The translations under genes and the position numbers were made by a program. From an uncultured Anaerolineae bacterium (GTDB lineage: Bacteria; Chloroflexota; Anaerolineae; Anaerolineales; Villigracilaceae): 64,000 bases of DNA. The notes below the pieces were generated by a model. The model made no database searches. It was not told the origin of the DNA and was given only the letters and a program-made list of their open reading frames with translations. Positions 1-64,000 of this stretch are shown here, in pieces. Location: NCBI GenBank assembly GCA_903875215.1, contig CAIQVH010000018.1:1-64000 (forward strand), written 5' to 3'. The stretch's first letter is position 1; each line of letters starts with the position of its first letter.

Positions 1-1334
<1,334 letters not shown>

Positions 1335-1407
1335 AAATATCACTCTTACGAGTGTAAGTTACGGAATAAAAAACGACAGGGTTGTCGTACTTCTTATCAC
1401 TCTTCAG

Positions 1408-1420
1408 TTGTTAAGGTGCC
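1408..1420 (-). promoter_or_regulatory. Possible boxA-like antitermination element in the rRNA leader
   Basis: On the minus strand the sequence GGCACCTTAACAA lies about 75 nt before the 16S 5' end. It matches the E. coli rrn boxA (TGCTCTTTAACAA) at 10 of 13 positions and sits where a boxA normally lies, between the promoters and the mature 16S. The function is inferred from that match and position alone. Confidence 0.45.
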
Positions 1421-1625
1421 TTCAACTCGGCGGACGGCGAACCACCCGCACCATGTTGGCCTGTCAAGGTTCCCCGAGAGACAAATTTACCGATGTCGCA
1501 CTTTCTACATCGGCGCACCAGACTGCAATACATTTGTTTTGCGTCTCTGGCGGGGACGTCTCTCTAAGTTGTAAGCGATCTGTCGGGATTGACTGACGAA
1601 ATCGTTCTTGCTGACTGGCTTTACT

Positions 1626-1653
1626 ATTATATTCAGGCCGCTTTTTTTGTCAA
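1626..1653 (-). promoter_or_regulatory. rRNA promoter, proximal of three
   Basis: Minus strand: -35 TTGACA (1648-1653) and -10 TATAAT (1626-1631), both perfect consensus, separated by 16 nt. It is the promoter closest to the 16S gene, about 290 nt upstream of the mature 5' end. Confidence 0.85.
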
Positions 1654-1738
1654 GGGTTTTGTCTGACAAGTTTTTTTACTGCTTTTTCGTCAGGCATCGC
1701 GCTTGTTTTGTTCACCCCGTTTTTTGGGGCGAGAGCGA

Positions 1739-1766
1739 ATTATATTCATCCGCCGCGATCTGTCAA
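1739..1766 (-). promoter_or_regulatory. rRNA promoter, middle of three
   Basis: Minus strand: -35 TTGACA (1761-1766) and -10 TATAAT (1739-1744) with a 16-nt spacer, the same design as the proximal copy 113 bp away. The surroundings of its -10 (GAATATAATTCGC) also resemble those of the distal copy. Confidence 0.85.
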
Positions 1767-1842
1767 GGTCTTTTTGCAACCAGTTTGCGAATTCGTTCAC
1801 AAGCTCACTTTTTTTGTTGCCTGTCCTTGACAGCGAAGCCGA

Positions 1843-1870
1843 ATTATATGCAGATGAAGAAAAGAGTCAA
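1843..1870 (-). promoter_or_regulatory. rRNA promoter, distal of three
   Basis: Minus strand: -35 TTGACT (1865-1870) and -10 TATAAT (1843-1848), again with exactly 16 nt between them. It is 104 bp from the middle copy. The whole 1335-1921 stretch is markedly T-rich on the plus strand and holds no convincing coding sequence. Confidence 0.78.
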
Positions 1871-1921
1871 GAGAAATTCATCCATTTCAAGGTATTTTAA
1901 GGTTAAAGATTCTAAATCCTT

Positions 1922-1960
1922 AAGGAAGCCGGGCTTCTGTTTTAGAAGCCCGGCTTCCTT
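1922..1960 (-). terminator. Strong hairpin after the aldo/keto reductase gene
   Basis: A perfect 17-bp inverted repeat (arms 1922-1938 and 1944-1960, 5-nt loop) begins 2 nt past the reductase stop codon. The T-run beyond it is poor, so it may work partly as a transcript stabiliser. It also separates the minus-strand operon from the rRNA promoters. Confidence 0.7.
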
Positions 1961-1962
1961 GT

Positions 1963-2937
1963 TTACTGATTAGGCTTATTACCAAGGATCGCTTCAATTT
2001 GCTGGAGTACTTCGGGGGTCAACTTTTCTGAAACAGCAAGGGCCTGCATGTTTTCGTGCACCTGGGCAACCCGGCTTGCGCCGGTGATGACGGTGCTTAC
2101 GTTGGGATTCGTCAGGCACCAGGCAATGGCAAGTTGAGACAAACTGGCGCCCAGGGAATCGGCAACCGGCTGAAGGGCGCGAACCTTGGTCAGACGCTGC
2201 TCGTCGGTCAGCTGGTCGCGCAGCCACTCGTAGCCGGGGAGATTTCCACGGCTGTCGGCGGGGATGCCCTGATTGTATTTTCCGGTCAGCAGGCCAGAGG
2301 CCAGTGGAGACCAGGTGGTGGAGCCGTAGCCGTATTCTTTGAACAGACGGGCGTAGTCTTTTTCAAAACGCTCGCGGACAAACATGTTGTAGTGCGGCTG
2401 CTCCATGACGGGCTTGTGGAGGTGATGCCGCTCGGCAATCTCGATGGCGGCAATAATTTCAGCCGCCGACCACTCGGAAGTTCCCCAATAGATGGCTTTG
2501 CCACGCTCGATGAGGTTGTGCATGGCCCAGACAGTTTCTTCGATGGGAGTGGTTGGGTCGGGGCGATGGCAGAAAACGAGATCTACATATTCCAGGCCGA
2601 AGCGCTGCAAAGAGCCATCCATGGCTTCAAGCAGGCGCTTGCGATTGAGAGTGTTTTTTTCGTTGACGCCGTCGTGCAGGCCCCAGAAGAATTTAGTGGA
2701 GACGAGGTAACTGGAGCGGCGCCAGCCCAATTTCTTCAGGGCGGCACCCATGACTTGTTCGGATTTTCCACCAGCGTAGACTTCGGCGTTATCGAAGAAG
2801 TTTACGCCATAATCGCGCGCGGCAGACATCATTTCTATGGCGGCGTTGGTATCGGCCTGGTTATGGAAAGTGACCCAGGATCCAAATGAGAGGGCGCTGA
2901 CTTGCAGGCCGGAGCGGCCCAGATGACGGTATTCCAT
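1963..2937 (-). CDS. Aldo/keto reductase, Kv-beta-like (AKR6) type
   Basis: This is a 324-residue NADPH-dependent aldo/keto reductase with a single TIM barrel. The family tetrad is visible: D49 and Y54 in [12 protein letters not shown]82 in STKFFWG and H124 in VFCHRPD. The N-terminal [16 protein letters not shown] and the [13 protein letters not shown] stretch place it nearer the potassium-channel beta-subunit/YghZ branch than the metabolic AKR1 enzymes. It is cytosolic and should reduce carbonyl compounds; the substrate is unknown. AAGGAG lies about 11 nt before the ATG. It is the last gene of a minus-strand operon, 28 nt after the AMMECR1-like gene and directly before a hairpin. Confidence 0.9.
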
Positions 2938-2965
2938 GAGTTGCGGTACTCCTTAAACGGTGAAT

Positions 2966-3541
2966 TTAGCGGGATTCGTGAAATTCTTCTACCTGGTAAA
3001 TCTGGACTTCGAGATGTTTGCTGCGCCAGGCAGAAGATTGTGCACCCATTTTCTGACAGAGGCGGCTGAGAAATTCGGCTTTGTCTGGCAGCTGTTCCCA
3101 GACCTGGGGGAGGAATGTGCCGCGGCGGCTGCCATCGCGCAGGATGACGCCATCAATACCGGGACACAGGCGGGAGAGCAGGTCTTGCGCGTCGGTGTAG
3201 GGCAGTGCCTGGGGCGGGGTGAGGCGCGAGATTTCGATGAGCAGCCGAGGTAACTCGGCGGGGCTGACGGGCGGGAAACGCGTGTCTTCGAGCGCGGCGG
3301 CCACCGCGTGCTCGCGGACGTCGGCGGCGAGAGGCTGATAGGGTTCCAACGCGCCAATGCAGCCACGCAGCTGGCCGTGGATCGTCAGGGTGACGAAGGA
3401 GGCGCCTGCGGTGCGCAGGGCAGGAGGCAGGCGGGAGAGTTCGAGCGGGGGAAGTTTTTCGCCGCGCACAGCACTTTCGAGCGTGGTGCGTGCCAGGCGC
3501 AGGAGCAATTCCCTTTCAGATTCTGTCAGTTTTTCTGTCAT
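2966..3541 (-). CDS. amrA: AMMECR1-domain protein (AmmeMemoRadiSam system protein A)
   Basis: This 191-residue protein is a complete AMMECR1 domain. The invariant LRGCIG motif is at residues 58-63, followed by the family's RFPPVSPAEL segment and GVILRDGSRRGTFLPQVWEQL. In many bacteria this family is encoded beside a Memo-like protein and a radical SAM enzyme (the AmmeMemoRadiSam trio), but neither partner is in this window. The molecular function of the family is not settled, so the name is a family assignment and not a role. It sits between the flavin reductase (27 nt upstream) and the aldo/keto reductase (28 nt downstream), which suggests co-transcription. Confidence 0.88.
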   Translation of the reverse strand: MTEKLTESERELLLRLARTTLESAVRGEKLPPLELSRLPPALRTAGASFVTLTIHGQLRGCIGALEPYQPLAADVREHAVAAALEDTRFPPVSPAELPRLLIEISRLTPPQALPYTDAQDLLSRLCPGIDGVILRDGSRRGTFLPQVWEQLPDKAEFLSRLCQKMGAQSSAWRSKHLEVQIYQVEEFHESR

Positions 3542-3568
3542 GCTGACCTGCCTTTTCAGTGCCGGTCG

Positions 3569-4051
3569 TCAGGCGATCCGGCGGTAGCCGCGGTCATAAT
3601 AGAGCAAGGGGCCGGTTTCGGCGTTCGTCCGGGCGGCGAGGACTGCGCCAATGAAGATTGTGTGGGTGCCCGAGGCAAAGGTGGCGATGACGCGGCAATC
3701 AAAATGAGCGAGGCCCGGCTCGATGAGCGGGACGCCGGTTTCAAGGGTGAAGGTCTGCAGGCCGGCGAGGCGATCCTGTTCGTCGGCGATACGCCCGGCA
3801 AAGCGGTCGGAGAGATCCTGCTGCCCTTCGCTGAGGATGGTAATGCCGAAGGTGTGCGCATTTTTAACCAACTCATGGGTGCGGGTGTTTTGGGCGAGTG
3901 AAATGAGGACTTGCGGTGGTGTCAATGAGACGGAGGTGAATGAGCTGACGGTCATGCCATGGGCCAGGCCGTCGTGCGTAGCGGTGACAATGACCACACC
4001 GGTGGCCCACTGACGCATGGCATTGCGAAGTACTTCGGGGTCGAGAAACAT
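3569..4051 (-). CDS. Flavin reductase-like FMN-binding split-barrel protein
   Basis: This protein of about 160 residues belongs to the flavin reductase/HpaC-like split-barrel family. Typical features are FATGV-like RQWATGVVIVTA near the N-terminus, HGMTVSSFTSVSLTPP (flavin-phosphate loop), and the later FDCRV and HTIFIGAV strands. Such proteins bind FMN and reduce free flavin with NAD(P)H, often for a partner oxygenase; no oxygenase is nearby. The ATG at 4051 is chosen because GGAG lies 6 nt upstream. Longer frames start at 4078 or 4105, but the ATG at 4078 overlaps the -10 box of a good promoter and would be upstream of the transcript start. It is the first gene of the operon with amrA and the aldo/keto reductase. 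Confidence 0.87.
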   Translation of the reverse strand: MFLDPEVLRNAMRQWATGVVIVTATHDGLAHGMTVSSFTSVSLTPPQVLISLAQNTRTHELVKNAHTFGITILSEGQQDLSDRFAGRIADEQDRLAGLQTFTLETGVPLIEPGLAHFDCRVIATFASGTHTIFIGAVLAARTNAETGPLLYYDRGYRRIA

Positions 4052-4076
4052 GCTGGTCTCCAATGCTGTTTGCTTC

Positions 4077-4105
4077 ATATTACTTCCCGAGGGGGGCGGC
4101 GTCAA
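4077..4105 (-). promoter_or_regulatory. Promoter of the flavin reductase operon
   Basis: Minus strand: -35 TTGACG (4100-4105), 17-nt spacer, -10 TAATAT (4077-4082). The predicted start near 4070 leaves a leader of about 19 nt that carries the GGAG ribosome binding site for the ATG at 4051. Confidence 0.7.
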
Positions 4106-4136
4106 GGCATAATTGGCCTGTTTTGCTCCGAATGGC

Positions 4137-4166
4137 TTGCCATTTAGCGAGTTTTTAAGGTACTAT
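4137..4166 (+). promoter_or_regulatory. Possible promoter of the amidase gene
   Basis: TTGCCA (4137-4142), 18 nt, TACTAT (4161-4166). If used, transcription would begin near 4173, supporting the ATG at 4184 over the upstream in-frame TTG at 4166. Confidence 0.4.
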
Positions 4167-4183
4167 TGAATACACGAGCAACT

Positions 4184-4972
4184 ATGGAAACTTCCCCAGA
4201 ACCTTCTTTCAGTCGTCCAACTCCGGAGCCAGAACCGCGCCGGAGAGTCCGATCGCCGCGCGTTTTACGACGCACCATGACCATGGCCTTCCTGGTGGCC
4301 ACACTGTTTGTTACGCTGACGCCCGGCACGCTTCCGGGAAATCTGCGCAATCAGCTGGCCATTTTGCTGACTCCGCAGCCGGATCTGGGCAGCCTGCCCG
4401 GCGGAACGCCGCGCCCACGTTTAAAGATTGGGATCGTGGCCGGACACTGGGGAAATGATTCGGGCGCGGTGTGTGCCAACGGTACGACCGAACAGCAGGT
4501 CAACCTGGACATTGCGACACGGGTGCAGCAGAAAATGAACGCACTGGGCTACGAAACCGACTTACTGGAAGAGTTTGATCCGCGCCTGACGGGTTACCAG
4601 GCAACGGTGCTGGTTTCAATTCACAATGACTCGTGCATTTATGTCAACGACCAGGCGACCGGGTTCAAAGTGGCAGCGGCCATGAGTTCGCGGGATATCA
4701 ACCTGGCTAACCGGCTGGCCGGATGCCTGCGCAACCGTTACCAGTTGATGACCGGGCTGCCCCTGCATGACAGCGTGACCAATGATATGACGCGCTACCA
4801 CGCTTTTGACGAAATCAACTCGGATACGACGGCAGCGATCATCGAAACTGGTTTTCTTAACCTGGATTACCGGATCCTGACGGAGAATACAGACCAGGTC
4901 GCCACCGGGGTTTCGGAAGGAATTTTGTGCTTTATCAATAACGAACACATTGACCCAACTCCGAATCCTTAA
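4184..4972 (+). CDS. Membrane-anchored N-acetylmuramoyl-L-alanine amidase (Amidase_3)
   Basis: This 262-residue protein has a Pro/Arg-rich cytoplasmic head (1-32), one membrane segment (about 33-50) and a zinc amidase domain (about 80-262). Amidase_3 zinc ligands can be placed at H88 (VAGHWG), E103 (TTEQQVN) and H147 (SIHND), with the catalytic Glu at E221 (IIETGFLN). It should cleave the amide bond between MurNAc and the stem peptide. An in-frame TTG at 4166 has an AAGG 5 nt upstream and would add six residues; a promoter-like sequence overlapping it favours the ATG. The L,D-transpeptidase gene follows after 60 nt on the same strand, so the two probably act together on the wall. Confidence 0.85.
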   Translation: METSPEPSFSRPTPEPEPRRRVRSPRVLRRTMTMAFLVATLFVTLTPGTLPGNLRNQLAILLTPQPDLGSLPGGTPRPRLKIGIVAGHWGNDSGAVCANGTTEQQVNLDIATRVQQKMNALGYETDLLEEFDPRLTGYQATVLVSIHNDSCIYVNDQATGFKVAAAMSSRDINLANRLAGCLRNRYQLMTGLPLHDSVTNDMTRYHAFDEINSDTTAAIIETGFLNLDYRILTENTDQVATGVSEGILCFINNEHIDPTPNP

Positions 4973-5032
4973 GACACCTGAAGCTGCCGGCATCCTGGCA
5001 GGTCATGGTTCTGCGTTTGATTAAAGGTGTGA

Positions 5033-6334
5033 ATGGACTCCAATCAAGTTTCGGCTTACAAGGTCATTGAGCAGGCGCAGCAGGCGATGAGGCGGGGAGA
5101 CGCAATTGCCGCCCGGCAATTTGCAGAACAAGCCGCGCTGGCCGCACCGGAGCTTGAGGAGGTGTGGTTGACGCTGGCCGCCCTGGCGGCCCCGCGCGCC
5201 AGCGTGGAATACCTGCAACAGGCGCTGCGCATCAACCCGCAGAGCCAGCGCGCTCAAAAAGGGCTGATCTGGGCGATGGGGCGCTTGCAGGCTGAGCAGC
5301 CATCTGCAGCAGATGCCACCCCCCAGCCTGCCGAGAAACCCTACAGAGCGGAACCCGCCTCCCCGCCTCGCGAACAACTGACCGGGGAGAGCACTGAACC
5401 GCTGTCGCGCCCGCTCGCAGCCGCGCTGCAGCCGCATCCCGCCCGACAGAATGCATCAACCGCCCCAAGGAGAATTCCCCAACCCGTTAAAAACCAACCC
5501 AAAAGCAGACGGATCGGCAAACAGATTGCATATGCGGCATTCTCGGTGCTGCTGATTTGCCTTGTTGCCGGGGTGCTGCTCGCCAGCCGGACTACGCCGG
5601 TTGCGGCGCTGTTCAGCAAACCAGTCAGCGGTCCGGCCTGGGCACCGGCAGTGGTATCCAAAGGCGTGGAAGCTCCGGCGCAACCGCCAACCCTGGCGCC
5701 GACATTGACTTTTCTGCCAACCGCGGGTTTTACAGCCACGGCCAGCGCCACGCGGACGGCTGCACCAACCCTCACAGGCACGACTGCCGCGACGGAGACG
5801 CCGCTTCCCAGCGCAACCCCCCTGCCAACCTTTACACCTGCGCCAACTGACACCCCCGCCCCAACTGAAACGCCTTCGATCACTCCTACAGAAGGCCCAT
5901 CTCCGACACCGCTGCCGACTGATACCGCCATGCCCACTGCGGTGTTGCCCACGCCAGTCTATCTTCCAAGCCTGCCGAGCAGTGAGCGCTGGATCGAGGT
6001 TAATCTCTCGCAACAGATGGTTTATGCCTACGAGGGCTCGACGCTGGTCAATTCTTTCCTGGTTTCAACCGGCACAGCGCAGACTCCTACGGTGACTGGG
6101 AGCTATCGCATCTATATCAAGCTGCGCTCAACGACCATGACAGGGCCAGGGTATTACCTGCCCAACGTACCGTTTACGATGTATTTTTACAAGAGCTATG
6201 GTCTGCATGGCACCTACTGGCACAGCAATTTCGGAACGCCGATGAGCCATGGTTGTGTCAATTTAAGCACCCCGGATGCCGAATGGCTGTATAACTGGGC
6301 ATCCGTTGGAACATTGGTCAATATTCATTACTAA
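5033..6334 (+). CDS. L,D-transpeptidase (YkuD) with TPR-like head and Thr/Pro stalk
   Basis: This 433-residue protein has four parts: a short helical TPR-like head (about 6-85), a membrane segment (about 164-184), a long Thr/Pro/Ala-rich stalk (about 205-315) and a C-terminal YkuD domain (about 321-433). The catalytic signature is complete: H392 in LHGT and S405-H406-G407-C408 in MSHGCVN, with C408 the nucleophile. The family forms 3-3 peptidoglycan cross-links or attaches proteins to the wall. The helical head would lie in the cytosol and the enzyme outside. AAGG lies 6 nt before the ATG. It follows the amidase gene and precedes a LURP-one-like gene by 12 nt. Confidence 0.9.
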   Translation: MDSNQVSAYKVIEQAQQAMRRGDAIAARQFAEQAALAAPELEEVWLTLAALAAPRASVEYLQQALRINPQSQRAQKGLIWAMGRLQAEQPSAADATPQPAEKPYRAEPASPPREQLTGESTEPLSRPLAAALQPHPARQNASTAPRRIPQPVKNQPKSRRIGKQIAYAAFSVLLICLVAGVLLASRTTPVAALFSKPVSGPAWAPAVVSKGVEAPAQPPTLAPTLTFLPTAGFTATASATRTAAPTLTGTTAATETPLPSATPLPTFTPAPTDTPAPTETPSITPTEGPSPTPLPTDTAMPTAVLPTPVYLPSLPSSERWIEVNLSQQMVYAYEGSTLVNSFLVSTGTAQTPTVTGSYRIYIKLRSTTMTGPGYYLPNVPFTMYFYKSYGLHGTYWHSNFGTPMSHGCVNLSTPDAEWLYNWASVGTLVNIHY

Positions 6335-6346
6335 AAGGAGAACCCT

Positions 6347-6925
6347 ATGCACACCTCTTTTCAGCATGACCAGTACCTGCTTAAGCGGCAGGTTTTCGCC
6401 CTGACGGGAAAGTTGCGATTTTTCAATTCGCAGGGCCAGCTGGTGCTATTCAGCGAGCAGAAAATGTTCAAGCTGCGCGAGGACATCCGCCTTTACGCAG
6501 ATGAACAGAAAACACAGGAAGTCCTGTCCATCAAAGCCCGCCAGATCGTGGATTTCTCGGCAGCCTATGACGTGGTGGACACCCTGAGCGGCGAAAAGGT
6601 GGGCACGCTGCGCCGCAAGGGACTGAAATCGATCTTGCGGGATGAGTGGGAAGTGCTGGGGCCCAACGACGCGCCGATCGGATTGTTATTTGAAGACAAT
6701 ATGGGGCTGGCCTTGCTGCGCCGCCTGGTACTGGGCTCCCTCCTGCCGCAGAATTATGATCTGACGATTGGCGAGCAGCGCGGGGCGGATATCAGGCAAC
6801 GCTTCAACCCTTTCCGTTATGAATTGGAGATCGATTTCAGCGTCGACAGCACACGGCAGTTGGATCATCGTCTGGGCATTGCTGCGGCGGTTTTGCTCGC
6901 CATTATCGAAGGACGGCAGGAATAG
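6347..6925 (+). CDS. LURP-one/scramblase-like beta-barrel protein
   Basis: This 192-residue protein resembles the LURP-one-related (Tubby C-like, phospholipid scramblase-like) family. It shows the repeated short-strand pattern, for example QYLLKRQVFALTGKLRFFNSQG near the N-terminus, FKLREDIRLYAD and the VGTLRRKGLKSILRDEWEV region. It ends in a hydrophobic helix LGIAAAVLLAIIE, as in related family members. The biochemical role of the bacterial proteins is unknown. AGGAG lies before the ATG, and the gene is 12 nt from the L,D-transpeptidase and 3 nt from the next gene, so the three are probably one transcript. The assignment rests on pattern only. Confidence 0.7.
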   Translation: MHTSFQHDQYLLKRQVFALTGKLRFFNSQGQLVLFSEQKMFKLREDIRLYADEQKTQEVLSIKARQIVDFSAAYDVVDTLSGEKVGTLRRKGLKSILRDEWEVLGPNDAPIGLLFEDNMGLALLRRLVLGSLLPQNYDLTIGEQRGADIRQRFNPFRYELEIDFSVDSTRQLDHRLGIAAAVLLAIIEGRQE

Positions 6926-6928
6926 TCA

Positions 6929-7351
6929 ATGGCCCGCCACGCGCTCTTTCCCGGTCTTGTTTTTGATGAACAAGACCGCCCGCTGGAGGTCGGCCAGATC
7001 GGCAGCGAGGCGGCTTATGTGATTGATGATGCTGGATTCCGGCGTCACATCCCATCTGATCAGATTGACCGGGCTGTGCTGGCCGAGGTCAAGAAAATGA
7101 TCGAGGGAAACGAGGAACTCTTGAGTGCCCAGACGGCCAAAATGTTAGGCGCAGAAGATCTCTTCAGCCGGGCAATCATCGAGCAGCAGTTGAAACATGT
7201 CGACCGGCAGTTTGATCTTTTATTCGAGGCCGGCATACCGGAAGAGATGCGCGCCTACCTGGGCATGGTTGGGTTTAAGGTTATCGTGAATTATCACGGA
7301 GAAGTGATTGAGGTGCGCCAGGCCAGCGGCGCCAGCGATCGGGGAGAGTAA
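6929..7351 (+). CDS. Conserved-looking hypothetical protein, 140 residues
   Basis: I do not recognise this soluble 140-residue protein. The N-terminal half (about 1-45) reads like a small beta domain (LVFDEQDRPLEVGQIG, AYVIDDAGFRRHIPS). The remainder is helical and acidic, ending in a strand (FKVIVNYHGEVIEVRQ). There is no signal peptide or membrane segment. It begins 3 nt after the stop of the LURP-one-like gene, so translation is probably coupled and the two products may act together. A strong bidirectional terminator follows. Confidence 0.75.
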   Translation: MARHALFPGLVFDEQDRPLEVGQIGSEAAYVIDDAGFRRHIPSDQIDRAVLAEVKKMIEGNEELLSAQTAKMLGAEDLFSRAIIEQQLKHVDRQFDLLFEAGIPEEMRAYLGMVGFKVIVNYHGEVIEVRQASGASDRGE

Positions 7352-7371
7352 GCTGCCCTGGAATAAAAATG

Positions 7372-7415
7372 AAACGGAATGCCCCGCGCCAACTGGCAGG
7401 CGGGGCATTCCGTTT
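7372..7415. terminator. Bidirectional terminator
   Basis: Perfect 16-bp inverted repeat (7372-7387 and 7400-7415) with AAA at one foot and TTT at the other. It lies between the plus-strand cell-wall cluster and the minus-strand histidine kinase and probably serves both. Confidence 0.8.
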
Positions 7416-7440
7416 AACAGGGTTTTCCCATACTCCCGGC

Positions 7441-9360
7441 TTATTCCGCCGGGAAGGGCAGCGAGACGGTAAATTTTGTCCCGCTGCCGGGGGTGGATTC
7501 GACCCAGATGCGGCCCTGATGGTTTTCCACGATTGACCGGACGATGGCCAGCCCGAGACCGGTGCCCGGTATGCCGCGTGGGGCGTTACTGGCGCGATAG
7601 AATTTATCAAAGATGTGTGGCTGGTCGGGCAATGGGATGCCGACGCCGGTATCGGAGACTTCAAAGTGGACCTGGTCTCCTGCGCTGCGCAGCGTGGCCG
7701 ATACTTCCCCACACTGCGGGGTATATTTGATGGCATTCACCAGCAGGTTGTCGACCATCTGGCGCAGCCGCACGGGATTGCCACGCAAAACGGGAATATC
7801 GGGCTCGATGGACAGCTTGAAAGTGATTTGCTTTTCGCGGATTTGCGTGCCCAGGTTATCTGCCGTGGTTTTGAGAACCGTGTTGAGTGCAACATCTTCC
7901 TTTTGCATATCCAGGCCCGATTCGATGCGGCCCAGATCTAGCAGGTCGTTGACCAAAATGGTGATGTTCTGTGCGCTGGTCTGGATGTGCTTGACGAATT
8001 GTTTTTGTTGCTCGTTGAGCGGCCCCACCCGTTCTAGCAATTCGACATAGCCGAGGACTGCAGTCAACGGAGAGCGCAGGTCGTGGGAAATGGTGTGGAT
8101 AAAGTCGCTCTTCAGCCGGTCGAGCATTTTCATGTGGGTGACATCTTCAAGGGTGATGACCACTCCGACATCCGGGATGGGGGTGTATTGTGACCGGAAC
8201 ATCCGTCCATCCTTGAAGATGGTCTCGATGAGTTGGCATGGAGTTTCGCGAATGACGGGCAGCAGGGCGAGAAAATCGGCGTGGGGAATGGCTGCCAGAA
8301 CGGGTTTTCCGTCCAGGTCCTCGGAAGACAGGTTGAAGATATTCCGCATAGCCGGGTTAAGCAGGATGATCTTCTGATTTTCGTCGAGCAGGATGACGCC
8401 ATCTTGAATATGATGGAGGGTGGTTTCGAGTTTGGTACGTTCATTTTCTGAGGCATGACAATACTGCGCGTTCAGGATGGCGCTGGAAGCATGCTCGGCC
8501 AGGATGGTCATCAATTTTTCATGATGCTGGCTGAAGGGTTGCCTAACCTGGCGATTGTATACACCCAGCACGCCAATCACCCGGTCTCTGGAATGCAGGG
8601 GAACATAAATGAGCGAATACGCCAGGTAGGAAGTCTTGATTTTTTTTGGAGTAGTATGGTTCAGGAGGATGGGTTCACCGGTGTGGATGACCTGCCCGGC
8701 TAAAGTATCTTGTACCGGCAGCCGGAAGGTGCGGACAAAACTCTCCTCCAAATTGCGCCCGGCGCGCATGTACAGTTCGTTGGTCCCAGGGTCAAGCAAG
8801 AGCAGGTGGCCTTCCTCGGCGCCGGTCAGCTTGACAGCGGCATTGACCACGTTGATGAGCACGACATCCATGTCCAGCGAGGCGCTGATCGAGCGCCCGA
8901 GCCGGGAGATCGTTTCCACTTCTTCCATGCGTTGTTCAAGAGATGCGGTGTTGCGGCGCACTTCGCGGCGGACCCAGTCGCTGATGCGATGGGCGCGTTC
9001 CTGGCTGCGCTTGATGGAGAGGATGATATCGTCAATTTTAAGTGGGGGGCTAAGATAATCGCTCAAGCCCAGTTGCATGGCCTGTCGGACTTGGGCCGCG
9101 TCATCGTTGCTTGCGAAGAAAATGACCGGCATGGTCGGAAAGCGGCCTAGCAGGCTGGCAGCCAGCTCCAGGCCATTTTTACCAGAAAAAGATTCGGCCA
9201 GCACCGCCAGCGCCGGCACCGATTCGTGCAGAATTTTATCCACTGCTGCTGAATCAGCAGCGATGGCAACCCGATACCCCCCGGCGCGCAAGGCGCGTTC
9301 CAACAAATCAAGGGTAGGAGATCTATCTATGGCAAGCAAAATCAGGTCTGACGCAGACAT
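7441..9360 (-). CDS. Hybrid sensor histidine kinase: pseudo-receiver, GAF, PAS, HisKA, HATPase
   Basis: This soluble 639-residue kinase has a receiver-like domain (about 5-120), coiled coil (about 125-155), GAF (about 155-300), PAS (about 308-410), HisKA with phospho-acceptor H426 (ISHDLRSPL) and a HATPase domain (about 520-637; NAIKYTP, DTGVGI and GTGLGL boxes). The kinase core looks intact. The receiver is degenerate: the phospho-acceptor Asp position is A55 (VLAES before GLEL) and the N-terminal acidic pair is reduced to one Asp, so it is probably a protein-interaction or sensory module. No ribosome binding site is well placed. A TATACT box ends 6 nt before the ATG, suggesting a leaderless mRNA or read-through from the upstream partner 26 nt away. 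No cognate regulator is adjacent. Confidence 0.92.
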   Translation of the reverse strand: MSASDLILLAIDRSPTLDLLERALRAGGYRVAIAADSAAVDKILHESVPALAVLAESFSGKNGLELAASLLGRFPTMPVIFFASNDDAAQVRQAMQLGLSDYLSPPLKIDDIILSIKRSQERAHRISDWVRREVRRNTASLEQRMEEVETISRLGRSISASLDMDVVLINVVNAAVKLTGAEEGHLLLLDPGTNELYMRAGRNLEESFVRTFRLPVQDTLAGQVIHTGEPILLNHTTPKKIKTSYLAYSLIYVPLHSRDRVIGVLGVYNRQVRQPFSQHHEKLMTILAEHASSAILNAQYCHASENERTKLETTLHHIQDGVILLDENQKIILLNPAMRNIFNLSSEDLDGKPVLAAIPHADFLALLPVIRETPCQLIETIFKDGRMFRSQYTPIPDVGVVITLEDVTHMKMLDRLKSDFIHTISHDLRSPLTAVLGYVELLERVGPLNEQQKQFVKHIQTSAQNITILVNDLLDLGRIESGLDMQKEDVALNTVLKTTADNLGTQIREKQITFKLSIEPDIPVLRGNPVRLRQMVDNLLVNAIKYTPQCGEVSATLRSAGDQVHFEVSDTGVGIPLPDQPHIFDKFYRASNAPRGIPGTGLGLAIVRSIVENHQGRIWVESTPGSGTKFTVSLPFPAE

Positions 9361-9386
9361 GGCGGAAGTATACCTTACCAGTTTGG

Positions 9387-10532
9387 TTAGATTTTATGTT
9401 GTTTCAGGAGCAGTGCCAGATGTTTGATTCCCGCCTGAACGACATCGAGCGCCTGTTTCTGTTGGGCGGTGAGTGGGCCCATTTTATCGGAAACAGCCAG
9501 TTCGAGCGGATATCCGATCACCTGCAGCGTGGAGCGCAATTCCTGTTGGAGCTGTCCCAGCTGGTCAGATTTGCGTTTTTCCTCGGCCCGGGCCGTCTCG
9601 GCCGTTTGGGCCAGGGCGCGGAACAGGCGCGCATTGACCAAGGAGATGGAGGCATAATCGGCAATGGCTTCGAGCAAGGTCTGTTCGCTCTGGCCAAAGA
9701 CTTTGTCGATTTTGCGCACCACCGTCAACAAGCCGATGGCTTCACTCTGCACCTTGATGGGTACCACCATGACCGACTTTCCGAGCATGGCCACTTTGAA
9801 TTTTTCGAGGGGTTTGCCGTGAATTTCCAGCGTCTCGGCCGACATGGCCACCAGCCCGCTGACACCATCATCCAGCGTCTGGCCAACTTTCCGCGCCCAG
9901 GCCTCCGGCAGGCCGCGGCTGGCAGCCAGCAAAAAAGCCTTGGATTTTTCATCCCGCAAGGTCAACCAACCCAGATCGGCCTCAGCCGCCGGGACAACTG
10001 CTTCAACGATTTTCTCAAACAACACACGCTGGTCGGTGACCGACATTACCGCGCGCCCTATCGAAAAAATGGTGGTCAGTTCACGCACCCGGCGCTGGAG
10101 CTCGGCATTGGCCTGCTTGAGCTGTTCATCGAGTTTTTCACGCGCGCGCATCTCACGCTGCTGGGCCAGGGCGCGCTCCACCGCAGCAACCACTTCCGCT
10201 TCGCGAGCCGGCAGCAACAGGTAATCGTGCGCCCCCAGCCGGAAGGCCTGGATCACGCCCTGCTCCTGACCTTTTTCGGCCAGCACAATAACCGGCGTGT
10301 TCAGGCCTTGAGCAGCCAGCGCCACCAGGAAATCCTTGGTGCTCAAGCCAGGCAGGTTCAAATTCGCCAGGATGACATCTGGCTGGCCCTGGACGGCCAA
10401 CCGGATGGCAGAGGGCACGTCACTGGCCAAACTGACCCGATAACCCAGCGGTTGCAGCGCCTGGCGGCCAAGCAGATCGCTCAAGTCGGGGTCATTTTCA
10501 ACGATCAGGATTGTTTCGGCAGCTGAATTCAT
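9387..10532 (-). CDS. Pseudo-receiver plus GAF signalling protein
   Basis: This 381-residue protein (from the ATG at 10532) has a receiver-like domain (about 7-120), a coiled coil (about 125-155) and a GAF domain (about 155-305). A C-terminal helical region (about 310-381) resembles the HisKA dimerisation helices (LQQELRSTLQVIGYPLEL) without a phospho-acceptor His or an ATPase domain. The receiver's phospho-acceptor Asp is replaced by N57 (ILANLNLPG), although the acidic residues E12 and D14 and the downstream LPA/K-loop region are recognisable. A GTG at 10550 would add six residues; TATCAT (10541-10546) just upstream of the ATG argues for the shorter form. The kinase gene follows after 26 nt, so this protein probably modulates that kinase. 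Confidence 0.85.
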   Translation of the reverse strand: MNSAAETILIVENDPDLSDLLGRQALQPLGYRVSLASDVPSAIRLAVQGQPDVILANLNLPGLSTKDFLVALAAQGLNTPVIVLAEKGQEQGVIQAFRLGAHDYLLLPAREAEVVAAVERALAQQREMRAREKLDEQLKQANAELQRRVRELTTIFSIGRAVMSVTDQRVLFEKIVEAVVPAAEADLGWLTLRDEKSKAFLLAASRGLPEAWARKVGQTLDDGVSGLVAMSAETLEIHGKPLEKFKVAMLGKSVMVVPIKVQSEAIGLLTVVRKIDKVFGQSEQTLLEAIADYASISLVNARLFRALAQTAETARAEEKRKSDQLGQLQQELRSTLQVIGYPLELAVSDKMGPLTAQQKQALDVVQAGIKHLALLLKQHKI

Positions 10533-10635
10533 ATTGGGGTATGATAGCACAAATCAGCCCTCTCTTGAAACCATCTTAACAATTCGCAAAGTGAGATAGA
10601 TTGGTGGTTTTTACAATCCCCAGAAGGAAACAGAC

Positions 10636-12198
10636 ATGCAGGATGATTTTATATGGTGGCGCGATGGCATCATCTACCAGATCTACCCTCGTTCCTTCGC
10701 CGATTCAAACGGAGACGGCCTGGGCGACCTGCCCGGCATCACCTCCCGGCTCGATTACCTGGCCGAGCTCGGAATAGACGCCCTGTGGCTTTCACCCTTC
10801 TACCCTTCCCCCGACGCCGACTTCGGCTACGACATCAGCGACTACACCAACATCGACCCGCGCTTTGGCACGCTGGCCGACTTCGACACGCTGGTAGCCG
10901 CCGCGCACCAGCGCAACATTCGCATCATCGTTGACCTGGTGCTCAACCACACCTCCGACCAGCACCCCTGGTTTCTCGAATCGCGCTCCAGCCGCAACAA
11001 TCCCAAACGCGACTGGTATCTCTGGCGCGACCATCCCAACAACTGGCAATCCTTCTTCGGCGGGGTTGGTTGGGAATGGGATGCAGCCACCCGCCAGCAC
11101 TACTTCCACATGTTCGCCCGGCAGCAGCCCGATCTCAACTGGCGCAATCCCAAAGTCCACCAGGAAATGCTGGAAGTCTTCCGCTTTTGGGCCGAACGCG
11201 GCGTAGACGGCTTCCGCCTCGACGTCTTCAATGCCTACTTCAAAGACGAAAACTATCGCGACAACCCCCGCAAATTCGGCCTGCGCGGTTTCGAACGCTA
11301 CAACCATCTTTACGACATCAACCAGCCGGAAATGCACCCGCTCTTGAACGAAATCCGCACCCTGCTCGATCACTACCCGGAACGTTACGCCGTTGGCGAG
11401 ACCTTTGTCGCCAGCCCGGAAACTTCCGCCTCCTATTGCGGCCCCGGCAAACTCCACGCCGCCTTCAACTTCGACTTCACTTTCCGCAAATTCTCCGCCG
11501 CCGAATTTGCCGACAGCATCCAGAAGTGGACCCAAGCCACGGGCGCAGAGATCTGGCCAAACTACGTCCTCAGCAACCATGACCAGCCGCGCTCCGCCAC
11601 ACGCTACGCCCACGGCGAAGACGACACCCGCGCCAGACTGGCCCTCGGCATGTTGCTAACCTTGCGCGGTACGCCCTTCCTTTACTACGGCGAAGAAATC
11701 GGTATGCGCGACATCCGGCTCAAGCGCAGCGAAATCCTCGACCCACCCGGCCAGCACTACTGGCCCTTCTACACCGGCCGCGACGGCTGCCGCGCGCCGA
11801 TGCAATGGGATGCCTCACCCCAGGCCGGATTCTCCAGCGCCAAACCCTGGCTGCCGGTGCATCCCAACTACCGGCAGCGCAATGTCGCCGCCCAGCAGCA
11901 GGATCCGGGCTCACTGCTCAACTTCGTCAAAAAGCTGATCGCCCTGCGGCGCAGCTCCCCGGCCCTGCAGCGCGGCGATTTTCGCCTGCTCTGCGACCCA
12001 GCCCAGGGAGTCCTGTCCTATGAGCGACAAACCACCGCCCAGCACCTGCGAGTCCATCTTAATTTCAGCGCCCGCCCGCAGGCCCTGCCCGCCACAGATG
12101 TGTCGCCCAGCCTGGTTTTATCCAGCCACCGCGACAGCCTGAACCAGCCGCTCCAGATCGCCCCTGGCGAGGTGCTGATCTTGCAAACCCCGGCCTAG
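10636..12198 (+). CDS. Alpha-glucosidase, GH13 (oligo-1,6-glucosidase/trehalose-hydrolase-like)
   Basis: This 520-residue cytosolic GH13 enzyme has no signal peptide. Conserved regions are clear: WWRDGIIYQIYPRSF at the N-terminus, DLVLNHTSDQHPWF (region I), GFRLDVFNAY with nucleophile D196, VGETF with acid/base E255 and LSNHDQPR with D316. The long DxNxDGxGDLxGI calcium-like loop typical of GH13 subfamilies 17/23/31 is at residues 23-35. It should hydrolyse alpha-glucosides such as malto- or isomalto-oligosaccharides; the exact linkage is not deducible. AAGGA lies about 8 nt before the ATG. It stands alone, divergent from the GAF-protein gene. Confidence 0.92.
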   Translation: MQDDFIWWRDGIIYQIYPRSFADSNGDGLGDLPGITSRLDYLAELGIDALWLSPFYPSPDADFGYDISDYTNIDPRFGTLADFDTLVAAAHQRNIRIIVDLVLNHTSDQHPWFLESRSSRNNPKRDWYLWRDHPNNWQSFFGGVGWEWDAATRQHYFHMFARQQPDLNWRNPKVHQEMLEVFRFWAERGVDGFRLDVFNAYFKDENYRDNPRKFGLRGFERYNHLYDINQPEMHPLLNEIRTLLDHYPERYAVGETFVASPETSASYCGPGKLHAAFNFDFTFRKFSAAEFADSIQKWTQATGAEIWPNYVLSNHDQPRSATRYAHGEDDTRARLALGMLLTLRGTPFLYYGEEIGMRDIRLKRSEILDPPGQHYWPFYTGRDGCRAPMQWDASPQAGFSSAKPWLPVHPNYRQRNVAAQQQDPGSLLNFVKKLIALRRSSPALQRGDFRLLCDPAQGVLSYERQTTAQHLRVHLNFSARPQALPATDVSPSLVLSSHRDSLNQPLQIAPGEVLILQTPA

Positions 12199-12200
12199 CC

Positions 12201-12229
12201 TTGAATAATCGTCCCGGCCGTGCTACGAT
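12201..12229 (+). promoter_or_regulatory. Promoter of the lipoprotein gene
   Basis: TTGAAT (12201-12206), 17 nt, TACGAT (12224-12229), starting 2 nt after the alpha-glucosidase stop codon. It would produce a leader of about 150 nt in front of the lipoprotein gene. Confidence 0.55.
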
Positions 12230-12320
12230 GATTCTGTAATCACTGTCCGCGCCGCAGCGGGCCCTACATAACGAGGTCATCACAACCCGGCAGCCATCCA
12301 GGGGAAGGGCTTGAAGACCA

Positions 12321-12358
12321 CACAGCGAAACCCATCCGCGCGGATCGGTTTCGCTGTG
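12321..12358 (+). promoter_or_regulatory. Long hairpin in the lipoprotein mRNA leader
   Basis: A 12-bp inverted repeat (12321-12332 with 12347-12358) encloses a second 12-nt palindrome (12334-12345), followed by only three T residues before the start region at 12385. It may be an attenuator or leader structure. I could not match it to a known riboswitch class. Confidence 0.45.
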
Positions 12359-12384
12359 TTTATGCGGCCCGGGAAAGAGGAAAA

Positions 12385-12879
12385 ATGAACCGGTTGATCA
12401 CACTGCTTCTTCTCGCTTTGCTATTGACGGCCTGCCAGCCCGCCACACCCTCGGTTACCCCCAGCCCAACTCCGCCTCCCACCCCGGCGCCCACGGCCAC
12501 GCTCCAACCCCGGCCCACTCCAACCTCCGCTACGACAGAAAAAATCGCCACCCGGCAACCCCAGCTCTACGGCGTCTGGTACAACCCGCAATACGATCTC
12601 TACATGGAATTCACCGGCGCGGTGACCGGCACCGGCATGTTCAAAATCTACCTCGGGTTGGGACAGTTGGTCGCCAGTGGTAATTTTTCATTCGCCGACG
12701 GAAACCTGCTCTGGCAAAAAAGCGCCATCTGCAATGACGCCCCGGCCACCTACGAAATCACCCTCATCTCGCACGATGGCGCAGTCAGCGCCATGCGCCC
12801 CAGGCTGATCGGAGACGATGCCTGCACCGACCGGAAATTTTCCACCGACGGGTTGATCTTCAAACGCGTCAGGCCCTGA
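12385..12879 (+). CDS. Small lipoprotein with Pro/Thr linker, unknown function
   Basis: This 164-residue protein has a lipoprotein signal (MNRLITLLLLALLLTAC, acylated Cys at 17), a Pro/Thr-rich spacer (about 19-52) and a compact beta-rich domain of about 105 residues. The domain begins LYGVWYNPQYDLYMEFTG and contains two Cys (in AICND and DDACT) that could form a disulfide. The layout suits an extracellular anchored binding or inhibitor-like domain. I do not recognise the family. A GAGG precedes the ATG. It has its own promoter and a strong terminator. Confidence 0.82.
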   Translation: MNRLITLLLLALLLTACQPATPSVTPSPTPPPTPAPTATLQPRPTPTSATTEKIATRQPQLYGVWYNPQYDLYMEFTGAVTGTGMFKIYLGLGQLVASGNFSFADGNLLWQKSAICNDAPATYEITLISHDGAVSAMRPRLIGDDACTDRKFSTDGLIFKRVRP

Positions 12880-12888
12880 AAAACCTAA

Positions 12889-12924
12889 AAAAAGTCCCGC
12901 GCCGTAACCAGCGCGGGACTTTTT
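12889..12924. terminator. Bidirectional terminator
   Basis: 14-bp perfect stem (12889-12902 with 12911-12924) with A-run and T-run feet. It lies between convergent genes, the lipoprotein (plus) and lipoamide dehydrogenase (minus). Confidence 0.9.
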
Positions 12925-12930
12925 CATGAT

Positions 12931-14331
12931 TTAGATGTGGATCGCGGAGCCTTCCGCGGCGTGCGCCGCTTCCATCAGCGCCTCGGAAATCGTCGGGTGC
13001 GCGTGGACGTTGCGGGCAATCTCCGCCGGGGTCAGCTCCAGCATGTGCGCCAGGGTCAGCTCGGGCAGCAGTTCGGTCACTTCCGGGCCGATCATGTGCG
13101 CGCCCAAAATCTCGCCGTATTTCTCATCGACGACCAGCTTGACCCAGCCGGCATAATCGCCCAGGCCGAGCGCCTTGCCGTTGGCCTGGAAAGGAAACCG
13201 CCCAATTTTGACGGTGTAACCGCGCTCTTTGGCTTGCGCTTCGGTCAGTCCGAAAGACGCAATCTGCGGCTGACAGTAGGTGGCGCGCGGCATGCTCTCG
13301 TAATCGAGCGTTACCGTCTCGTGCCCGGCAATCTGTTCGGCGCAGACAATGCCCATCGCCGAACCGACGTGCGCCAGCATCAATTTGCCGGTCACATCGC
13401 CAATCGCCCAGATCCCGGGCACGTTGGTGGCCATTTTCTCGTCGATTTCGATGAATCCGCGCTCGCTGATCTTGACTCCCAATTCTTCCAGCCCCAGGCC
13501 TTTGGAATTGGGACGAAAACCGATCGCCACCAACGCCTGCTCCGCTTCGAGCACTTTTTTCTCGCCGCCAGCCGATACCGTTACCCGGACTCCGCTCTCG
13601 GTGGCTTCCACCGCTTCGACTTTGTGCCCGGTCAGGGTTTTGATGCCGCGTTTCTTGAAAGCCTTCTCCAGCTCGGTGGAGACTTCCTCGTCTTCGAGCG
13701 GCACGATGCGCGGCAGCATCTCGACAATGGTCACATCCACGCCGTAAGAGCTCCAAACGGTCGAAAACTCCACGCCGATTGCGCCTGAGCCGATAACGAC
13801 CACCGATTGGGGCAATTTATCCTGCAAAATGGCTTCGTAGTAGGTGATGACTTTTTGCCCGTCCACCTGCCAGGCGCCGGGGACCGCCGAGGAAGCGCCC
13901 GTCGCCACGATGATGTTCTTGGCAGAAAGCTCTACCAGCTTCCCATCTTTATCGGTAACGGAAACAACGCCCGGGGCGGTCAGTCTGGCAGTTCCCATAA
14001 AGACCGCGATGTTGTTTTTCTTCATCAAAAAGCCAACGCCCTTGACCAGTCGATCGGATACCTGGCGCGAACGTTTGGCGGCGACGGTGAAATCCAGTTT
14101 CAGGTTGTCGAACGAAAAACCGAATTCCTTGCCGCGCTCGCGCAGCGTGTGCGCGACTTCGGCATTTTTGAGCAGGGATTTGGACGGGATACAGCCGACG
14201 TTCAGACAGACACCGCCCAGCCATTGCTTGTCAACGATGGCGACTTTCTGTCCCAGTTGGGCGGCGCGGATGGCGGACACGTACCCGCCAGGGCCGGCGC
14301 CGATGACTACGACATCGAATTGTTCAGACAT
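12931..14331 (-). CDS. lpdA: Dihydrolipoyl dehydrogenase (E3)
   Basis: This 466-residue FAD enzyme re-oxidises dihydrolipoamide of 2-oxo acid dehydrogenase or glycine cleavage complexes with NAD+. The FAD-binding GAGPGG is at about 12-17, the redox-active disulfide in CLNVGC at about 42-47 and the NAD-binding GSGAIGVE near 180-187. The C-terminal catalytic HAHPTISE holds the active-site His and Glu. Length and motif order are those of the typical family. AGGAG lies 5 nt before the ATG. No other dehydrogenase-complex gene is nearby, so it is a stand-alone copy. Confidence 0.96.
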   Translation of the reverse strand: MSEQFDVVVIGAGPGGYVSAIRAAQLGQKVAIVDKQWLGGVCLNVGCIPSKSLLKNAEVAHTLRERGKEFGFSFDNLKLDFTVAAKRSRQVSDRLVKGVGFLMKKNNIAVFMGTARLTAPGVVSVTDKDGKLVELSAKNIIVATGASSAVPGAWQVDGQKVITYYEAILQDKLPQSVVVIGSGAIGVEFSTVWSSYGVDVTIVEMLPRIVPLEDEEVSTELEKAFKKRGIKTLTGHKVEAVEATESGVRVTVSAGGEKKVLEAEQALVAIGFRPNSKGLGLEELGVKISERGFIEIDEKMATNVPGIWAIGDVTGKLMLAHVGSAMGIVCAEQIAGHETVTLDYESMPRATYCQPQIASFGLTEAQAKERGYTVKIGRFPFQANGKALGLGDYAGWVKLVVDEKYGEILGAHMIGPEVTELLPELTLAHMLELTPAEIARNVHAHPTISEALMEAAHAAEGSAIHI

Positions 14332-14463
14332 GAATACTCCTGGGGTAGAGGGGGTTGAAAAGGAATTGTGGTGCGCGGTTATTTTACTACGCCCGGGGGG
14401 CCTGCCCGGTTTCTGCGAGCGGATTCTTGTAAAGCGCTAACACATGGCGGGGTTCGAGGCGCT

Positions 14464-15579
14464 TCATGGTGTGGGAGAGTCGGTGGCGGTTGGGACGCGG
14501 GTGTCGGTGGGGATGGGTGTGGCCGTGTCGGTGGGGGTAAAGGTCTGGGTGGGGGTGAAGGTCACCGTGGGGGTGAAGGTGGGTGTGGCGCTGGGGTGCG
14601 GGGTGCGCGTGGCCGTGGGAATGGGTGTGGCCACCGGCAGGGGTAATTCTCCACTTAAATCCAGGAAGCCGCCGGCAACCCAGCCGTATTCAAACTCGGT
14701 GAATTTGGGATTCGGCTGGCGGGGACCAATCATATACCAGGTGCCGGTTTCGTTGCGGGCGCTGAAGATGAGGCAATCGCCGCCGGCCAGGCCGATGGTC
14801 AGGGCTTCGTAGCTGCGGCCCGGCCCGGCGCGCACCAGCAGGGCGGTGATTTCTGGCTGGACGCATAATTCGACGCGCGGGAAGGTCTCGACGGTGGCGG
14901 TGGGGGTTTGGGTCGGGTTGGCGCTGGGGGTGAGGCTGGGGGTGACCGTCCAGGTGGATGTGATGGAAGGTGTGGGCGAGATTTCCACGGGGGTGGGGGT
15001 CAGGGTGGGAGAGGGGCTGATGACCGGCAAGGAGGGTGTGACGGTCACAGGAGTGGGGGTTGGGGTTGGAATGGGGGGAAAGATGCCGCAGGCTTTGAGC
15101 AGGCCGAGGAGCAGGAATATTCCAAGCAGGGCGGTCAGCCCAATCCAGATGAGAGGCTTTTTTCCGGCCGGCCAGGAGGAAGGGACTGCGACCGGGGAGC
15201 TGCCTTTTTTCAGGGTGGCGAGCAGGGTTTGCTGGTTGGTCTGGTCGTCGTGGGCGGTAAAGTCCAGGCAGTTGATGTTGGCCAGGGCAAAGGGAATCTG
15301 GCAGGGGGCGATCAGGATGGGGATGATTTTAATGCTGCGGTTGAGGGCATGCAGGTATTCGCGTTCAACCCACTTGGAGGCGATGGAGTTGGGTGAGAGC
15401 AAGAGAATAAAATATTGACTGGATTCGATGGCGGCGGGAATGTTGCGCAGCCAATCGTCGCCGCCCTGCAGGTCGGAGATGTCCCACCAGATGTCAAAGC
15501 CGGCTTTTTCAAGGCTGCCGGCCAGGCTGCGTGCGGTGCTGCTGTCTTTGCGTGAATAACTGATAAAGATGCGTTCCAT
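14464..15579 (-). CDS. TIR-domain membrane protein with extracellular SH3b-like domain
   Basis: This 371-residue protein starts with a TIR domain (about 1-130). The start RIFISYSRKD, the WWD...GG segment and SKWVEREY are typical, and the NADase-type catalytic Glu appears conserved at E74, four residues after W70. A membrane segment follows (about 143-165), then a Thr/Pro/Ser stalk (about 170-235), a bacterial SH3-like domain (about 240-325; LLVRAGPGRSYEAL, YGWVAGGFLDL) and a second Thr/Pro tail to the end. The TIR would be cytosolic and the SH3b outside, able to contact peptidoglycan. Whether it signals, cleaves NAD+ or only binds partners is unknown. It is monocistronic and its ribosome binding site is weak. 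Confidence 0.87.
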   Translation of the reverse strand: MERIFISYSRKDSSTARSLAGSLEKAGFDIWWDISDLQGGDDWLRNIPAAIESSQYFILLLSPNSIASKWVEREYLHALNRSIKIIPILIAPCQIPFALANINCLDFTAHDDQTNQQTLLATLKKGSSPVAVPSSWPAGKKPLIWIGLTALLGIFLLLGLLKACGIFPPIPTPTPTPVTVTPSLPVISPSPTLTPTPVEISPTPSITSTWTVTPSLTPSANPTQTPTATVETFPRVELCVQPEITALLVRAGPGRSYEALTIGLAGGDCLIFSARNETGTWYMIGPRQPNPKFTEFEYGWVAGGFLDLSGELPLPVATPIPTATRTPHPSATPTFTPTVTFTPTQTFTPTDTATPIPTDTRVPTATDSPTP

Positions 15580-15727
15580 GGCTGTCCCGGTCTATCAATA
15601 AATCTGTTGTAATCCTTCACAATCATCATACTACGGCCTGGATGTCACGGCAACCAATCTCTTTGGGTGAGGCCGGGCGCGAAAAGATAAAAGGGCGGAC
15701 TGGCGCCCGCCTTGCAGGATGGGTTGA

Positions 15728-18034
15728 TTAGAGTTGGGCGAGCAGGTTGCGGTAGTCTTCGACGTTGGGGGGGTTCATCGAGAGGATCTGGCGGATAATT
15801 TCGGCAACTCCGGCTTTGTCGCCGTTTTCCATCAGCTGGTCACCGACGATGTCCAACTGGGTGACGGCTTCGGGGGTGCGGCCGGCTCGAAAGAACTGGT
15901 CAGCCAGGTTGCGGCGCAGCAGGATCGTCTCGGGGTGCTCTTCAATCAGTTTTTGGAGGAAGGGAATGGCATCGGAGGCGCGGCTGGTGCTGTCGAGGTA
16001 GGAGAAGAATGAATCGAGTTCGGCCTGGGCCTGTTGTGATTGGGATAGGCGCAGGTTGAGTTCGACCAGGTTTTCGCGGATGGCGGCGTCATCGGGCCGC
16101 AGGGTGCGTAGTTGTTCGTAGATGCGGATGGCTTGCCGCCAGTCGAGACGCTGCATGTCAATATCGGCCATGCGCTGAAGGATACGAATGCTCCACTGCC
16201 GGTCTGCGGTGGATTGCTGGGCAATCCGCAGGGCGGTGGTGAAAGTCTGGCGGGCCAGATCGAGTTCAGCCAGCCGATAATACAGGTCGGCAAGGTCCAT
16301 GTATTCGCTGATGGCGCTGTCGATCTGGCCGCGAGCGGTCAGTTGTTCGATCAGTCGCAGGCGCGCGTTCATGTCCATCGGGGAAATTTGGATGATGCGT
16401 TTGAGTAGATTCGTGGCCTGGGCGGTCTCTCCGCGCACGCTGTAGGCGCTCGCCGCCACTGAGAATTTTTCAATTGCATCAGGGATGCGTTCTTCGCGGA
16501 TGAGTAGATCGCCAATCAGGATGTGCAGCGGCAGGTAGGTGGGGGCATACAGCAAGGAATGAAAGGCTTCATCCATGGCGGAGCGCAGGAAGTTGGCCCG
16601 CGCCAGCTGGTTAATCTGGTTCATGGCGTCAATCACCTGGCTGGATTGGGCCTGGATGATGATTTCGGCCAATGGCAGCGCCTGGCCGCCTTCCGGCTGG
16701 GGCATTTCGGCACGGGTTTTGAGCAAGTGCTGGCGCCAGTTGACGCGCACGAGCATCTGGTCAACGTTGTCGCACAGTTTTACAAATGCGCTGGGATCGC
16801 TTTCGCGACCAAGAGCCTCGATCAGCGGTTCATACAACTGGCGGAGGGTGTCGGCCTGATCGGCAGGGACGATTTCCGTATCGGCCATTTTTAGAGCTTC
16901 GAGATATTCATGGGCCGCTTCCTTGTTGCGATTGGCGGCGTGCAGAATCTGGCCGCTGAGCAGACGCGCGGCCAGGGCATAATCTGTATGCCGGATGCAC
17001 TGCTGGAGGTGGCGCAGCGCAATCTCGGATTGCCCGGTTTTGTGACGCAGATAGCCCAGGTCAAAATAGGCAGCAATATCGTTAAATCCATATTCGACTG
17101 CGCGTTCAATTTCATCAGCAGCTTCCGCTTCACGACCGCGGGTTTGCGCATCAATCGCCTGGCTTAAATGCAGCAGGATCTTAACCTGTTCTCCAGGCTG
17201 GCCGGACAACTGTCCGATATTTTTGACGATCGAAGCCAGGCCGCGCCGCGCCTGGGCTTCCGAGCTGTCATCTGAAAGATCAAAAAGCACCTCGGCCAGG
17301 ATTGTCAGCGCCTTCTGGCAGGTTTCAGTCACCGGGTCGGGGCTTTCGCGCACCAGTTCCTTGTTCTCAAATTCCTTGACCGCCGCCATGCGCAAGGGCC
17401 CGGTACCACCATGCGGACGCAACGGCTTGTTCAACATTCGTCCGGCGCGCACCATTGAAAGCGCCTGGCTGGCTTCCTGGCTGTTCGCATCGATCTGCAG
17501 CGCATGCTGCAAGGTTTCCAACGCCTTGGGCACATTGCCGCCATGCTGCAACAGGCTGGCCAGGGCCAGATACTCGGTGACCGCCTGATGGGTTTGTCCG
17601 ATTTTTTCGTGGATCAGCGCCAGGCGCGAACGCGCCAGGGCATGCTCCGGGTTAAGTTGCACCACCCGCAGCCAGTTTTCCACCGACTTTTCCACTTCCC
17701 GCACTTTCAGATACAGGTCAGCCGCCTGGATGGCCGCCTGAATGGCCTCGCGAATGCGTCCCAGGCGCTCAAACAACTGGGCGATCTTCTCAAAGGCAAT
17801 CGGATCATCCGGTGAAACCTCGGCCAGCCGCTGATACGCGCGAAGCGCCTCATCATATTTCTGCTGTTGAAAGAGTGCCAGCGCAAAACTGCTCAGCGCC
17901 TTGGGATTATCAGGGAATTCCTCCAGCGCCCGCTGATACGATTCAGCCGCCGCCGCCCAATCCTGATCCCAGGCCGATGAATGTCCGTCGTTCATTGCGC
18001 GATGGAAAAGGGGTTCACGTCCTGCCATAGTCAC
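15728..18034 (-). CDS. Large TPR-repeat protein
   Basis: This 768-residue protein is built almost wholly of tetratricopeptide repeats. Clear units are seen near 20-130 (AAESYQRALEEFPDNPKAL, YDEALRAYQRLAEVSPDD), 140-190, 290-390 and 500-740. There is no signal peptide, so it is cytosolic and presumably a scaffold. A GTG start at 18034 is chosen because AGGAG lies 8 nt upstream; an in-frame ATG at 18028 is the alternative. It begins 22 nt after the polA stop, so the two are probably co-transcribed, which may point to a replication- or repair-associated role, but nothing in the protein proves this. Confidence 0.85.
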   Translation of the reverse strand: MTMAGREPLFHRAMNDGHSSAWDQDWAAAAESYQRALEEFPDNPKALSSFALALFQQQKYDEALRAYQRLAEVSPDDPIAFEKIAQLFERLGRIREAIQAAIQAADLYLKVREVEKSVENWLRVVQLNPEHALARSRLALIHEKIGQTHQAVTEYLALASLLQHGGNVPKALETLQHALQIDANSQEASQALSMVRAGRMLNKPLRPHGGTGPLRMAAVKEFENKELVRESPDPVTETCQKALTILAEVLFDLSDDSSEAQARRGLASIVKNIGQLSGQPGEQVKILLHLSQAIDAQTRGREAEAADEIERAVEYGFNDIAAYFDLGYLRHKTGQSEIALRHLQQCIRHTDYALAARLLSGQILHAANRNKEAAHEYLEALKMADTEIVPADQADTLRQLYEPLIEALGRESDPSAFVKLCDNVDQMLVRVNWRQHLLKTRAEMPQPEGGQALPLAEIIIQAQSSQVIDAMNQINQLARANFLRSAMDEAFHSLLYAPTYLPLHILIGDLLIREERIPDAIEKFSVAASAYSVRGETAQATNLLKRIIQISPMDMNARLRLIEQLTARGQIDSAISEYMDLADLYYRLAELDLARQTFTTALRIAQQSTADRQWSIRILQRMADIDMQRLDWRQAIRIYEQLRTLRPDDAAIRENLVELNLRLSQSQQAQAELDSFFSYLDSTSRASDAIPFLQKLIEEHPETILLRRNLADQFFRAGRTPEAVTQLDIVGDQLMENGDKAGVAEIIRQILSMNPPNVEDYRNLLAQL

Positions 18035-18056
18035 ACCATCATCTCCTGATCAGCCG

Positions 18057-20873
18057 TCAGCCACTGATGACTTTCATCTCACCCCAGCTCTTTCCAGACC
18101 GAGCCTCGGTTGAGAGCGGGATACTCAGCGGGTACGCTGCTTCCATGGTCGCCTGCACCACTTGGGTTGTTTTTTCCAATTCTTCCAGCGGGCATTCTAA
18201 CACAATCTCATCATGCACCTGCAGAAGCATCTGCCCCCGCAGTCCTGCAGCGCGCAATGCGCCGGGGATTTTCAGCATCGCGATCTTCATGATATCCGCG
18301 GCCGTACCCTGGATCGGCGCATTGATGGCTTCGCGCTCCTCGCGATTGCGCAGCTGCTGATTCAGCGACCCCATCAAGGCCGGGAAGTAGCGCCGCCGTC
18401 CAAGCAGCGTGGTGACATAGCCCTGCTCGGTTGCCAGCCGCCGCACTCCATCCAGGTATTTCTTTACGCCCGGGAAACGCTGAAAATACATCCCGACAAA
18501 TTTTTCCGATTCAGCCAGCGTCAGCTCGGTGGAACGCGTCAGCCCAAACGCCGACATGCCGTAGATCAGCCCAAAGTTGATAGCCTTGGCATGACGACGC
18601 ATTTCCTTGGTCACTTCCGCCAGCGGCACGCCATAGATTGCCGCCGCCGTCGTCGCATGGATGTCCTGCCCGAGCCGGAAAGCCTCCAGCATGGCCTGAT
18701 CGCCGGCCATGTGCGCCACGATGCGCAATTCCACCTGCGAATAATCGACCGAGAGCAGCACATTCCCTGCCTCGGCAATGAAGCCGTAGCGCACGCGCCG
18801 CCCGGTTTCGGTACGGGTGGGGATATTTTGCAAGTTGGGGTTATTCGACGACAGCCGCCCCGTCACCGCGCCGGTCTGGCTGTAGGAGGTGTGCACCCGC
18901 CCGGTGGTGGCATCCACTGCCGCCGGGAGCGCCTCCACATAAGTGGATTTCAGCTTCGCCAGTTCGCGCTGCTCGAGGATCAGATCCAAAACCGGGTGCT
19001 GTCCGCGCATCTCGTCGAGCACATCCGCCGCGGTGGAATAGTGTCCGCTGGCAGTTTTGCGGCCCCGATCGGGCGGAGTCAACTTCAGCTGGGTGAAAAG
19101 CACATCCGAAAGCTGCTGAGTCGAATTCAAGTTAAAAGGCTGGCCCACCTGGGCAAAGACCTCCTTCTCAATCTCCGCCAGGCGCACCGCCAGCTCCTGC
19201 GAGAGCAGCTGGAAAAAGTCCAGGTCAAGCCGCACACCGGCCAGTTCCATCTCGGCCAGCACCGTCACCAACGGCATCTCAATCTCATCCATCAGCCTGT
19301 CCAACCCGGCGCTCTGCAACTCCGCTTCAAGTTGTGGCATCAACCGCAGGCAGGTTTCGGCATCGGCGGCGGCATACCGCGCGGCGGGCTCCACCGCCAC
19401 TTGCGCCATCGTCAGCTGGTTTTTGCCCTTGCCGATCAGCTCTTCGATGTGCGTCATCTCCTCGTTCAAACGCGCCAGGGCCAGGTTTTTCAACCCCAGG
19501 TGACGTGAAGCCGGGTCAATCAGCCACTCAGCAATCATCGTATCGAAGCTGAGCGGCGCCACCGTCAGGCCATGCCGCCGCAGCACCAGGTAATCGTACT
19601 TGACATTATGCGCTATTTTTTTGATCTTCAGATCGGTGAGCGGCTCGGCCAGAGCAGCAAGAACCTGATCGAGCGGGAGATTCAGCGCCCCAAGATGCCC
19701 AACCGGGATATACCAGCCGCGGCCTGCTTCGGTTGCCAGAGAAATACCCACCAGATCGGCCTGCATGGCCTCGGTGGAGGTGGTTTCCGTATCGAAGGAG
19801 ATGAGTGCTGCGCGCTTGAGCGCTTCCACCAGGCTGGCAAGTTTTTCGGTTGTATCCACAATTTCCGTCTGCGGGCCGCCGGCCGGCGCCGCAAACTGCA
19901 CAACCGATACAGGCGCGTCAAACAGCGAAAGCTGCCCGGTTTTGGAGGCCGAGCGGGTGGAAGCTGCCTGGGGTGCGGAATAACCAGCTTTTACGGCAGC
20001 CACCTTCGGGACCAGGGTTTTGAATTCCAGTTCACGGAACAGGGCTTCCACGGTGGCCACTTCAAACTGGCCGGCTTTGGCGTGTTCCAGTTCCAGCTTG
20101 ATCGGCAGGTCGGTACGGATCTGGGCCAGGTCGCGGCTCAGGTAAGCCATTTTCCGGTTTTGTTCGAGCTTCTCGCGCACCCTGGGTAGAACCTGGTCTA
20201 GATGGGCGTAAATGTCGTCCAGCGAGGTAAAGGTCTGGTAGAGCGCCTGGGCGGTTTTTTCGCCAATGCCTTTCACGCCGGGGATGTTGTCGGAGGCGTC
20301 GCCGATCAGGGCTTTGTAATCCACCACCAGGCGGGCCGGGACGCCAAATTTTTCGATGACATCGGCATCGCTGACGTAGTCTCTGGCGTCAGCCATTTTG
20401 CCGCCTTCGGGCAGGTTGACGATGATGCGGTCACCGACCAGCTGAAGCAGGTCGCGGTCACCGGTGATGATCTTCACGCCCAGGCCTTGCGCGGCGGCCT
20501 GTCTGGCCACCGAGCCAAGCACATCATCGGCTTCGTAGCCTTCCATTTCCAGGCGTGGGATGTTGAAGGCATCCACCAGCTGGCGGATTCTGTCCATCTG
20601 GGTGCGCAGGTCATCGGGCATTTTGGCGCGGGTGGCCTTGTATTCGGGGAAAAGATCATCGCGGAAGGTTTTTCCGGTGTCGAAGGCGACGGCGAGGTAA
20701 TCGGGTTTCTCGGTTTCGAGGATATTCAACAATACGCGGGAAAAACCAAACACCCCGGCGGTCGGTTCGCCGCTGGAAGTCTGCCAGCGCCCGCCGGCTG
20801 CGCCGCTGGTGAGGGCGAAAAACATGCGGTAGGCCAGGGCATGTCCATCAATCAGGGTCAGTTTGGGTGGCAT
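18057..20873 (-). CDS. polA: DNA polymerase I
   Basis: This 938-residue polymerase has all three classical parts. The 5'-3' nuclease (about 1-290) starts with LIDGHALAYRMFFAL and carries ITGDRDLLQL. The 3'-5' exonuclease (about 325-510) keeps its acidic residues (FDTETT, HNVKYDYL, YAAADAE), so proofreading looks intact, unlike in Taq polymerase. The family A polymerase domain (about 540-938) carries DYSQVELR, the O-helix region RRHAKAINFGLIYGMSAFGL and LLQVHDE. It fills gaps and removes primers. No ribosome binding site is evident before the ATG at 20873. The TPR gene follows 22 nt after its stop. Confidence 0.97.
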   Translation of the reverse strand: MPPKLTLIDGHALAYRMFFALTSGAAGGRWQTSSGEPTAGVFGFSRVLLNILETEKPDYLAVAFDTGKTFRDDLFPEYKATRAKMPDDLRTQMDRIRQLVDAFNIPRLEMEGYEADDVLGSVARQAAAQGLGVKIITGDRDLLQLVGDRIIVNLPEGGKMADARDYVSDADVIEKFGVPARLVVDYKALIGDASDNIPGVKGIGEKTAQALYQTFTSLDDIYAHLDQVLPRVREKLEQNRKMAYLSRDLAQIRTDLPIKLELEHAKAGQFEVATVEALFRELEFKTLVPKVAAVKAGYSAPQAASTRSASKTGQLSLFDAPVSVVQFAAPAGGPQTEIVDTTEKLASLVEALKRAALISFDTETTSTEAMQADLVGISLATEAGRGWYIPVGHLGALNLPLDQVLAALAEPLTDLKIKKIAHNVKYDYLVLRRHGLTVAPLSFDTMIAEWLIDPASRHLGLKNLALARLNEEMTHIEELIGKGKNQLTMAQVAVEPAARYAAADAETCLRLMPQLEAELQSAGLDRLMDEIEMPLVTVLAEMELAGVRLDLDFFQLLSQELAVRLAEIEKEVFAQVGQPFNLNSTQQLSDVLFTQLKLTPPDRGRKTASGHYSTAADVLDEMRGQHPVLDLILEQRELAKLKSTYVEALPAAVDATTGRVHTSYSQTGAVTGRLSSNNPNLQNIPTRTETGRRVRYGFIAEAGNVLLSVDYSQVELRIVAHMAGDQAMLEAFRLGQDIHATTAAAIYGVPLAEVTKEMRRHAKAINFGLIYGMSAFGLTRSTELTLAESEKFVGMYFQRFPGVKKYLDGVRRLATEQGYVTTLLGRRRYFPALMGSLNQQLRNREEREAINAPIQGTAADIMKIAMLKIPGALRAAGLRGQMLLQVHDEIVLECPLEELEKTTQVVQATMEAAYPLSIPLSTEARSGKSWGEMKVISG

Positions 20874-20912
20874 GATATTAATTTACCATAGAAAAAGGAT
20901 GCCGGATAAAAA

Positions 20913-20949
20913 ATCTTTCCTCTTTCTGAACCTGCGAAAGAGGAAAGAT
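20913..20949 (-). terminator. Terminator after the receiver/transposase-like gene
   Basis: Perfect 14-bp stem (20913-20926 with 20936-20949), 9-nt loop, followed on the minus strand by a run of T. It separates this gene from polA, so polA needs its own promoter within about 40 nt. Confidence 0.85.
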
Positions 20950-20974
20950 CGGACGGTGCAATGGGCAGGCGGGC

Positions 20975-22678
20975 TTACTCGGCGCTGCTTAAACCCTGGC
21001 GATCGCGGATTTGCTTGATGAATGTGCGCACCAGGTTCTGCGGGTGCGGCTGTGAGCTTCCCATCAGCAAGTAGCCGGGCGCCCAGAAATCGCCGGAGGG
21101 GTTTTCTTTTTTCAGGCGCGGGAATTCGTTGAGCAGACGTTCGGAGGTCTGCTGGCGGACAATGCGCATGATGGAGCCGGGCGCAGTGGATGGCAGGACG
21201 CGCACAATCCACTGCATGTAATCGGGGCGTACGGCAAAGTGTTCCAATCGCCAGCCATAGGCGATACAGACGTGCGGGACCCATTCGCCAAGCCGTTCGG
21301 CGGCATCCCCAACCAGGTGGTGCGATTCGAAGCGCGGAATCAGCAGGCAGGCATAAGCCAGGTCGGCAATGGCCGGGGAGGCGGGCTCGAGCAGGATGCG
21401 GTAAGGACCCGTGGTGGAGCCGGCTTCCGGGCTAACCTGGGGGCGGGTTTCAGCCAGGACTTGATCCTGGGGCTGCTGGGGGCGCGTTTGCTGCACTTCG
21501 GGAGTGACGGCAGGCCTGGCAGTGGGCGGGAGGTTTTTTGCAGCCGGCGCGGAGGGCGGGGCAATATTCATCGCCATGGTTTCATCCATGGCCGGAAGGG
21601 GACGTTTTTGAGCACTGCGCGCGGGCGTGGGTGAGTTTGCCTGACTTGTGAATCGCCGGTCGGGAGCCGGGGGAACAAATGGTGTCACGACAGGCTGGGT
21701 TTGCTCCCAGGGCAGGCTGATGTGCGTCGCCGATTTCGCCGCAGGGGGGATGGGCGGTGGCACGTCACCAAGCAGTTCGGCAAAGGGCGGCAGGTCTTCA
21801 GTTTCGGGTTCATCCGGCGCGAAATCATCGCCAATGGAAGCGGGGATGGCAAAAGGCGGGGTCGATTCGGCTGAAGCAGAATCGGAAAGATTCTTGACCA
21901 ATTTCCCGGCCTGGGCGCGGATGGTGCTGAAGGAGGTTTCCCCGTCAAAGACGAGCGCCAGGATCATGCTGGCAGAGAGTTTCCGGGCGTATAGAATATG
22001 CTGGGCTTCGGTGGCCTGCAGGCGCAGAAAGCGCAGAATGTCACTGTCGCTCTCCCTGTCCCAATAGCGTTGCACTGATTCAGATAGTTCCTGGGCGGCT
22101 TCGCGGGAAAGCTGGCCGGCATAAGCCCACAGCTCACCATCGCGGGTGATCAGGGCAGCCTGGGCAGAGGATTCCAACGTCAGGCGGGTGAGATGTTGGG
22201 CGGCTTTGCTGACATCTTTGACCCACACCAGGCGCGAAGTCTCAGCCAGGTTGCGAACCTGGGCGTCATATTCGGGCAGGGAAGTTGGGAATTCGGACAT
22301 GAAAGCTCCACGGGTGGGCGATGAGGTCAGTTTGTCGAGCTGATCTTTCAAAACAGCCATGGAAACCGGTTTGTTCAGAGTGGCTGCCAGGTTGAGGGCT
22401 TCTTCATCGTACAGGTCCTGTTCCGGGTGTTTGAGCAGAAGAAAGATGAGGTCATCTTGGAGCTCGGAGAGGGCCATGCTGAGTTCCAGCAGAGAAATCC
22501 CGTCATCTTCGAGATCAGCATCCAGCAGGATCAGCGTACAGTTCGACTGGCGAAGATGCTGCAGGGCTTCTGAAAAATCAGCGGTGAACAGGACGCTGTA
22601 GCGGCTAGCATCCAATTCTCTGGCAATCATGGCGCCGAATTCGGGCTGCGGTGTCACCAAGAGAATCGAAATTGCCAT
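20975..22678 (-). CDS. Receiver, Roadblock-like and inactive IS200 (Y1) transposase-like fusion protein
   Basis: This 567-residue protein (from the ATG at 22678) has three parts. Residues 1-120 look like a receiver: LILLDADL keeps an Asp and LNKPV the Lys, but the N-terminal acidic pair is lost (LLVTPQPEF). Residues about 150-270 resemble a Roadblock/LC7 fold. After a Pro-rich linker (about 280-420), residues 426-567 resemble the IS200/IS605 TnpA (Y1) domain: SIMRIVRQQTSERLLNEFPRLKK, FWAPGYLL and LVRTFIKQI. The metal-binding HUH motif is replaced (YMQW at 487-490) and the catalytic Tyr is F553, so it cannot be a working transposase. Upstream in-frame ATGs exist, but the chosen Met begins the receiver fold. 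No ribosome binding site is visible. Confidence 0.75.
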   Translation of the reverse strand: MAISILLVTPQPEFGAMIARELDASRYSVLFTADFSEALQHLRQSNCTLILLDADLEDDGISLLELSMALSELQDDLIFLLLKHPEQDLYDEEALNLAATLNKPVSMAVLKDQLDKLTSSPTRGAFMSEFPTSLPEYDAQVRNLAETSRLVWVKDVSKAAQHLTRLTLESSAQAALITRDGELWAYAGQLSREAAQELSESVQRYWDRESDSDILRFLRLQATEAQHILYARKLSASMILALVFDGETSFSTIRAQAGKLVKNLSDSASAESTPPFAIPASIGDDFAPDEPETEDLPPFAELLGDVPPPIPPAAKSATHISLPWEQTQPVVTPFVPPAPDRRFTSQANSPTPARSAQKRPLPAMDETMAMNIAPPSAPAAKNLPPTARPAVTPEVQQTRPQQPQDQVLAETRPQVSPEAGSTTGPYRILLEPASPAIADLAYACLLIPRFESHHLVGDAAERLGEWVPHVCIAYGWRLEHFAVRPDYMQWIVRVLPSTAPGSIMRIVRQQTSERLLNEFPRLKKENPSGDFWAPGYLLMGSSQPHPQNLVRTFIKQIRDRQGLSSAE

Positions 22679-22772
22679 CGTTAAAGAGTTTATCATGTCG
22701 CAGTTTGGTGAACAAGCCGGCAATCTGTTAAAAGCGTTTCAGTTTTGATCCGGAGAACATCTGAACAGCGAA

Positions 22773-23078
22773 TCAAGCCGCAGGCGGGAGAACTTCGCCG
22801 TCAATGACTTCGACAGGGCCTTCGGCGGGTTTCTTGCGCAAGGTGAAGAATGCCAGCACGATGGGAATGACCAGGAAAACGATGCCGCCGCATAGCATGA
22901 AAATGCCCAGGCCGATGGCGGCCTTGGGATCGCTGCTGCCGGCAATGTCGATATTCGAATTGGGTATGACGCCGACGATGGCGAACGTGGCGCCCAAGCA
23001 CAGGCTGAAACAGCCCGGCAGACCGCAGCACAGCGCCGTGACAACGGTTGCGATTAGACCAATTTGCTTTTTATCCAT
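22773..23078 (-). CDS. Small membrane protein, unknown function
   Basis: This 101-residue protein starts MDKKQIGLIATVV and has two clear hydrophobic segments (about 7-33, rich in Cys and Gly, and about 53-76), with a short charged C-terminal tail (KKPAEGPVEVIDGE). The ATG at 23078 is preceded by GGAGG with 5-nt spacing; the longer frame to 23237 runs into the pheT terminator and is rejected. A TATACT box (23109-23114) could be its -10. I do not recognise a function. Confidence 0.8.
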   Translation of the reverse strand: MDKKQIGLIATVVTALCCGLPGCFSLCLGATFAIVGVIPNSNIDIAGSSDPKAAIGLGIFMLCGGIVFLVIPIVLAFFTLRKKPAEGPVEVIDGEVLPPAA

Positions 23079-23133
23079 ATTATCCTCCGGTGGCGAAATG
23101 TTGAAGTAAGTATACTTTCTTTTGCATAAAAAG

Positions 23134-23160
23134 AAACCCGCCATTTGAGGTGGCGGGTTT
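23134..23160 (-). terminator. Terminator of pheST
   Basis: Perfect 10-bp stem (23134-23143 with 23151-23160), 7-nt loop, followed on the minus strand by a T-rich run. It lies 7 nt after the pheT stop. Confidence 0.88.
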
Positions 23161-23166
23161 TGAGGG

Positions 23167-25701
23167 TTAGCTGCGCAGTTTGGCGTCGAGTTCGTTTTCC
23201 AGGCGGCGGATGATGCGGGTGCGGATTCCAGCAGCATCCTTATCGGTCAATGTGCCGTCGAAGGATTGGTAGGTCAGAGCATAGGCCAGGGATTTTTTGC
23301 CAGCGCCAATCTGCTCGCTGCGGAAGACGTCGAACAGGCGCACGCTGGCGAGCGTTTTTCCACCCGTTTGGCGGATCAGCGCCTCGACCCGGTCGGCGGG
23401 CAGGGATTCTTCGACGATGACGGCGATATCTTCCAGGACAGGCGGGAACTCGCTGACCGGGCGAACGGGGTGTCCCAGCGCGGGTAAGAGCGGCAGGATG
23501 GCTTCCAGGTCGAGATCGGCGGCCAGAACGGGGGAGACGAAATCGTAGTTTTCCTGGACGAGCGGGTGCAGTTCGCCAAAAACGCCCAGGCTGGCGCCGT
23601 TGGCGATGATGGCGGCACATTTCCCGGGGTGGAAGGAGGGATGAACGGCCGGGGCGTAGCTGACTTCCAGGTGCAGGGCATCCAACAGGCCTTCGACCAA
23701 TCCTTTCAGGTCATAGAAATCGACCTTGACGCCAATCCGTGTATCCCAGGCGCTTTCAAAGCGTTTGCCGGTGATGGCAAAGGCCAGGCGGCGCGGTTCG
23801 CGCGGCAGGAGTTCATCGGAGGGAACAAAGACCGAGCCAAGCTCGAACAGGGAGAGCGATTCACTCAGGCGGGCATTGCGCTCGACGACATTCAACACCG
23901 AGGCAAGCAGACTACGGCGCAGGACGCGCTTTTCGGGGGCAATCGGGTTGGCCAGCCGGACATAGTCTATGGGCGGGACGGCGGCATTTTTGGGAAGCAG
24001 GCGGTTTTCGATCTCGGGCGAGGTGAAGCGATGGGTGATGATTTCCTGCATGCCGAGCGAAGCCAGGATGTCGCGCACGCGTTCTTCGCGTTCGAGGGCC
24101 GGGTTGCCGCGCTGCGGCGGGAGCGGGTCGGCCATGCGCGTTTCGGGGATGCGTTCATAGCCATAAATGCGGGCGATTTCTTCCATGATATCGGCCACGC
24201 CGACCACGCCTTCGCCAATGTCCATACGGATGGGAGGGGCGATAATTCGCAGTTCGTTGTTGACCAGTTCGCATTCGAACTCCAACCGCTCCAACAGGGA
24301 TTTCGCTTCGTTCAGCGCAATTTCAATTCCCAAGGCGCGGCGAATATCGCTGGCCCGAATTTCGATGACGGCTTGTTTGGGCGGCAGCGGGTATTCGTCA
24401 ATGATGCCGGGAGCAACCTGCCCGCCGCTCCACTGCGCCATCCAATACAGGCAGCGCTTGAGACCCTCCAGGCATAGACCAGGGTGGACGCCGCGCGAGA
24501 AACGGTAGGAGGCTTCGGAGGGCAGGTTATGCTGGTTGGCGGTCTTGCGGATGTTGATAAAGTTCCAGGCTGCGGCCTCCAGCAAAATATCGGTAGTCTT
24601 TGGGCTGACTTCACTTTCGGCGCCGCCCATGATGCCGGCCAGCGAGAGCGCTCCAGCCGAATCGCAGACCAGGACGTTGGAGTCGCTCAGGGTGCGTTCC
24701 TGCCCGTCGAGCGTGGTCAATTTTTCACCGGGTTGGGCGGTGCGGGTGGAGATGACGACCGGCGCCGATGGGCCGGCCACCCTTGCGGCAAGCACGTTGT
24801 AGTCAAAAGCATGCAGCGGTTCGCCCAGCTCAAACATGGTGTAGTTGGTGGCATCAACGATATTGCTGATGGCGCGCATCCCGATCATGCGCAGGCGGCG
24901 TTGCACCCAATAGGGGCTGGGTTTGATTTCAACATTGCGGATCAGGCCAATGGTAAAGCGCGGATTCAGCGCCGGGTTGCCGATCTCGATCTTGATTCGG
25001 CCCTCAATCGACTCACCCTTCACCTGGTTCTCGTACACGGGCTTTTTCAACGCCCGGCCAGTCAGCGCGGCAACTTCACGCGCCAGGCCGAGAATGCTGG
25101 TGTTGCGGGCCATGTTCGGGTTGATTTTGACTTCCAGCACCGCATCACCCATGTAATCGACCAGCGGCGTCCCGGCGACGGCATCATCGTCGAGGAAGAT
25201 CACGCCTTCGTGCTCCTCGCTGATTCCCAGCTCCTTCTCCGAACAGACCATTGAGTAGCTTTCCACGCCGCGAATTTTGGTGCGTTTCAGCGTGGCCAGC
25301 ACCAGCCCTTCGGCGTGACCGTCGTACAGCGTCGCGCCTTCCTTGGCGTAGGCAACCTTGATCGGTTTTTCGAGCTGGCCCAAGCCCTTAAAAGGGTACA
25401 GATTCGGCGCGCCGGTCAGGACGGTGTGATGAATCTGGCCATCGAACAATTCGCACAGCGTCAGCCGGTCGGCATTGGGATGAGGATTAACGGCGGTGAT
25501 CTCGGCGACGACGATTTTGTCGCGATCCCAGGCGATGCCGTTGACTTTGAAGCCATGATCATCGCGCTCGGGCAGGGGCAGGCCGGCGAAGCGGATATCT
25601 TCCACTTCCATGCCGCCCATGGTCAGTTTGTCTGCAATGTCGATGACGGTCAGGTCTTTGAGATCGACAAAATCTTTGAGCCAGGAAATTGGTAGTTTCA
25701 C
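23167..25701 (-). CDS. pheT: Phenylalanyl-tRNA synthetase beta subunit
   Basis: This 844-residue protein has the bacterial PheT layout: an N-terminal LPISWLKDFVDL start, a tRNA-binding EMAP-like domain (about 45-165), the B3/B4 editing region (about 215-400), B5 (about 425-500), a catalytic-like core and the C-terminal anticodon-binding FDX-ACB domain (about 745-844; FPPVLEDIAVIV). With PheS it forms the alpha2-beta2 enzyme that charges tRNA-Phe. The start codon is GTG with GGAGG 5 nt upstream, and this ribosome binding site overlaps the pheS stop region (9-nt gap), so the pair is co-translated. Confidence 0.97.
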   Translation of the reverse strand: MKLPISWLKDFVDLKDLTVIDIADKLTMGGMEVEDIRFAGLPLPERDDHGFKVNGIAWDRDKIVVAEITAVNPHPNADRLTLCELFDGQIHHTVLTGAPNLYPFKGLGQLEKPIKVAYAKEGATLYDGHAEGLVLATLKRTKIRGVESYSMVCSEKELGISEEHEGVIFLDDDAVAGTPLVDYMGDAVLEVKINPNMARNTSILGLAREVAALTGRALKKPVYENQVKGESIEGRIKIEIGNPALNPRFTIGLIRNVEIKPSPYWVQRRLRMIGMRAISNIVDATNYTMFELGEPLHAFDYNVLAARVAGPSAPVVISTRTAQPGEKLTTLDGQERTLSDSNVLVCDSAGALSLAGIMGGAESEVSPKTTDILLEAAAWNFINIRKTANQHNLPSEASYRFSRGVHPGLCLEGLKRCLYWMAQWSGGQVAPGIIDEYPLPPKQAVIEIRASDIRRALGIEIALNEAKSLLERLEFECELVNNELRIIAPPIRMDIGEGVVGVADIMEEIARIYGYERIPETRMADPLPPQRGNPALEREERVRDILASLGMQEIITHRFTSPEIENRLLPKNAAVPPIDYVRLANPIAPEKRVLRRSLLASVLNVVERNARLSESLSLFELGSVFVPSDELLPREPRRLAFAITGKRFESAWDTRIGVKVDFYDLKGLVEGLLDALHLEVSYAPAVHPSFHPGKCAAIIANGASLGVFGELHPLVQENYDFVSPVLAADLDLEAILPLLPALGHPVRPVSEFPPVLEDIAVIVEESLPADRVEALIRQTGGKTLASVRLFDVFRSEQIGAGKKSLAYALTYQSFDGTLTDKDAAGIRTRIIRRLENELDAKLRS

Positions 25702-25710
25702 TGCGGCCTC

Positions 25711-26772
25711 CTAGAACTGCTCGAGGAAACGAATATCATTTCCCCAGAAATAGCGAATGTCGTTGATTTTATGCCGCAGCATGATCTGGCGTTCCGGGCC
25801 CATGCCAAAGGCAAAGCCGGAGTAACGGCGCGGGTCGTAACCGCCGTTCTGCAGCACCGTCGGATGGACCATGCCACAGCCGAGGATTTCCAGCCAGCCG
25901 GATTTTTTGCAAACCGGGCAGCCTTTGCCACCACAGACGAAACATTCCATATCCATTTCGGCGCTGGGTTCGGTGAAGGGGAAATGGTCGGAGCGGAACC
26001 GGGTGCGGGCGTGCTGGCCAAACATGCGGCGGGCAAAATCGGAGAGCGTGCCTTTCAGGTCCCCGAAGGTGATGCTCTCGCCGACGACCAGCCCCTCCAC
26101 CTGGTTAAACTGCACCTCGGAGCGGGCAGTGATCTGCTCGAAGCGGTAACACATGCCCGGCAGTGCAATGCGAATGGGCGGCGGGTTTTGCGGATTGGTG
26201 GCCGAAAACTCGCGCATGGCGCGGATCTGTCCCGGCGAGGTGTGGGTGCGCATTACGACGGAGTACGAACCCTCCTTTTGGGCGGATTCGACGTAGAAGG
26301 TGTCTTGCATCTCGCGGGCAGGGTGGTGCGGCGGGATGTTGAGCAGCTGGAAGTTATACTCGTCCGATTCCACATCGCGGGCGGTGTAGACCTGGAAGCC
26401 CATCTCGGCCAGAATGTCGAGCACGCGGCGCAAGTTCTGGGTGGCCGGGTGCAAGCGTCCGCGCGGAGCGGGGCGGCCTGGCAGCGTCACATCCAGCTGT
26501 TCGGTGGCGAGGGACTTTGCCAGGGCGGCCTGCTTGACGGCTTCCAGCTTCTCGGCAAAGGCTTTTTCCAGCGCCACTTTCACCTGGTTGGCACGCTGGC
26601 CGACCAGCGGGCGTTCTTCCTTCGAGAGCGTTCCCATCTGGCTGAAGACATTCATCGCCGGCGAGGAGCGGCCCAGGTTGGCCACGCGCCAGGCTTCCAG
26701 CGCAGCTTCGTCCTCGATGACTGCCAGGCTGGCCAGGGCTTCTTGTTCGATTTCATTCAGTTTTTCGAGCAT
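25711..26772 (-). CDS. pheS: Phenylalanyl-tRNA synthetase alpha subunit
   Basis: This 353-residue class II synthetase subunit has an N-terminal coiled coil (about 1-85) followed by the catalytic core. Motif 2 (GMCYRFEQITARSEVQFNQ, shortened here) and motif 3 (FAFGMGPERQIMLRH) are present, and a Cys cluster in ECFVCGGKGCPVCKKSG could bind zinc. The ATG at 26772 has GGAGG 4 nt upstream. The frame is open further, but the extra residues lie in the T-box leader and are not coding. It is controlled by the T-box upstream. Confidence 0.97.
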   Translation of the reverse strand: MLEKLNEIEQEALASLAVIEDEAALEAWRVANLGRSSPAMNVFSQMGTLSKEERPLVGQRANQVKVALEKAFAEKLEAVKQAALAKSLATEQLDVTLPGRPAPRGRLHPATQNLRRVLDILAEMGFQVYTARDVESDEYNFQLLNIPPHHPAREMQDTFYVESAQKEGSYSVVMRTHTSPGQIRAMREFSATNPQNPPPIRIALPGMCYRFEQITARSEVQFNQVEGLVVGESITFGDLKGTLSDFARRMFGQHARTRFRSDHFPFTEPSAEMDMECFVCGGKGCPVCKKSGWLEILGCGMVHPTVLQNGGYDPRRYSGFAFGMGPERQIMLRHKINDIRYFWGNDIRFLEQF

Positions 26773-26845
26773 GGTGCCTCCATGGTTTGAGAGGAGATAA
26801 AGAGATGATGAGATCAACAATTTCTGATCTTTTTCTCGTTTCTGC

Positions 26846-27165
26846 AAATAAAAACCTCCCGCCCAGCTTGGGACGAGAGGGACGCTTGCGCAGTCGCGGT
26901 ACCACCCAAATTGACCGTTTCCGGCCCACTTGACGCCTGACGGTCGAACATCGATGGATCGATATTCGAATATCGGCTGCCCTGTAACGTAGGGAAGACG
27001 GACCGGACTACTTACCTGCAGCATTTAACGTTTCACCCGGTCGGCTCGCGAGGGAACTTCGATTGGGTTGGGCTGGGCGCAAATTTCAGCAATTTTTGCG
27101 TTTCTCTGGCAGCTTAGTTCAATCTACTTTCCTCGGTCGGTGCCATTGGAAAGGCTCGCCTGTTG
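26846..27165 (-). promoter_or_regulatory. T-box leader controlling pheST
   Basis: On the minus strand the hallmark T-box sequence GGGTGGTACCGCG lies at 26895-26907. It is followed by an intrinsic terminator (stem within 26855-26880, T-run 26846-26854) that competes with the antiterminator formed by the T-box sequence. Uncharged tRNA-Phe should stabilise the antiterminator and turn on pheST. A GGGTGAAACG segment near 27030 fits the distal part of stem I. A UUC at 26996-26994 is a possible Phe specifier codon, but I could not fold the leader and other UUC triplets exist. The leader of about 320 nt is on the long side for this class. Confidence 0.9.
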
Positions 27166-27170
27166 ATTTA

Positions 27171-27198
27171 ATTATCACCGAAAAAAGAGCCGTGTCAA
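27171..27198 (-). promoter_or_regulatory. Promoter of the T-box-pheST operon
   Basis: Minus strand: TTGACA (27193-27198), 16-nt spacer, GATAAT (27171-27176). The spacing equals that of the three rRNA promoters in this window. Confidence 0.75.
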
Positions 27199-27208
27199 GG
27201 TTAAGAAA

Positions 27209-27239
27209 AGTAGGGGCGCAGCAATGCTGCGCCCCTACT
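27209..27239 (-). terminator. Terminator/palindrome after groEL
   Basis: A perfect 14-bp palindrome (27209-27222 with 27226-27239, 3-nt loop) lies 12 nt after the groEL stop, with TTTTCTT on the minus strand after it. A GC-rich palindrome of this kind may also be a dispersed repeat; a genome-wide search would tell. Confidence 0.75.
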
Positions 27240-27251
27240 CCAAAATCTATT

Positions 27252-28883
27252 TTAGTACTCCGGCATCGGGGGCGGAGCGGCTTTTTCCTTCTCCGGCACG
27301 TCGGTGATGAGCACTTCGGTGGTCAGCATCATCGCAGCGATGGAGGCGGCGTTTTCGAGCGCACCGCGCACAACCTTGACCGGGTCGATGACGCCGGCTT
27401 TGATCATGTCGGTGTACTCACCCGTCAGCACATTGTAGCCAATGTTCTTGTTCTTCTTGGACTTGGCTTCGCGCTTGACGCCATCGATGATGACGGAGCC
27501 ATCCTGGCCGGCATTGGCAGACAGTTTGCGGATCGGGGCTTCGAGCGCCTTGCGGACAATATTGACCGCCACCTGGGCATCTTCGCTGTCCAGCTTCAGG
27601 CCATCCAGCACCGATGCGGCGTTGATCAGCGAGATTTCACCGCCAGCCACGATGCCTTCTTCCACAGCCGCGCGGGCAGCAGAAAGGGCGTCTTCGACGC
27701 GGTGCTTCTTTTCCTTCAGTTCGGTCTCCGTCGCAGCGCCGACGCGGATGATGGCAACGCCACCGGCCAGCTTGGCAACACGTTCCTGAAGTTTTTCCTT
27801 GTCGTAATCGCTGGTGCTCTTCTCGATTTCAACGCGGATCTGCTCGACACGACCCTTGATCTGGGCTTCATCACCCTTGCCGCCGATGATGGTGGTGTTG
27901 TCCTTGTCAGCGGTGACTTTGTCGGCGCGGCCCAGGTCAGAGAGAGTGGCGGTTTCGAGCTTGCGGCCGGTCTCTTCAGTGATCACCTGCCCACCCGTCA
28001 GGGTGGCGATGTCCTGCAGCATGGCCTTGCGGCGGTCGCCAAAGCCGGGGGCTTTGATGGCCAGCACATTCAACATGCCGCGCAGTTTGTTAAGCACGAG
28101 GGTGGCCAGGGCTTCGCCATCAATATCTTCGGCAATGATGACCAGGTCGCGCTTGCCAATCTGGACGAGTTTTTCGAGGATCGGGACAATATCCTGGGCA
28201 GCCGAGATTTTCTTCTCGTTGATCAGGATGTAGGGTTCATTGATGACCGCTTCCATATGATCGGAATCGGTGATGAAATAAGCCGAGATATAACCGCGAT
28301 CGAACTGCATCCCCTCGACATATTCCGTCTCAAACTGCATGGACTTGCTTTCCTCGACGGTGATGACGCCGTTTTTGCCGACCTTGTCCATCACATCGGC
28401 AATCAGACCACCAATTTCGGTATCTGCCGCCGAGTTGGTGGCAACCGAAGCAATTTCTTCCTTGGTATTAATGCTGACCGCGGCTTTGCGCAGTTCAGCA
28501 ACGATCTTATCGGTGGCGACTTCGATGCCGCGCTTGAGCATCATGGCATTGTAACCGGCGGCCAGAGCCTTCAGACCTTCAGTCACGATAGCATGCGCCA
28601 GGACAGTGCTGGTGGTGGTGCCATCACCAGCGATGTCATTGGTCTTCGAAGCAGCTTCCTTGAGCAGCTGGGCGCCCATGTTCTCAAACGGGTCCTGCAA
28701 TTCAATTTCTTTGGCAACCGAAACGCCATCGTGAGTGATGGTCGGCGAGCCGAACTTGCGGTCAATCGCCACATTGCGGCCCTTCGGGCCCAGGGTAGTC
28801 GCCACAGCGTTGGCAACGACATCCATGCCGTTCTTCAGCTTGGCGCGGGCTTCTTCGGTAAAGACGAGTTGTTTAGCAGCCAT
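27252..28883 (-). CDS. groL: Chaperonin GroEL (Hsp60)
   Basis: This 543-residue protein is a full-length GroEL. The ATP-binding [11 protein letters not shown] is near residue 30, GDGTTT near 86-91, and the apical domain keeps [10 protein letters not shown] and [10 protein letters not shown] near the end. It forms the double-ring folding chamber with GroES. The usual flexible GGM-repeat tail is replaced by a short Pro-rich end (APPPMPEY). groES is 17 nt upstream, and a good ribosome binding site (AGGAG) precedes the ATG. Confidence 0.98.
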
Positions 28884-28900
28884 TGGTAAACTCTCCTAAA

Positions 28901-29200
28901 TTACTTGCTCTCGACCAGGCCGAGAATGTCAGATTCGCGCAGGATGAGCAGTTTCTTGCCATCCAGCTTCAGTTCGGTGCCAGCATACTTGGCATACAAG
29001 ACACGGTCGCCAACTTTCACATCCATGGCGATACGCTTGCCATCTTCATCGCGCGCGCCGGGGCCGGCGGCCAGAACATTGCCCTGCTGGGGTTTTTCCT
29101 TGGCAGAATCGGGCAGAACGATACCACCAGCAGTGATTTCTTCCTGCTCAATGGGCTCAACCACCACACGATCGCCGAGGGGTTTAATGGAAATAGCCAT
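28901..29200 (-). CDS. groS: Co-chaperonin GroES (Hsp10)
   Basis: This 99-residue GroES starts [16 protein letters not shown] and contains the mobile-loop region [12 protein letters not shown] and the roof/barrel motifs [15 protein letters not shown]. It caps GroEL. The ATG at 29200 is preceded by AAGGAGG with 8-nt spacing; the upstream in-frame Met at 29257 lies in the CIRCE-proximal leader and is rejected. It is first in the groESL operon, controlled by the CIRCE operator. Confidence 0.98.
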
Positions 29201-29250
29201 ATTACACGCCTCCTTAAAGAAATAGGTTTGTTTTTGAAAAGGACAGAAAT

Positions 29251-29277
29251 TTAGCACTCAAGCCTGTCGAGTGCCAA
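29251..29277. promoter_or_regulatory. CIRCE operator (HrcA binding site)
   Basis: TTAGCACTC, 9 nt, GAGTGCCAA: the classic heat-shock inverted repeat with one departure from consensus (GTGCTAA to GTGCCAA). It overlaps the predicted transcription start of groES, as expected for repression by HrcA. No hrcA gene lies in the window. Confidence 0.93.
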
Positions 29278-29281
29278 CGAT

Positions 29282-29310
29282 ATGATACCCGTCTCGCAAA
29301 ACAGCGTCAA
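29282..29310 (-). promoter_or_regulatory. groESL promoter
   Basis: Minus strand: TTGACG (29305-29310), 17 nt, TATCAT (29282-29287). Transcription would start near 29275, inside the CIRCE element. Confidence 0.8.
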
Positions 29311-29464
29311 GAGGCGCAACCCGATTCTTATACTTCTCTGATGTCTGCGGCTGAAATATCCCCCGTCAAAATAAAGGCCCTGCCCGCGCGCAGAAACCGT
29401 CAAAACGGCGAAGCCCACCCACCTTTGCCGGGCCGCCGTTTACGCGGCGCTGACCAGGCGACGA

Positions 29465-30943
29465 TCAGGGCGTGGGCGTGAGAGCAGGCTCGGGTGTGCT
29501 TGCAGTCGAAGTCTCTGTCGGCTGGAGCGTGCCCGCCGGCGTGATCGTCGGAGTCAGCAACGCCAGGCTCCCGCCCCGATCCACGATCTGGCAGATGGCC
29601 TCGTTTTCAACCAGGATTGGCCCAACGATCGGGTCGGAGGCAAAACCACCGGCGCGGATGACCGCCATGACACGCCGGGCATCTGGGCATTGATTGGCTT
29701 TGGGGCGGCTGAGGGCTGCCAGGTTGGAGGCGTAGGAGTAGTAATAGACTATGCTGTTCTTCGAGAGTGGCAACGGCTGAACCTCCACACCCGCTTCACC
29801 AAAATCGGGGTTGCAGGCGCGCCCATAGCGACCCAGGCAACTTTCTTCAGGCGTACAGCCGTCGATAGCGCATTTGAAGGCGTCGATGGAACCCTCGTAA
29901 TTGCGCGATTTGCGAAAGACAACCCCCAACTGCCCGTAAATATCGGGGTCGTCGGGTTTGAAATCGAGTGCTTTTTGGACGTTAAGGGCGGCGGCGAAGT
30001 AATCGCCGGTTTGTGAGTAGGTTTTGGCGATGGAGAGGTAGGGGATGGGGTCCTCAACACCCAATTGTTTATTGATGGCGGCGGCGCGGGCGAAGTATTC
30101 CAGCGAGCGGGCGTAAAGTTGGTTTTTTTGATCGGTGATAGGGTTCAGAAAAGCCAGCTGGCGGTAGTTGGCCCCGGCATAAAGGTAGAGGAAGGTCATA
30201 TTGGGGGCCAGGGCAAGGGCTTTGTCATATTCTTCAATCGCCTGGCTGTAGGAACCCTGGGTTTCGAGCAGGTAGGCGTAGACGCGATGCCAGTCCATCA
30301 GATCGGCGCCCGCTTCTTGCGAGAGGTTCAGGTATTGCTCACCTTGTGACCATTTGAGTTGGTCAATCTGAATTTCGGCGTAGAAAACCAGGGCCAGGGT
30401 ATTGGTATTGTCGAGGGTGATGGCACGGCTGGCTTCCAGGTCGGCTTCAGTCAGCATGCTGGCAGCCAGGTCGGGCGTATCGGCCTGGGCCGATTTCCAG
30501 TCGAGCACAAAAGCGCGGATGGCGGCAACGGTACTGTCATCGGGGGCCAGGGCTTTGGCCTGGTCGGCAGATTTGAGCGCGTCGTCGAGGGCAGCTTTGC
30601 GTTCGGCGTCAGTGGTCTTCAGTTGGGAGGAATATGCCTGGACACGTGCCAGCCGGGCGAGCAGGCCGGCGTTGGTTGGGTCAATTTCAGCGGCATGCTG
30701 GTAGGCGGCGATGGCTCCAGCGATATCGCCGGCCGTAAAGCGGGCCTCGGCTTCGTCGGCGTACGAGATGGAGGCGCGAGTGGGGGTCAGCGTAGGCAAG
30801 CCTAATTCAGGGATGGTGCGGCGCACGCGAACGCCATAGATTATCCACAAACCGGCCAGGATCAGGATCGTCCACAGGAAGATCCGGTAAATGTTGTTGC
30901 GGCTCGGGCGGTGAAACAAACGGCGGCGGGAGGAGAGATCCAT
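29465..30943 (-). CDS. Membrane-anchored TPR protein with TPTP tail (downstream of a pair)
   Basis: This 492-residue protein (from the ATG at 30943) has a basic cytosolic head, one membrane helix (about 21-38; FLWTILILAGLWIIYGV), a short Pro/Thr segment and TPR repeats from about 60 to 390 (AGDIAGAIAAYQHAAEIDPTN, YSQAIEEYDKALALAPN and others). Two Cys-containing stretches (DGCTPEESCLGRYGRAC) lie near 365, and the C-terminus is a Thr/Pro tail ending TPTP. The repeats should lie outside the membrane. Its ATG is 4 nt after the stop of the preceding TPR gene, so translation is coupled. The function is unknown; the two are likely partners or paralogues. Confidence 0.85.
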   Translation of the reverse strand: MDLSSRRRLFHRPSRNNIYRIFLWTILILAGLWIIYGVRVRRTIPELGLPTLTPTRASISYADEAEARFTAGDIAGAIAAYQHAAEIDPTNAGLLARLARVQAYSSQLKTTDAERKAALDDALKSADQAKALAPDDSTVAAIRAFVLDWKSAQADTPDLAASMLTEADLEASRAITLDNTNTLALVFYAEIQIDQLKWSQGEQYLNLSQEAGADLMDWHRVYAYLLETQGSYSQAIEEYDKALALAPNMTFLYLYAGANYRQLAFLNPITDQKNQLYARSLEYFARAAAINKQLGVEDPIPYLSIAKTYSQTGDYFAAALNVQKALDFKPDDPDIYGQLGVVFRKSRNYEGSIDAFKCAIDGCTPEESCLGRYGRACNPDFGEAGVEVQPLPLSKNSIVYYYSYASNLAALSRPKANQCPDARRVMAVIRAGGFASDPIVGPILVENEAICQIVDRGGSLALLTPTITPAGTLQPTETSTASTPEPALTPTP

Positions 30944-30947
30944 TCGA

Positions 30948-32213
30948 TCAGGGCGTGGGAGTAGGTTCCGGCGCGGTAGGCGTTTCAGCCGCGGCGGCGC
31001 ACAGATTGTAGATCTCGTTGGCGTTAAAGACCGAGGTTTCGTCGCCGGGGATTTTGAACATGATCTGCTGGGCAACTGGCAGGGCTTCGGCGCAGCGCGG
31101 AGGGATCATTTTGGCAAGCGAGAGGCCGTAAGAGAAATAATATTCTGCAATGCGGGGCGCGCCCGGTACCAGTTCCACCGGCTGGATGTCCTGTCCATCT
31201 TCGGTTTTTCCGCCATTGACCAGCAGGGACAATTCGGCGATGGCTTCGGGGTATTTGAAGTTTTTGTAGTACATCAGGCCGAGGTTGCCATGCAGGTTGG
31301 CGTCGGCGGGGGAATTTTTGAGGGCCTGCTGGGCGTATTGCTCGGCCTTGGCATAATCGCCGGTGGCGTAGTAGATGCGGGAAATGATCAGGCTGGGAGT
31401 GGGGTCGGTTGGGTTGAGGGCATTGGCGCGCGAGAGGGCATCTACCGCCTGGTCGTAAATGCCCAGGGCGCGGTAGGAACGTCCGAGCGAGATGTACAGG
31501 TCGGGAATATTTTCGTTGATGGTAATGGCCTTCTGGTATTCCAATACGGCATCTTCATAGTTGCCGGTGGCTTCGTAGACGTATCCGCGCGCGCGATGGG
31601 CTTCGAGCGTACCATCCCCGAGGCTGATGGCGACCTTGGATTCCGCGCTCATCCGATCGACCACATCCAGGCCGCCCTGGTTATTGAAATATTGGTCGAC
31701 AAGCAGTTCGGCGTAATAGGCATGCGCCAGGGCGTTGTTGGGATCCAGTTCCAGCGCGCGTTTGAGCGAGGCCTCGGCGCCGAGGAAATCTTGCTGGTTG
31801 GATAACGCCCAGCCGCGCACGGCATGCGCCATCGAGTTATCCTGGTTTAGTAAGAGTGCATTTTCGGCATTTGCCTGGGCTTCCTTGTTCTGCTTTAACC
31901 AGACTTGCAGCCGGGCAATGGAGATATAGATGGCGGCATTACCCGGGTTGGAAGGCGACGCGGCAATGGCCTGCTCGTAGGATTTGATGGCCTGGGCCAG
32001 CTTGCCCTGGGTGTAAAGCTGCTCGGCTTCGGAAAGAAATGCTTCCGGCAGGCGGGTTGGGGTCAGGGTCGGGTTCCAGGGGGTTTCCACTGTCGTCACC
32101 AACGGCGCCAGGTACAGGCTGATGCCGACCAGGATGGTCAGCAGCAGAATGTTAAAATAATTTAACGGCTTACGCCGCTTGCTCATCGTCCAGCTACTGC
32201 CTCGGAGATACAT
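30948..32213 (-). CDS. Membrane-anchored TPR protein with TPTP tail (upstream of a pair)
   Basis: This 421-residue protein has a membrane helix near 20-42 (NILLLTILVGISLYLAPLV), TPR repeats from about 58 to 345 (YTQGKLAQAIKSYEQAIAASPSN, DYAKAEQYAQQALKNSPAD) and ends in PTAPEPTPTP. It is a clear paralogue of the next gene, sharing anchor, repeats, Cys near the C-terminus and Thr/Pro tail. The start at 32213 lies about 6 nt after a TAAGAT box, giving a leaderless transcript; an alternative ATG at 32186 (MSKRRKPLNYF) has only a weak upstream GG. The repeats are expected on the outer face. Confidence 0.85.
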   Translation of the reverse strand: MYLRGSSWTMSKRRKPLNYFNILLLTILVGISLYLAPLVTTVETPWNPTLTPTRLPEAFLSEAEQLYTQGKLAQAIKSYEQAIAASPSNPGNAAIYISIARLQVWLKQNKEAQANAENALLLNQDNSMAHAVRGWALSNQQDFLGAEASLKRALELDPNNALAHAYYAELLVDQYFNNQGGLDVVDRMSAESKVAISLGDGTLEAHRARGYVYEATGNYEDAVLEYQKAITINENIPDLYISLGRSYRALGIYDQAVDALSRANALNPTDPTPSLIISRIYYATGDYAKAEQYAQQALKNSPADANLHGNLGLMYYKNFKYPEAIAELSLLVNGGKTEDGQDIQPVELVPGAPRIAEYYFSYGLSLAKMIPPRCAEALPVAQQIMFKIPGDETSVFNANEIYNLCAAAAETPTAPEPTPTP

Positions 32214-32219
32214 AAATTC

Positions 32220-32249
32220 ATCTTACCATCCCCAATAAAGGAACGTCAA
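32220..32249 (-). promoter_or_regulatory. Promoter of the TPR gene pair, leaderless geometry
   Basis: Minus strand: TTGACG (32244-32249), 18 nt, TAAGAT (32220-32225). The A of the ATG at 32213 is the seventh nucleotide after the -10, where transcription should begin. Confidence 0.6.
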
Positions 32250-32283
32250 GTCACGCAGAGCTGGTTTTCACAGCGTGTTGCAC

Positions 32284-32310
32284 TTGCAATTGCCGGGTGT
32301 TCTATATAAA
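32284..32310 (+). promoter_or_regulatory. Possible trmD promoter
   Basis: TATAAA (32305-32310) ends 8 nt before the trmD ATG, with TTGCAA (32284-32289) upstream at a short 15-nt spacing. The -10 is good but the spacing is poor. No ribosome binding site fits between it and the ATG. Confidence 0.4.
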
Positions 32311-32318
32311 ATGAAGCC

Positions 32319-33053
32319 ATGCGTTTTGACGTTTTCACCCTGCTCCCCGAAACCTTTACACCCTACCTACAAGCCAGCATCCTGCAAAAAGCTGCCGAGC
32401 GCGGACTGCTGGAATTTCACGTTCATAATATCCGCGACTACGCACTGGACAAACACCACACCACCGACGACATGCCCTACGGCGGCGGAGGCGGCATGGT
32501 CATGAAGCCAGAACCAATCTTTGCCGCCGTTGAAAACTCGCTCGGCGCCACCCCAGGCTGCCCAATCATCCTGCTCACTCCCCAGGGGCGGGTCTTCAAC
32601 CAGAAAATCGCCCGCGAACTGGCCAACCACGCACAGGTCGCCCTGCTATGCGGACGCTACGAAGGCGTTGATGAACGCATCCGTGAACATCTTGTGACCG
32701 ATGAGATTTCCATCGGCGACTTTGTGCTGACCGGCGGAGAACTGCCCGCCCTGATTCTGATCGACGCCATCTCGCGCCACATCCCCGGAGTTTTGGGCGA
32801 CCCAACCGGCGCGGAGGATGATTCCCACGCCTCCGGCCTGCTCGAATACCCGCACTATACCCGCCCGCCCGAATTTCGCGGCTGGAAAGTACCCGAAGTT
32901 CTGCTCTCCGGCGATCACGGCAAGATCGAACACTGGAGGCGCACCCAGGCCCTGCGCCGCACCCTGGCCAGGCGGCCCGACCTGCTCACCCACGCCCCCC
33001 TGAGTCCCGCCGACCAGAAGATCCTGGCCGGATTGACAGCACAATCAGATTAA
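32319..33053 (+). CDS. trmD: tRNA (guanine-37-N1)-methyltransferase
   Basis: This 244-residue SPOUT methyltransferase starts [13 protein letters not shown] and carries the TrmD signatures [45 protein letters not shown] and the C-terminal [17 protein letters not shown]. It methylates G37 next to the anticodon of tRNAs reading CNN codons, using S-adenosylmethionine, and prevents +1 frameshifting. Unlike in many bacteria it is not beside rpsP, rimM or rplS. No ribosome binding site is visible and its -10 box is about 8 nt upstream, so the mRNA may be nearly leaderless. The MFS gene follows 53 nt later. Confidence 0.97.
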
Positions 33054-33106
33054 CGCGCACCCCACCTTCCCCGACCACCGCTCCACCGTTTGATTCACAG
33101 GAGACC

Positions 33107-34354
33107 ATGATGAAATTCAACTACGGCAAGATTTTCCTGCTCGGGTTCGGCTTTTTCGGCGTCAGCGTCATTTGGGGCGTCTACAACGCATTCGTACCCA
33201 TTTTCCTGGCGGATAAATTCCACCTTTCCCCAATTTTTATCGGGTTTTTCATGACCCTGGATAACATCGCCGCCCTGTTCATCCAACCGCCCACCGGAGC
33301 CTGGTCTGACCGTTTACGGACGCCGATTGGGCGGCGTATGCCCTTCATCCTGATTGGTGCGCCAGTCGGGGCGCTGGCTTTCGGGATCATCCCGGTTGCG
33401 GCAGCCCTGCCGCTGTTCGTGGCCTGCACCAGCACCCTGTTATTAAGCATGGCGATATGGCGCACCCCGGTCGTGGCACTGATGCCCGACATCACGCCCT
33501 CCGAAAAGCGTTCTCAAGCCAACGGCATCATCAATTTTATGGGCGGCATTGGCGCGATTATTTCCTTCCTGGGCGGCAGCGCGCTCTATAAAATGAACCC
33601 GGCCTTCCCCTTCTGGATGGGTTCGGCGCTGGTGATCCTGGCGGCAGCGCTGGTTTTCCTCTTTATTAAAGAACCAAAAAACTATGAAATAACGAACGAA
33701 AAACAACCCGGCATGCTCGAAAGCCTGGGAGAGTTGATTGCAGATGAAGACAAAAGCGCCCTGCGCCTGCTGTTTGCCATTTTCTTTTGGTTCCTGGGCT
33801 ATACCGCCATCGAAGCCTTCTTCACCCTGTATGCAAAAAACCAACTTGGGCTTGGTCCGGCCGACGGTTCACGCCTGCTTGGGCACCTCTCACTCGTCTT
33901 TGTGCTGTTTGCGCTGCTGGCCGGGGTAATTGGAGCGCGCATCGGGCGCCGCATTACCATCTCAATCGGAATCGTGCTGATGGGCTCGTTGTTGGCCGGC
34001 ATTTACTTCACGCCGCCCGCCACGCTGACCACGGTGATTGGAAAGGCGCCGGTGCTGGGAACCATCCCGGTCATCAGCCTGTTCCTGATGGCAGCCGGGG
34101 CAGCCTGGTCGCTGATCAACATCAACTCCCTGCCCATGGTAGTGGACATGACTTCCACTGCGCGTACGGGAACTTTCACCGGGCTATATTACCTGTTCTC
34201 GACTCTCTCCGCGATTGCCGGCCCCAACATCAACGGCTTCCTGATCGAACTGACCGGCAACAACTACAATACCATCATGTTGGTCTCGCCCGTCTTTATG
34301 CTGATCGCGCTGTGGTTAATGCTCGGTGTGCGGCGCGGTGAGGCCAAAGCGTAA
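33107..34354 (+). CDS. MFS transporter, SLC45/sugar-cation symporter-like
   Basis: This 415-residue integral membrane protein has about 12 predicted helices in two halves. The loop after helix 2 reads PPTGAWSDRLRTPIGRRMPFI, the SDR-x-x-x-x-GRR pattern of the sucrose/SLC45-like and GPH-related sugar symporters. It follows an N-terminal helix pair with NIAALFIQP. It probably couples a sugar or related solute to a cation gradient; substrate and direction are not deducible. AGGAG lies before the ATG. It may be co-transcribed with trmD, and a strong terminator follows. Confidence 0.88.
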   Translation: MMKFNYGKIFLLGFGFFGVSVIWGVYNAFVPIFLADKFHLSPIFIGFFMTLDNIAALFIQPPTGAWSDRLRTPIGRRMPFILIGAPVGALAFGIIPVAAALPLFVACTSTLLLSMAIWRTPVVALMPDITPSEKRSQANGIINFMGGIGAIISFLGGSALYKMNPAFPFWMGSALVILAAALVFLFIKEPKNYEITNEKQPGMLESLGELIADEDKSALRLLFAIFFWFLGYTAIEAFFTLYAKNQLGLGPADGSRLLGHLSLVFVLFALLAGVIGARIGRRITISIGIVLMGSLLAGIYFTPPATLTTVIGKAPVLGTIPVISLFLMAAGAAWSLININSLPMVVDMTSTARTGTFTGLYYLFSTLSAIAGPNINGFLIELTGNNYNTIMLVSPVFMLIALWLMLGVRRGEAKA

Positions 34355-34378
34355 TCAACACGAACCATGATCCATGCT

Positions 34379-34419
34379 AAAGAAAGACTGCGGCGCAGGA
34401 CATGCCGCAGTCTTTCTTT
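34379..34419 (+). terminator. Terminator after the MFS gene
   Basis: Perfect 16-bp stem (34379-34394 with 34404-34419), 9-nt loop, ending in a CTTTCTTTT run. Confidence 0.9.
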
Positions 34420-34475
34420 TATGATTCACATCTGAACCCGGGCAACAATCGCATTGTACTAAAATTCACTTTGAC

Positions 34476-34504
34476 TTGCATAATCAGAAAAGGGGCTTTA
34501 TACT
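34476..34504 (+). promoter_or_regulatory. Promoter of the BMP-family lipoprotein gene
   Basis: TTGCAT (34476-34481), 17 nt, TATACT (34499-34504). The predicted start near 34511 gives a leader of about 114 nt. Confidence 0.65.
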
Positions 34505-34513
34505 TGCCAAAGT

Positions 34514-34535
34514 TGGATACTTTTGGGTGTATCCA
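34514..34535. promoter_or_regulatory. Inverted repeat, candidate operator of the BMP gene
   Basis: TGGATAC, 8 nt, GTATCCA is a perfect 7-bp inverted repeat at about +4 to +25 of the predicted transcript. Its position fits a repressor site; a short mRNA hairpin is the alternative. Confidence 0.45.
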
Positions 34536-34624
34536 GCGTTTTATGGAGGTGTAAGATCTGCAATGCAAATTCTCAACTCCATAAAAACCACCATACTCAA
34601 ACCTATAGAAAGAGGAGAAACGCA

Positions 34625-35677
34625 ATGAAAAAACTGTACACCCTTCTCGCCGTGCTGGTTTCTGCCGCCCTTTTGCTGACCGCGTGCGGCACCCCGGCCC
34701 CCGCCGCCACCGAAGCACCCAAAGTCAAAATCTGCCAGGTGACCGACACCGGCGGTATTGATGACAAATCCTTCAATTCCACCGCCTGGAAAGGCGTGGA
34801 AGATGCCATCAAGAAGTACGGCAACGTCGAAGGCAAATATCTCGAATCTCAGCAACAGGCTGACTACGAAGTCAACATCAACGCCTTCCTCAGCGAAAAA
34901 TGCGACCTGATCATTCCCGTCGGCTTCCTGCTGGCTGATGCCACCACCGCCGCCGCCACTGCCAACCCCAATCAGAAGTTCGCCATCATCGACGTGGATT
35001 ACCTGGCCTTCCCCAACCTGCGCGGCTCCGGCTTCGCGATTGACCAGTCCACCTTCCTGAATGGCTATCTGGCCGCTGGCATGACCAAGACCGGCAAAGT
35101 CGGCACCTATGTTGGGATCGCCTTCCCCGCCACCACCAAGTTCATGGACGGCTTCGCCCTCGGCGTGGCCTACTACAACCAGGTCAAGGGCACCAAGGTT
35201 GAAGTTCTCGGTTGGGATGTTGCAACCCGCCAGGGCCTCGAAGTTGGCAACTTTGAATCCACCGACGATGGCCGCAAGATGGGCGAACAGTTGATGGACG
35301 AAGGCGCCGACATCATCATGCCGGTGGCTGGCCCGGTGGGTCTGGGCACCCTGGCCGTGATGGAAGAACGCGGTTCCGGTATGCTGATCGGCGTGGACAA
35401 TGACTGGTCCCTGGCGAACCCCGACAAGGCCGGTTTCATTCTCTCGAGCGCCATGAAGAACATGGATGTCTTCGTCACCGAAACCATCGGCCAGGTGATT
35501 GATGGTTCCTTCAAGGGCGAAAACTGGATCGGCAACCTGCAGAATGGCGGCGTGGGTATTTCCTACGGCTCCAAACTCGGTGCCTCCATCCCCGCGGAAC
35601 TGAAAGCCGAGATCGATGCGTTGATCCCGAAGATTCAGTCTGGCGAAATCAAGACCCTGCCCGAAGGCGTCTACTAA
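34625..35677 (+). CDS. BMP/PnrA-family ABC transporter substrate-binding lipoprotein
   Basis: This 350-residue lipoprotein has a signal ending LLLTAC (Cys at 21), an Ala/Pro spacer and a BMP (Med/PnrA-like) periplasmic-binding fold. Typical strings are TDTGGIDDKSFN, GVEDAIKKYG, DLIIPVGFLLADA, GTYVGIAFP, MDGFALGVAYYN and VGVDNDW-like IGVDNDWS. The family mostly binds nucleosides for a CUT2-like ABC importer; some bind other ligands. No permease or ATPase gene is next to it, so it is an orphan receptor here. AGGAG lies 7 nt before the ATG. The gene has its own promoter and a strong terminator and may be abundantly expressed. Confidence 0.92.
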   Translation: MKKLYTLLAVLVSAALLLTACGTPAPAATEAPKVKICQVTDTGGIDDKSFNSTAWKGVEDAIKKYGNVEGKYLESQQQADYEVNINAFLSEKCDLIIPVGFLLADATTAAATANPNQKFAIIDVDYLAFPNLRGSGFAIDQSTFLNGYLAAGMTKTGKVGTYVGIAFPATTKFMDGFALGVAYYNQVKGTKVEVLGWDVATRQGLEVGNFESTDDGRKMGEQLMDEGADIIMPVAGPVGLGTLAVMEERGSGMLIGVDNDWSLANPDKAGFILSSAMKNMDVFVTETIGQVIDGSFKGENWIGNLQNGGVGISYGSKLGASIPAELKAEIDALIPKIQSGEIKTLPEGVY

Positions 35678-35692
35678 ATCAAACCCGATCTA

Positions 35693-35732
35693 AAAAAAAG
35701 GAGCAGGGCTTCACGGCCCTGCTCCTTTTTTT
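35693..35732. terminator. Bidirectional terminator
   Basis: Perfect 17-bp stem (35693-35709 with 35716-35732) with A7 and T7 feet, between convergent genes. Confidence 0.95.
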
Positions 35733-35737
35733 AACAT

Positions 35738-36367
35738 TCAGTCCATGGTCAGGCCGCCGGTTTGTTCAAGCCAGTCGACGATTTTTTCGACAGCGGCGGG
35801 AATCTGGTTGTCGGAGATGTCCACGGTCAGGCTGGGTAAAGCCGAGGCGGCTACCAGGCGTTGCATGAGTTTCTGTTCGACGATGAATTTTTCCAGGTCG
35901 TCGTATTGACTCGGGTTGCCCGAAACCTGAAGGCGCGCTGCGCGGGCGGCCTGGAATGAATCGGGGGAGCGGCTGAGAAAGACGAGATGAAAGCCGAGGG
36001 GCAGGAGGCGCTGTTCGAGCCAGGTGAAGTCATAGTCGGCCTGGTGCGCGGCCAGCTGGTAGGCGCGGGTGGAGATGTGAAAGCGGTCGATGATCCACGA
36101 ATAGTATTTTTGCAGTTCAAACAGGCGCACCCAGGTCTGGTAGGTTTCGAGGGCGAGGGCGGCTTCCTGGGGTTCAAAGTTGATCAGCCCGCGGCCCCAG
36201 GGGAAATTGGTGAAGGCGCACCATTCGGCGGAGATGAGTGGTGAATGGTAACGGTAGCGGCGCGGGCCGACCAGCCGGGGATGCTCGTTGAGGGAAAAGG
36301 CGATTTCAGTTTTGAGGGTGAGACGGGTGCCTTCGAGGATGATTTTGGGGCAGAGTTTGGTGGACAT
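35738..36367 (-). CDS. Thymidylate-kinase-like P-loop protein with altered Walker A
   Basis: This 209-residue protein follows the deoxynucleoside/thymidylate kinase plan. It has an N-terminal IILEGTRLTLKTEIAFSLN in the place of the usual EGxxGxGKST P-loop, IIDRFHIS in the place of the DRxxxS motif, an LVFLSRSPDSFQAAR strand-helix like the LYLDVxPExxxxR of the family, and a helical C-terminus. In the P-loop the last Gly is Leu while Lys-Thr is kept, so ATP binding may be changed. The substrate is unknown. GGAG lies 6 nt before the ATG. It is last in a minus-strand set with the glucan synthase (57 nt upstream) and UspA. Confidence 0.65.
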   Translation of the reverse strand: MSTKLCPKIILEGTRLTLKTEIAFSLNEHPRLVGPRRYRYHSPLISAEWCAFTNFPWGRGLINFEPQEAALALETYQTWVRLFELQKYYSWIIDRFHISTRAYQLAAHQADYDFTWLEQRLLPLGFHLVFLSRSPDSFQAARAARLQVSGNPSQYDDLEKFIVEQKLMQRLVAASALPSLTVDISDNQIPAAVEKIVDWLEQTGGLTMD

Positions 36368-36424
36368 GGGTCGCTCCGGGGCTGGGATGTGGGCTGAATC
36401 ATACCGCGGGTTGGTCTCTGCCGG

Positions 36425-39400
36425 TTAATCGGTGGCAGGCTGGGGGCCGAGGCTGACCAGCACCTGGTGTTCGCGCCCGTCAGCGGTGAGCGGGAAACTA
36501 TCCGTGATGAGAATTTCTCCATCCAGGCTGACCTGGCACACTCCGCGATTGACGCGTTGCGGGTTTTCGATGCGCAGGTGGTAGATGGAGTTGCCGAAGC
36601 GGTAATGCAGTGTGCAGAAGGGCCAATGTTTGGGGATGCAGGGATCCAGACGCAGGCTGGCGCCGTGGCGTTGCAGGCCGAGCAGGGCTTCAAGGCCGAA
36701 GCGGTACATCCAGCTGGCGGATCCGGTGTACCAGGTCCAGCCGCCGCGCCCGCTGTGGGGGGGCTGGCTGTAGACATCGGCGGCGAGGATGTAGGGTTCG
36801 ACCCGGTAGCGGTCAACTTTTGCGGGGCTGTCGGCGTGCAGGATGGGGTTGATCAGGCGGAAGAGTTCCGCGGCGGTGTCGCCTTCTCCCAGCTCGGCGA
36901 AGGCCCATAAGGCCCAAATGGCGGCGTGGGTGTACTGGCCGCCGTTTTCGCGAATGCCGGGTGGGTAGCCCTTGATGTAGCCGGGATCGCGCAGGGTCAG
37001 GTTGAAGGGCGGGTCGAGCAGTTGGATGAGGCCTTCGGCGGGGCGGACGAGGCGCTCGTGGAGGGCGGACATGGCGAGACGGGCGCGTTGCGGGTTGGCG
37101 GCTTTGGATAGCACTGCCCAGGATTGGCTGATGGAGTCGATGGTGCATTCGTGGCGTTCGGCCGAGCCGAGCGCGGTGCCGTCGTCAAAATAGGCGCGGC
37201 GATACCATTGGCCGTCCCAGGCACAGGCTTCGAGCGCGCGGAGCAGTTCTCCGGCCTGCCGGGAACAGGCGTCGGCCTGTTCCGGCTGGCCGATGTGCTG
37301 GCACAGGCGGGCGAATTCGGTCAGAGTGGCGCAGGCAAACCAGCCGAGCCAGATGCTTTCGCCGCGGCCCTCGATACCGACACGGTTCATGCCGTCGTTC
37401 CAGTCGCCGCTGCCCATCAGCGGCAGGCCATGCCTGCCAGCGGTGAGTCCTTTTTGCAGGGCTCGCAGGCAGTGTTCGTAGAGGGTGCCGGCCTGGGTGC
37501 CGGGTATGAACAATCCGTAGCGTTCCTCTTCCCCTTCCTTCAGCGGGTCGCCGCCCAGGTAGGGCAGGTTTTCTTTCAGAATGGCGGTGTCACCCGTGGT
37601 CTGGACATAGAGGGCAGTGACGTAGGGCAGCCAGAGCAGATTATCGGAGATGCGGGTGCGGATGCCTTTGCCGGAGGGTGGGTGCCACCAGTGCAGTACG
37701 TCCCCGGCTTCGAACTGGCGGCGGCCGGCGTTCAGGATTTGAGCGCGGGCCAGGTCGGGGCGGCTGTGCAACAAGGCCAGCACATCCTGAAGCTGGTCGC
37801 GGAAGCCGAAGGCGCCACTGGACTGGTATAGACCTGTGCGCCCCCAGATTCGGGCGGCGACGGTTTCGTACAGCAGCCAGCGGTTGAGCAGCAGATCCAA
37901 CGCAGGATCGGGGGTTTCGACCTGCACCGCGCCGAGAATTTGCTCCCAAAACGGCCGCAGCGACTGCCAGGCCGCCTCGACCCGCGCCAGGTCCTGATAT
38001 TCGGCGATGAGTTGCTCCGCTTGAGCGCGGTCGGCGCCCTGACCGAGCAGGAAAGTGACTTCCTTGCTTTCGCCGGGAGCCAGCCAGAGCAGGATCTGGA
38101 TCGCTGCGCAAGGGTCGCAACCAGCCTGTACGCTGGCCGCCAGCCCCACCCGCGCCAGCGCAGCCGGTTGGGCATAGCTGCCCAGCACGCCCAGAAATTC
38201 ACTGCGATCGGTGGTGACCCAGTTCAGCTCACGGGTGGCGGCCAAAAAGGCGACATTGCTGGAAAAATCTACGTTATAGGGGTTGCGGGCCAGCAGGGCA
38301 AAGCGGCGCGAGTCAAATTCGGGGATGATGTACTGGGCGGTGGTGTCGCGTGAGTTGCCGAGCACCCATTCGGCGTAGTAGGTAATGTTGATGCGGCGGG
38401 TATGCGCAGTCTGGTTTTCCAGCCTGAGTTGGATGATCTTGACAGGCTGATCGGAAACGGCAAAAACCCGCAACGCTTGCGCCAGCCCGTGACTGACATG
38501 TTCATAGATGGAATAGCCCGCCCCGTGACGGATCCGGTAGGGGGCCGGGGCACGCGCCGGCAGCGGAGTGGGCGACCAGAGCTGGCCGGTATCTTCGTCG
38601 CGCAGATAGACGGCCTCGGAGGGCGGGTCGCTGACCGGGTCGTTGTGCCAGGGCGTCAGGCGGTTTTCGCCGCTGTTATGCGCCCAGGTGCAGCCCAGGC
38701 CATTGCTGGAGGCGATGAAGCCAAATTCGGGGTTGGCGATGACGTTGATCCACGGGGCGGGCGTGAACTGGCCGGACGCGAGGGTGATGATATATTCGCG
38801 GCCATCGGGGCTGAAACCACCCAGGCCGTTGTCAAAGAGAAGGCCGGCGGGGCGCTCCAGGCCGACTTCGGGGCTGGGAGGCGGCCCGGGCTCACGCACG
38901 GCGATGAAGTGGGGCAGGCGGACGGGTTGTTGATCCAGCTTTTTTAGTTGTTCTGTCAGTGAACCGGCAGTGTCATCCAGCACCGCCCGGGCGGCACTGG
39001 CAAGCAGGAGGGTTTCGGCGGGGCTGACCTGGTCGGCGCGCAGTAGAAAAATGCCGCCCCGCTGGTTGAGCCAGGCCTCGCTGTTGGTCTGCGACAATAA
39101 GCGGTGGATTTTCCCGGCAAGATGCTCACTGTAGCTGGCTTCCTGCCGATTGAGAATGACCAGGTCGATCAGCAGCCCGCGCCTGCGCCAGTAGGTGTGC
39201 GCCTGGAGCAGTTCGGTGAGCAATTCCAACCCGGATTCCTGCTCAAGGCGGGCCAGCAGGATGGGATAATCGCCGGAGATGGAGAAGGGCCACAGGCCGG
39301 GCTGTCCGAGGGTGTTGGCGGCCAGGGTGGCTGAATCGGCGCGCAGAGCGGGAGATGGGTAGAGCAGGGCTGAGAGCAGCTTCTGGATGCGTTCCAGGTC

Positions 39401-42400
39401 GCGCGAGGTGAGTTTGAAGAGCGCCATCTCGCCTTCGGCTTCACGGGCAGAGGTGGTGTACGCGCTGCGGAGCTTGTTCCAGTCCTTATACCGCCAGGCC
39501 AGTTCGAGCGCTTCCTTGCGCGAGGCGGCCGCCAGGGTGACGCTGGCCAGCTGCAGGGTGTCGTAGGGCGGCAGTTCAACTCGCGCCTGCAAGGCCAGAA
39601 TCGGGTCGAGGGTTGCGCCGGTGGAGCCGCTCAAAGCCCCTCCGGGCAGTAAGGCCGCCGGGCTGCGCGGGCTGCCTCCGCTGCCTAAAAAACGGGCCCG
39701 GTCGGTTTCAAAACCAGTGACGCGCACCTGCTCATCTGGCAGGGTGAAGAAATGTGCCAGATAGACGGGTTTTTCCTTGGCAGAGCGCGGGCGGCGGTGA
39801 AAGAGCAAAATTTGCCCCTCTTCCACATATTCGCTTTCGATGAACAGCCGGTTGAAGGCGGGGTGCCGGCGGTCAACATCCTGCCCGGCCAGGATGACTT
39901 CGGCGTAAGAGGTGACCGTGAGCAGCCGCGGCTGGTCGCCGTGATTGGTGAGGGTCAGGCGGCGAATCTCCACGTCGTCATCTGCGGCAACGACCAGGTT
40001 GAGGCGGCTGGAAATCTCGCCATCGCGGCGTTCAAATTCGGCGCGGTGCGGGAAGAACGCCACCTGCTGACGATCTGGCGGCGCAGCCATCGGCTGGCTG
40101 GCAGCGGACCACAACCGGCCGCTGAGTTCGTCACGCAGATAGAACCAAATGCCCCAGTTGTCGAGGGTGGTGTCAGCCCGCCAGCGTGTCAGGTCAAGGC
40201 TGCGCCAGCGGCTGTACCCACTTCCACTGGCACTGACCAACAGGCTGTAACTGCCGTTTGAAAGACAGTGCACCTGCGGGTAGGGGGCGGAGGGCGAAGC
40301 TGGCCAGGGGTCGAGACTGACGAGGGAGCGGGTGGAGGCTGCCAACCCGCCGCCCTGATGGTGCGGGTGTTCAGTTTCAATGCGCAGAGGAGTTTGCTCC
40401 TGTAGTAACAGCTCAATATTTTTAATGCGCGGATCGGAGTGCAGGCGGCGCACGAGCTTGCTGCCGGAGATGTGGTTATCCAACGCGAGCAGGATCATGC
40501 CCTGGTGATGGGCCATGTACGAACGCACCTGGGCATATTCCTGGCCCGTGCTCAGACGCCTGACGGTGAAGTCGAGCGCTTCGTAAAAGCCATACAGGCC
40601 GCACATCTGGTATTCGCGCAGGTGTTGAATATTGCGGACAACCGCCTGCGGGGCGAAGGGCAGGGCCAGCAACGAAGCATACGGCGCGACAACCAGGTCT
40701 TCCTCCAACCCGCGCTTGTATCCAAGCCCGGGAACGCCAAAGGCGCGATACTGGTAGATCTGCGCAGTATCGAAGTGGTAATAGCTGGATTCTGAGATGC
40801 CCCAGGGGGCGTTTTTTGCGTTGCCATAGGCGATCTGGCCTTGGACAGCGGCAAGGCAGCTTTGCTCGAGCAGGGTATTGGGATAGCTTCGCAGGAACAG
40901 GGCAGGCATCAGGTATTCGAACATGGTGCCGCTCCATGAGAGCAGCGTACGCGTGTTTTTAACCAGGGTAAGCGGGCGCGCCAGATGCGACCAGTGACTT
41001 TGCGGCACATCTCCTTTGCTGATGGCAATCAGGCTGGCAATGCGCGCTTCGGAGGCGAGCAGGTCATAGTAGTTTCCGTCCAGCCGCCCGGCTTCAACGT
41101 TGAATCCGATGTGGAAGACCTGGCGCTGCCCGTCAAACAGAAAATGAAAATCCATCGTCCGAAAATATTCCTCGGCTTCATCATCCAGCGCATGCAGATC
41201 ATTCAACAGCGCCAGCGTGGATTGGTGCGCGGCGCCCAGTTCGTCGGCAAACAACTGGCACCAGGCAGCCGCCCCGGCGTCTTCGGGGGGTAGAAGGTTT
41301 TTCAGGCGCAGTAAAATTTCCAGGCCGTGGGTGCAGGTGGCCGGGATGCTGGATAACACCGGGTTAATGGCAAACAGGGTCTGCAGTTCCTGCCAGGCGG
41401 AGGCCAGTTCTGAGGCGTGGCTGGCAGCTTCCAGGCTGGGCGGGACATTGGCCAGGCTGACTGGCCAGGGCACGAGGGTCTGCAAATCCAGCTCGATGCC
41501 AGCCAGGTGATGGCGGGTGCGCTCAACCCAGGCAGAGAGTCGATTAAGCGTGCCCTGATCCAGCCCGACGGTCACGGTTTCAACCAGCTTCAGCAGTAAG
41601 GCTTCGATTTCGGCCTGGCGGGTGTGGAACATGGTGATCAACAGATGCGGGGTGTATCTTTGAATTTTATGCAGGTCACTGGCCTGCGAACGCAGGCTGC
41701 GAATGATGGACTGCAATTCGTCGGCGCTGTCCATCAGATGAGCTTCTGCAAGGGTGGCCATGAGCATGTCGAGGGTATCCACCAGCCCGTTCCACTGCAC
41801 TACGGGACGGTCGCGGATGTCGAGCAGACCCTGGCGCACGATCAGCAGGCAAACGGCCAGGTTACCGCTGTCCACCGTTGAAACGTAGCGCGGCGGAAGC
41901 GGGGCGAGCGTGTGGGTGTCATACCAGTTCAAAAAATGTCCGCGCACGGTTTCAAGCTGATGCAGGGTTTCAAAGGTGTTGTGCAGACGTTGCACCAGTT
42001 CCTGCACGCCGATATAGCCCAGGTCATAGGCCGCCAGCGTGGAAACCAGCAGCAGCCCGATATTAGTGGGCGAGGTGCGGTGCGCCACCAGGCCGCGGGG
42101 CTCTTCCTGGAAGTGATCGGGGGGCAGCCAGTGGTCTTCGGGGCCGACGAAGTGTTCGAAAAAGAGCCAGGTGGAACGCGCCAACATATGAAGAGTGTGT
42201 TCCTGCTCTGGCTTAAGGTTGACGGGCGCGCGGTCGCTCACCCGGCTGATGCGTGCCGCGAGGTAGGGCGAAATCAGCCAGCCGAGCAGGAACGGTGCGG
42301 CGCCCGGCAGAGCCTCCCAGCGCCAGCCAAAAAGCCCCAGCCCGACCAACAGCGCGCACACCGGCGCTGCGGCCATTTCGCGCCAGGCCACAGAGATGAT

Positions 42401-44980
42401 TAACTCGCGGCCAAAGACATGCACCGAATGAGCCGCTGTGACCCATTGCAGCATGGAGCGGCGGGTGAATACCAGACGGATCAGGGTGGTGACGAGCGCA
42501 TCCAGTTCCACCAGCGCCCTGTGCGGCAGAAAAACCAGGTCGAGAATCAGGCGCACAGCGGTTTCCTGAATTGGCTGCGCGGTGGCATCCGGCGGGTCGT
42601 CAGGTTTTCGGGCGCGCAGGTTGGAAAGCAGGGTGGTGAAAAATTCCAGCAGGTAGAGAAACAACGCCACGATCGTCCAGACCAGGCTGGGACCGGGCAG
42701 CAAAAACCAGCCGCACAGCAGCAGCGCAAACATCGTTCCGGCCACCAGGCTGCGGCGCAGGTTATCAAGAATCTTCCAACGATCAAGCAAAGAAAGCGGG
42801 TTGGGCGCCCTCCCGGTGAGGCGCGTGGGTACCCCGGGGAACAGCCAGGGCAAAAGCTGCCAATCGCCGCGCACCCAGCGATGCAGGCGATGAGTAAACG
42901 CCAGATAATGCAGCGGGAAATCTTCATAGAGCGTGATATCAGTCACCAGGCCGCAGCGCCCGTGTAGGCCTTCAAACAAGTCATGGCTGAGAATGGAGTT
43001 TTCGGGGACGCGCCCGGCCAGGCTGCGCTCAAAACTGCGCACATCATAAATGCCCTTGCCGATGTAATTCCCCTCGCCAAACAGATCCTGATACAGGTCT
43101 GAAACCGCGCGTGAATACAGATCAATGGTGGCATCCCCCGAAAAATTCCGCGTAAATATGGAAATATTCCTGACCGTGGGCCGCACCTGCACCCGCGGCT
43201 GAAGCACCGTATAACCAGCCGTCACCTTACCCGAGGCGAGATCAAACTCGGCCTGGTTGAGCGGGTGAGCGAGAGTGCCGATCAGGCGATGGGCCGATTC
43301 GCGCGGCAGGATGGTATCGGCGTCCGTGGTAATTACAAAACGGACGCCCGGCAGCAGGGTGAGGTCACCCTGTTGCACCGCAAAGCTGCCCGGCTGCTGG
43401 TAGAGCAACAACTGGTTGAGTTCTTCCAGCTTGCCGCGTTTACGCTCCCAGCCCATCCAACATTTTTCTTGAGGATTCCAGATGCGCTCGCGGTGAAAAA
43501 ACAAAAATGGCCGGTGAGTGGGGCTGCCATACTGGTTATTCAAGCGCCGAATCTCCGCCTGCGCCAGCGCGAGCAGATCCTGCTCACCGGGCAAATCCTT
43601 TTGCGGGGCATCGGCAAAATCAGTCAACAGGGCAAAATGGATATGCTCGTCTACATTGCCGATATAATGATTCTCAATCTGCCGTATCAGCGCGTGCAAT
43701 TCATTTTCATTCTTCAAAAGCGAGGGAATCACGACCAACGTACTGAACTCAGCCGGGACGCCGCGCTGAAAATCGAGACGCGGCAGGCTGCGGGGCGGCA
43801 CGCGTCGGGTCACAACCCAGTTGACAAAATGTTGGGTGACTGCTGAAGCCGGAATCAGCGCCAACAGCAGCGCCAGCAGAATTTGGGCCCGGCTCCCACC
43901 ACTCCAGGCGGCATACGCCGCCAGCCCCAGGCTGAGCGCCAGCGTCCCGCCGGTCAGGCACCCCAGATAAAGAGCCAGCACCCGGCGCATGCACCAACGA
44001 TAAAAACGCTGCCGGGCCGGGAGCTGGTAGCCGCAGGCCGCTTCAAGCTGCCTGCACCCCGGCCCAATCAGGTAATACCCGACGTGCTGCTCGCGCGGTT
44101 GCGTACCCCGCCGGGCCATTTCCATCGCCAGACGGGCCAGCTCCAACTCGCTGAGCGCACAGCCCTGCGCCAATTCTTCGATCACGTTGCGATAGCGGTT
44201 GCGCGTGTTAAACGTCATCCCGGCATATATTCCCGGCGGATCCGTGCGCAATTCAGCTTCCACCAGGCTGGTTCTCTCAAAAAACGCCTGCCAATCCTGC
44301 GTATCCAGCAGGCGCAGACTGAGGATACAGTTGCTGACCAGGGTCTCAGGGCCAGCCGGCAGGCGGGCAGAATTTTCCAGGCCGTCAACTGATTCATATT
44401 GAAAAGCCGGGAGCGGATAAGCCGGAGAAAAAGTCACCTGCCGGATACCGGCCAACGCCCCGGCCAGCCTCTCCAGCACTGCCAGGCGCAACATCAACGG
44501 CAGCGCCCACAACTCGCCAATTTTGAGCGGCATCACCGTCTGGCAGACCGTGACAAACCCGGCCAGGCTCTCCAGATCCAACCGGGCGTCTTGAAAACCT
44601 GCCAGAGCCGCCGCCAACAGGTAAATGCGCGCCAGCTCCGAGCCCTGCTCCATGGCAACCTTGGGAAGACGGAAATAATAATCGCCCGGCATGCCAATTC
44701 GGATTTGCTGGACAGCCTGCCGGACGATATGGACGTTATCGAGCAGCCATTCCCCCGCCAGTGAGATTGTTCCCTGCTGGGTGCGTGCCGCCATTTCGAA
44801 TTGCCGGTGCGCCGCCTGGATTTCACGCTCCAGCAAATTCACCTGCGCAGGGATGGGGAAAAACAGCCCGGGCCGCGCGCAAACAACCAATTTTGGCGCC
44901 AATTCAAGAGCCAGCTCCCCGACCCCATCCCGCGCCTGCAAGACCAGCTGGGAAACATTCTCTGTACCCACTGTGGCCAT
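36425..44980 (-). CDS. ndvB: Cyclic beta-1,2-glucan synthase-like giant (GT84, glucoamylase-like, GH94)
   Basis: This 2851-residue membrane protein has the size and order of the NdvB/Cgs family. An N-terminal region of about 320 residues is followed by membrane helices (about 327-377), a glycosyltransferase domain (about 400-740) with the DAD motif near 553 and RWVRGDW near 710, and more helices (about 743-910). A glucoamylase-like domain follows (about 990-1500), then two GH94-type sugar-binding modules and a C-terminal GH94 catalytic domain with GSGDWNDGMNRVG near 2525. Family members make, then close, beta-1,2-glucan rings by transglycosylation and phosphorolysis. Product identity is inferred. 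The ATG at 44980 is 2 nt after the UspA stop; a TTG at 44986 overlapping that stop is an alternative. Confidence 0.9.
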   Translation of the reverse strand: MATVGTENVSQLVLQARDGVGELALELAPKLVVCARPGLFFPIPAQVNLLEREIQAAHRQFEMAARTQQGTISLAGEWLLDNVHIVRQAVQQIRIGMPGDYYFRLPKVAMEQGSELARIYLLAAALAGFQDARLDLESLAGFVTVCQTVMPLKIGELWALPLMLRLAVLERLAGALAGIRQVTFSPAYPLPAFQYESVDGLENSARLPAGPETLVSNCILSLRLLDTQDWQAFFERTSLVEAELRTDPPGIYAGMTFNTRNRYRNVIEELAQGCALSELELARLAMEMARRGTQPREQHVGYYLIGPGCRQLEAACGYQLPARQRFYRWCMRRVLALYLGCLTGGTLALSLGLAAYAAWSGGSRAQILLALLLALIPASAVTQHFVNWVVTRRVPPRSLPRLDFQRGVPAEFSTLVVIPSLLKNENELHALIRQIENHYIGNVDEHIHFALLTDFADAPQKDLPGEQDLLALAQAEIRRLNNQYGSPTHRPFLFFHRERIWNPQEKCWMGWERKRGKLEELNQLLLYQQPGSFAVQQGDLTLLPGVRFVITTDADTILPRESAHRLIGTLAHPLNQAEFDLASGKVTAGYTVLQPRVQVRPTVRNISIFTRNFSGDATIDLYSRAVSDLYQDLFGEGNYIGKGIYDVRSFERSLAGRVPENSILSHDLFEGLHGRCGLVTDITLYEDFPLHYLAFTHRLHRWVRGDWQLLPWLFPGVPTRLTGRAPNPLSLLDRWKILDNLRRSLVAGTMFALLLCGWFLLPGPSLVWTIVALFLYLLEFFTTLLSNLRARKPDDPPDATAQPIQETAVRLILDLVFLPHRALVELDALVTTLIRLVFTRRSMLQWVTAAHSVHVFGRELIISVAWREMAAAPVCALLVGLGLFGWRWEALPGAAPFLLGWLISPYLAARISRVSDRAPVNLKPEQEHTLHMLARSTWLFFEHFVGPEDHWLPPDHFQEEPRGLVAHRTSPTNIGLLLVSTLAAYDLGYIGVQELVQRLHNTFETLHQLETVRGHFLNWYDTHTLAPLPPRYVSTVDSGNLAVCLLIVRQGLLDIRDRPVVQWNGLVDTLDMLMATLAEAHLMDSADELQSIIRSLRSQASDLHKIQRYTPHLLITMFHTRQAEIEALLLKLVETVTVGLDQGTLNRLSAWVERTRHHLAGIELDLQTLVPWPVSLANVPPSLEAASHASELASAWQELQTLFAINPVLSSIPATCTHGLEILLRLKNLLPPEDAGAAAWCQLFADELGAAHQSTLALLNDLHALDDEAEEYFRTMDFHFLFDGQRQVFHIGFNVEAGRLDGNYYDLLASEARIASLIAISKGDVPQSHWSHLARPLTLVKNTRTLLSWSGTMFEYLMPALFLRSYPNTLLEQSCLAAVQGQIAYGNAKNAPWGISESSYYHFDTAQIYQYRAFGVPGLGYKRGLEEDLVVAPYASLLALPFAPQAVVRNIQHLREYQMCGLYGFYEALDFTVRRLSTGQEYAQVRSYMAHHQGMILLALDNHISGSKLVRRLHSDPRIKNIELLLQEQTPLRIETEHPHHQGGGLAASTRSLVSLDPWPASPSAPYPQVHCLSNGSYSLLVSASGSGYSRWRSLDLTRWRADTTLDNWGIWFYLRDELSGRLWSAASQPMAAPPDRQQVAFFPHRAEFERRDGEISSRLNLVVAADDDVEIRRLTLTNHGDQPRLLTVTSYAEVILAGQDVDRRHPAFNRLFIESEYVEEGQILLFHRRPRSAKEKPVYLAHFFTLPDEQVRVTGFETDRARFLGSGGSPRSPAALLPGGALSGSTGATLDPILALQARVELPPYDTLQLASVTLAAASRKEALELAWRYKDWNKLRSAYTTSAREAEGEMALFKLTSRDLERIQKLLSALLYPSPALRADSATLAANTLGQPGLWPFSISGDYPILLARLEQESGLELLTELLQAHTYWRRRGLLIDLVILNRQEASYSEHLAGKIHRLLSQTNSEAWLNQRGGIFLLRADQVSPAETLLLASAARAVLDDTAGSLTEQLKKLDQQPVRLPHFIAVREPGPPPSPEVGLERPAGLLFDNGLGGFSPDGREYIITLASGQFTPAPWINVIANPEFGFIASSNGLGCTWAHNSGENRLTPWHNDPVSDPPSEAVYLRDEDTGQLWSPTPLPARAPAPYRIRHGAGYSIYEHVSHGLAQALRVFAVSDQPVKIIQLRLENQTAHTRRINITYYAEWVLGNSRDTTAQYIIPEFDSRRFALLARNPYNVDFSSNVAFLAATRELNWVTTDRSEFLGVLGSYAQPAALARVGLAASVQAGCDPCAAIQILLWLAPGESKEVTFLLGQGADRAQAEQLIAEYQDLARVEAAWQSLRPFWEQILGAVQVETPDPALDLLLNRWLLYETVAARIWGRTGLYQSSGAFGFRDQLQDVLALLHSRPDLARAQILNAGRRQFEAGDVLHWWHPPSGKGIRTRISDNLLWLPYVTALYVQTTGDTAILKENLPYLGGDPLKEGEEERYGLFIPGTQAGTLYEHCLRALQKGLTAGRHGLPLMGSGDWNDGMNRVGIEGRGESIWLGWFACATLTEFARLCQHIGQPEQADACSRQAGELLRALEACAWDGQWYRRAYFDDGTALGSAERHECTIDSISQSWAVLSKAANPQRARLAMSALHERLVRPAEGLIQLLDPPFNLTLRDPGYIKGYPPGIRENGGQYTHAAIWALWAFAELGEGDTAAELFRLINPILHADSPAKVDRYRVEPYILAADVYSQPPHSGRGGWTWYTGSASWMYRFGLEALLGLQRHGASLRLDPCIPKHWPFCTLHYRFGNSIYHLRIENPQRVNRGVCQVSLDGEILITDSFPLTADGREHQVLVSLGPQPATD

Positions 44981-44982
44981 GC

Positions 44983-45948
44983 TCAATGCCCCTGTGTTTG
45001 CAGCGTCGCCAGTTCGGCCTGGCTGACCTGCAACTCTCCAGCCGAAAGATCCTGCATGATCAACAGCGAAGTGGTGCCATAAGAAATAAAACTGGAGGCC
45101 ACGCTGCCATATGGCCAGCGCCCCAGGCAGGCATGCCCGTGAGCAACCAGCAAAACCATATCAGCCTGTTCCTCGGCGACCATGTTGTGCAAAGTCGCAA
45201 TTTCGTTGCGATCAATTTTCAGGCAGGTTTTAATCTCCACACCGGTCTGGGCCAGCTGCGACTGCACCTGTTTCAGATAATGCGTGGCCTCCTGCACATT
45301 GCGCGCGGTAATTTGCTCAATCAGGCGCATATCACTGGCATCCAACGGAAAACGGCTCAGGATGGCCGGCTCGCGAATGACCGTTCCCAACATCACACTG
45401 GCCTGATAATAACTGGCCAGACGCATGGCCACCGGGATGACCAGCTCTGCACGCGCCGAACAATCCAACCCGATGAATAAACGCTGATAGCACAACTCAC
45501 TGGTTTTGGGCGCGGATGATTCGTAAGCGCGCACCAGCAGCGTGGATTTATTGGCTCGCAGGATAATCTTCTGCACCACACTGCTGATATTCCAGCGGCT
45601 CAGGCCGCTCAATCCATGTGTGCTCAGCACAATCAGATCTGCCTGGTGCGCGTTGGCAAAATTGATGATACATTCCGCCGGAATCCCCTCCTCGATGACC
45701 TTTTCCGCGCGCACACCAGCCGCCTTGAAGCGCATTACCAGCCCTTCAAAATAACTTTCTGCTTCCCGCTTTTTCAATTGCCACCGCAGCGGATCAATCG
45801 GGTTGAGCGCACCAGTATCCCGCGGCCTCTCCAGCACGTGGAAAAACGTCACCCGCGCCTCCAGCGCCCCCGCCAGCGACAAAACATGGGGCAGCACACA
45901 CTCAGCGAGAGTCGATCCATCCAAGGGAACCAGAAGATGAGTAAACAT
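44983..45948 (-). CDS. Tandem universal stress protein (two UspA domains)
   Basis: This 321-residue protein contains two Usp domains (about 1-150 and 160-310). The first has LLVPLDGSTLAE and a G-loop-like LSTHGLSGLSRWNISSV, close to the ATP-binding GxxGxxxxxxGS pattern. The second has LLVAHGHACLGRWPYGSVASSF. Such proteins bind ATP or AMP and help under stress. The ATG at 45948 has GAGG 5 nt upstream; the longer frame to 46026 lacks such a site. Its stop is directly followed by the start of the giant glucan synthase gene, so the two are translationally coupled, which suggests a link between stress status and glucan production. Confidence 0.9.
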   Translation of the reverse strand: MFTHLLVPLDGSTLAECVLPHVLSLAGALEARVTFFHVLERPRDTGALNPIDPLRWQLKKREAESYFEGLVMRFKAAGVRAEKVIEEGIPAECIINFANAHQADLIVLSTHGLSGLSRWNISSVVQKIILRANKSTLLVRAYESSAPKTSELCYQRLFIGLDCSARAELVIPVAMRLASYYQASVMLGTVIREPAILSRFPLDASDMRLIEQITARNVQEATHYLKQVQSQLAQTGVEIKTCLKIDRNEIATLHNMVAEEQADMVLLVAHGHACLGRWPYGSVASSFISYGTTSLLIMQDLSAGELQVSQAELATLQTQGH

Positions 45949-46469
45949 GACAGCCTCTTTCACCTGCCGATAAATTATAAAAACAGCAATGCTGGCAGCG
46001 ATGAAATTTTTATCCCCGCAGATCAAACGAACAATTTCATCATACAGGGTTTTGAGACAAGAATCAAGCCAGCCCGCCCCCCAGCCAGGGCTTTTCCAGA
46101 AAGAATTAGCAAACTTTTTTACGCAAAAGTTAATCTCTTGAGTGTGGAGCTAAATTTTCAAATCCGTTTTTGCAAAAGAATCTGATGCTTAAAGCATAAT
46201 CTACTCACGGATTAAACGGAAAGCGCGGATTTACACGGAAAAATCAAGGAAAGATCTGTGTAATCCTTGTTTTCCATGTCCAAAAGGTTTTTCTCACCAT
46301 TGAGCACGATCATCTGCCATCCGGCCGTTGGTCGGAAAGATGAAGGATGAAAAGGAGCTGTTTGTACCCCGAAAACGCCCCTCCTTTCACGGTATAATCC
46401 TTCCGCCATCATCCCCCAATCGCTAATCCAAAATCGGAAACCTGTACTGAGAAAGTCGAAGTATCCAAA
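45949..46469. other. Divergent intergenic region with degraded palindromic repeat
   Basis: No gene is supported in these 521 bases. AT-rich sequence upstream of uspA fills 45950-46200. At about 46207-46275 lies an imperfect palindrome: GGATTTACACGGA (46227-46239) is largely complementary to TCTGTGTAATCC (46254-46265). It looks like a worn dispersed repeat. A TATAAT box at 46393-46398 is the best -10 for glyQS, though no good -35 stands at the right distance. Confidence 0.6.
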
Positions 46470-49445
46470 ATGACCCACTCCTTCCAATCCCTGATCCTTT
46501 CCCTGCAAAACTTTTGGGCCTCGCGCGGCTGCCTGATCTGGCAGCCCTATTACACCCAGGTTGGCGCCGGGACGATGAACCCGGCTACCTTTTTGCGCGT
46601 GCTCGGCCCCGAGCCGTGGAACGTCGCTTACGTCGAACCATCCGTCCGCCCGGATGATGGCCGTTATGGCGAGAATCCCAACCGCTTGCAGATGCATTAC
46701 CAGTACCAGGTTATTCTCAAACCCGATCCCGGCAACCCGCAGGAACTCTACCTCGAGTCACTCAAAGCGATCGGCATTGATCCGCGCCAGCACGACATCC
46801 GTTTTGTGGAAGATAACTGGGAGCAGCCCGCCATTTCGGCCTGGGGCCTGGGCTGGGAAGTCTGGCTCGACGGGCAGGAAATCACACAGTTCACTTACTT
46901 CCAGCAGGTCGGCGGCGTGACCCTCGATCCGGTCGCGGTTGAAATCACCTACGGCCTCGACCGCATTCTGATCGCGCTCAACAACGCCAGGGGCATCTGG
47001 GACGAACCGTGGGGCGAACAGATTAGCTACGGCGAAGTGCGCCGCCGCGAAGAATTTGAACACTCCAAATACTATTACGAAGTCGCCGACGTGGCCCGCG
47101 CCCGCCAGATGTACGAACTTTACCTGGCCGAGTGCGAAGCCTGTCTCGCTCAGGGACTCGTCCTACCTGCCCACGATTACGTCCTGAAATCCTCGCACAC
47201 CTTCAACATCCTGGATGCGCGCGGCGCGATCAGTCTCACCGAACGCCAGGCCAGCTTTGGCAAAATGCGCGATCTGGCCCGCCGCGTGGCGCTGACTTAT
47301 CTGGAGCAGCGTAAGGAAGTAGAGTATCCGTTGTTGAAGGAGACTGGTAACTTGGGTCATGGTAAATTGGTAACTTCGGAAACCAAATACCAATCTACCA
47401 AACTACCGACCCCCTTCCTGCTCGAAATCGGCGTCGAAGAACTCCCCGCCGGGGATGTGGATTCGGCGCTGACTCAGCTCCGCGACAAAGTTCCAACCTG
47501 GCTGGCTTCACTCGGGCTGGAACATGGCCCCGTGCAAGTCTACGCTACCCCGCGCCGCCTGGCCGTTTTCGTGGAGAATCTGGCCCCCGGCCAGCCTGAC
47601 CGTGAAGACCTTGTCAAAGGTCCGCCCGCCGAGCGCGCCTTCGATAAGGATGGCAACGCCACACCCGCCGCGTTGGGTTTTGCCAAAAAGAACGGCGTTG
47701 AGACGAAAGATTTGCAGACCCGCGAAATCGACGGCGGCAAATATGTGGTGGCCATTGTCAGCTCGAAGGGCCGCCCCACGCCCGAAGTGTTGGCTGAAGC
47801 CCTGCCCGCCTTCGTTGCCGGGATTTCCTTCATCAAAACCATGCGCTGGAACGACAGCGGCGTGGCCTTCAGCCGCCCGCTGCGCTGGTTCGTGGCGCTG
47901 CTCGGCGAAAACGTCATCCCGTTTAAATATGCCGGGGTGACCGCTGGCAATGTTTCCCGCGGCCTGCGGCCTTACGATTCACCCGATTTGCCGATCGCTT
48001 CGGCGGATAAATACTTCGACGTGCTGCGCGCTGCCGGAATTGTGCTCGACTCCGCCGAACGGTCGCGTTTGATTGTCGAAATGGTCAAGCAAGCCGCCGC
48101 ATCGGTTAATGGCACGGCAATCATCGAGCCGGGCCTGCTGGCCGAAGTGACCAATCTGATCGAAAAACCGACCGCTGTCCTGGGCGGCTTCAACCCCGAT
48201 TTTCTGGAACTGCCCAAAGATGTGTTGATCGGAACGATGAAAAAACATCAACGGTATTTCCCGGTTACCAATTCCCAGCTGACCAATTTACTGCCCAATT
48301 TCATCGCCATCCGCAACGGCGACGACCAATATCTCGACATCGTCACGCAGGGCAACGAACATGTGCTCGGCGCGCGCTTTGCCGATGCGAATTTCTTCGT
48401 CCGCGAAGATGTCAAATTCCCGCTCGAACATTACCGCGCCGGGCTGAAGACGCTCACCTTCCAGACCAAACTTGGCTCGCTGCTCGATAAATCCGAGCGT
48501 ATGCTGCAGCTTTCTGCCGCGATTGCCGCCATGTTCGGCCTCGATCAGTTCGAGCGCGCCAGCGTTCAACGCGCCACCTTCCTCGCCAAAGCCGATCTCA
48601 CCACGCAAATGGTGACCGAAATGACCTCGCTGCAGGGCATCATCGGGCGCGAGTATGCGCTGCGCTCCGGCGAATCCGCCGAAGTGGCGGCCGCGATTGG
48701 CGAGCAATATCAGCCCGTGCCGCCGAGCAAGGTCGGGGTGGTGGTGGCGCTCGCTGACCGGATCGATTCGCTCGTCGGGTTGTTCGCCGCCGGGCTGGCT
48801 CCAACTGGCGCCAAGGATCCGTTTGGCCTGCGCCGCGCCGCGATCGGCACCGTCCAGCCGCTGATTGAGCATGACCTCGACTTTGACCTGCGCGCCGCCA
48901 TCGAAAAAGCCACCGCGCTCCAGCCGATCCCCGTTTCAGAGCAGATTCAGGCCCAGTTGCTGGAGTTCCTGACCGGGCGGATGCGTGTCCTGCTGACCGA
49001 AACGGGATTCCGCTATGACGTGGTGGAGGCCGTTTTGGCGGCCCAATCCCACAATCCCGCCGCTTCCGCCCGCGCCATGCGCCAGTTAATGGAGTGGGTC
49101 AAACGCCCCGATTGGACGCCGCTGCTGGATGGTTACGCCCGCTGCGTGCGCATCCTGCGCTCGGCGAAGGTCAGCGAGCAGGGCGCCGTGGACAGCCAAA
49201 AGTTGGCCGAACCCGCCGAAAAAGATTTGTACGCTGCGCTATCGTCTATCGTCCAGCGTCCATCGTCCGTCAATGAATTCCTGGCAGCCGTCGAAACCCT
49301 CATCCCGGCCATCACAGAATTTTTCGACAAAATCCTGGTCATGGCCGAGGACCCGGCCGTCAAGGCCAATCGTCTGGCGCTGCTGGGACAAATTGCCAGC
49401 CTTTCCGCCGGGCTGGCGGACCTGAGCAAGCTCGAAGGCTTTTAG
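46470..49445 (+). CDS. glyQS: Glycyl-tRNA synthetase, fused alpha and beta subunits
   Basis: This 991-residue protein joins the two subunits of the bacterial alpha2-beta2 enzyme. The alpha part (about 1-285) has [34 protein letters not shown] and FTYFQQVGG, with the catalytic core. The beta part (about 312-991) starts [13 protein letters not shown] and carries the HD-like and anticodon-binding regions. The linker (about 288-311) is encoded by an AT-rich palindrome, and a seven-base repeat lies in the beta C-terminal part; both keep the frame. It charges tRNA-Gly. No T-box precedes it, unlike pheST. A terminator at 49466-49494 follows. Confidence 0.96.
47346..47407. repeat. In-frame palindromic element inside glyQS
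   Basis: Nested imperfect inverted repeats: GGTAACTTGG (47346-47355) with CCAAACTACC (47398-47407), and GGTAAATTGGT (47361-47371) with ACCAATCTACC (47389-47399). The stretch is far more AT-rich than its surroundings, keeps the reading frame and encodes the alpha-beta linker. Confidence 0.6.
49241..49268 (+). repeat. Seven-base tandem repeat inside glyQS
   Basis: Four consecutive heptamers: ATCGTCT, ATCGTCC, AGCGTCC, ATCGTCC, followed by GTC. They are translated as [10 protein letters not shown] in a region where GlyS proteins normally have an ordinary helix-rich stretch. Confidence 0.7.
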
Positions 49446-49465
49446 CGAAAACCCAAACGAGAACC

Positions 49466-49494
49466 AAAGACCGAGGCCGCGCGCCCCGGTCTTT
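49466..49494 (+). terminator. glyQS terminator
   Basis: Stem AAAGACCG (49466-49473) with CGGTCTTT (49487-49494), extended inside by GG/CC pairs and followed by TACTTT, 20 nt past the glyQS stop. Confidence 0.75.
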
Positions 49495-49521
49495 TACTTT
49501 GGTCTATAATTGTATTAACTG

Positions 49522-49658
49522 CTTATTACACCGTAAAGTAAGTCTTGCGAGATTTTAAACATGAGATCGCGCAGACTTTCACCCTCACCCCTACCTCTCC
49601 CGGGGGGAGAGGTAGGGTGAGGAAGTTTTACGGAACACTTAATTTACGCTGTACTTAT
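49522..49658. mobile_element. MITE-like element with terminal inverted repeats and 5-bp target duplication
   Basis: The element spans 49527-49653 (127 bp). Its ends are 17-bp inverted repeats, TACACCGTAAAGTAAGT and ACTTAATTTACGCTGTA, matching at 15 of 17 positions. CTTAT is duplicated directly outside both ends (49522-49526 and 49654-49658). The centre is a strong GC-rich hairpin (about 49583-49622, one bulged base). It has no coding capacity, so it would have been moved by a transposase elsewhere. It lies between glyQS and dnaG, just after a TATAAT box at 49505-49510, and so may sit in the dnaG leader. Confidence 0.82.
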
Positions 49659-49687
49659 TCGCCCTGCCGGTAAACTGCCAGAAAACC

Positions 49688-51610
49688 ATGTCATCCATTG
49701 ACGAAATCAAAGCCCGCATCGATATTCTCGACCTCGCCAGCGAAGCCGGGGTGAAACTGCGCCGGGCCGGGCGCAACTACACTGGTTTTTGCCCATTCCA
49801 TCACAACACGCGCACGCCGGCCTTCGTCATCTGGCCCGAGACGGGCACCTGGCGCTGTTTCGGCGAGTGTGGCGATGGTGGCGATATTTTCAAATTCGTG
49901 ATGAAGAAAGAAAATATCGATTTCCGCGAGGCCCTGCAGCGGCTGGCAGAGCGCGCCGGGGTCAAGCTGGAAGAGTTCCAGGCCGAAAAACCCGAACAGG
50001 TGGAGGAAAATGCCCGGCTGCGCGCCTTGCTCGAGGACGCGGTATTATTCTATCGTCACCAGTTGGTGAACACCCCGGCCGGAAAAAGCGCGCTGGATTA
50101 CCTGCTGGGCAAGCGCCAACTGACGCTGCAAACCCTGGAGACCTGGGGCCTGGGGTACGCGCCTGAGGCCTGGGATGCGGCGCTGAAGCACTTCACCGCC
50201 AAGAACTATACGGAAGAGGAACTTTACGAGGCCGGGCTGGCCACCCGGCGCGATTCGGGCGGCTTGTATGACCGGTTTCGGCACCGCATCATGATCCCGA
50301 TCCGCGACGAAAATGGACGCATGACCGGGTTCGGGGCGCGTCTGCACCCCAACGATCCACGCACAGACCAGGCCAAGTTCATCAACACCGCCGAAACGCC
50401 AATCTTCAGCAAGGGCCGCCTGCTCTATGGTTTGGATCGCGCCCGCAAGCCGATCCGCGCCGCGGACCAGGCCGTGATTGTGGAAGGCTACCTGGATGTG
50501 ATCGCCGTCCACCAAGCCGGGTACGAGAACGTCATCTCTCCGATGGGCACAGCACTGACCGAAGACCAGATGCGCCTGCTGAAGAAGTTCACGCGCAAGA
50601 TCGTGCTGGCGCTCGACCCGGATACTGCCGGTCAGAAAGCGGTTTTGCGCGGCCTGGACGCGGCGCGCGCCTCGATGGATCGCGAGGAAGAACTGCGTTT
50701 TGACGCGCGCGGGCTGCTGCGCCATGAAGCCCGTCTGCAGGCCGATTTGCGCGTGGCCGAGATGCCCGATGGGCTGGACCCGGATGAAATCGTGGCGCGC
50801 GACCCGGCAGAGTGGGTCAAACTCATCCAGGCCGCCAAGCCGATCGTGGAGCACGTGCTCGATACGCTGGTAGCCGCTCAGGATGTGAACGACCCCAAGG
50901 TGAAAGCTGAGATCGCCGCACAGATTCAGGTCTTGATCGAGGATCTGCCCAACCCGGTCGAGCGCGATTCGTACCGGCAGATGCTGGCGCGGCGGCTGAA
51001 GGTGGATGAACGCTCCCTGATCATGAAGCCGGCCACGGTGAGTCCGGCCCGGCGACAGCGCCCGGCCCCCGAACCCACTCCTCCGCTGAAGCCGGCTCCC
51101 GCAGCGATTCAGACCAGTCGTTCCCAAAAAATTGAAACCTCCTGCCTGGCATTGCTCTTGCATCGCCCCGATCTCCTCCCCCATTTGGACCGTCGGCTGC
51201 AAGAATCTGGGCTGAGCGCCCTCAGCGCGGCGGATTTCGAGTATACTGATTACCAATTGATTGTACGCCTGCTGCAAACAGCCCTCGAACAGGATGAGAC
51301 GGAAATGCCGCATTTTGTCGAGGCGCACATGGGCGAAGGGTTGCGTGAAACACACGCCAGCCTGCTGGCTGTGCCTGTACCGAAGGGATTTGACGAGCGC
51401 CTGCTCGACGAATTGACCCGACAGGTGATCCAGTTGCGCAAACAAGTGTTAAGCGAGAGCCTGAACCAGGTGCGCTATTTGCAGGAAGAGGCCCAGCAGG
51501 CCGGGGATGCACTGGCAACTACCTACCAACAAATGGTCTTACAAATAGTGCGTTCTTTAAATTATCTGGATATTGCCCGTAAACGTTTAAGTGAGTACCG
51601 CCGGGAGTGA
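49688..51610 (+). CDS. dnaG: DNA primase
   Basis: This 640-residue primase has an N-terminal zinc-binding domain (about 1-100; FCPFHHNTRTPAF and WRCFGECGDGGDIF supply Cys and His ligands), the RNA polymerase core with a Toprim fold (about 250-340; VIVEGYLDVIAVHQAG, LALDPDTAGQKA) and a helical C-terminal helicase-binding region (about 480-640). It makes RNA primers for replication. No strong ribosome binding site is seen before the ATG. A MITE lies 34 nt upstream. rpoD follows after 3 nt, the classic macromolecular-synthesis pairing. Confidence 0.97.
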   Translation: MSSIDEIKARIDILDLASEAGVKLRRAGRNYTGFCPFHHNTRTPAFVIWPETGTWRCFGECGDGGDIFKFVMKKENIDFREALQRLAERAGVKLEEFQAEKPEQVEENARLRALLEDAVLFYRHQLVNTPAGKSALDYLLGKRQLTLQTLETWGLGYAPEAWDAALKHFTAKNYTEEELYEAGLATRRDSGGLYDRFRHRIMIPIRDENGRMTGFGARLHPNDPRTDQAKFINTAETPIFSKGRLLYGLDRARKPIRAADQAVIVEGYLDVIAVHQAGYENVISPMGTALTEDQMRLLKKFTRKIVLALDPDTAGQKAVLRGLDAARASMDREEELRFDARGLLRHEARLQADLRVAEMPDGLDPDEIVARDPAEWVKLIQAAKPIVEHVLDTLVAAQDVNDPKVKAEIAAQIQVLIEDLPNPVERDSYRQMLARRLKVDERSLIMKPATVSPARRQRPAPEPTPPLKPAPAAIQTSRSQKIETSCLALLLHRPDLLPHLDRRLQESGLSALSAADFEYTDYQLIVRLLQTALEQDETEMPHFVEAHMGEGLRETHASLLAVPVPKGFDERLLDELTRQVIQLRKQVLSESLNQVRYLQEEAQQAGDALATTYQQMVLQIVRSLNYLDIARKRLSEYRRE

Positions 51611-51613
51611 GCC

Positions 51614-53146
51614 ATGTCACGAAAACCAACGGAGAAAGACCCCAAAAACTTGATCCCTGACACGACCGAGATTGAGGGCGAGGATCTAACCCTGGAGGTG
51701 GATGATGCCGAATTGGCCGGCGAGGAAATCATCGAAGATCTCGAGGAAACGCTCGATCTGCGCAACCCGGTCATCGCCGAGGAACTTTCAGAAGACCCGG
51801 TACGGCTATACCTGCGCGAGATCGGCCAGGTCAAACTGCTCGATGCAGATAGCGAGTTTCGCCTGTCAACCATGATCGAGGCCTGGCGGCTGTTTGAGAG
51901 CCTCGATCAGCACCTGGAACGGCAGGGGGTGAAACACCTGGTGGCGGTCTACCATTCCATCTTAGATGAAATGCTCGTGGCCTGGAAGCGACTGGAGGAA
52001 GACGCCCAACGCCTGGAAGTGCAACTGCCCGAAATGCGGCTGGTGGTGGCCGAGGCGCAGGCCCTGCGCCAGGGCTGGGAATTCGACTCGCCCTCCTATC
52101 TGCGCGCTTTTTTGGATAACGGCCTATGGGGCCGCGACCCGCGCTGGGATGGGCTGGCCGTACACGCCTTCAACCTGTTCACCGGCCTCTACATGCTCCC
52201 ACCTGCGCTGGCCGGCTGGCTTTCCACCTATTGCAAAACCCATGGCAGCAACTGCCCCGCCGCCCGCAGCCTGTACCGCCATTTGCCCCTCGAAGACGAC
52301 CTGCAATACGATACCCGTCTGCTCAGCGCGCGCTCTGAAGACGCCACCCAATCCCTGATTCGTGCCAACCTGCGCCTGGTGGTGAGCGTGGCCAAACGCT
52401 ACCTGGGGCGCGGCATCTCCTTCCTCGACCTGATCCAGGAGGGCAACCTGGGGCTGCTGCGCGCCGTCAATAAATTTAACCCGCGGCGCGGATTCAAATT
52501 CAGCACCTATGCCACCTGGTGGATTCGCCAATCGATCAACCGCTCCATCGCCGAACAGGCGCGCACCATCCGCATCCCCGTCCACCTGTTCGAGTCGATC
52601 ACGCGCATTCTGCGCATCCAACGCCAGCTCGTCCAGCGCTTTGGACGCGAACCAAACACCGACGAACTGGCCCTGGAAGCCGGCTACCTGGCCGCCGCCG
52701 ACGTGCAGGCCATCCTGCGCGCCAAAGCAGAATCGACCGAACTCGACCCGGTCATCCAGCACCGCTGGGAAACAGCCACCGCCAAAGTAGACCGCATCCT
52801 GCGCTCGGCAGAAGAACCCGTCTCACTAGAAGGCCCGGTCGGCGACGAAGATTCTTCCCAACTGGGAGATTTCATTCAGGATGATGACGCCCTGGAGCCG
52901 ATGGATGCCGCCGCGCGCGAAATGCTGCGCGAACAGGTCCAGCATGCCCTGGCAGCGCTCTCAGAGCGTGAGCGGCAGGTGCTCGAACTGCGCTTCGGGC
53001 TGATCGACGGCAAAGACCACACCCTCGAGGAGGTCAGCCGCTACTTTAACGTCACCCGCGAGCGCATCCGGCAGATCGAGGCCAAGGCGCTGCGCAAACT
53101 TCGCCACCCCACGCGCAGCCGCCTGCTGAAAGACTACCTCGGTTGA
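51614..53146 (+). CDS. rpoD: RNA polymerase primary sigma factor (sigma-70)
   Basis: This 510-residue sigma factor has region 1.2 (about 58-90; [16 protein letters not shown]), a long non-conserved insert (about 95-245), region 2 (about 248-320; [37 protein letters not shown]), region 3 (about 330-420) and region 4 with the -35-binding helix-turn-helix (about 440-505; [20 protein letters not shown]). Motifs of regions 2.4 and 4.2 look like those of group 1 factors. The TTGACA/TATAAT promoters throughout the window fit such a factor. GGGAG lies 6 nt before the ATG, overlapping the dnaG stop. Confidence 0.95.
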
Positions 53147-53170
53147 ACCCCGGCCCATTGCCACCAGACC

Positions 53171-54775
53171 ATGTGCGCATCTCAGCAACCCTTTCTCAGC
53201 GTCAGCAATCTCAGCCGGGCGTTTGGCTCGGTGGAGGCGTTGAGTGACATCAACTTTGAGTTGGAACCGGGCGAAGTGCTCGGCGTAGTCGGTCAGCGCG
53301 GGTCGGGTAAGACCACCCTGTTTCGCTTGCTCAATGGAATTTATACCCCCACCAACGGCGAGATTTTCATCCACGGCCAGCGCGTAAGCCTGCGGGCCGA
53401 TGCCAATGTCCAACAATTGGGCATCCAGAGCGCATACCAAAACCCACAGCTGGCCGACAACTTGGATGTGCTGAACAACGTTTTCCTGGGAAGGGAGATA
53501 TGCCGCATCCCGCGCTGGAAAATCTGGCCGGATGATGTGCAGATGGCCCGGCTGGCTCGCGACTTCTTCGCCGAACTTGACCTGCCGCCCGAGATCCTGG
53601 CGGAACGCCCCATCAACCTCTCCAACGAACAAAAACAACTTGTGGCAATCGCGCATGCCCTCTGCCGGCCGTGCCGCCTGCTGCTGCTTGATGACGCGCT
53701 GGCCGCGCTCAGTTTCCAGCGCCAGCAAATCCTGCTGAATCGCATCAAGGATCTTGCCGCGCAAAACGTCTCCACCATCATCAGCAGCGATGACCTGAAA
53801 CACATCTTCACCGTGACCGACCGAATTTTGGTGCTGTATGGAGGCCGGCAGGTGACCGTGCGCGCCACGCAACAAACCACACCCCGTGAAATAGTGGAAC
53901 TGATTGTCGGCTCAAACCAGCAGGAACAGATCACACCAGTCATCTGGGCCTTCGAAAACTATCACGTTGCCCAACAGCAGGCCGAGGAACTGCGCCACGC
54001 GCAAATGGCCCTGCGCCAGAGCCTGCAGGAACAGGATTCACTTAACCGGCTGCTGGTGGAGCGCCTGCGCAAACAGGTGGAAGCGCTCGACCGCCTGAAC
54101 CTGGCCATTCAGGAAGCCAACCGGCGCCTGATGACCGAACGCGAAACCGAGCGCAAAGCCCTGGCGCGCGAACTGCACGACCAGGTCATCCAGGACTTGC
54201 TCAGTTACAACTACCAGTTGGAGGATGCTGAAAATGAAACCAGCGACCCGGCCCAACGCCAGGAGCTGGCCAGCATCCGCAATGGCATCCGCCAGGTAGT
54301 CAGCAGCCTGCGCCAGATGTGCAGCGACTTGCGCCCGCCGACCATTGACAGTCATGGGCTTTCGGCAGCCATCCGCTCACTGGCCCATGACTGGTCAAAG
54401 CAAAACGATCTCTCTGTGGAACTGGAGATTGACCCAGGGCTGGGACGCCTGCCCGAGACGATCGAGCTGTCCGTTTTTCGCATCATCCAGGAAGGGCTGA
54501 GAAACGTGCGCAAACACGCCAATGCCACGCAAGTCAAGCTCTCTTTGCAGCGCACCGCCACCGCCAGCCTGGTGGTGCGGTTGATGGACAACGGTCAGGG
54601 CATGCCGCAGCCGGTCAACCTGGCAACGCTTTCGGGGGAAAAACATTTTGGTCTGGTGGGGATCAGTGAACGGGTCAGCCTGCTGGGAGGCACCATGCAG
54701 GTCGAGTCTCAGTCCGGAGGTGGGTTGGAACTTTTGATCGAAATTCCCAGCCCTTACCCAATGATGGTGGCTTGA
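53171..54775 (+). CDS. CUT2-type ABC ATPase domain fused to a NarL-type histidine kinase
   Basis: Residues 7-248 of this 534-residue protein resemble the N-terminal half of a ribose/multiple-sugar importer ATPase: Walker A GQRGSGKTT (41-49), Q-loop Gln at Q90, NVFLGREI (103-110), a signature-like LSNEQ (150-154) and Walker B LLLLDD (170-175). The catalytic Glu is D175 and the H-loop His is lost (IISSDD, 204-208), so hydrolysis is doubtful. A coiled coil (about 262-330) leads to a HisKA_3 domain with H336 (ELHDQVIQDLL) and a HATPase domain (about 430-528; DNGQGM, GLVGISERV). There is no membrane segment. It lies 24 nt after rpoD and convergent, with a 1-nt gap, to a response regulator gene; a sugar ABC operon follows. 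Confidence 0.93.
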   Translation: MCASQQPFLSVSNLSRAFGSVEALSDINFELEPGEVLGVVGQRGSGKTTLFRLLNGIYTPTNGEIFIHGQRVSLRADANVQQLGIQSAYQNPQLADNLDVLNNVFLGREICRIPRWKIWPDDVQMARLARDFFAELDLPPEILAERPINLSNEQKQLVAIAHALCRPCRLLLLDDALAALSFQRQQILLNRIKDLAAQNVSTIISSDDLKHIFTVTDRILVLYGGRQVTVRATQQTTPREIVELIVGSNQQEQITPVIWAFENYHVAQQQAEELRHAQMALRQSLQEQDSLNRLLVERLRKQVEALDRLNLAIQEANRRLMTERETERKALARELHDQVIQDLLSYNYQLEDAENETSDPAQRQELASIRNGIRQVVSSLRQMCSDLRPPTIDSHGLSAAIRSLAHDWSKQNDLSVELEIDPGLGRLPETIELSVFRIIQEGLRNVRKHANATQVKLSLQRTATASLVVRLMDNGQGMPQPVNLATLSGEKHFGLVGISERVSLLGGTMQVESQSGGGLELLIEIPSPYPMMVA

Positions 54776-54776
54776 T

Positions 54777-55829
54777 TCATTGTCCGAGGGCGTCTGCAAC
54801 GACCTGGCGCACAGTGGCGGCATCAAGGTCTTTTTTATCCAGAAAGGCCACAGCGCCAGCGCTGAGGGCCAGGCGGCGAAATTCGCGGTCAGGGTAAGCG
54901 CTGATCAGAATCAGACGCGTCTGTGGTGAAACCGCCTTGATGCGCCGCGCACACTGGATACCATCTTCCTCCCGCAGCACAACATCAATAAACGCCAACC
55001 GGGGTCTGACCAGCCCGGCCAGCCGGATGGCGTCGGAGCCATCTTCGGCTTCGTACAGGCTGGAGTTGGGCCAGGTTTTGGTGAGCTGTTTGCCCAACTG
55101 GGCGCGGTAGCGCGGATTGTCATCCACCAGCAGGACGGCGAGCGCCTCCACTGCCTGCGGCTCCAGGCGGTTTGGAAGTCTTTCCTGCCCAAAATTGGCG
55201 AGCAACTCTGGGTGATGGCTGGCAAAGTTATTCGCTTCCAGGCGGCTTTCCACACCAATGGCGCGATACAGCGCTGTCAGATGGTTTTCCACCGTTTTAA
55301 TGGAAAGGTCCATCACGCTGGCAATTTTCTGGTTGTTGTAACCCTGCGTCAGCAGGTAGAGCAGCTCGCGCTGGCGGCGGGTAAGGGCAGAATCATGCTC
55401 GGGGTGGGCTGGATGCTGATCCACCAGTCGATTGACCAGCGGGTCTGATATCCAGCGTCCCCCGCCCAGGATACGCTGAATCGCCAGCTGCAGATCCGCA
55501 AGCGGCTGGTCCTTGAGATGGTAACCATTGACTCCTGCCGAAAGCAGACCGACCACATAAGCTTGGTCGTCGTAGGCGCTGACGACCAGGATTTTCAGAT
55601 CGGGGTAGGCGGCGCGGAAAGCATGCACAGCTGCCACCGGCTCAAAATCCGGCATATTGACATCCATCAGGAGCAGGTCGGGATGCAATTGCTCAAGAGC
55701 CTGGTATAAAGCCGGGCCATTGCCCACTTCACCAATAATTTCGATGCCCGGCAGGCTGGTCAGGGCGTCGCGCAGCCCGGCACGGATCAGGGCGTGGTCA
55801 TCGGCAAGCAAGGTTTTGGTGGACGGCAT
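54777..55829 (-). CDS. Response regulator, receiver-LuxR HTH-receiver
   Basis: This 350-residue regulator has a NarL-type receiver (about 5-120; ADDH acidic pair, phospho-acceptor D56 in LLMDVNMP, K106), a LuxR/GerE helix-turn-helix (about 146-205; LTRRQRELLYLL, IASVMDLSIKTVENHL) and a second complete receiver (about 231-347; LLVDD pair, D282 in FIDVV). A NarL regulator normally ends with the HTH, so the C-terminal receiver is unusual. It is almost certainly the partner of the adjacent HisKA_3 kinase and is divergent from the sugar-uptake operon, whose upstream region carries repeated GGGGAA motifs. Confidence 0.93.
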   Translation of the reverse strand: MPSTKTLLADDHALIRAGLRDALTSLPGIEIIGEVGNGPALYQALEQLHPDLLLMDVNMPDFEPVAAVHAFRAAYPDLKILVVSAYDDQAYVVGLLSAGVNGYHLKDQPLADLQLAIQRILGGGRWISDPLVNRLVDQHPAHPEHDSALTRRQRELLYLLTQGYNNQKIASVMDLSIKTVENHLTALYRAIGVESRLEANNFASHHPELLANFGQERLPNRLEPQAVEALAVLLVDDNPRYRAQLGKQLTKTWPNSSLYEAEDGSDAIRLAGLVRPRLAFIDVVLREEDGIQCARRIKAVSPQTRLILISAYPDREFRRLALSAGAVAFLDKKDLDAATVRQVVADALGQ

Positions 55830-55853
55830 GGCGGGGGAGTGTCCAATTCATTA

Positions 55854-55906
55854 AGGGGAATCCCCTAACTCAACGGGGGAATTTTCCACCACAAAAAAAA
55901 GGGGAA
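55854..55906. promoter_or_regulatory. Candidate operator cluster: inverted AGGGG/CCCCT and three GGGGAA motifs
   Basis: AGGGG-AAT-CCCCT is a perfect short inverted repeat at 55854-55866. GGGGAA recurs at 55855, 55876 and 55901, spaced 21 and 25 bp, roughly two helical turns. All lie between the regulator start (55829) and the -35 of the uptake operon (55914). Confidence 0.5.
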
Positions 55907-55913
55907 GCAAGGG

Positions 55914-55942
55914 TTGAGCAGGGCCGGTAATTTAACTATGAT
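55914..55942 (+). promoter_or_regulatory. Promoter of the dual-receptor sugar uptake operon
   Basis: TTGAGC (55914-55919), 17 nt, TATGAT (55937-55942). Transcription would start near 55949, leaving a leader of about 115 nt. A weaker TATACT at 55943-55948 overlaps. The position just downstream of the GGGGAA motifs fits activator-dependent control. Confidence 0.6.
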
Positions 55943-56063
55943 TATACTGTACGCCTTTGTGGCTTTACAGAGAAGGAGGTGTGTTTTCCACATATTTTTT
56001 CCCGTTTCGCTCCCCAGTATTTCATCTCCATTCAACCTATTTTTTTCCCAGGAGGAAAAATCG

Positions 56064-58391
56064 ATGTTTAAGAAGAGTTCGCTTTACGTATTGATGGCAG
56101 TTCTGTTCATCGCGGCAGCCATTTTGTCTGCCTGCGGTGGGGCTGCTCCCGCCACTCAGGCCCCCGCCACCAGCAAACTGGCCGTGGGCATTGTGCTCCC
56201 CACCAAGGATGAGCCGCGCTGGATCCAGGACGAAACCCGCTTCAAGGATGCCCTGACCGCCGCCGGTTACGACGCTGAAATCCTGTTCAGCCAGGGTGAT
56301 TCGGCCAAAGAAAAGGCCAACGTCGAAGCCCTGATCACCAAGGGCGTCAAAGTCCTGATCATCTGCCCGCAGGATGGTGCCGCTGCCGCTGCTGCTGCGG
56401 ACGCCGCGCGCGCCGCCGGGGTCAAAGTCATTTCCTATGACCGCCTGATCCGTGACACCGACGCTGTGGATTACTACGTGACCTTCGACAGCGTGGCCGT
56501 GGGCGCTGCCCAGGCCCAGTACCTGGTCGACAAGGCCAGCGGAACCGCCAACCCGCTCTACCTGTATGCTGGCGCCGCCTCCGATAACAACGCCTTCCTG
56601 TTCTTCGAAGGCGCCTGGAATGTCCTCCAGCCCAAGATCGCCGATGGCACCTTCGTTATCAAGAACTCCAGCGAAGCCGTGGCTCTCCAGAGCAAGGCGA
56701 CCCTGACCCGCGATGAGATGGGCAAGATCCTCGGACAGGTTACCACCAACTGGGACTTCAACACTGCCAAGAACCTGGCCGAATCGAACCTGACCGCCGC
56801 TGCTGCCGCCGACAAGGGCAATGTATTCATCCTCGCCCCGAACGATGGCACCGCCCGCGCGATCGCCGATGCCTTCGGCGCTGACAAGGATGTCAAGAGC
56901 TTCGTGGTAACCGGCCAGGATGCTGAAAAAGCCTCCGTCCAGTACATCATCGATGGCAAGCAGTCCATGACCGTGCTCAAGGATGTCCGCACCCTGGTGA
57001 AGGACGCCATCACCGCCGCGGTTGCTTACCTCGAAGGCAAGACCCCCGAACAGACCAACACCTACAACAACGGCAAGATCGACGTTCCCGCCAAGCCTTC
57101 CGAAGTTGTGGCTGTCGATCAGGCGAATCTCAAAGCCGCCGTCATCGACTCGGGCTACTGGCCTGCCTCCGACTTCACCGGCCTCGACACGATGGGCGCA
57201 GCTCCTGCTCCCGCCAAGAGCCAGGTGGAAGTCTTCTCGTGGTGGACGGGTGGTGGCGAAGCCGCCGGCCTGGATGCCATGATCAAAGTCTTCGCGGCCA
57301 AATCCCCCGAGATTGAATTCATCAACTCCGCCGTCGCCGGCGGCGCTGGCACCAACGCGCGCGCCGTGCTCGCTTCCCGCCTGCAAGCTGGCGACCCGCC
57401 CGATAGCTGGCAGGGCCATGCTGGTCAGGAACTGATCGGCACCTACGTGGCTGGCAAGCAGATCGAGCCGCTTAACGATCTCTACACCGCCCAGGGTTGG
57501 CTGGATGTCATGCCGAAGACCCTTATCCCGCTCATCTCGGACGGCGGCAACATCTACTCCGTCCCGGTCAACATCCACCGCGCCAACGTGCTGTGGTACA
57601 ACCCGAAGGTCCTGACCGATAATGGCGTAGCCGTCCCGACCACCGTCGAGGAATGGCTCACCGCCATGGAAACCCTCAAGGGCAAAGGCGTTCAACCCCT
57701 CGCCCTCGGTGAACAATGGACCAAGATGCACCTGCTCGAAACCGTCCTGCTCGGCACCCTCGGCGCTGAGAAGTACAACGGCCTGTGGGATGGCAGCACC
57801 GATTGGGCTGGCGCCGATGTGAAAGCCGCCCTCGACAACTACGTCAAGGTGCTCTCCTACGCCAACACCGATTCCGCTTCACTCTCCTGGCAGGATGCTG
57901 CTCAGCTCGTCGTCAACGGCGACGCCGCCTTCAACGTCATGGGCGACTGGGCCGAAGGCTACTTCCGCGAACTGGGCAAAACCCCCAACACCGATTACGG
58001 CTGGGCCCCCGTGCCTGGTACCGTCGGCGTCTTCCAATTCCTGTCCGACTCCTTCGTCCTGGCCGTTGGCGCTCCGCACCCCGAAGCTGCCACTGCCTGG
58101 TTGACGATCGCCGGCTCGAAAGAAGGCCAGGAAGCCTTCAACCCCGTCAAGGGCTCAATCTGCGCCCGCACCGACTGCGACAAGACCCTGTTCGGTGTCT
58201 ATCTGCAGTCTGCCATGGATGACTGGGCCAGCAACACCGTCGTCGGCTCTTTGACACACGGCGTGGTAGCCAACGACTCCTGGAAATCGGAAATCGACAC
58301 TGCCCTCGGCCTGTTCATCGCCGACAGCAACGTCGAAACCTTCCAGGGCGCCCTGGCTGCGGCCTGCAAGAATTCCGGCCCCTGCAAGTAA
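56064..58391 (+). CDS. Fused double sugar-binding lipoprotein: ChvE-like (CUT2) plus maltose-type (CUT1)
   Basis: This 775-residue lipoprotein (signal to LSAC, Cys 24) contains two whole receptors. Residues about 34-371 match ChvE/xylose-binding proteins (VGIVLPTKDEPRWIQDE, VKVLIICPQDG, GVKVISYDRLI, FVVTGQDAE). A short Ala/Pro linker (about 374-385) follows, then residues about 387-775 match SBP_bac_1/maltose-type receptors (VEVFSWWTGGGEAAG, DSWQGHAGQEL, LWYNPKVL, AAFNVMGDWAEGY). Each half has the normal length of a free receptor. AGGAGG lies 8 nt before the ATG; the upstream in-frame Met is in the leader. Permeases of both classes follow in the operon, so the protein could feed both. Confidence 0.94.
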   Translation: MFKKSSLYVLMAVLFIAAAILSACGGAAPATQAPATSKLAVGIVLPTKDEPRWIQDETRFKDALTAAGYDAEILFSQGDSAKEKANVEALITKGVKVLIICPQDGAAAAAAADAARAAGVKVISYDRLIRDTDAVDYYVTFDSVAVGAAQAQYLVDKASGTANPLYLYAGAASDNNAFLFFEGAWNVLQPKIADGTFVIKNSSEAVALQSKATLTRDEMGKILGQVTTNWDFNTAKNLAESNLTAAAAADKGNVFILAPNDGTARAIADAFGADKDVKSFVVTGQDAEKASVQYIIDGKQSMTVLKDVRTLVKDAITAAVAYLEGKTPEQTNTYNNGKIDVPAKPSEVVAVDQANLKAAVIDSGYWPASDFTGLDTMGAAPAPAKSQVEVFSWWTGGGEAAGLDAMIKVFAAKSPEIEFINSAVAGGAGTNARAVLASRLQAGDPPDSWQGHAGQELIGTYVAGKQIEPLNDLYTAQGWLDVMPKTLIPLISDGGNIYSVPVNIHRANVLWYNPKVLTDNGVAVPTTVEEWLTAMETLKGKGVQPLALGEQWTKMHLLETVLLGTLGAEKYNGLWDGSTDWAGADVKAALDNYVKVLSYANTDSASLSWQDAAQLVVNGDAAFNVMGDWAEGYFRELGKTPNTDYGWAPVPGTVGVFQFLSDSFVLAVGAPHPEAATAWLTIAGSKEGQEAFNPVKGSICARTDCDKTLFGVYLQSAMDDWASNTVVGSLTHGVVANDSWKSEIDTALGLFIADSNVETFQGALAAACKNSGPCK

Positions 58392-58410
58392 ACAGTAAAG
58401 CGTGTAAAAT

Positions 58411-58442
58411 GGATGAGGCTCCGCAACTGCGGGGCCTCATCC
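58411..58442 (+). promoter_or_regulatory. Intercistronic hairpin between receptor and permease genes
   Basis: 14-bp stem (58411-58424 with 58429-58442, one G-U pair) and a 4-nt loop, not followed by a T-run. Its place after a receptor gene suggests partial termination or mRNA protection that makes more receptor than permease. Confidence 0.6.
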
Positions 58443-58472
58443 ACATCTATCGGTTGCTGAAAGAGGTCCGCC

Positions 58473-59369
58473 ATGATGAAAATGTTGCGTGACAAAGACC
58501 GTTATCTTTCGGTCATTCTGATATCACCCTCCATTTTAGCCGTCCTGATTTTCATCTACGGATTCATCGCCTGGTCGATGCGGGTCTCCCTGAGCAAATG
58601 GAAAGGCCTCACCGCCGACTACACCTGGAACGGCCTGAATAATTACATCAACCTGTTCTCCGATCCCCGCTTTCATGTAGATATTCGCAACACACTCATT
58701 TTCACAGGCGTTTTCGTCATCGGCAGCATCTTGCTGGGGTTTTTTCTGGCAGTCTTCCTCGACCAGGGCTTGAAGGGCGAAGGCTTTTTCCGCAGCTTGT
58801 TCATCTTCCCAATGGCAATCTCCTACATCGTCACCGGCGTGATCTGGCGCTGGCTGATGAATCCGGCCCTCGGCTCACGCACCAGCGGCTTCAACCTGTT
58901 ATTTTCCTACCTTCATCTAGATTTTCTTAAAAACGCCTGGCACACCACCCCGAACTGGGGCATCGCCGCCATCGCCCTGGCCGCCATCTGGCAAATGTCC
59001 GGATACACCATGGCACTCTACCTGGCTGGCCTGCGCGCCATCCCCGGAGAACTGCGAGAAGCCGCGCAAATCGATGGCGCCACAGAGTTACAAATCTACC
59101 GTTACATCATGGTGCCTCTCCTATCGCCGGTCACACTCAGCGCGCTGATCATTCTCGGGCACATGTCACTCAAAGTCTTCGACCTGATTGTCGCCATTGC
59201 CGGCAAACAACTCCCGCTGGATGTGCCCGCCATTTACATGTGGCAAACTACCTTCGACGGCCTGTTCTACGGACGTGGCGCCGCCATTGGCATCCTACTC
59301 CTGCTCAGCGTGGCTGTTTTGATCATCCCCTACATTCGCTACACCCTCAAGACGGAGACTGAACAATGA
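58473..59369 (+). CDS. CUT1 sugar ABC permease, MalF/UgpA-like
   Basis: This 298-residue permease has six predicted helices and the coupling EAA loop (ELREAAQIDGATELQIYRY, then PLLSP) near residues 190-215. It starts on the cytosolic side with KDRYLSVILISPSILAVLIF. It forms a heterodimer with the next gene product. GAGG lies 6 nt before the ATG. The start follows the intercistronic hairpin, and its end overlaps the next start by 4 nt (ATGA), so the pair is translationally coupled. It is expected to work with the C-terminal half of the fused receptor. Confidence 0.94.
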   Translation: MMKMLRDKDRYLSVILISPSILAVLIFIYGFIAWSMRVSLSKWKGLTADYTWNGLNNYINLFSDPRFHVDIRNTLIFTGVFVIGSILLGFFLAVFLDQGLKGEGFFRSLFIFPMAISYIVTGVIWRWLMNPALGSRTSGFNLLFSYLHLDFLKNAWHTTPNWGIAAIALAAIWQMSGYTMALYLAGLRAIPGELREAAQIDGATELQIYRYIMVPLLSPVTLSALIILGHMSLKVFDLIVAIAGKQLPLDVPAIYMWQTTFDGLFYGRGAAIGILLLLSVAVLIIPYIRYTLKTETEQ

Positions 59370-60187
59370 AACTTAACCTCCGCCTCGGAAAAAATTGGAT
59401 CTATCTGCCCCTCGTTTTCATGGCAATCTTCTACCTGATTCCCATGTACCTGATGGTGATTACCGGATTCAAGAGCTTCGCCGAAGTTGACTTGAAAACC
59501 ATGTGGGACCTGCCCCATGGCATCGCCTTCGACAACTTCCTCGAAGCGTTCACCAAGCTCTCCCCCTCGCTATGGAACAGCTTCATGATGGTCATCCCCG
59601 CCACACTCATCTCCTCGGCGCTCGGATCATTGAACGGCTTTATCCTGGCCAAATGGAAATTCAAAGGCGCAGACATCATCTTCCCCTTCATCCTGTTTGG
59701 CATGTTCATCCCCTACCAAAGCATCCTGATCCCGCTTGTCCAGTTTATGAGCGCGGCAGGCATCAAAGGCCTGGCCGGCCTGGTCCTGGCTCACGTCATT
59801 TACGGTATCCCGATCACCACCCTGACCTTTCGTAATTACTATGCCAGCCTGCCACAAGAACTACTCGAAGCCGCCAAAATTGACGGGGCAGACATGCTCG
59901 GCATCTACCGTTACATTCTCCTGCCAATCTCCATCCCCAGCTTCGTGGTGGTCTTGATCTGGCAGTTCACTTCGGCCTGGAACGATTTCCTCTTCGCCGT
60001 GATACTGACCGGTAACAAGGAATGGCCAATCACCGTCGCACTGAATAACATGGCCGGCAGCCAGATCATTGCCTGGAACGTGCAGATGGCCGGTTCCTTG
60101 CTGGCCGCGCTGCCCCCCCTGCTGATTTACATCTTCCTCGGACGCTACTTCCTGCGTGGTCTGCTGGCCGGCTCACTCAAAGGCTAA
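59366..60187 (+). CDS. CUT1 sugar ABC permease, MalG/UgpE-like
   Basis: This 273-residue six-helix permease has the EAA motif ELLEAAKIDGADMLGIYRY followed by LLPISIP near 165-195, and the MalG-type C-terminus (GRYFLRGLLAGSLKG). It is the second half of the CUT1 channel. No CUT1-type ATPase (MalK/MsmX) is encoded in the window, so a shared ATPase elsewhere is needed, or, less likely, the CUT2 ATPase downstream is used. A 116-nt gap without a clear promoter separates it from the CUT2 genes. Confidence 0.94.
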   Translation: MKLNLRLGKNWIYLPLVFMAIFYLIPMYLMVITGFKSFAEVDLKTMWDLPHGIAFDNFLEAFTKLSPSLWNSFMMVIPATLISSALGSLNGFILAKWKFKGADIIFPFILFGMFIPYQSILIPLVQFMSAAGIKGLAGLVLAHVIYGIPITTLTFRNYYASLPQELLEAAKIDGADMLGIYRYILLPISIPSFVVVLIWQFTSAWNDFLFAVILTGNKEWPITVALNNMAGSQIIAWNVQMAGSLLAALPPLLIYIFLGRYFLRGLLAGSLKG

Positions 60188-60303
60188 TTCATGACAGGGT
60201 GAGCTTCACACAATATTCCTCAATAACTTGGCGGCGCGATCGCACGTCAAGTCGGATCCTCAAAGCATCAATTGGCACAACTCGATCGCATTTTGGAGTT
60301 GAT
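60188..60303. other. Gap between CUT1 and CUT2 halves of the operon
   Basis: This 116-nt spacer has no coding sequence and no clear promoter or terminator. CGATCGCA occurs twice, near 60237 and 60285, 48 bp apart. The only obvious signal is the GGAG ribosome binding site for the next gene. The junction may mark where two once separate transporter operons were joined. Confidence 0.4.
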
Positions 60304-61824
60304 ATGAGCACCCCCATTCTGGAAATGCAGCACATCACCAAGGAATTTCCCGGCGTGAAAGCCCTCAACGATGTCAGCTTTCGCGTTGCCGCCGGAGAAA
60401 TTCACTGCCTCGTCGGCGAAAACGGCGCGGGAAAATCAACCCTGATGAAAGTGTTAAGCGGAGTATACCCGCATGGCTCCTACAGCGGTGACATCCTGTT
60501 CAATGGTCAGGCGCAAAAATTCTCCGGCATTCGCGACAGCGAAAAAGCCGGGATCGCGATCATTTACCAGGAACTGGCCCTCGTACCGGAGATGACCGTT
60601 TTCGAGAACATTTTCCTCGGCAACGAAATTCACAACGGCTTTACCGTGGACTGGAACGAAACGATCAAACGCGCCACTGAAATGCTGACCAAGGTACACC
60701 TCGATGTCAACCCGGAGATGAAAATCAAAGATCTCGGCGTGGGCAAACAGCAGTTGATCGAGATTGCCAAGGCACTCAGCAAACATGTCCAATTGTTGAT
60801 TCTGGATGAACCCACCGCCGCGCTGAATGAAACCGACAGCGAAAACCTGCTCGATCTGTTGCGCGGACTCAAAGATCATGGCGTAACCTGCATCCTGATC
60901 TCGCACAAACTCAAAGAAGTCATCTCGATCGCCGATTCGGTCACCGTGCTGCGCGATGGCAAAACCATCTGCACGCTGGATGCCCACCAGGGCGAAGTCT
61001 CCGAAGCGGTGCTGATCAAGCACATGGTCGGGCGCGAAATTGACAATATCTACCCTCCGCGCCAGCGCATGGCTTCTGAAGAGATCCTGCTCGAAGTGCG
61101 CAACTGGAGCGCCTACGATCCCAACCTGGGCCGCAATGTACTCAAAGAGATTTCGTTCAATGTTAAAAAAGGTGAAATCATCGGGTTTGCCGGGCTGATG
61201 GGTTCAGGACGCACCGAACTAGCCAAGAGCATTTTCGGAAACCCAGGCGGGTATCACATCCAGGGTGAGATGTACCTGCGTGGAGTGCAGCAAAACTTCT
61301 CGCACCCACAGCAGGCTATCAGCGCGGGGGTGGCTTATGTCACCGAGGACCGCAAGGGCAATGGCCTGATCCTGATCCAGGATGTGAAGCAGAATATTAC
61401 CCTCGCAAACCTGCGCGCCATCTCGGAGCGCGGTGTGGTGGACAGCAACGCCGAGGTGAAAGTTGCCAACGAGTACAAAACCTCGCTCAACATCAAGACG
61501 CCCACCGTCGAGCAGACGGTTGGTAACCTGAGCGGCGGCAACCAGCAAAAGGTTTCGGTAGCAAAATGGCTATTCGTCAAACCCGACCTGCTTATTCTGG
61601 ATGAGCCAACGCGCGGCATTGACGTTGGCGCCAAGTATGAAATCTATACCATCATGACCCGCCTGGTGGAACAGGGCCTGAGCATCATCATGATCTCATC
61701 AGAACTGCCCGAAATCCTGGGGATGAGTGACCGCGTCTATATTGTTTCCTCCGGCAAAATCACCGGAGAACTGCCGGCCGGGGAAGCGACGCAAGAAAAA
61801 ATCATGCACCTGGCAACTAATTGA
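60304..61824 (+). CDS. mmsA: CUT2 multiple-sugar ABC transporter ATPase (two ATPase domains)
   Basis: This 506-residue protein has two ABC domains, as in RbsA, XylG and GguA. The first half has Walker A GENGAGKST near 35-43, LGVGKQQLIEIAKAL and LLILDEPTAAL, with a normal H-loop ISHKLKE. The second half has the altered Walker A GLMGSGRTEL, LSGGNQQKVSVAKWL and LLILDEPTRGIDVGAKYEIY. It energises the CUT2 permease encoded next. The ATG at 60304 has GGAG 5 nt upstream; the longer frame starts in the spacer and is rejected. Its first half is the clearest relative in the window of the ABC part of the kinase fusion at 53171. Confidence 0.95.
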   Translation: MSTPILEMQHITKEFPGVKALNDVSFRVAAGEIHCLVGENGAGKSTLMKVLSGVYPHGSYSGDILFNGQAQKFSGIRDSEKAGIAIIYQELALVPEMTVFENIFLGNEIHNGFTVDWNETIKRATEMLTKVHLDVNPEMKIKDLGVGKQQLIEIAKALSKHVQLLILDEPTAALNETDSENLLDLLRGLKDHGVTCILISHKLKEVISIADSVTVLRDGKTICTLDAHQGEVSEAVLIKHMVGREIDNIYPPRQRMASEEILLEVRNWSAYDPNLGRNVLKEISFNVKKGEIIGFAGLMGSGRTELAKSIFGNPGGYHIQGEMYLRGVQQNFSHPQQAISAGVAYVTEDRKGNGLILIQDVKQNITLANLRAISERGVVDSNAEVKVANEYKTSLNIKTPTVEQTVGNLSGGNQQKVSVAKWLFVKPDLLILDEPTRGIDVGAKYEIYTIMTRLVEQGLSIIMISSELPEILGMSDRVYIVSSGKITGELPAGEATQEKIMHLATN

Positions 61825-61835
61825 GGAGACCTCCC

Positions 61836-63023
61836 ATGTCCTTTTTCCGCAATGCTCAAAAACTGCTGCGCCAGAACATCCGTGAATACGGCATGTACAT
61901 CGCCCTTTTCGTCATCATGGCCATTTTCACCTACACCACCGAAGGTGTGTTCATCTCCCCGCGCAACATCAGCAACCTGTTCAATCAGACTGGCTACATC
62001 GCCATCCTGGCCGTTGGGATGACGCTGGTAATCGTCATCCGCCACATTGACCTGTCCGTCGGCTTCCTGGCGGGCTTCCTGGGCGCCGTGGCGGCCACCG
62101 CGCTGGTTTTCTGGAAACTACCGTTGATCGTCGTCATTGTGCTCGTACTGCTGCTGGGCATCCTGGCCGGGCTGATCACCTCCTTCCCGGTGGCCCAGTT
62201 AAAAATACCGTCCTTCGTCGCCTCGTTGGCCGCCATGCTCATCTATCGCGGCGCGCTGGTGCTGGCCACGATCAAAACCGGCACAATCGTCATCCCCGAC
62301 CCAATCTTTAACGCCATCGGCAACGGCTACATCCCCGACCTGCCCATCCTGGCCGACTTCCTGCCCAATATTCACAAACTGACCCTGCTGATTGGCCTGC
62401 TGGCAGTGATCCTGTTCGTCATCAGCGAGATCAGCTCACGCCGCAAAAAACAGGCCTACAACTTTGAAGTCCTCTCCATGGATATGTTCATCCTGAAACT
62501 GGTCTTCGTCTCGGCTCTGGTGGGCGGCATCACCTGGGTGCTGGCCGGCTACAATGGCATCTCGTGGACGCTCGTGATCGTGCTGGTCGTCGTCGCACTG
62601 TACCACTTTATCACCACCCAGACGGTGCTCGGCCGCCACATCTACGCCATTGGCGGAAACCCCGAAGCCGCCGAGCTGAGCGGTATCAGCGTCAAAAACC
62701 TAACCTACATTGTCTTCGGCTCGATGGGCCTGCTGACAGCCCTCTCCGGCATCCTGTTCACCTCGCGTCTGCAATCGGCCACCACCACCGCCGGAACGCT
62801 CTTCGAACTTGACGCCATCGCTGCGGCTTACGTTGGCGGCGTCTCTGCGGCAGGCGGCGTAGGCAAAGTAACAGGCTCCATCATTGGTGCCTTGGTGATG
62901 ATGTCGCTGACCAGTGGCATGAACCTGATGGGCATCGACATCTCGCTGCAATACATCGTCCGCGGCGCAGTACTCGTTGCCGCCGTGGTATTTGATGTCA
63001 CGACCCGCACCAGCAGCAAATAA
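61836..63023 (+). CDS. mmsB: CUT2 multiple-sugar ABC permease (GguB/XylH-like)
   Basis: This 395-residue permease has about ten predicted helices and the BPD_transp_2 pattern: NISNLFNQTGYIAILAVGMT, HIDLSVGFLAGFLGA, VASLAAMLIYRGALV and GRHIYAIGGNPEAAELSGI, then AAAYVGGVSAAGGVGKV. The long version with an extended central loop (SEISSRRKKQAYNF) matches the XylH/GguB branch for xylose or multiple monosaccharides. GAGGAG lies 7 nt before the ATG at 61836 and overlaps the ATPase stop region. It should dock with the N-terminal half of the fused receptor. A strong terminator follows. Confidence 0.95.
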   Translation: MSFFRNAQKLLRQNIREYGMYIALFVIMAIFTYTTEGVFISPRNISNLFNQTGYIAILAVGMTLVIVIRHIDLSVGFLAGFLGAVAATALVFWKLPLIVVIVLVLLLGILAGLITSFPVAQLKIPSFVASLAAMLIYRGALVLATIKTGTIVIPDPIFNAIGNGYIPDLPILADFLPNIHKLTLLIGLLAVILFVISEISSRRKKQAYNFEVLSMDMFILKLVFVSALVGGITWVLAGYNGISWTLVIVLVVVALYHFITTQTVLGRHIYAIGGNPEAAELSGISVKNLTYIVFGSMGLLTALSGILFTSRLQSATTTAGTLFELDAIAAAYVGGVSAAGGVGKVTGSIIGALVMMSLTSGMNLMGIDISLQYIVRGAVLVAAVVFDVTTRTSSK

Positions 63024-63036
63024 CCCCAGTTCATCG

Positions 63037-63063
63037 AACTGCCGGAGCATAACTCCGGCAGTT
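63037..63063. terminator. Terminator of the sugar uptake operon
   Basis: Perfect 11-bp stem (63037-63047 with 63053-63063) with 5-nt loop and a run of T after it, between convergent genes. Confidence 0.92.
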
Positions 63064-63065
63064 TT

Positions 63066-64000
63066 TTATTTAAACCCGTGCCACTCTCTCTCGCGCGCCA
63101 GGCGACTGTCCAGCTCCGGTTCACGCCACGGGCAGGCATCGTCCACTTCCGGCTGCGGATGTCCCGTCAGCGCACAGAGACCGGCCCGAATGCCGTTGGC
63201 CACATTACGGGCTTCATACCCGCCCTCGAGCAGGAAAAGAATCCGGCCCCGGCAGTTTTCCTCCGCCAGATCAACCAGACCCTGCGAGAGCCGCCCAATC
63301 CCAGCCGAGGAAAGCCCCAGCCCCGCCAGCGGATCACGCCAGTGGGCATCATACCCGGCGGAGATGATCAACAACTCCGTCTGAAAACTGCGCACAAAAG
63401 GAGACACCACCTGCGCCAGAATTTGACGAAACCCTTCATCTCCGGTACCCGGCGGCAGCGGCAGGTTGACCAGGCGTCCGCGCAGATCAGGGCTGTCGGC
63501 ATCCTCCAGCCAGCCGGTGCCGGGGTAAATCCCCTCCTGGTGCGTGGAAAGATAAGCGGCGCGCGAATCACGCAAAAAGGCAGCCTGTGTCCCATTCCCG
63601 TGGTGAACATCAAAATCAACCACCGCCACCCGTTTCAGACCATGTGCCAGCGCATCCTGGGCCACAATGGCGGCATTGTTGAACAGACAAAACCCCATCG
63701 CGCGGGCCGGTTCGGCATGGTGCCCTGGTGGGCGTACAATGGCAAACCCGTTGCGAGCCGTCCCATCCAGCACGGCCCGCAACGCGCTGAGGGCGGCCCC
63801 GGCGGCCAGGCAGGCTGCGACATACGAAGCCGGCGTGACATAGGTCGGAGCGTGATCAATAATCCCCGGCCCGCGCAAACAGGCCTGCTCCAGACTGGCA
63901 ATCATGGCCGCCGAGTGAACACGGCGGAGAGCTTCCAGGCTGGCTGGCTGAAACGGGAGCTCCACGCAGCCGGGCAGTCCAGCCAGCTGGAGCAGTTCCA
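63066..64000 (-). CDS. Histone deacetylase-like / acetylpolyamine amidohydrolase family protein, N-terminus outside window
   Basis: At least 311 codons are open. Class II HDAC-like motifs are present: RPPGHHAEPARAMGFCLFNN with the catalytic His pair, VVDFDVHHGNGTQ with the zinc-binding Asp and His, AGYDAHWRDPLAGL with the second Asp, and LLEGGYE near the end. Such bacterial enzymes deacetylate small molecules or proteins with zinc. A GTG at 63965 could act as a start, but the frame stays open to the window edge, and the preceding residues (ELLQLAGLPGC) look like the usual N-terminal helix, so the gene is treated as truncated by the edge. Confidence 0.88.
   Translation of the reverse strand, partial: ELLQLAGLPGCVELPFQPASLEALRRVHSAAMIASLEQACLRGPGIIDHAPTYVTPASYVAACLAAGAALSALRAVLDGTARNGFAIVRPPGHHAEPARAMGFCLFNNAAIVAQDALAHGLKRVAVVDFDVHHGNGTQAAFLRDSRAAYLSTHQEGIYPGTGWLEDADSPDLRGRLVNLPLPPGTGDEGFRQILAQVVSPFVRSFQTELLIISAGYDAHWRDPLAGLGLSSAGIGRLSQGLVDLAEENCRGRILFLLEGGYEARNVANGIRAGLCALTGHPQPEVDDACPWREPELDSRLAREREWHGFK

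Follow-up and report, generated by a model that had tools for sequence, protein, structure and literature searches.

What is an ATPase domain of a sugar importer doing at the front of a histidine kinase? The question is raised by one gene in the window (the whole stretch of 64,000 nucleotides analysed here), which an initial annotation had read as an ABC domain fused to a histidine kinase. The single product of 534 residues indeed matched three Pfam domains above the Pfam cut-offs, ABC_tran (residues 24-177, E 4.9e-25), HisKA_3 (residues 327-390, E 3.8e-13) and HATPase_c (residues 432-527, E 2.4e-09). These are its only Pfam domains at E 0.001 or better, neither SLC5 nor STAC being among them, and no hydrophobic or membrane segment was seen when the sequence was checked by eye. 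The H, N and G boxes that mark a HisKA_3 sensor histidine kinase are all present. The phospho-acceptor H336 was correctly pointed out in the annotation, but the name 'NarL-type kinase' was wrong because NarL is a regulator; the kinase type is HisKA_3. For residues 6-251 the top NCBIfam matches were the N-terminal halves of CUT2 ATPases (xylose ATPase at 7e-44, YtfR, XylG and AraG), all below the whole-protein cut-offs because the query is half a protein. The protein is a cytoplasmic HisKA_3 kinase with a predicted pseudo-ATPase ABC domain as its sole input domain. The coordinates of its parts and of the neighbouring genes are summarized in Table 1.

Table 1. Features of the fusion gene and of the adjoining sugar-importer region in the window.
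Feature	Position	Strand	Remark
ABC domain-histidine kinase fusion	53171..54775	+	534 aa, ATG start, unbroken ORF
ABC (nucleotide-binding) domain, CUT2-importer type	53171..53914	+	residues 1-248
Walker A GQRGSGKT, kept	53291..53314	+	residues 41-48
NNVFLGRE, between Q-loop and signature	53474..53497	+	residues 102-109; presumed coupling-helix cleft
Degenerate signature LSNEQ	53618..53632	+	residues 150-154; second Gly replaced by E153
Walker B LLLLDD	53678..53695	+	residues 170-175; D175 replaces catalytic Glu
H-loop position	53789..53791	+	His replaced by D207
Long helical linker	53921..54145	+	residues 251-325; modelled as single helix 251-356 entering kinase
HisKA_3	54149..54340	+	phospho-acceptor H336 at 54176-54178
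HATPase_c catalytic domain	54464..54751	+	
Response regulator REC-LuxR HTH-REC	54777..55829	-	350 aa; convergent with kinase
Palindrome TTAAGGGGAATCCCCTAA, candidate operator of regulator	55851..55868		2 mismatches to family form, 3-base centre
Sugar-binding protein, ChvE/XylF-type domain fused to CUT1-type domain	55914..58391	+	likely start 56064
Candidate -10 element TATACT	55943..55948	+	after palindrome and G-runs; by eye
CUT1-type permease	58473..59369	+	
CUT1-type permease	59366..60187	+	
GguA-like CUT2 ATPase	60199..61824	+	two ABC domains; likely start 60316
GguB-like CUT2 permease, proposed docking partner	61821..63023	+	likely start 61836
Presumed coupling-helix motif GGNPEAAELSGI of GguB-like permease	62652..62687	+	

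The structural model of the fusion protein (pLDDT 85.7, pTM 0.53) consists of an ABC fold, one helix (residues 251-356) continuing into the phospho-acceptor helix, and the catalytic domain; because of the pTM of 0.53, the placing of these domains relative to each other is not reliable. Among the PDB matches of the model, importer ATPases such as FbpC, MalK and DppD were nearest to the ABC part.

The gene belongs to a family. At E 1e-60 or better, and with the window's own genome counted, matches to the fusion were detected in 27 of 400 genomes (14 of 225 genera) sampled across the phylum and in 63 of 396 genomes (46 of 223 genera) of the class; the two samples overlap, and contig ends truncate a few of the matches. 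A total of 92 full-length proteins was recovered, of which 91 are distinct, including that of the window. With 91 distinct full-length members that keep the kinase catalytic residues, a chance reading frame or an assembly join is ruled out. The distribution is patchy, since a second genome of the window's own genus contains no family member at 1e-80. Six short peptides, looked for as exact matches in GTDB contigs, an approach that reaches close relatives only, gave 18 stretches; 14 of these are relatives, all named as Anaerolineae or Chloroflexota or placed there, including Anaerolinea and Ornatilinea, which we take to be Chloroflexota. In plasmid records, one match covers at least 80% of the query, and no evident fusion was found among the 20 matches listed of at least 5000, these being ABC ATPases or unannotated.

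Is the ABC domain still an ATPase? The H-loop His and the second Gly of the signature are both lost in all 91 distinct members, so that the intact pair of a functional CUT2 ATPase is found in 0 of 91. The H-loop position is occupied by D (41 members), Q (15), N (11), K (9), S (6) or others (9), and the signature position by Glu in 90 members and by Asp in one. The annotation had noted Asp for the catalytic Glu and the missing H-loop His, both of which are seen in the window protein (D175 and D207); the signature change (LSNEQ, E153) is a second broken motif beyond that description. The catalytic Glu itself is Asp in 42 members, kept in 37 and another residue in 12, and the argument on hydrolysis is carried by the His and Gly losses because of these 37. 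The proposal that nucleotide is bound but poorly hydrolysed holds as to the residues for hydrolysis lost in 91/91, but the catalytic Glu, kept in 37/91, does not bear it out across the family. Of the 91 members, 85 keep the Walker A Lys (it is replaced in five, and one row is truncated), 89 the Walker B Asp and 81 the Q-loop Gln; the window protein has both the Lys and the Asp. In the NxFLGxE segment, which in MalK presumably sits near the cleft for the coupling helix, the residue corresponding to E109 is Glu in 91/91, including the five rows that have lost the Walker A Lys and keep the FLGxE groove motif (L165, L166, L175, L176 and L178, two of which look like near copies).

As controls, the ABC domains of importer operons in the same loci were compared. 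Of 46 N-terminal domains, 41 retain His as well as Gly and five have Ala or Ser at the signature Gly; of 13 single-domain rows, 12 retain the pair and the odd one (L070) is a kinase fragment. All 46 C-terminal domains of the tandem ATPases have Ser where the H-loop His would be, so that a missing H-loop His alone is not unusual for CUT2 proteins. It is the signature Glu that sets the fusion family apart. On the kinase side, H336 is present in 91/91 members and the N-box Asn in 90 of the 90 readable rows, while P256 and W259 of the linker are invariant in the 75 rows aligned (the window and 74 of 86 kinases, near copies left out). By its motifs, the ABC domain of this family is predicted to be a pseudo-ATPase, which probably binds ATP in most members without hydrolysing it. 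From the geometry of ABC dimers, two intact sites would be formed neither in a homodimer nor in a mixed dimer, because one protomer has lost both His and Gly.

The origin of the domain was examined in a tree of 86 ABC domains, with 24 kinase rows from 41 drawn at random from the 91. The 24 rows form one clade (support 100/99), sister to 11 single-domain ATPases of CUT2 operons (98/94). A wider CUT2 group (96/92) also includes the N-terminal domains of tandem CUT2 ATPases and six ATPases of the window's genome, which are encoded near permeases of the same Pfam family. Outside this group are the C-terminal tandem domains and, again from the window's genome, 11 further ABC ATPases, with long branches among the outgroups and a weak root. 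The annotation had named a grouping with non-transport ATPases as the outcome that would speak against it; the ABC part groups with sugar-importer ATPases instead, and an origin from non-transport ABC proteins is ruled out by its position within the CUT2 group (96/92). It had also described the domain as the N-terminal half of a CUT2 ATPase, which was right as to the CUT2 type but not as to the nearest kin, which are half-size, single-domain proteins (98/94). The branching fits a single capture of one single-domain CUT2 ATPase by a kinase.

Which transporter might the kinase be concerned with? In the window, the GguB-like CUT2 permease is encoded about 7 kb from the kinase gene. In its structural model the presumed coupling motif is on a short helix (276-281) flanked by two long helices; no PDB match was obtained for this model at E 0.001, the best weak ones being importer permeases, PsaBC (0.049) and BtuC (0.11). 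Likewise, no solved structure was found close by sequence to the window's permease (E 0.001) or to its ATPase (E 1e-60). The operon mixes importer types, two CUT1 permeases being followed by a CUT2 ATPase and permease, and no CUT1 ATPase gene was seen among its genes. The second domain of its binding protein, joined by an in-frame fusion, is GlcS-like and of the CUT1 type.

For a systematic comparison, 97 loci including the window were collected, which gave 95 after removal of 2 duplicates; many of the contigs end early. Within 9.5 kb of the kinase gene, a CUT2 permease (as detected by tblastn) was found in 71 of the 95 loci, the regulator in 65 and a permease or binding protein in 80. For the 48 loci in which each flank extends for 7 kb or more, the numbers were 41 for the permease and 37 for the regulator, and all 37 loci with the regulator, the window's included, also have the permease; these fractions are descriptive because the loci are related and unevenly sampled. 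The genetic link to be expected of a transporter-coupled sensor kinase was found in 41 of the 48 well-flanked loci, in answer to the annotation, which had counted the lack of any link with an ABC permease against its own proposal. In the window's genome (3.77 Mb), with 14 permeases of the CUT2 permease Pfam family in 8 clusters and 14 HisKA_3 kinases, the fusion is the only one of these kinases within 9.5 kb of such a permease, the next being at about 10.6 kb (by eye). Among the permeases found in the loci, 65 of 86 have their own adjoining ATPase gene.

Against docking on a permease stand the 7 of 48 well-flanked loci without a CUT2 permease (six of one genus, and L153) and the 11 of 48 in which the regulator is beyond 9.5 kb or absent. 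In the six genomes of that genus, a regulator homologue is located elsewhere, about 2.6 kb from a CUT2-type permease, and in the two that were opened it is divergent from genes for a binding protein, a single-domain ATPase and a permease. In the genome of L153, the regulator homologue is on another contig and no CUT2 match was detected in the 12 kb covered there. The loci of one genus in which the kinase is without a nearby CUT2 permease or regulator are L085-L090; in L085 and L087 the gene before the kinase looks like radical-SAM MqnC/CofH. In L057, L060, L066, L067, L069, L094 and others, the binding-protein gene codes for two ChvE-like domains in tandem (about 720-760 aa), one copy of which may serve the sensor.

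In a total of 15 loci, an extra CUT2-type permease gene leads into the kinase gene, either through a binding-protein gene (9 loci) or directly (6 loci). These were taken from 18 kinase-adjacent permeases without an ATPase gene beside them, leaving out L108 and L125, which are cut off upstream, and L168, in which GGN is retained. In a tree of 84 permeases, a branch with FastTree support 0.947 divides the 15 extra ones from all others; being a single permease lineage, they are not independent and count as one event. The smallest group holding the kinases of these loci includes 56 of the 91 kinases. A permease alignment comprises that of the window and 49 of 68 listed permeases. At the presumed coupling helix, the motif of the extra permeases is changed. 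The GGN at its start was found in 0 of the 15 extra permeases as against 64 of 65 permeases adjacent to an ATPase gene, and a Glu-Arg after the motif was found in 11 of the 18.

As to a motor for these extra permeases, tblastn detected a tandem CUT2 ATPase in 8 of the 15 loci and one weak ABC match in L155, and no other CUT2-like ABC domain in the stretches of L143, L144, L145, L157, L167 and L169. In L143 and L157, no less than 6.8 kb is available on either side; the other four stretches run into a contig end on one side. L157 and L167 come from two genomes of the same genus, and in both the regulator gene is followed by those for permease, binding protein and kinase, spaced 4 to 36 bp apart, the last three genes being confirmed by Pfam. 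In L167 (L167:782-9196), this cassette and a CUT1 sugar-importer operon point away from each other, and a perfect palindrome (position 5765) lies in the gap between them, as if the receptor controlled an importer of a different kind. In L080, L081, L084, L091 and L095, the extra permease comes after a complete importer operon and may be the other half of an importer that is a heterodimer; ATPases encoded elsewhere in the genome could serve other extra permeases.

What would the kinase control? The neighbouring regulator is composed of a receiver, a LuxR-type HTH and a second receiver, and both receivers were spanned in 63 of 64 homologues recovered, with the phospho-acceptor Asp kept in both receivers in 63/63. 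An additional C-terminal receiver seems unusual for NarL-type regulators. A palindrome was first spotted by eye in the gap between the regulator and binding-protein genes of the window and nine close relatives. Allowing up to three mismatches to the family form TAGGGGAAATCCCCTA, we detected 45 matches in 41 of the 95 loci, against 3.3 expected from simulated sequence (sd 2.1, highest 8 in 20 runs); 60 palindromes whose halves had been shuffled gave 2.9 on average (highest 13). Since 9 of the 10 discovery loci have one match each, 36 matches are outside the discovery set. The density was 1.01 per kb within 330 bp upstream of the regulator (23 of 65 loci) and 0.019 per kb elsewhere in the loci. 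Altogether 41 of the 45 matches, in 38 of the 95 loci, precede a regulator or binding-protein gene by no more than 400 bp, counted from its estimated start, the remaining four being in L146, L151, L175 (one of two) and L179. Against a general role, 54 of the 95 loci have no match at up to three mismatches.

In the window's own 3.77-Mb genome, the palindrome of Table 1 was the sole match to TTARGGGRAATCCCCTAA at up to two mismatches, and the reversed form of the same pattern gave no match. The strict pattern GGGGNNNNCCCC gave 0 matches in the window versus 3.1 expected by chance, because the palindrome there has a 3-base centre and 2 mismatches. Downstream of it, G-runs are found near 55875 and 55901, followed by the TATACT at 55943, a layout that might, at a guess, suit an activator. 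An element like ATTATA[CG]TG at 55940-55952 was noticed by eye in the window and in the five relatives covered that far, and is a candidate promoter.

The reading that we prefer is of a kinase which reads a CUT2 permease and controls the importer, because the lost motifs, the gene order, the extra permeases and the palindrome all fit it. The ABC domain, acquired in a single capture from a sugar importer of CUT2 type, would dock on the cytoplasmic coupling helix of the permease, with ATP bound in most members but not hydrolysed. The sugar-loaded binding protein would change the state of the permease, by which the ABC domains of the kinase dimer would be shifted, and the long linker helix would relay this movement to H336. 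Phosphate would then pass from the kinase to the neighbouring REC-LuxR-REC regulator, which may act at the GGGG-CCCC palindrome that precedes both the regulator gene and the transporter operon. Some members of the family would have a permease, often together with a binding protein, dedicated to the kinase, an importer without ATPase serving as the receptor, while in the lineage of the window the kinase would read a working importer. As the best explanation of the whole, a non-hydrolysing ABC domain that docks the kinase on a sugar permease, and so makes it a receptor controlling its own operon, is given a probability of roughly 0.6. The chances appear evenly balanced for the further proposal that an importer was turned into a receptor, in which the kinase with its dead ABC copy replaces the ATPase and the interface works backwards, from permease to phosphorylation, and elsewhere shares the permease of a working pump and reports transport directly.

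The main rival is docking on the importer ATPase rather than on the permease, the ABC domain binding to that ATPase or replacing one of its ABC domains, so that the kinase would throttle transport and read the nucleotide cycle and not the conformation of the permease. Candidate partners exist, since the 13 distinct single-domain rows adjoin a CUT2 permease gene and 12 of them are intact, and in L083 and L096 the genes directly before the kinase code for a single-domain ATPase and a permease; the sister position of single-domain ATPases in the tree also agrees with it. A mixed dimer, however, would put the broken signature against a good Walker site, and 6 of the 15 stretches with an extra permease, two of them with 6.8 kb or more on either side, have no other CUT2-like ABC domain to dock on; we consider this rival improbable. 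The other rival is a free cytosolic sensor of ATP, ADP or a sugar metabolite which makes no contact with a transporter, the linkage merely mirroring the regulated target. That any regulator tends to adjoin its target operon agrees with this, as does the conservation of the Walker A Lys and Walker B Asp described above. Such a sensor hardly explains why the presumed docking motif is kept in the five rows in which the Walker A Lys is lost (two being near copies), and gives no account of the changed coupling motif or of genes for ATPase-less extra permeases and binding proteins leading into the kinase. This rival, too, seems rather unlikely. As for a transport ATPase that is still active and carries a kinase tail, the overall ABC fold, the Walker motifs and the catalytic Glu of 37 members are retained, but the loss of signature Gly and H-loop His in every member and the presence of own ATPase genes beside most permeases leave it scarcely credible, and on account of the motif loss it was set aside.

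How does docking on a permease compare with systems already described? In the BceS-BceAB system, a kinase and an ABC transporter are described as one sensory complex controlling expression of the transporter (PMC7828314, PMC11109136). The likeness lies in the pairing of an ABC transporter with a histidine kinase and in the control of the transporter's own expression, but BceS is an intramembrane-sensing kinase of an antimicrobial-peptide transporter, whereas the fusion kinase contains the ABC domain itself, shows no membrane segment by eye and has sugar-importer genes as neighbours, unlike a Bce-type module. BceS is not known to carry an ABC domain. The CUT2 ATPases GguA and XylG and the single-domain ATPases, presumably FrcA-type by name, are the closest sequence relatives of the ABC part, from which the fusion differs by loss of the H-loop His and signature Gly and by gain of a kinase. 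The kinase part of the fusion matches NCBIfam UhpB below its cut-off, and UhpB/UhpC are alike in that a HisKA_3 kinase listens to a transporter relative as sensor; the differences are that this sensor, UhpC, belongs to the MFS and that UhpB contains a membrane domain of its own. In XylFII-LytS, a second sugar-binding protein feeds a two-component system controlling a sugar importer.

A binding-protein-driven kinase is also reported for CuaD-CuaS-CuaR, a two-component control of a sugar importer fed by a second sugar-binding protein (PMC10384115). In both CuaD-CuaS-CuaR and XylFII-LytS, the binding protein touches an extracellular domain of the kinase, whereas the fusion kinase has no such part. 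The transceptor CbrA is described as a kinase joined to a transporter (PMC13022988). The SLC5-STAC kinases CbrA and CrbS resemble the fusion in the covalent joining of a transporter part to a histidine kinase and in nutrient sensing, but there the membrane transporter is fused, while here only the soluble ABC motor domain is fused and the membrane part is a separate protein; by its Pfam domains the fusion kinase is not an SLC5-STAC transceptor. A common fold has been pointed out for S-components and kinase membrane domains (PMC11109136). Among the open-licence PMC papers listed, as represented by their titles and the beginnings of their abstracts, no description was found of a kinase with an ABC ATPase domain as input, and in a survey of two-component domains (PMC4558063) the terms 'ABC transporter' and 'ATPase' occur 0 times. 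The fusion would be a variant of the transporter-coupled sensor kinases, with an ABC ATPase domain as input.

If the preferred reading is true, the interface between ABC motor and permease, which normally drives transport, would be reusable for carrying a signal from the permease to a kinase, and ABC importers would gain a covalent sensory branch. The system would be a clean one in which to ask what conformational state of an importer is being read, because some dedicated permeases have no pump of their own nearby, and a scaffold for sugar biosensors is suggested. That the kinase recurs next to sugar-importer genes across many Chloroflexota suggests that the importer serves it as a receptor and, if so, how many of these bacteria may detect sugars.
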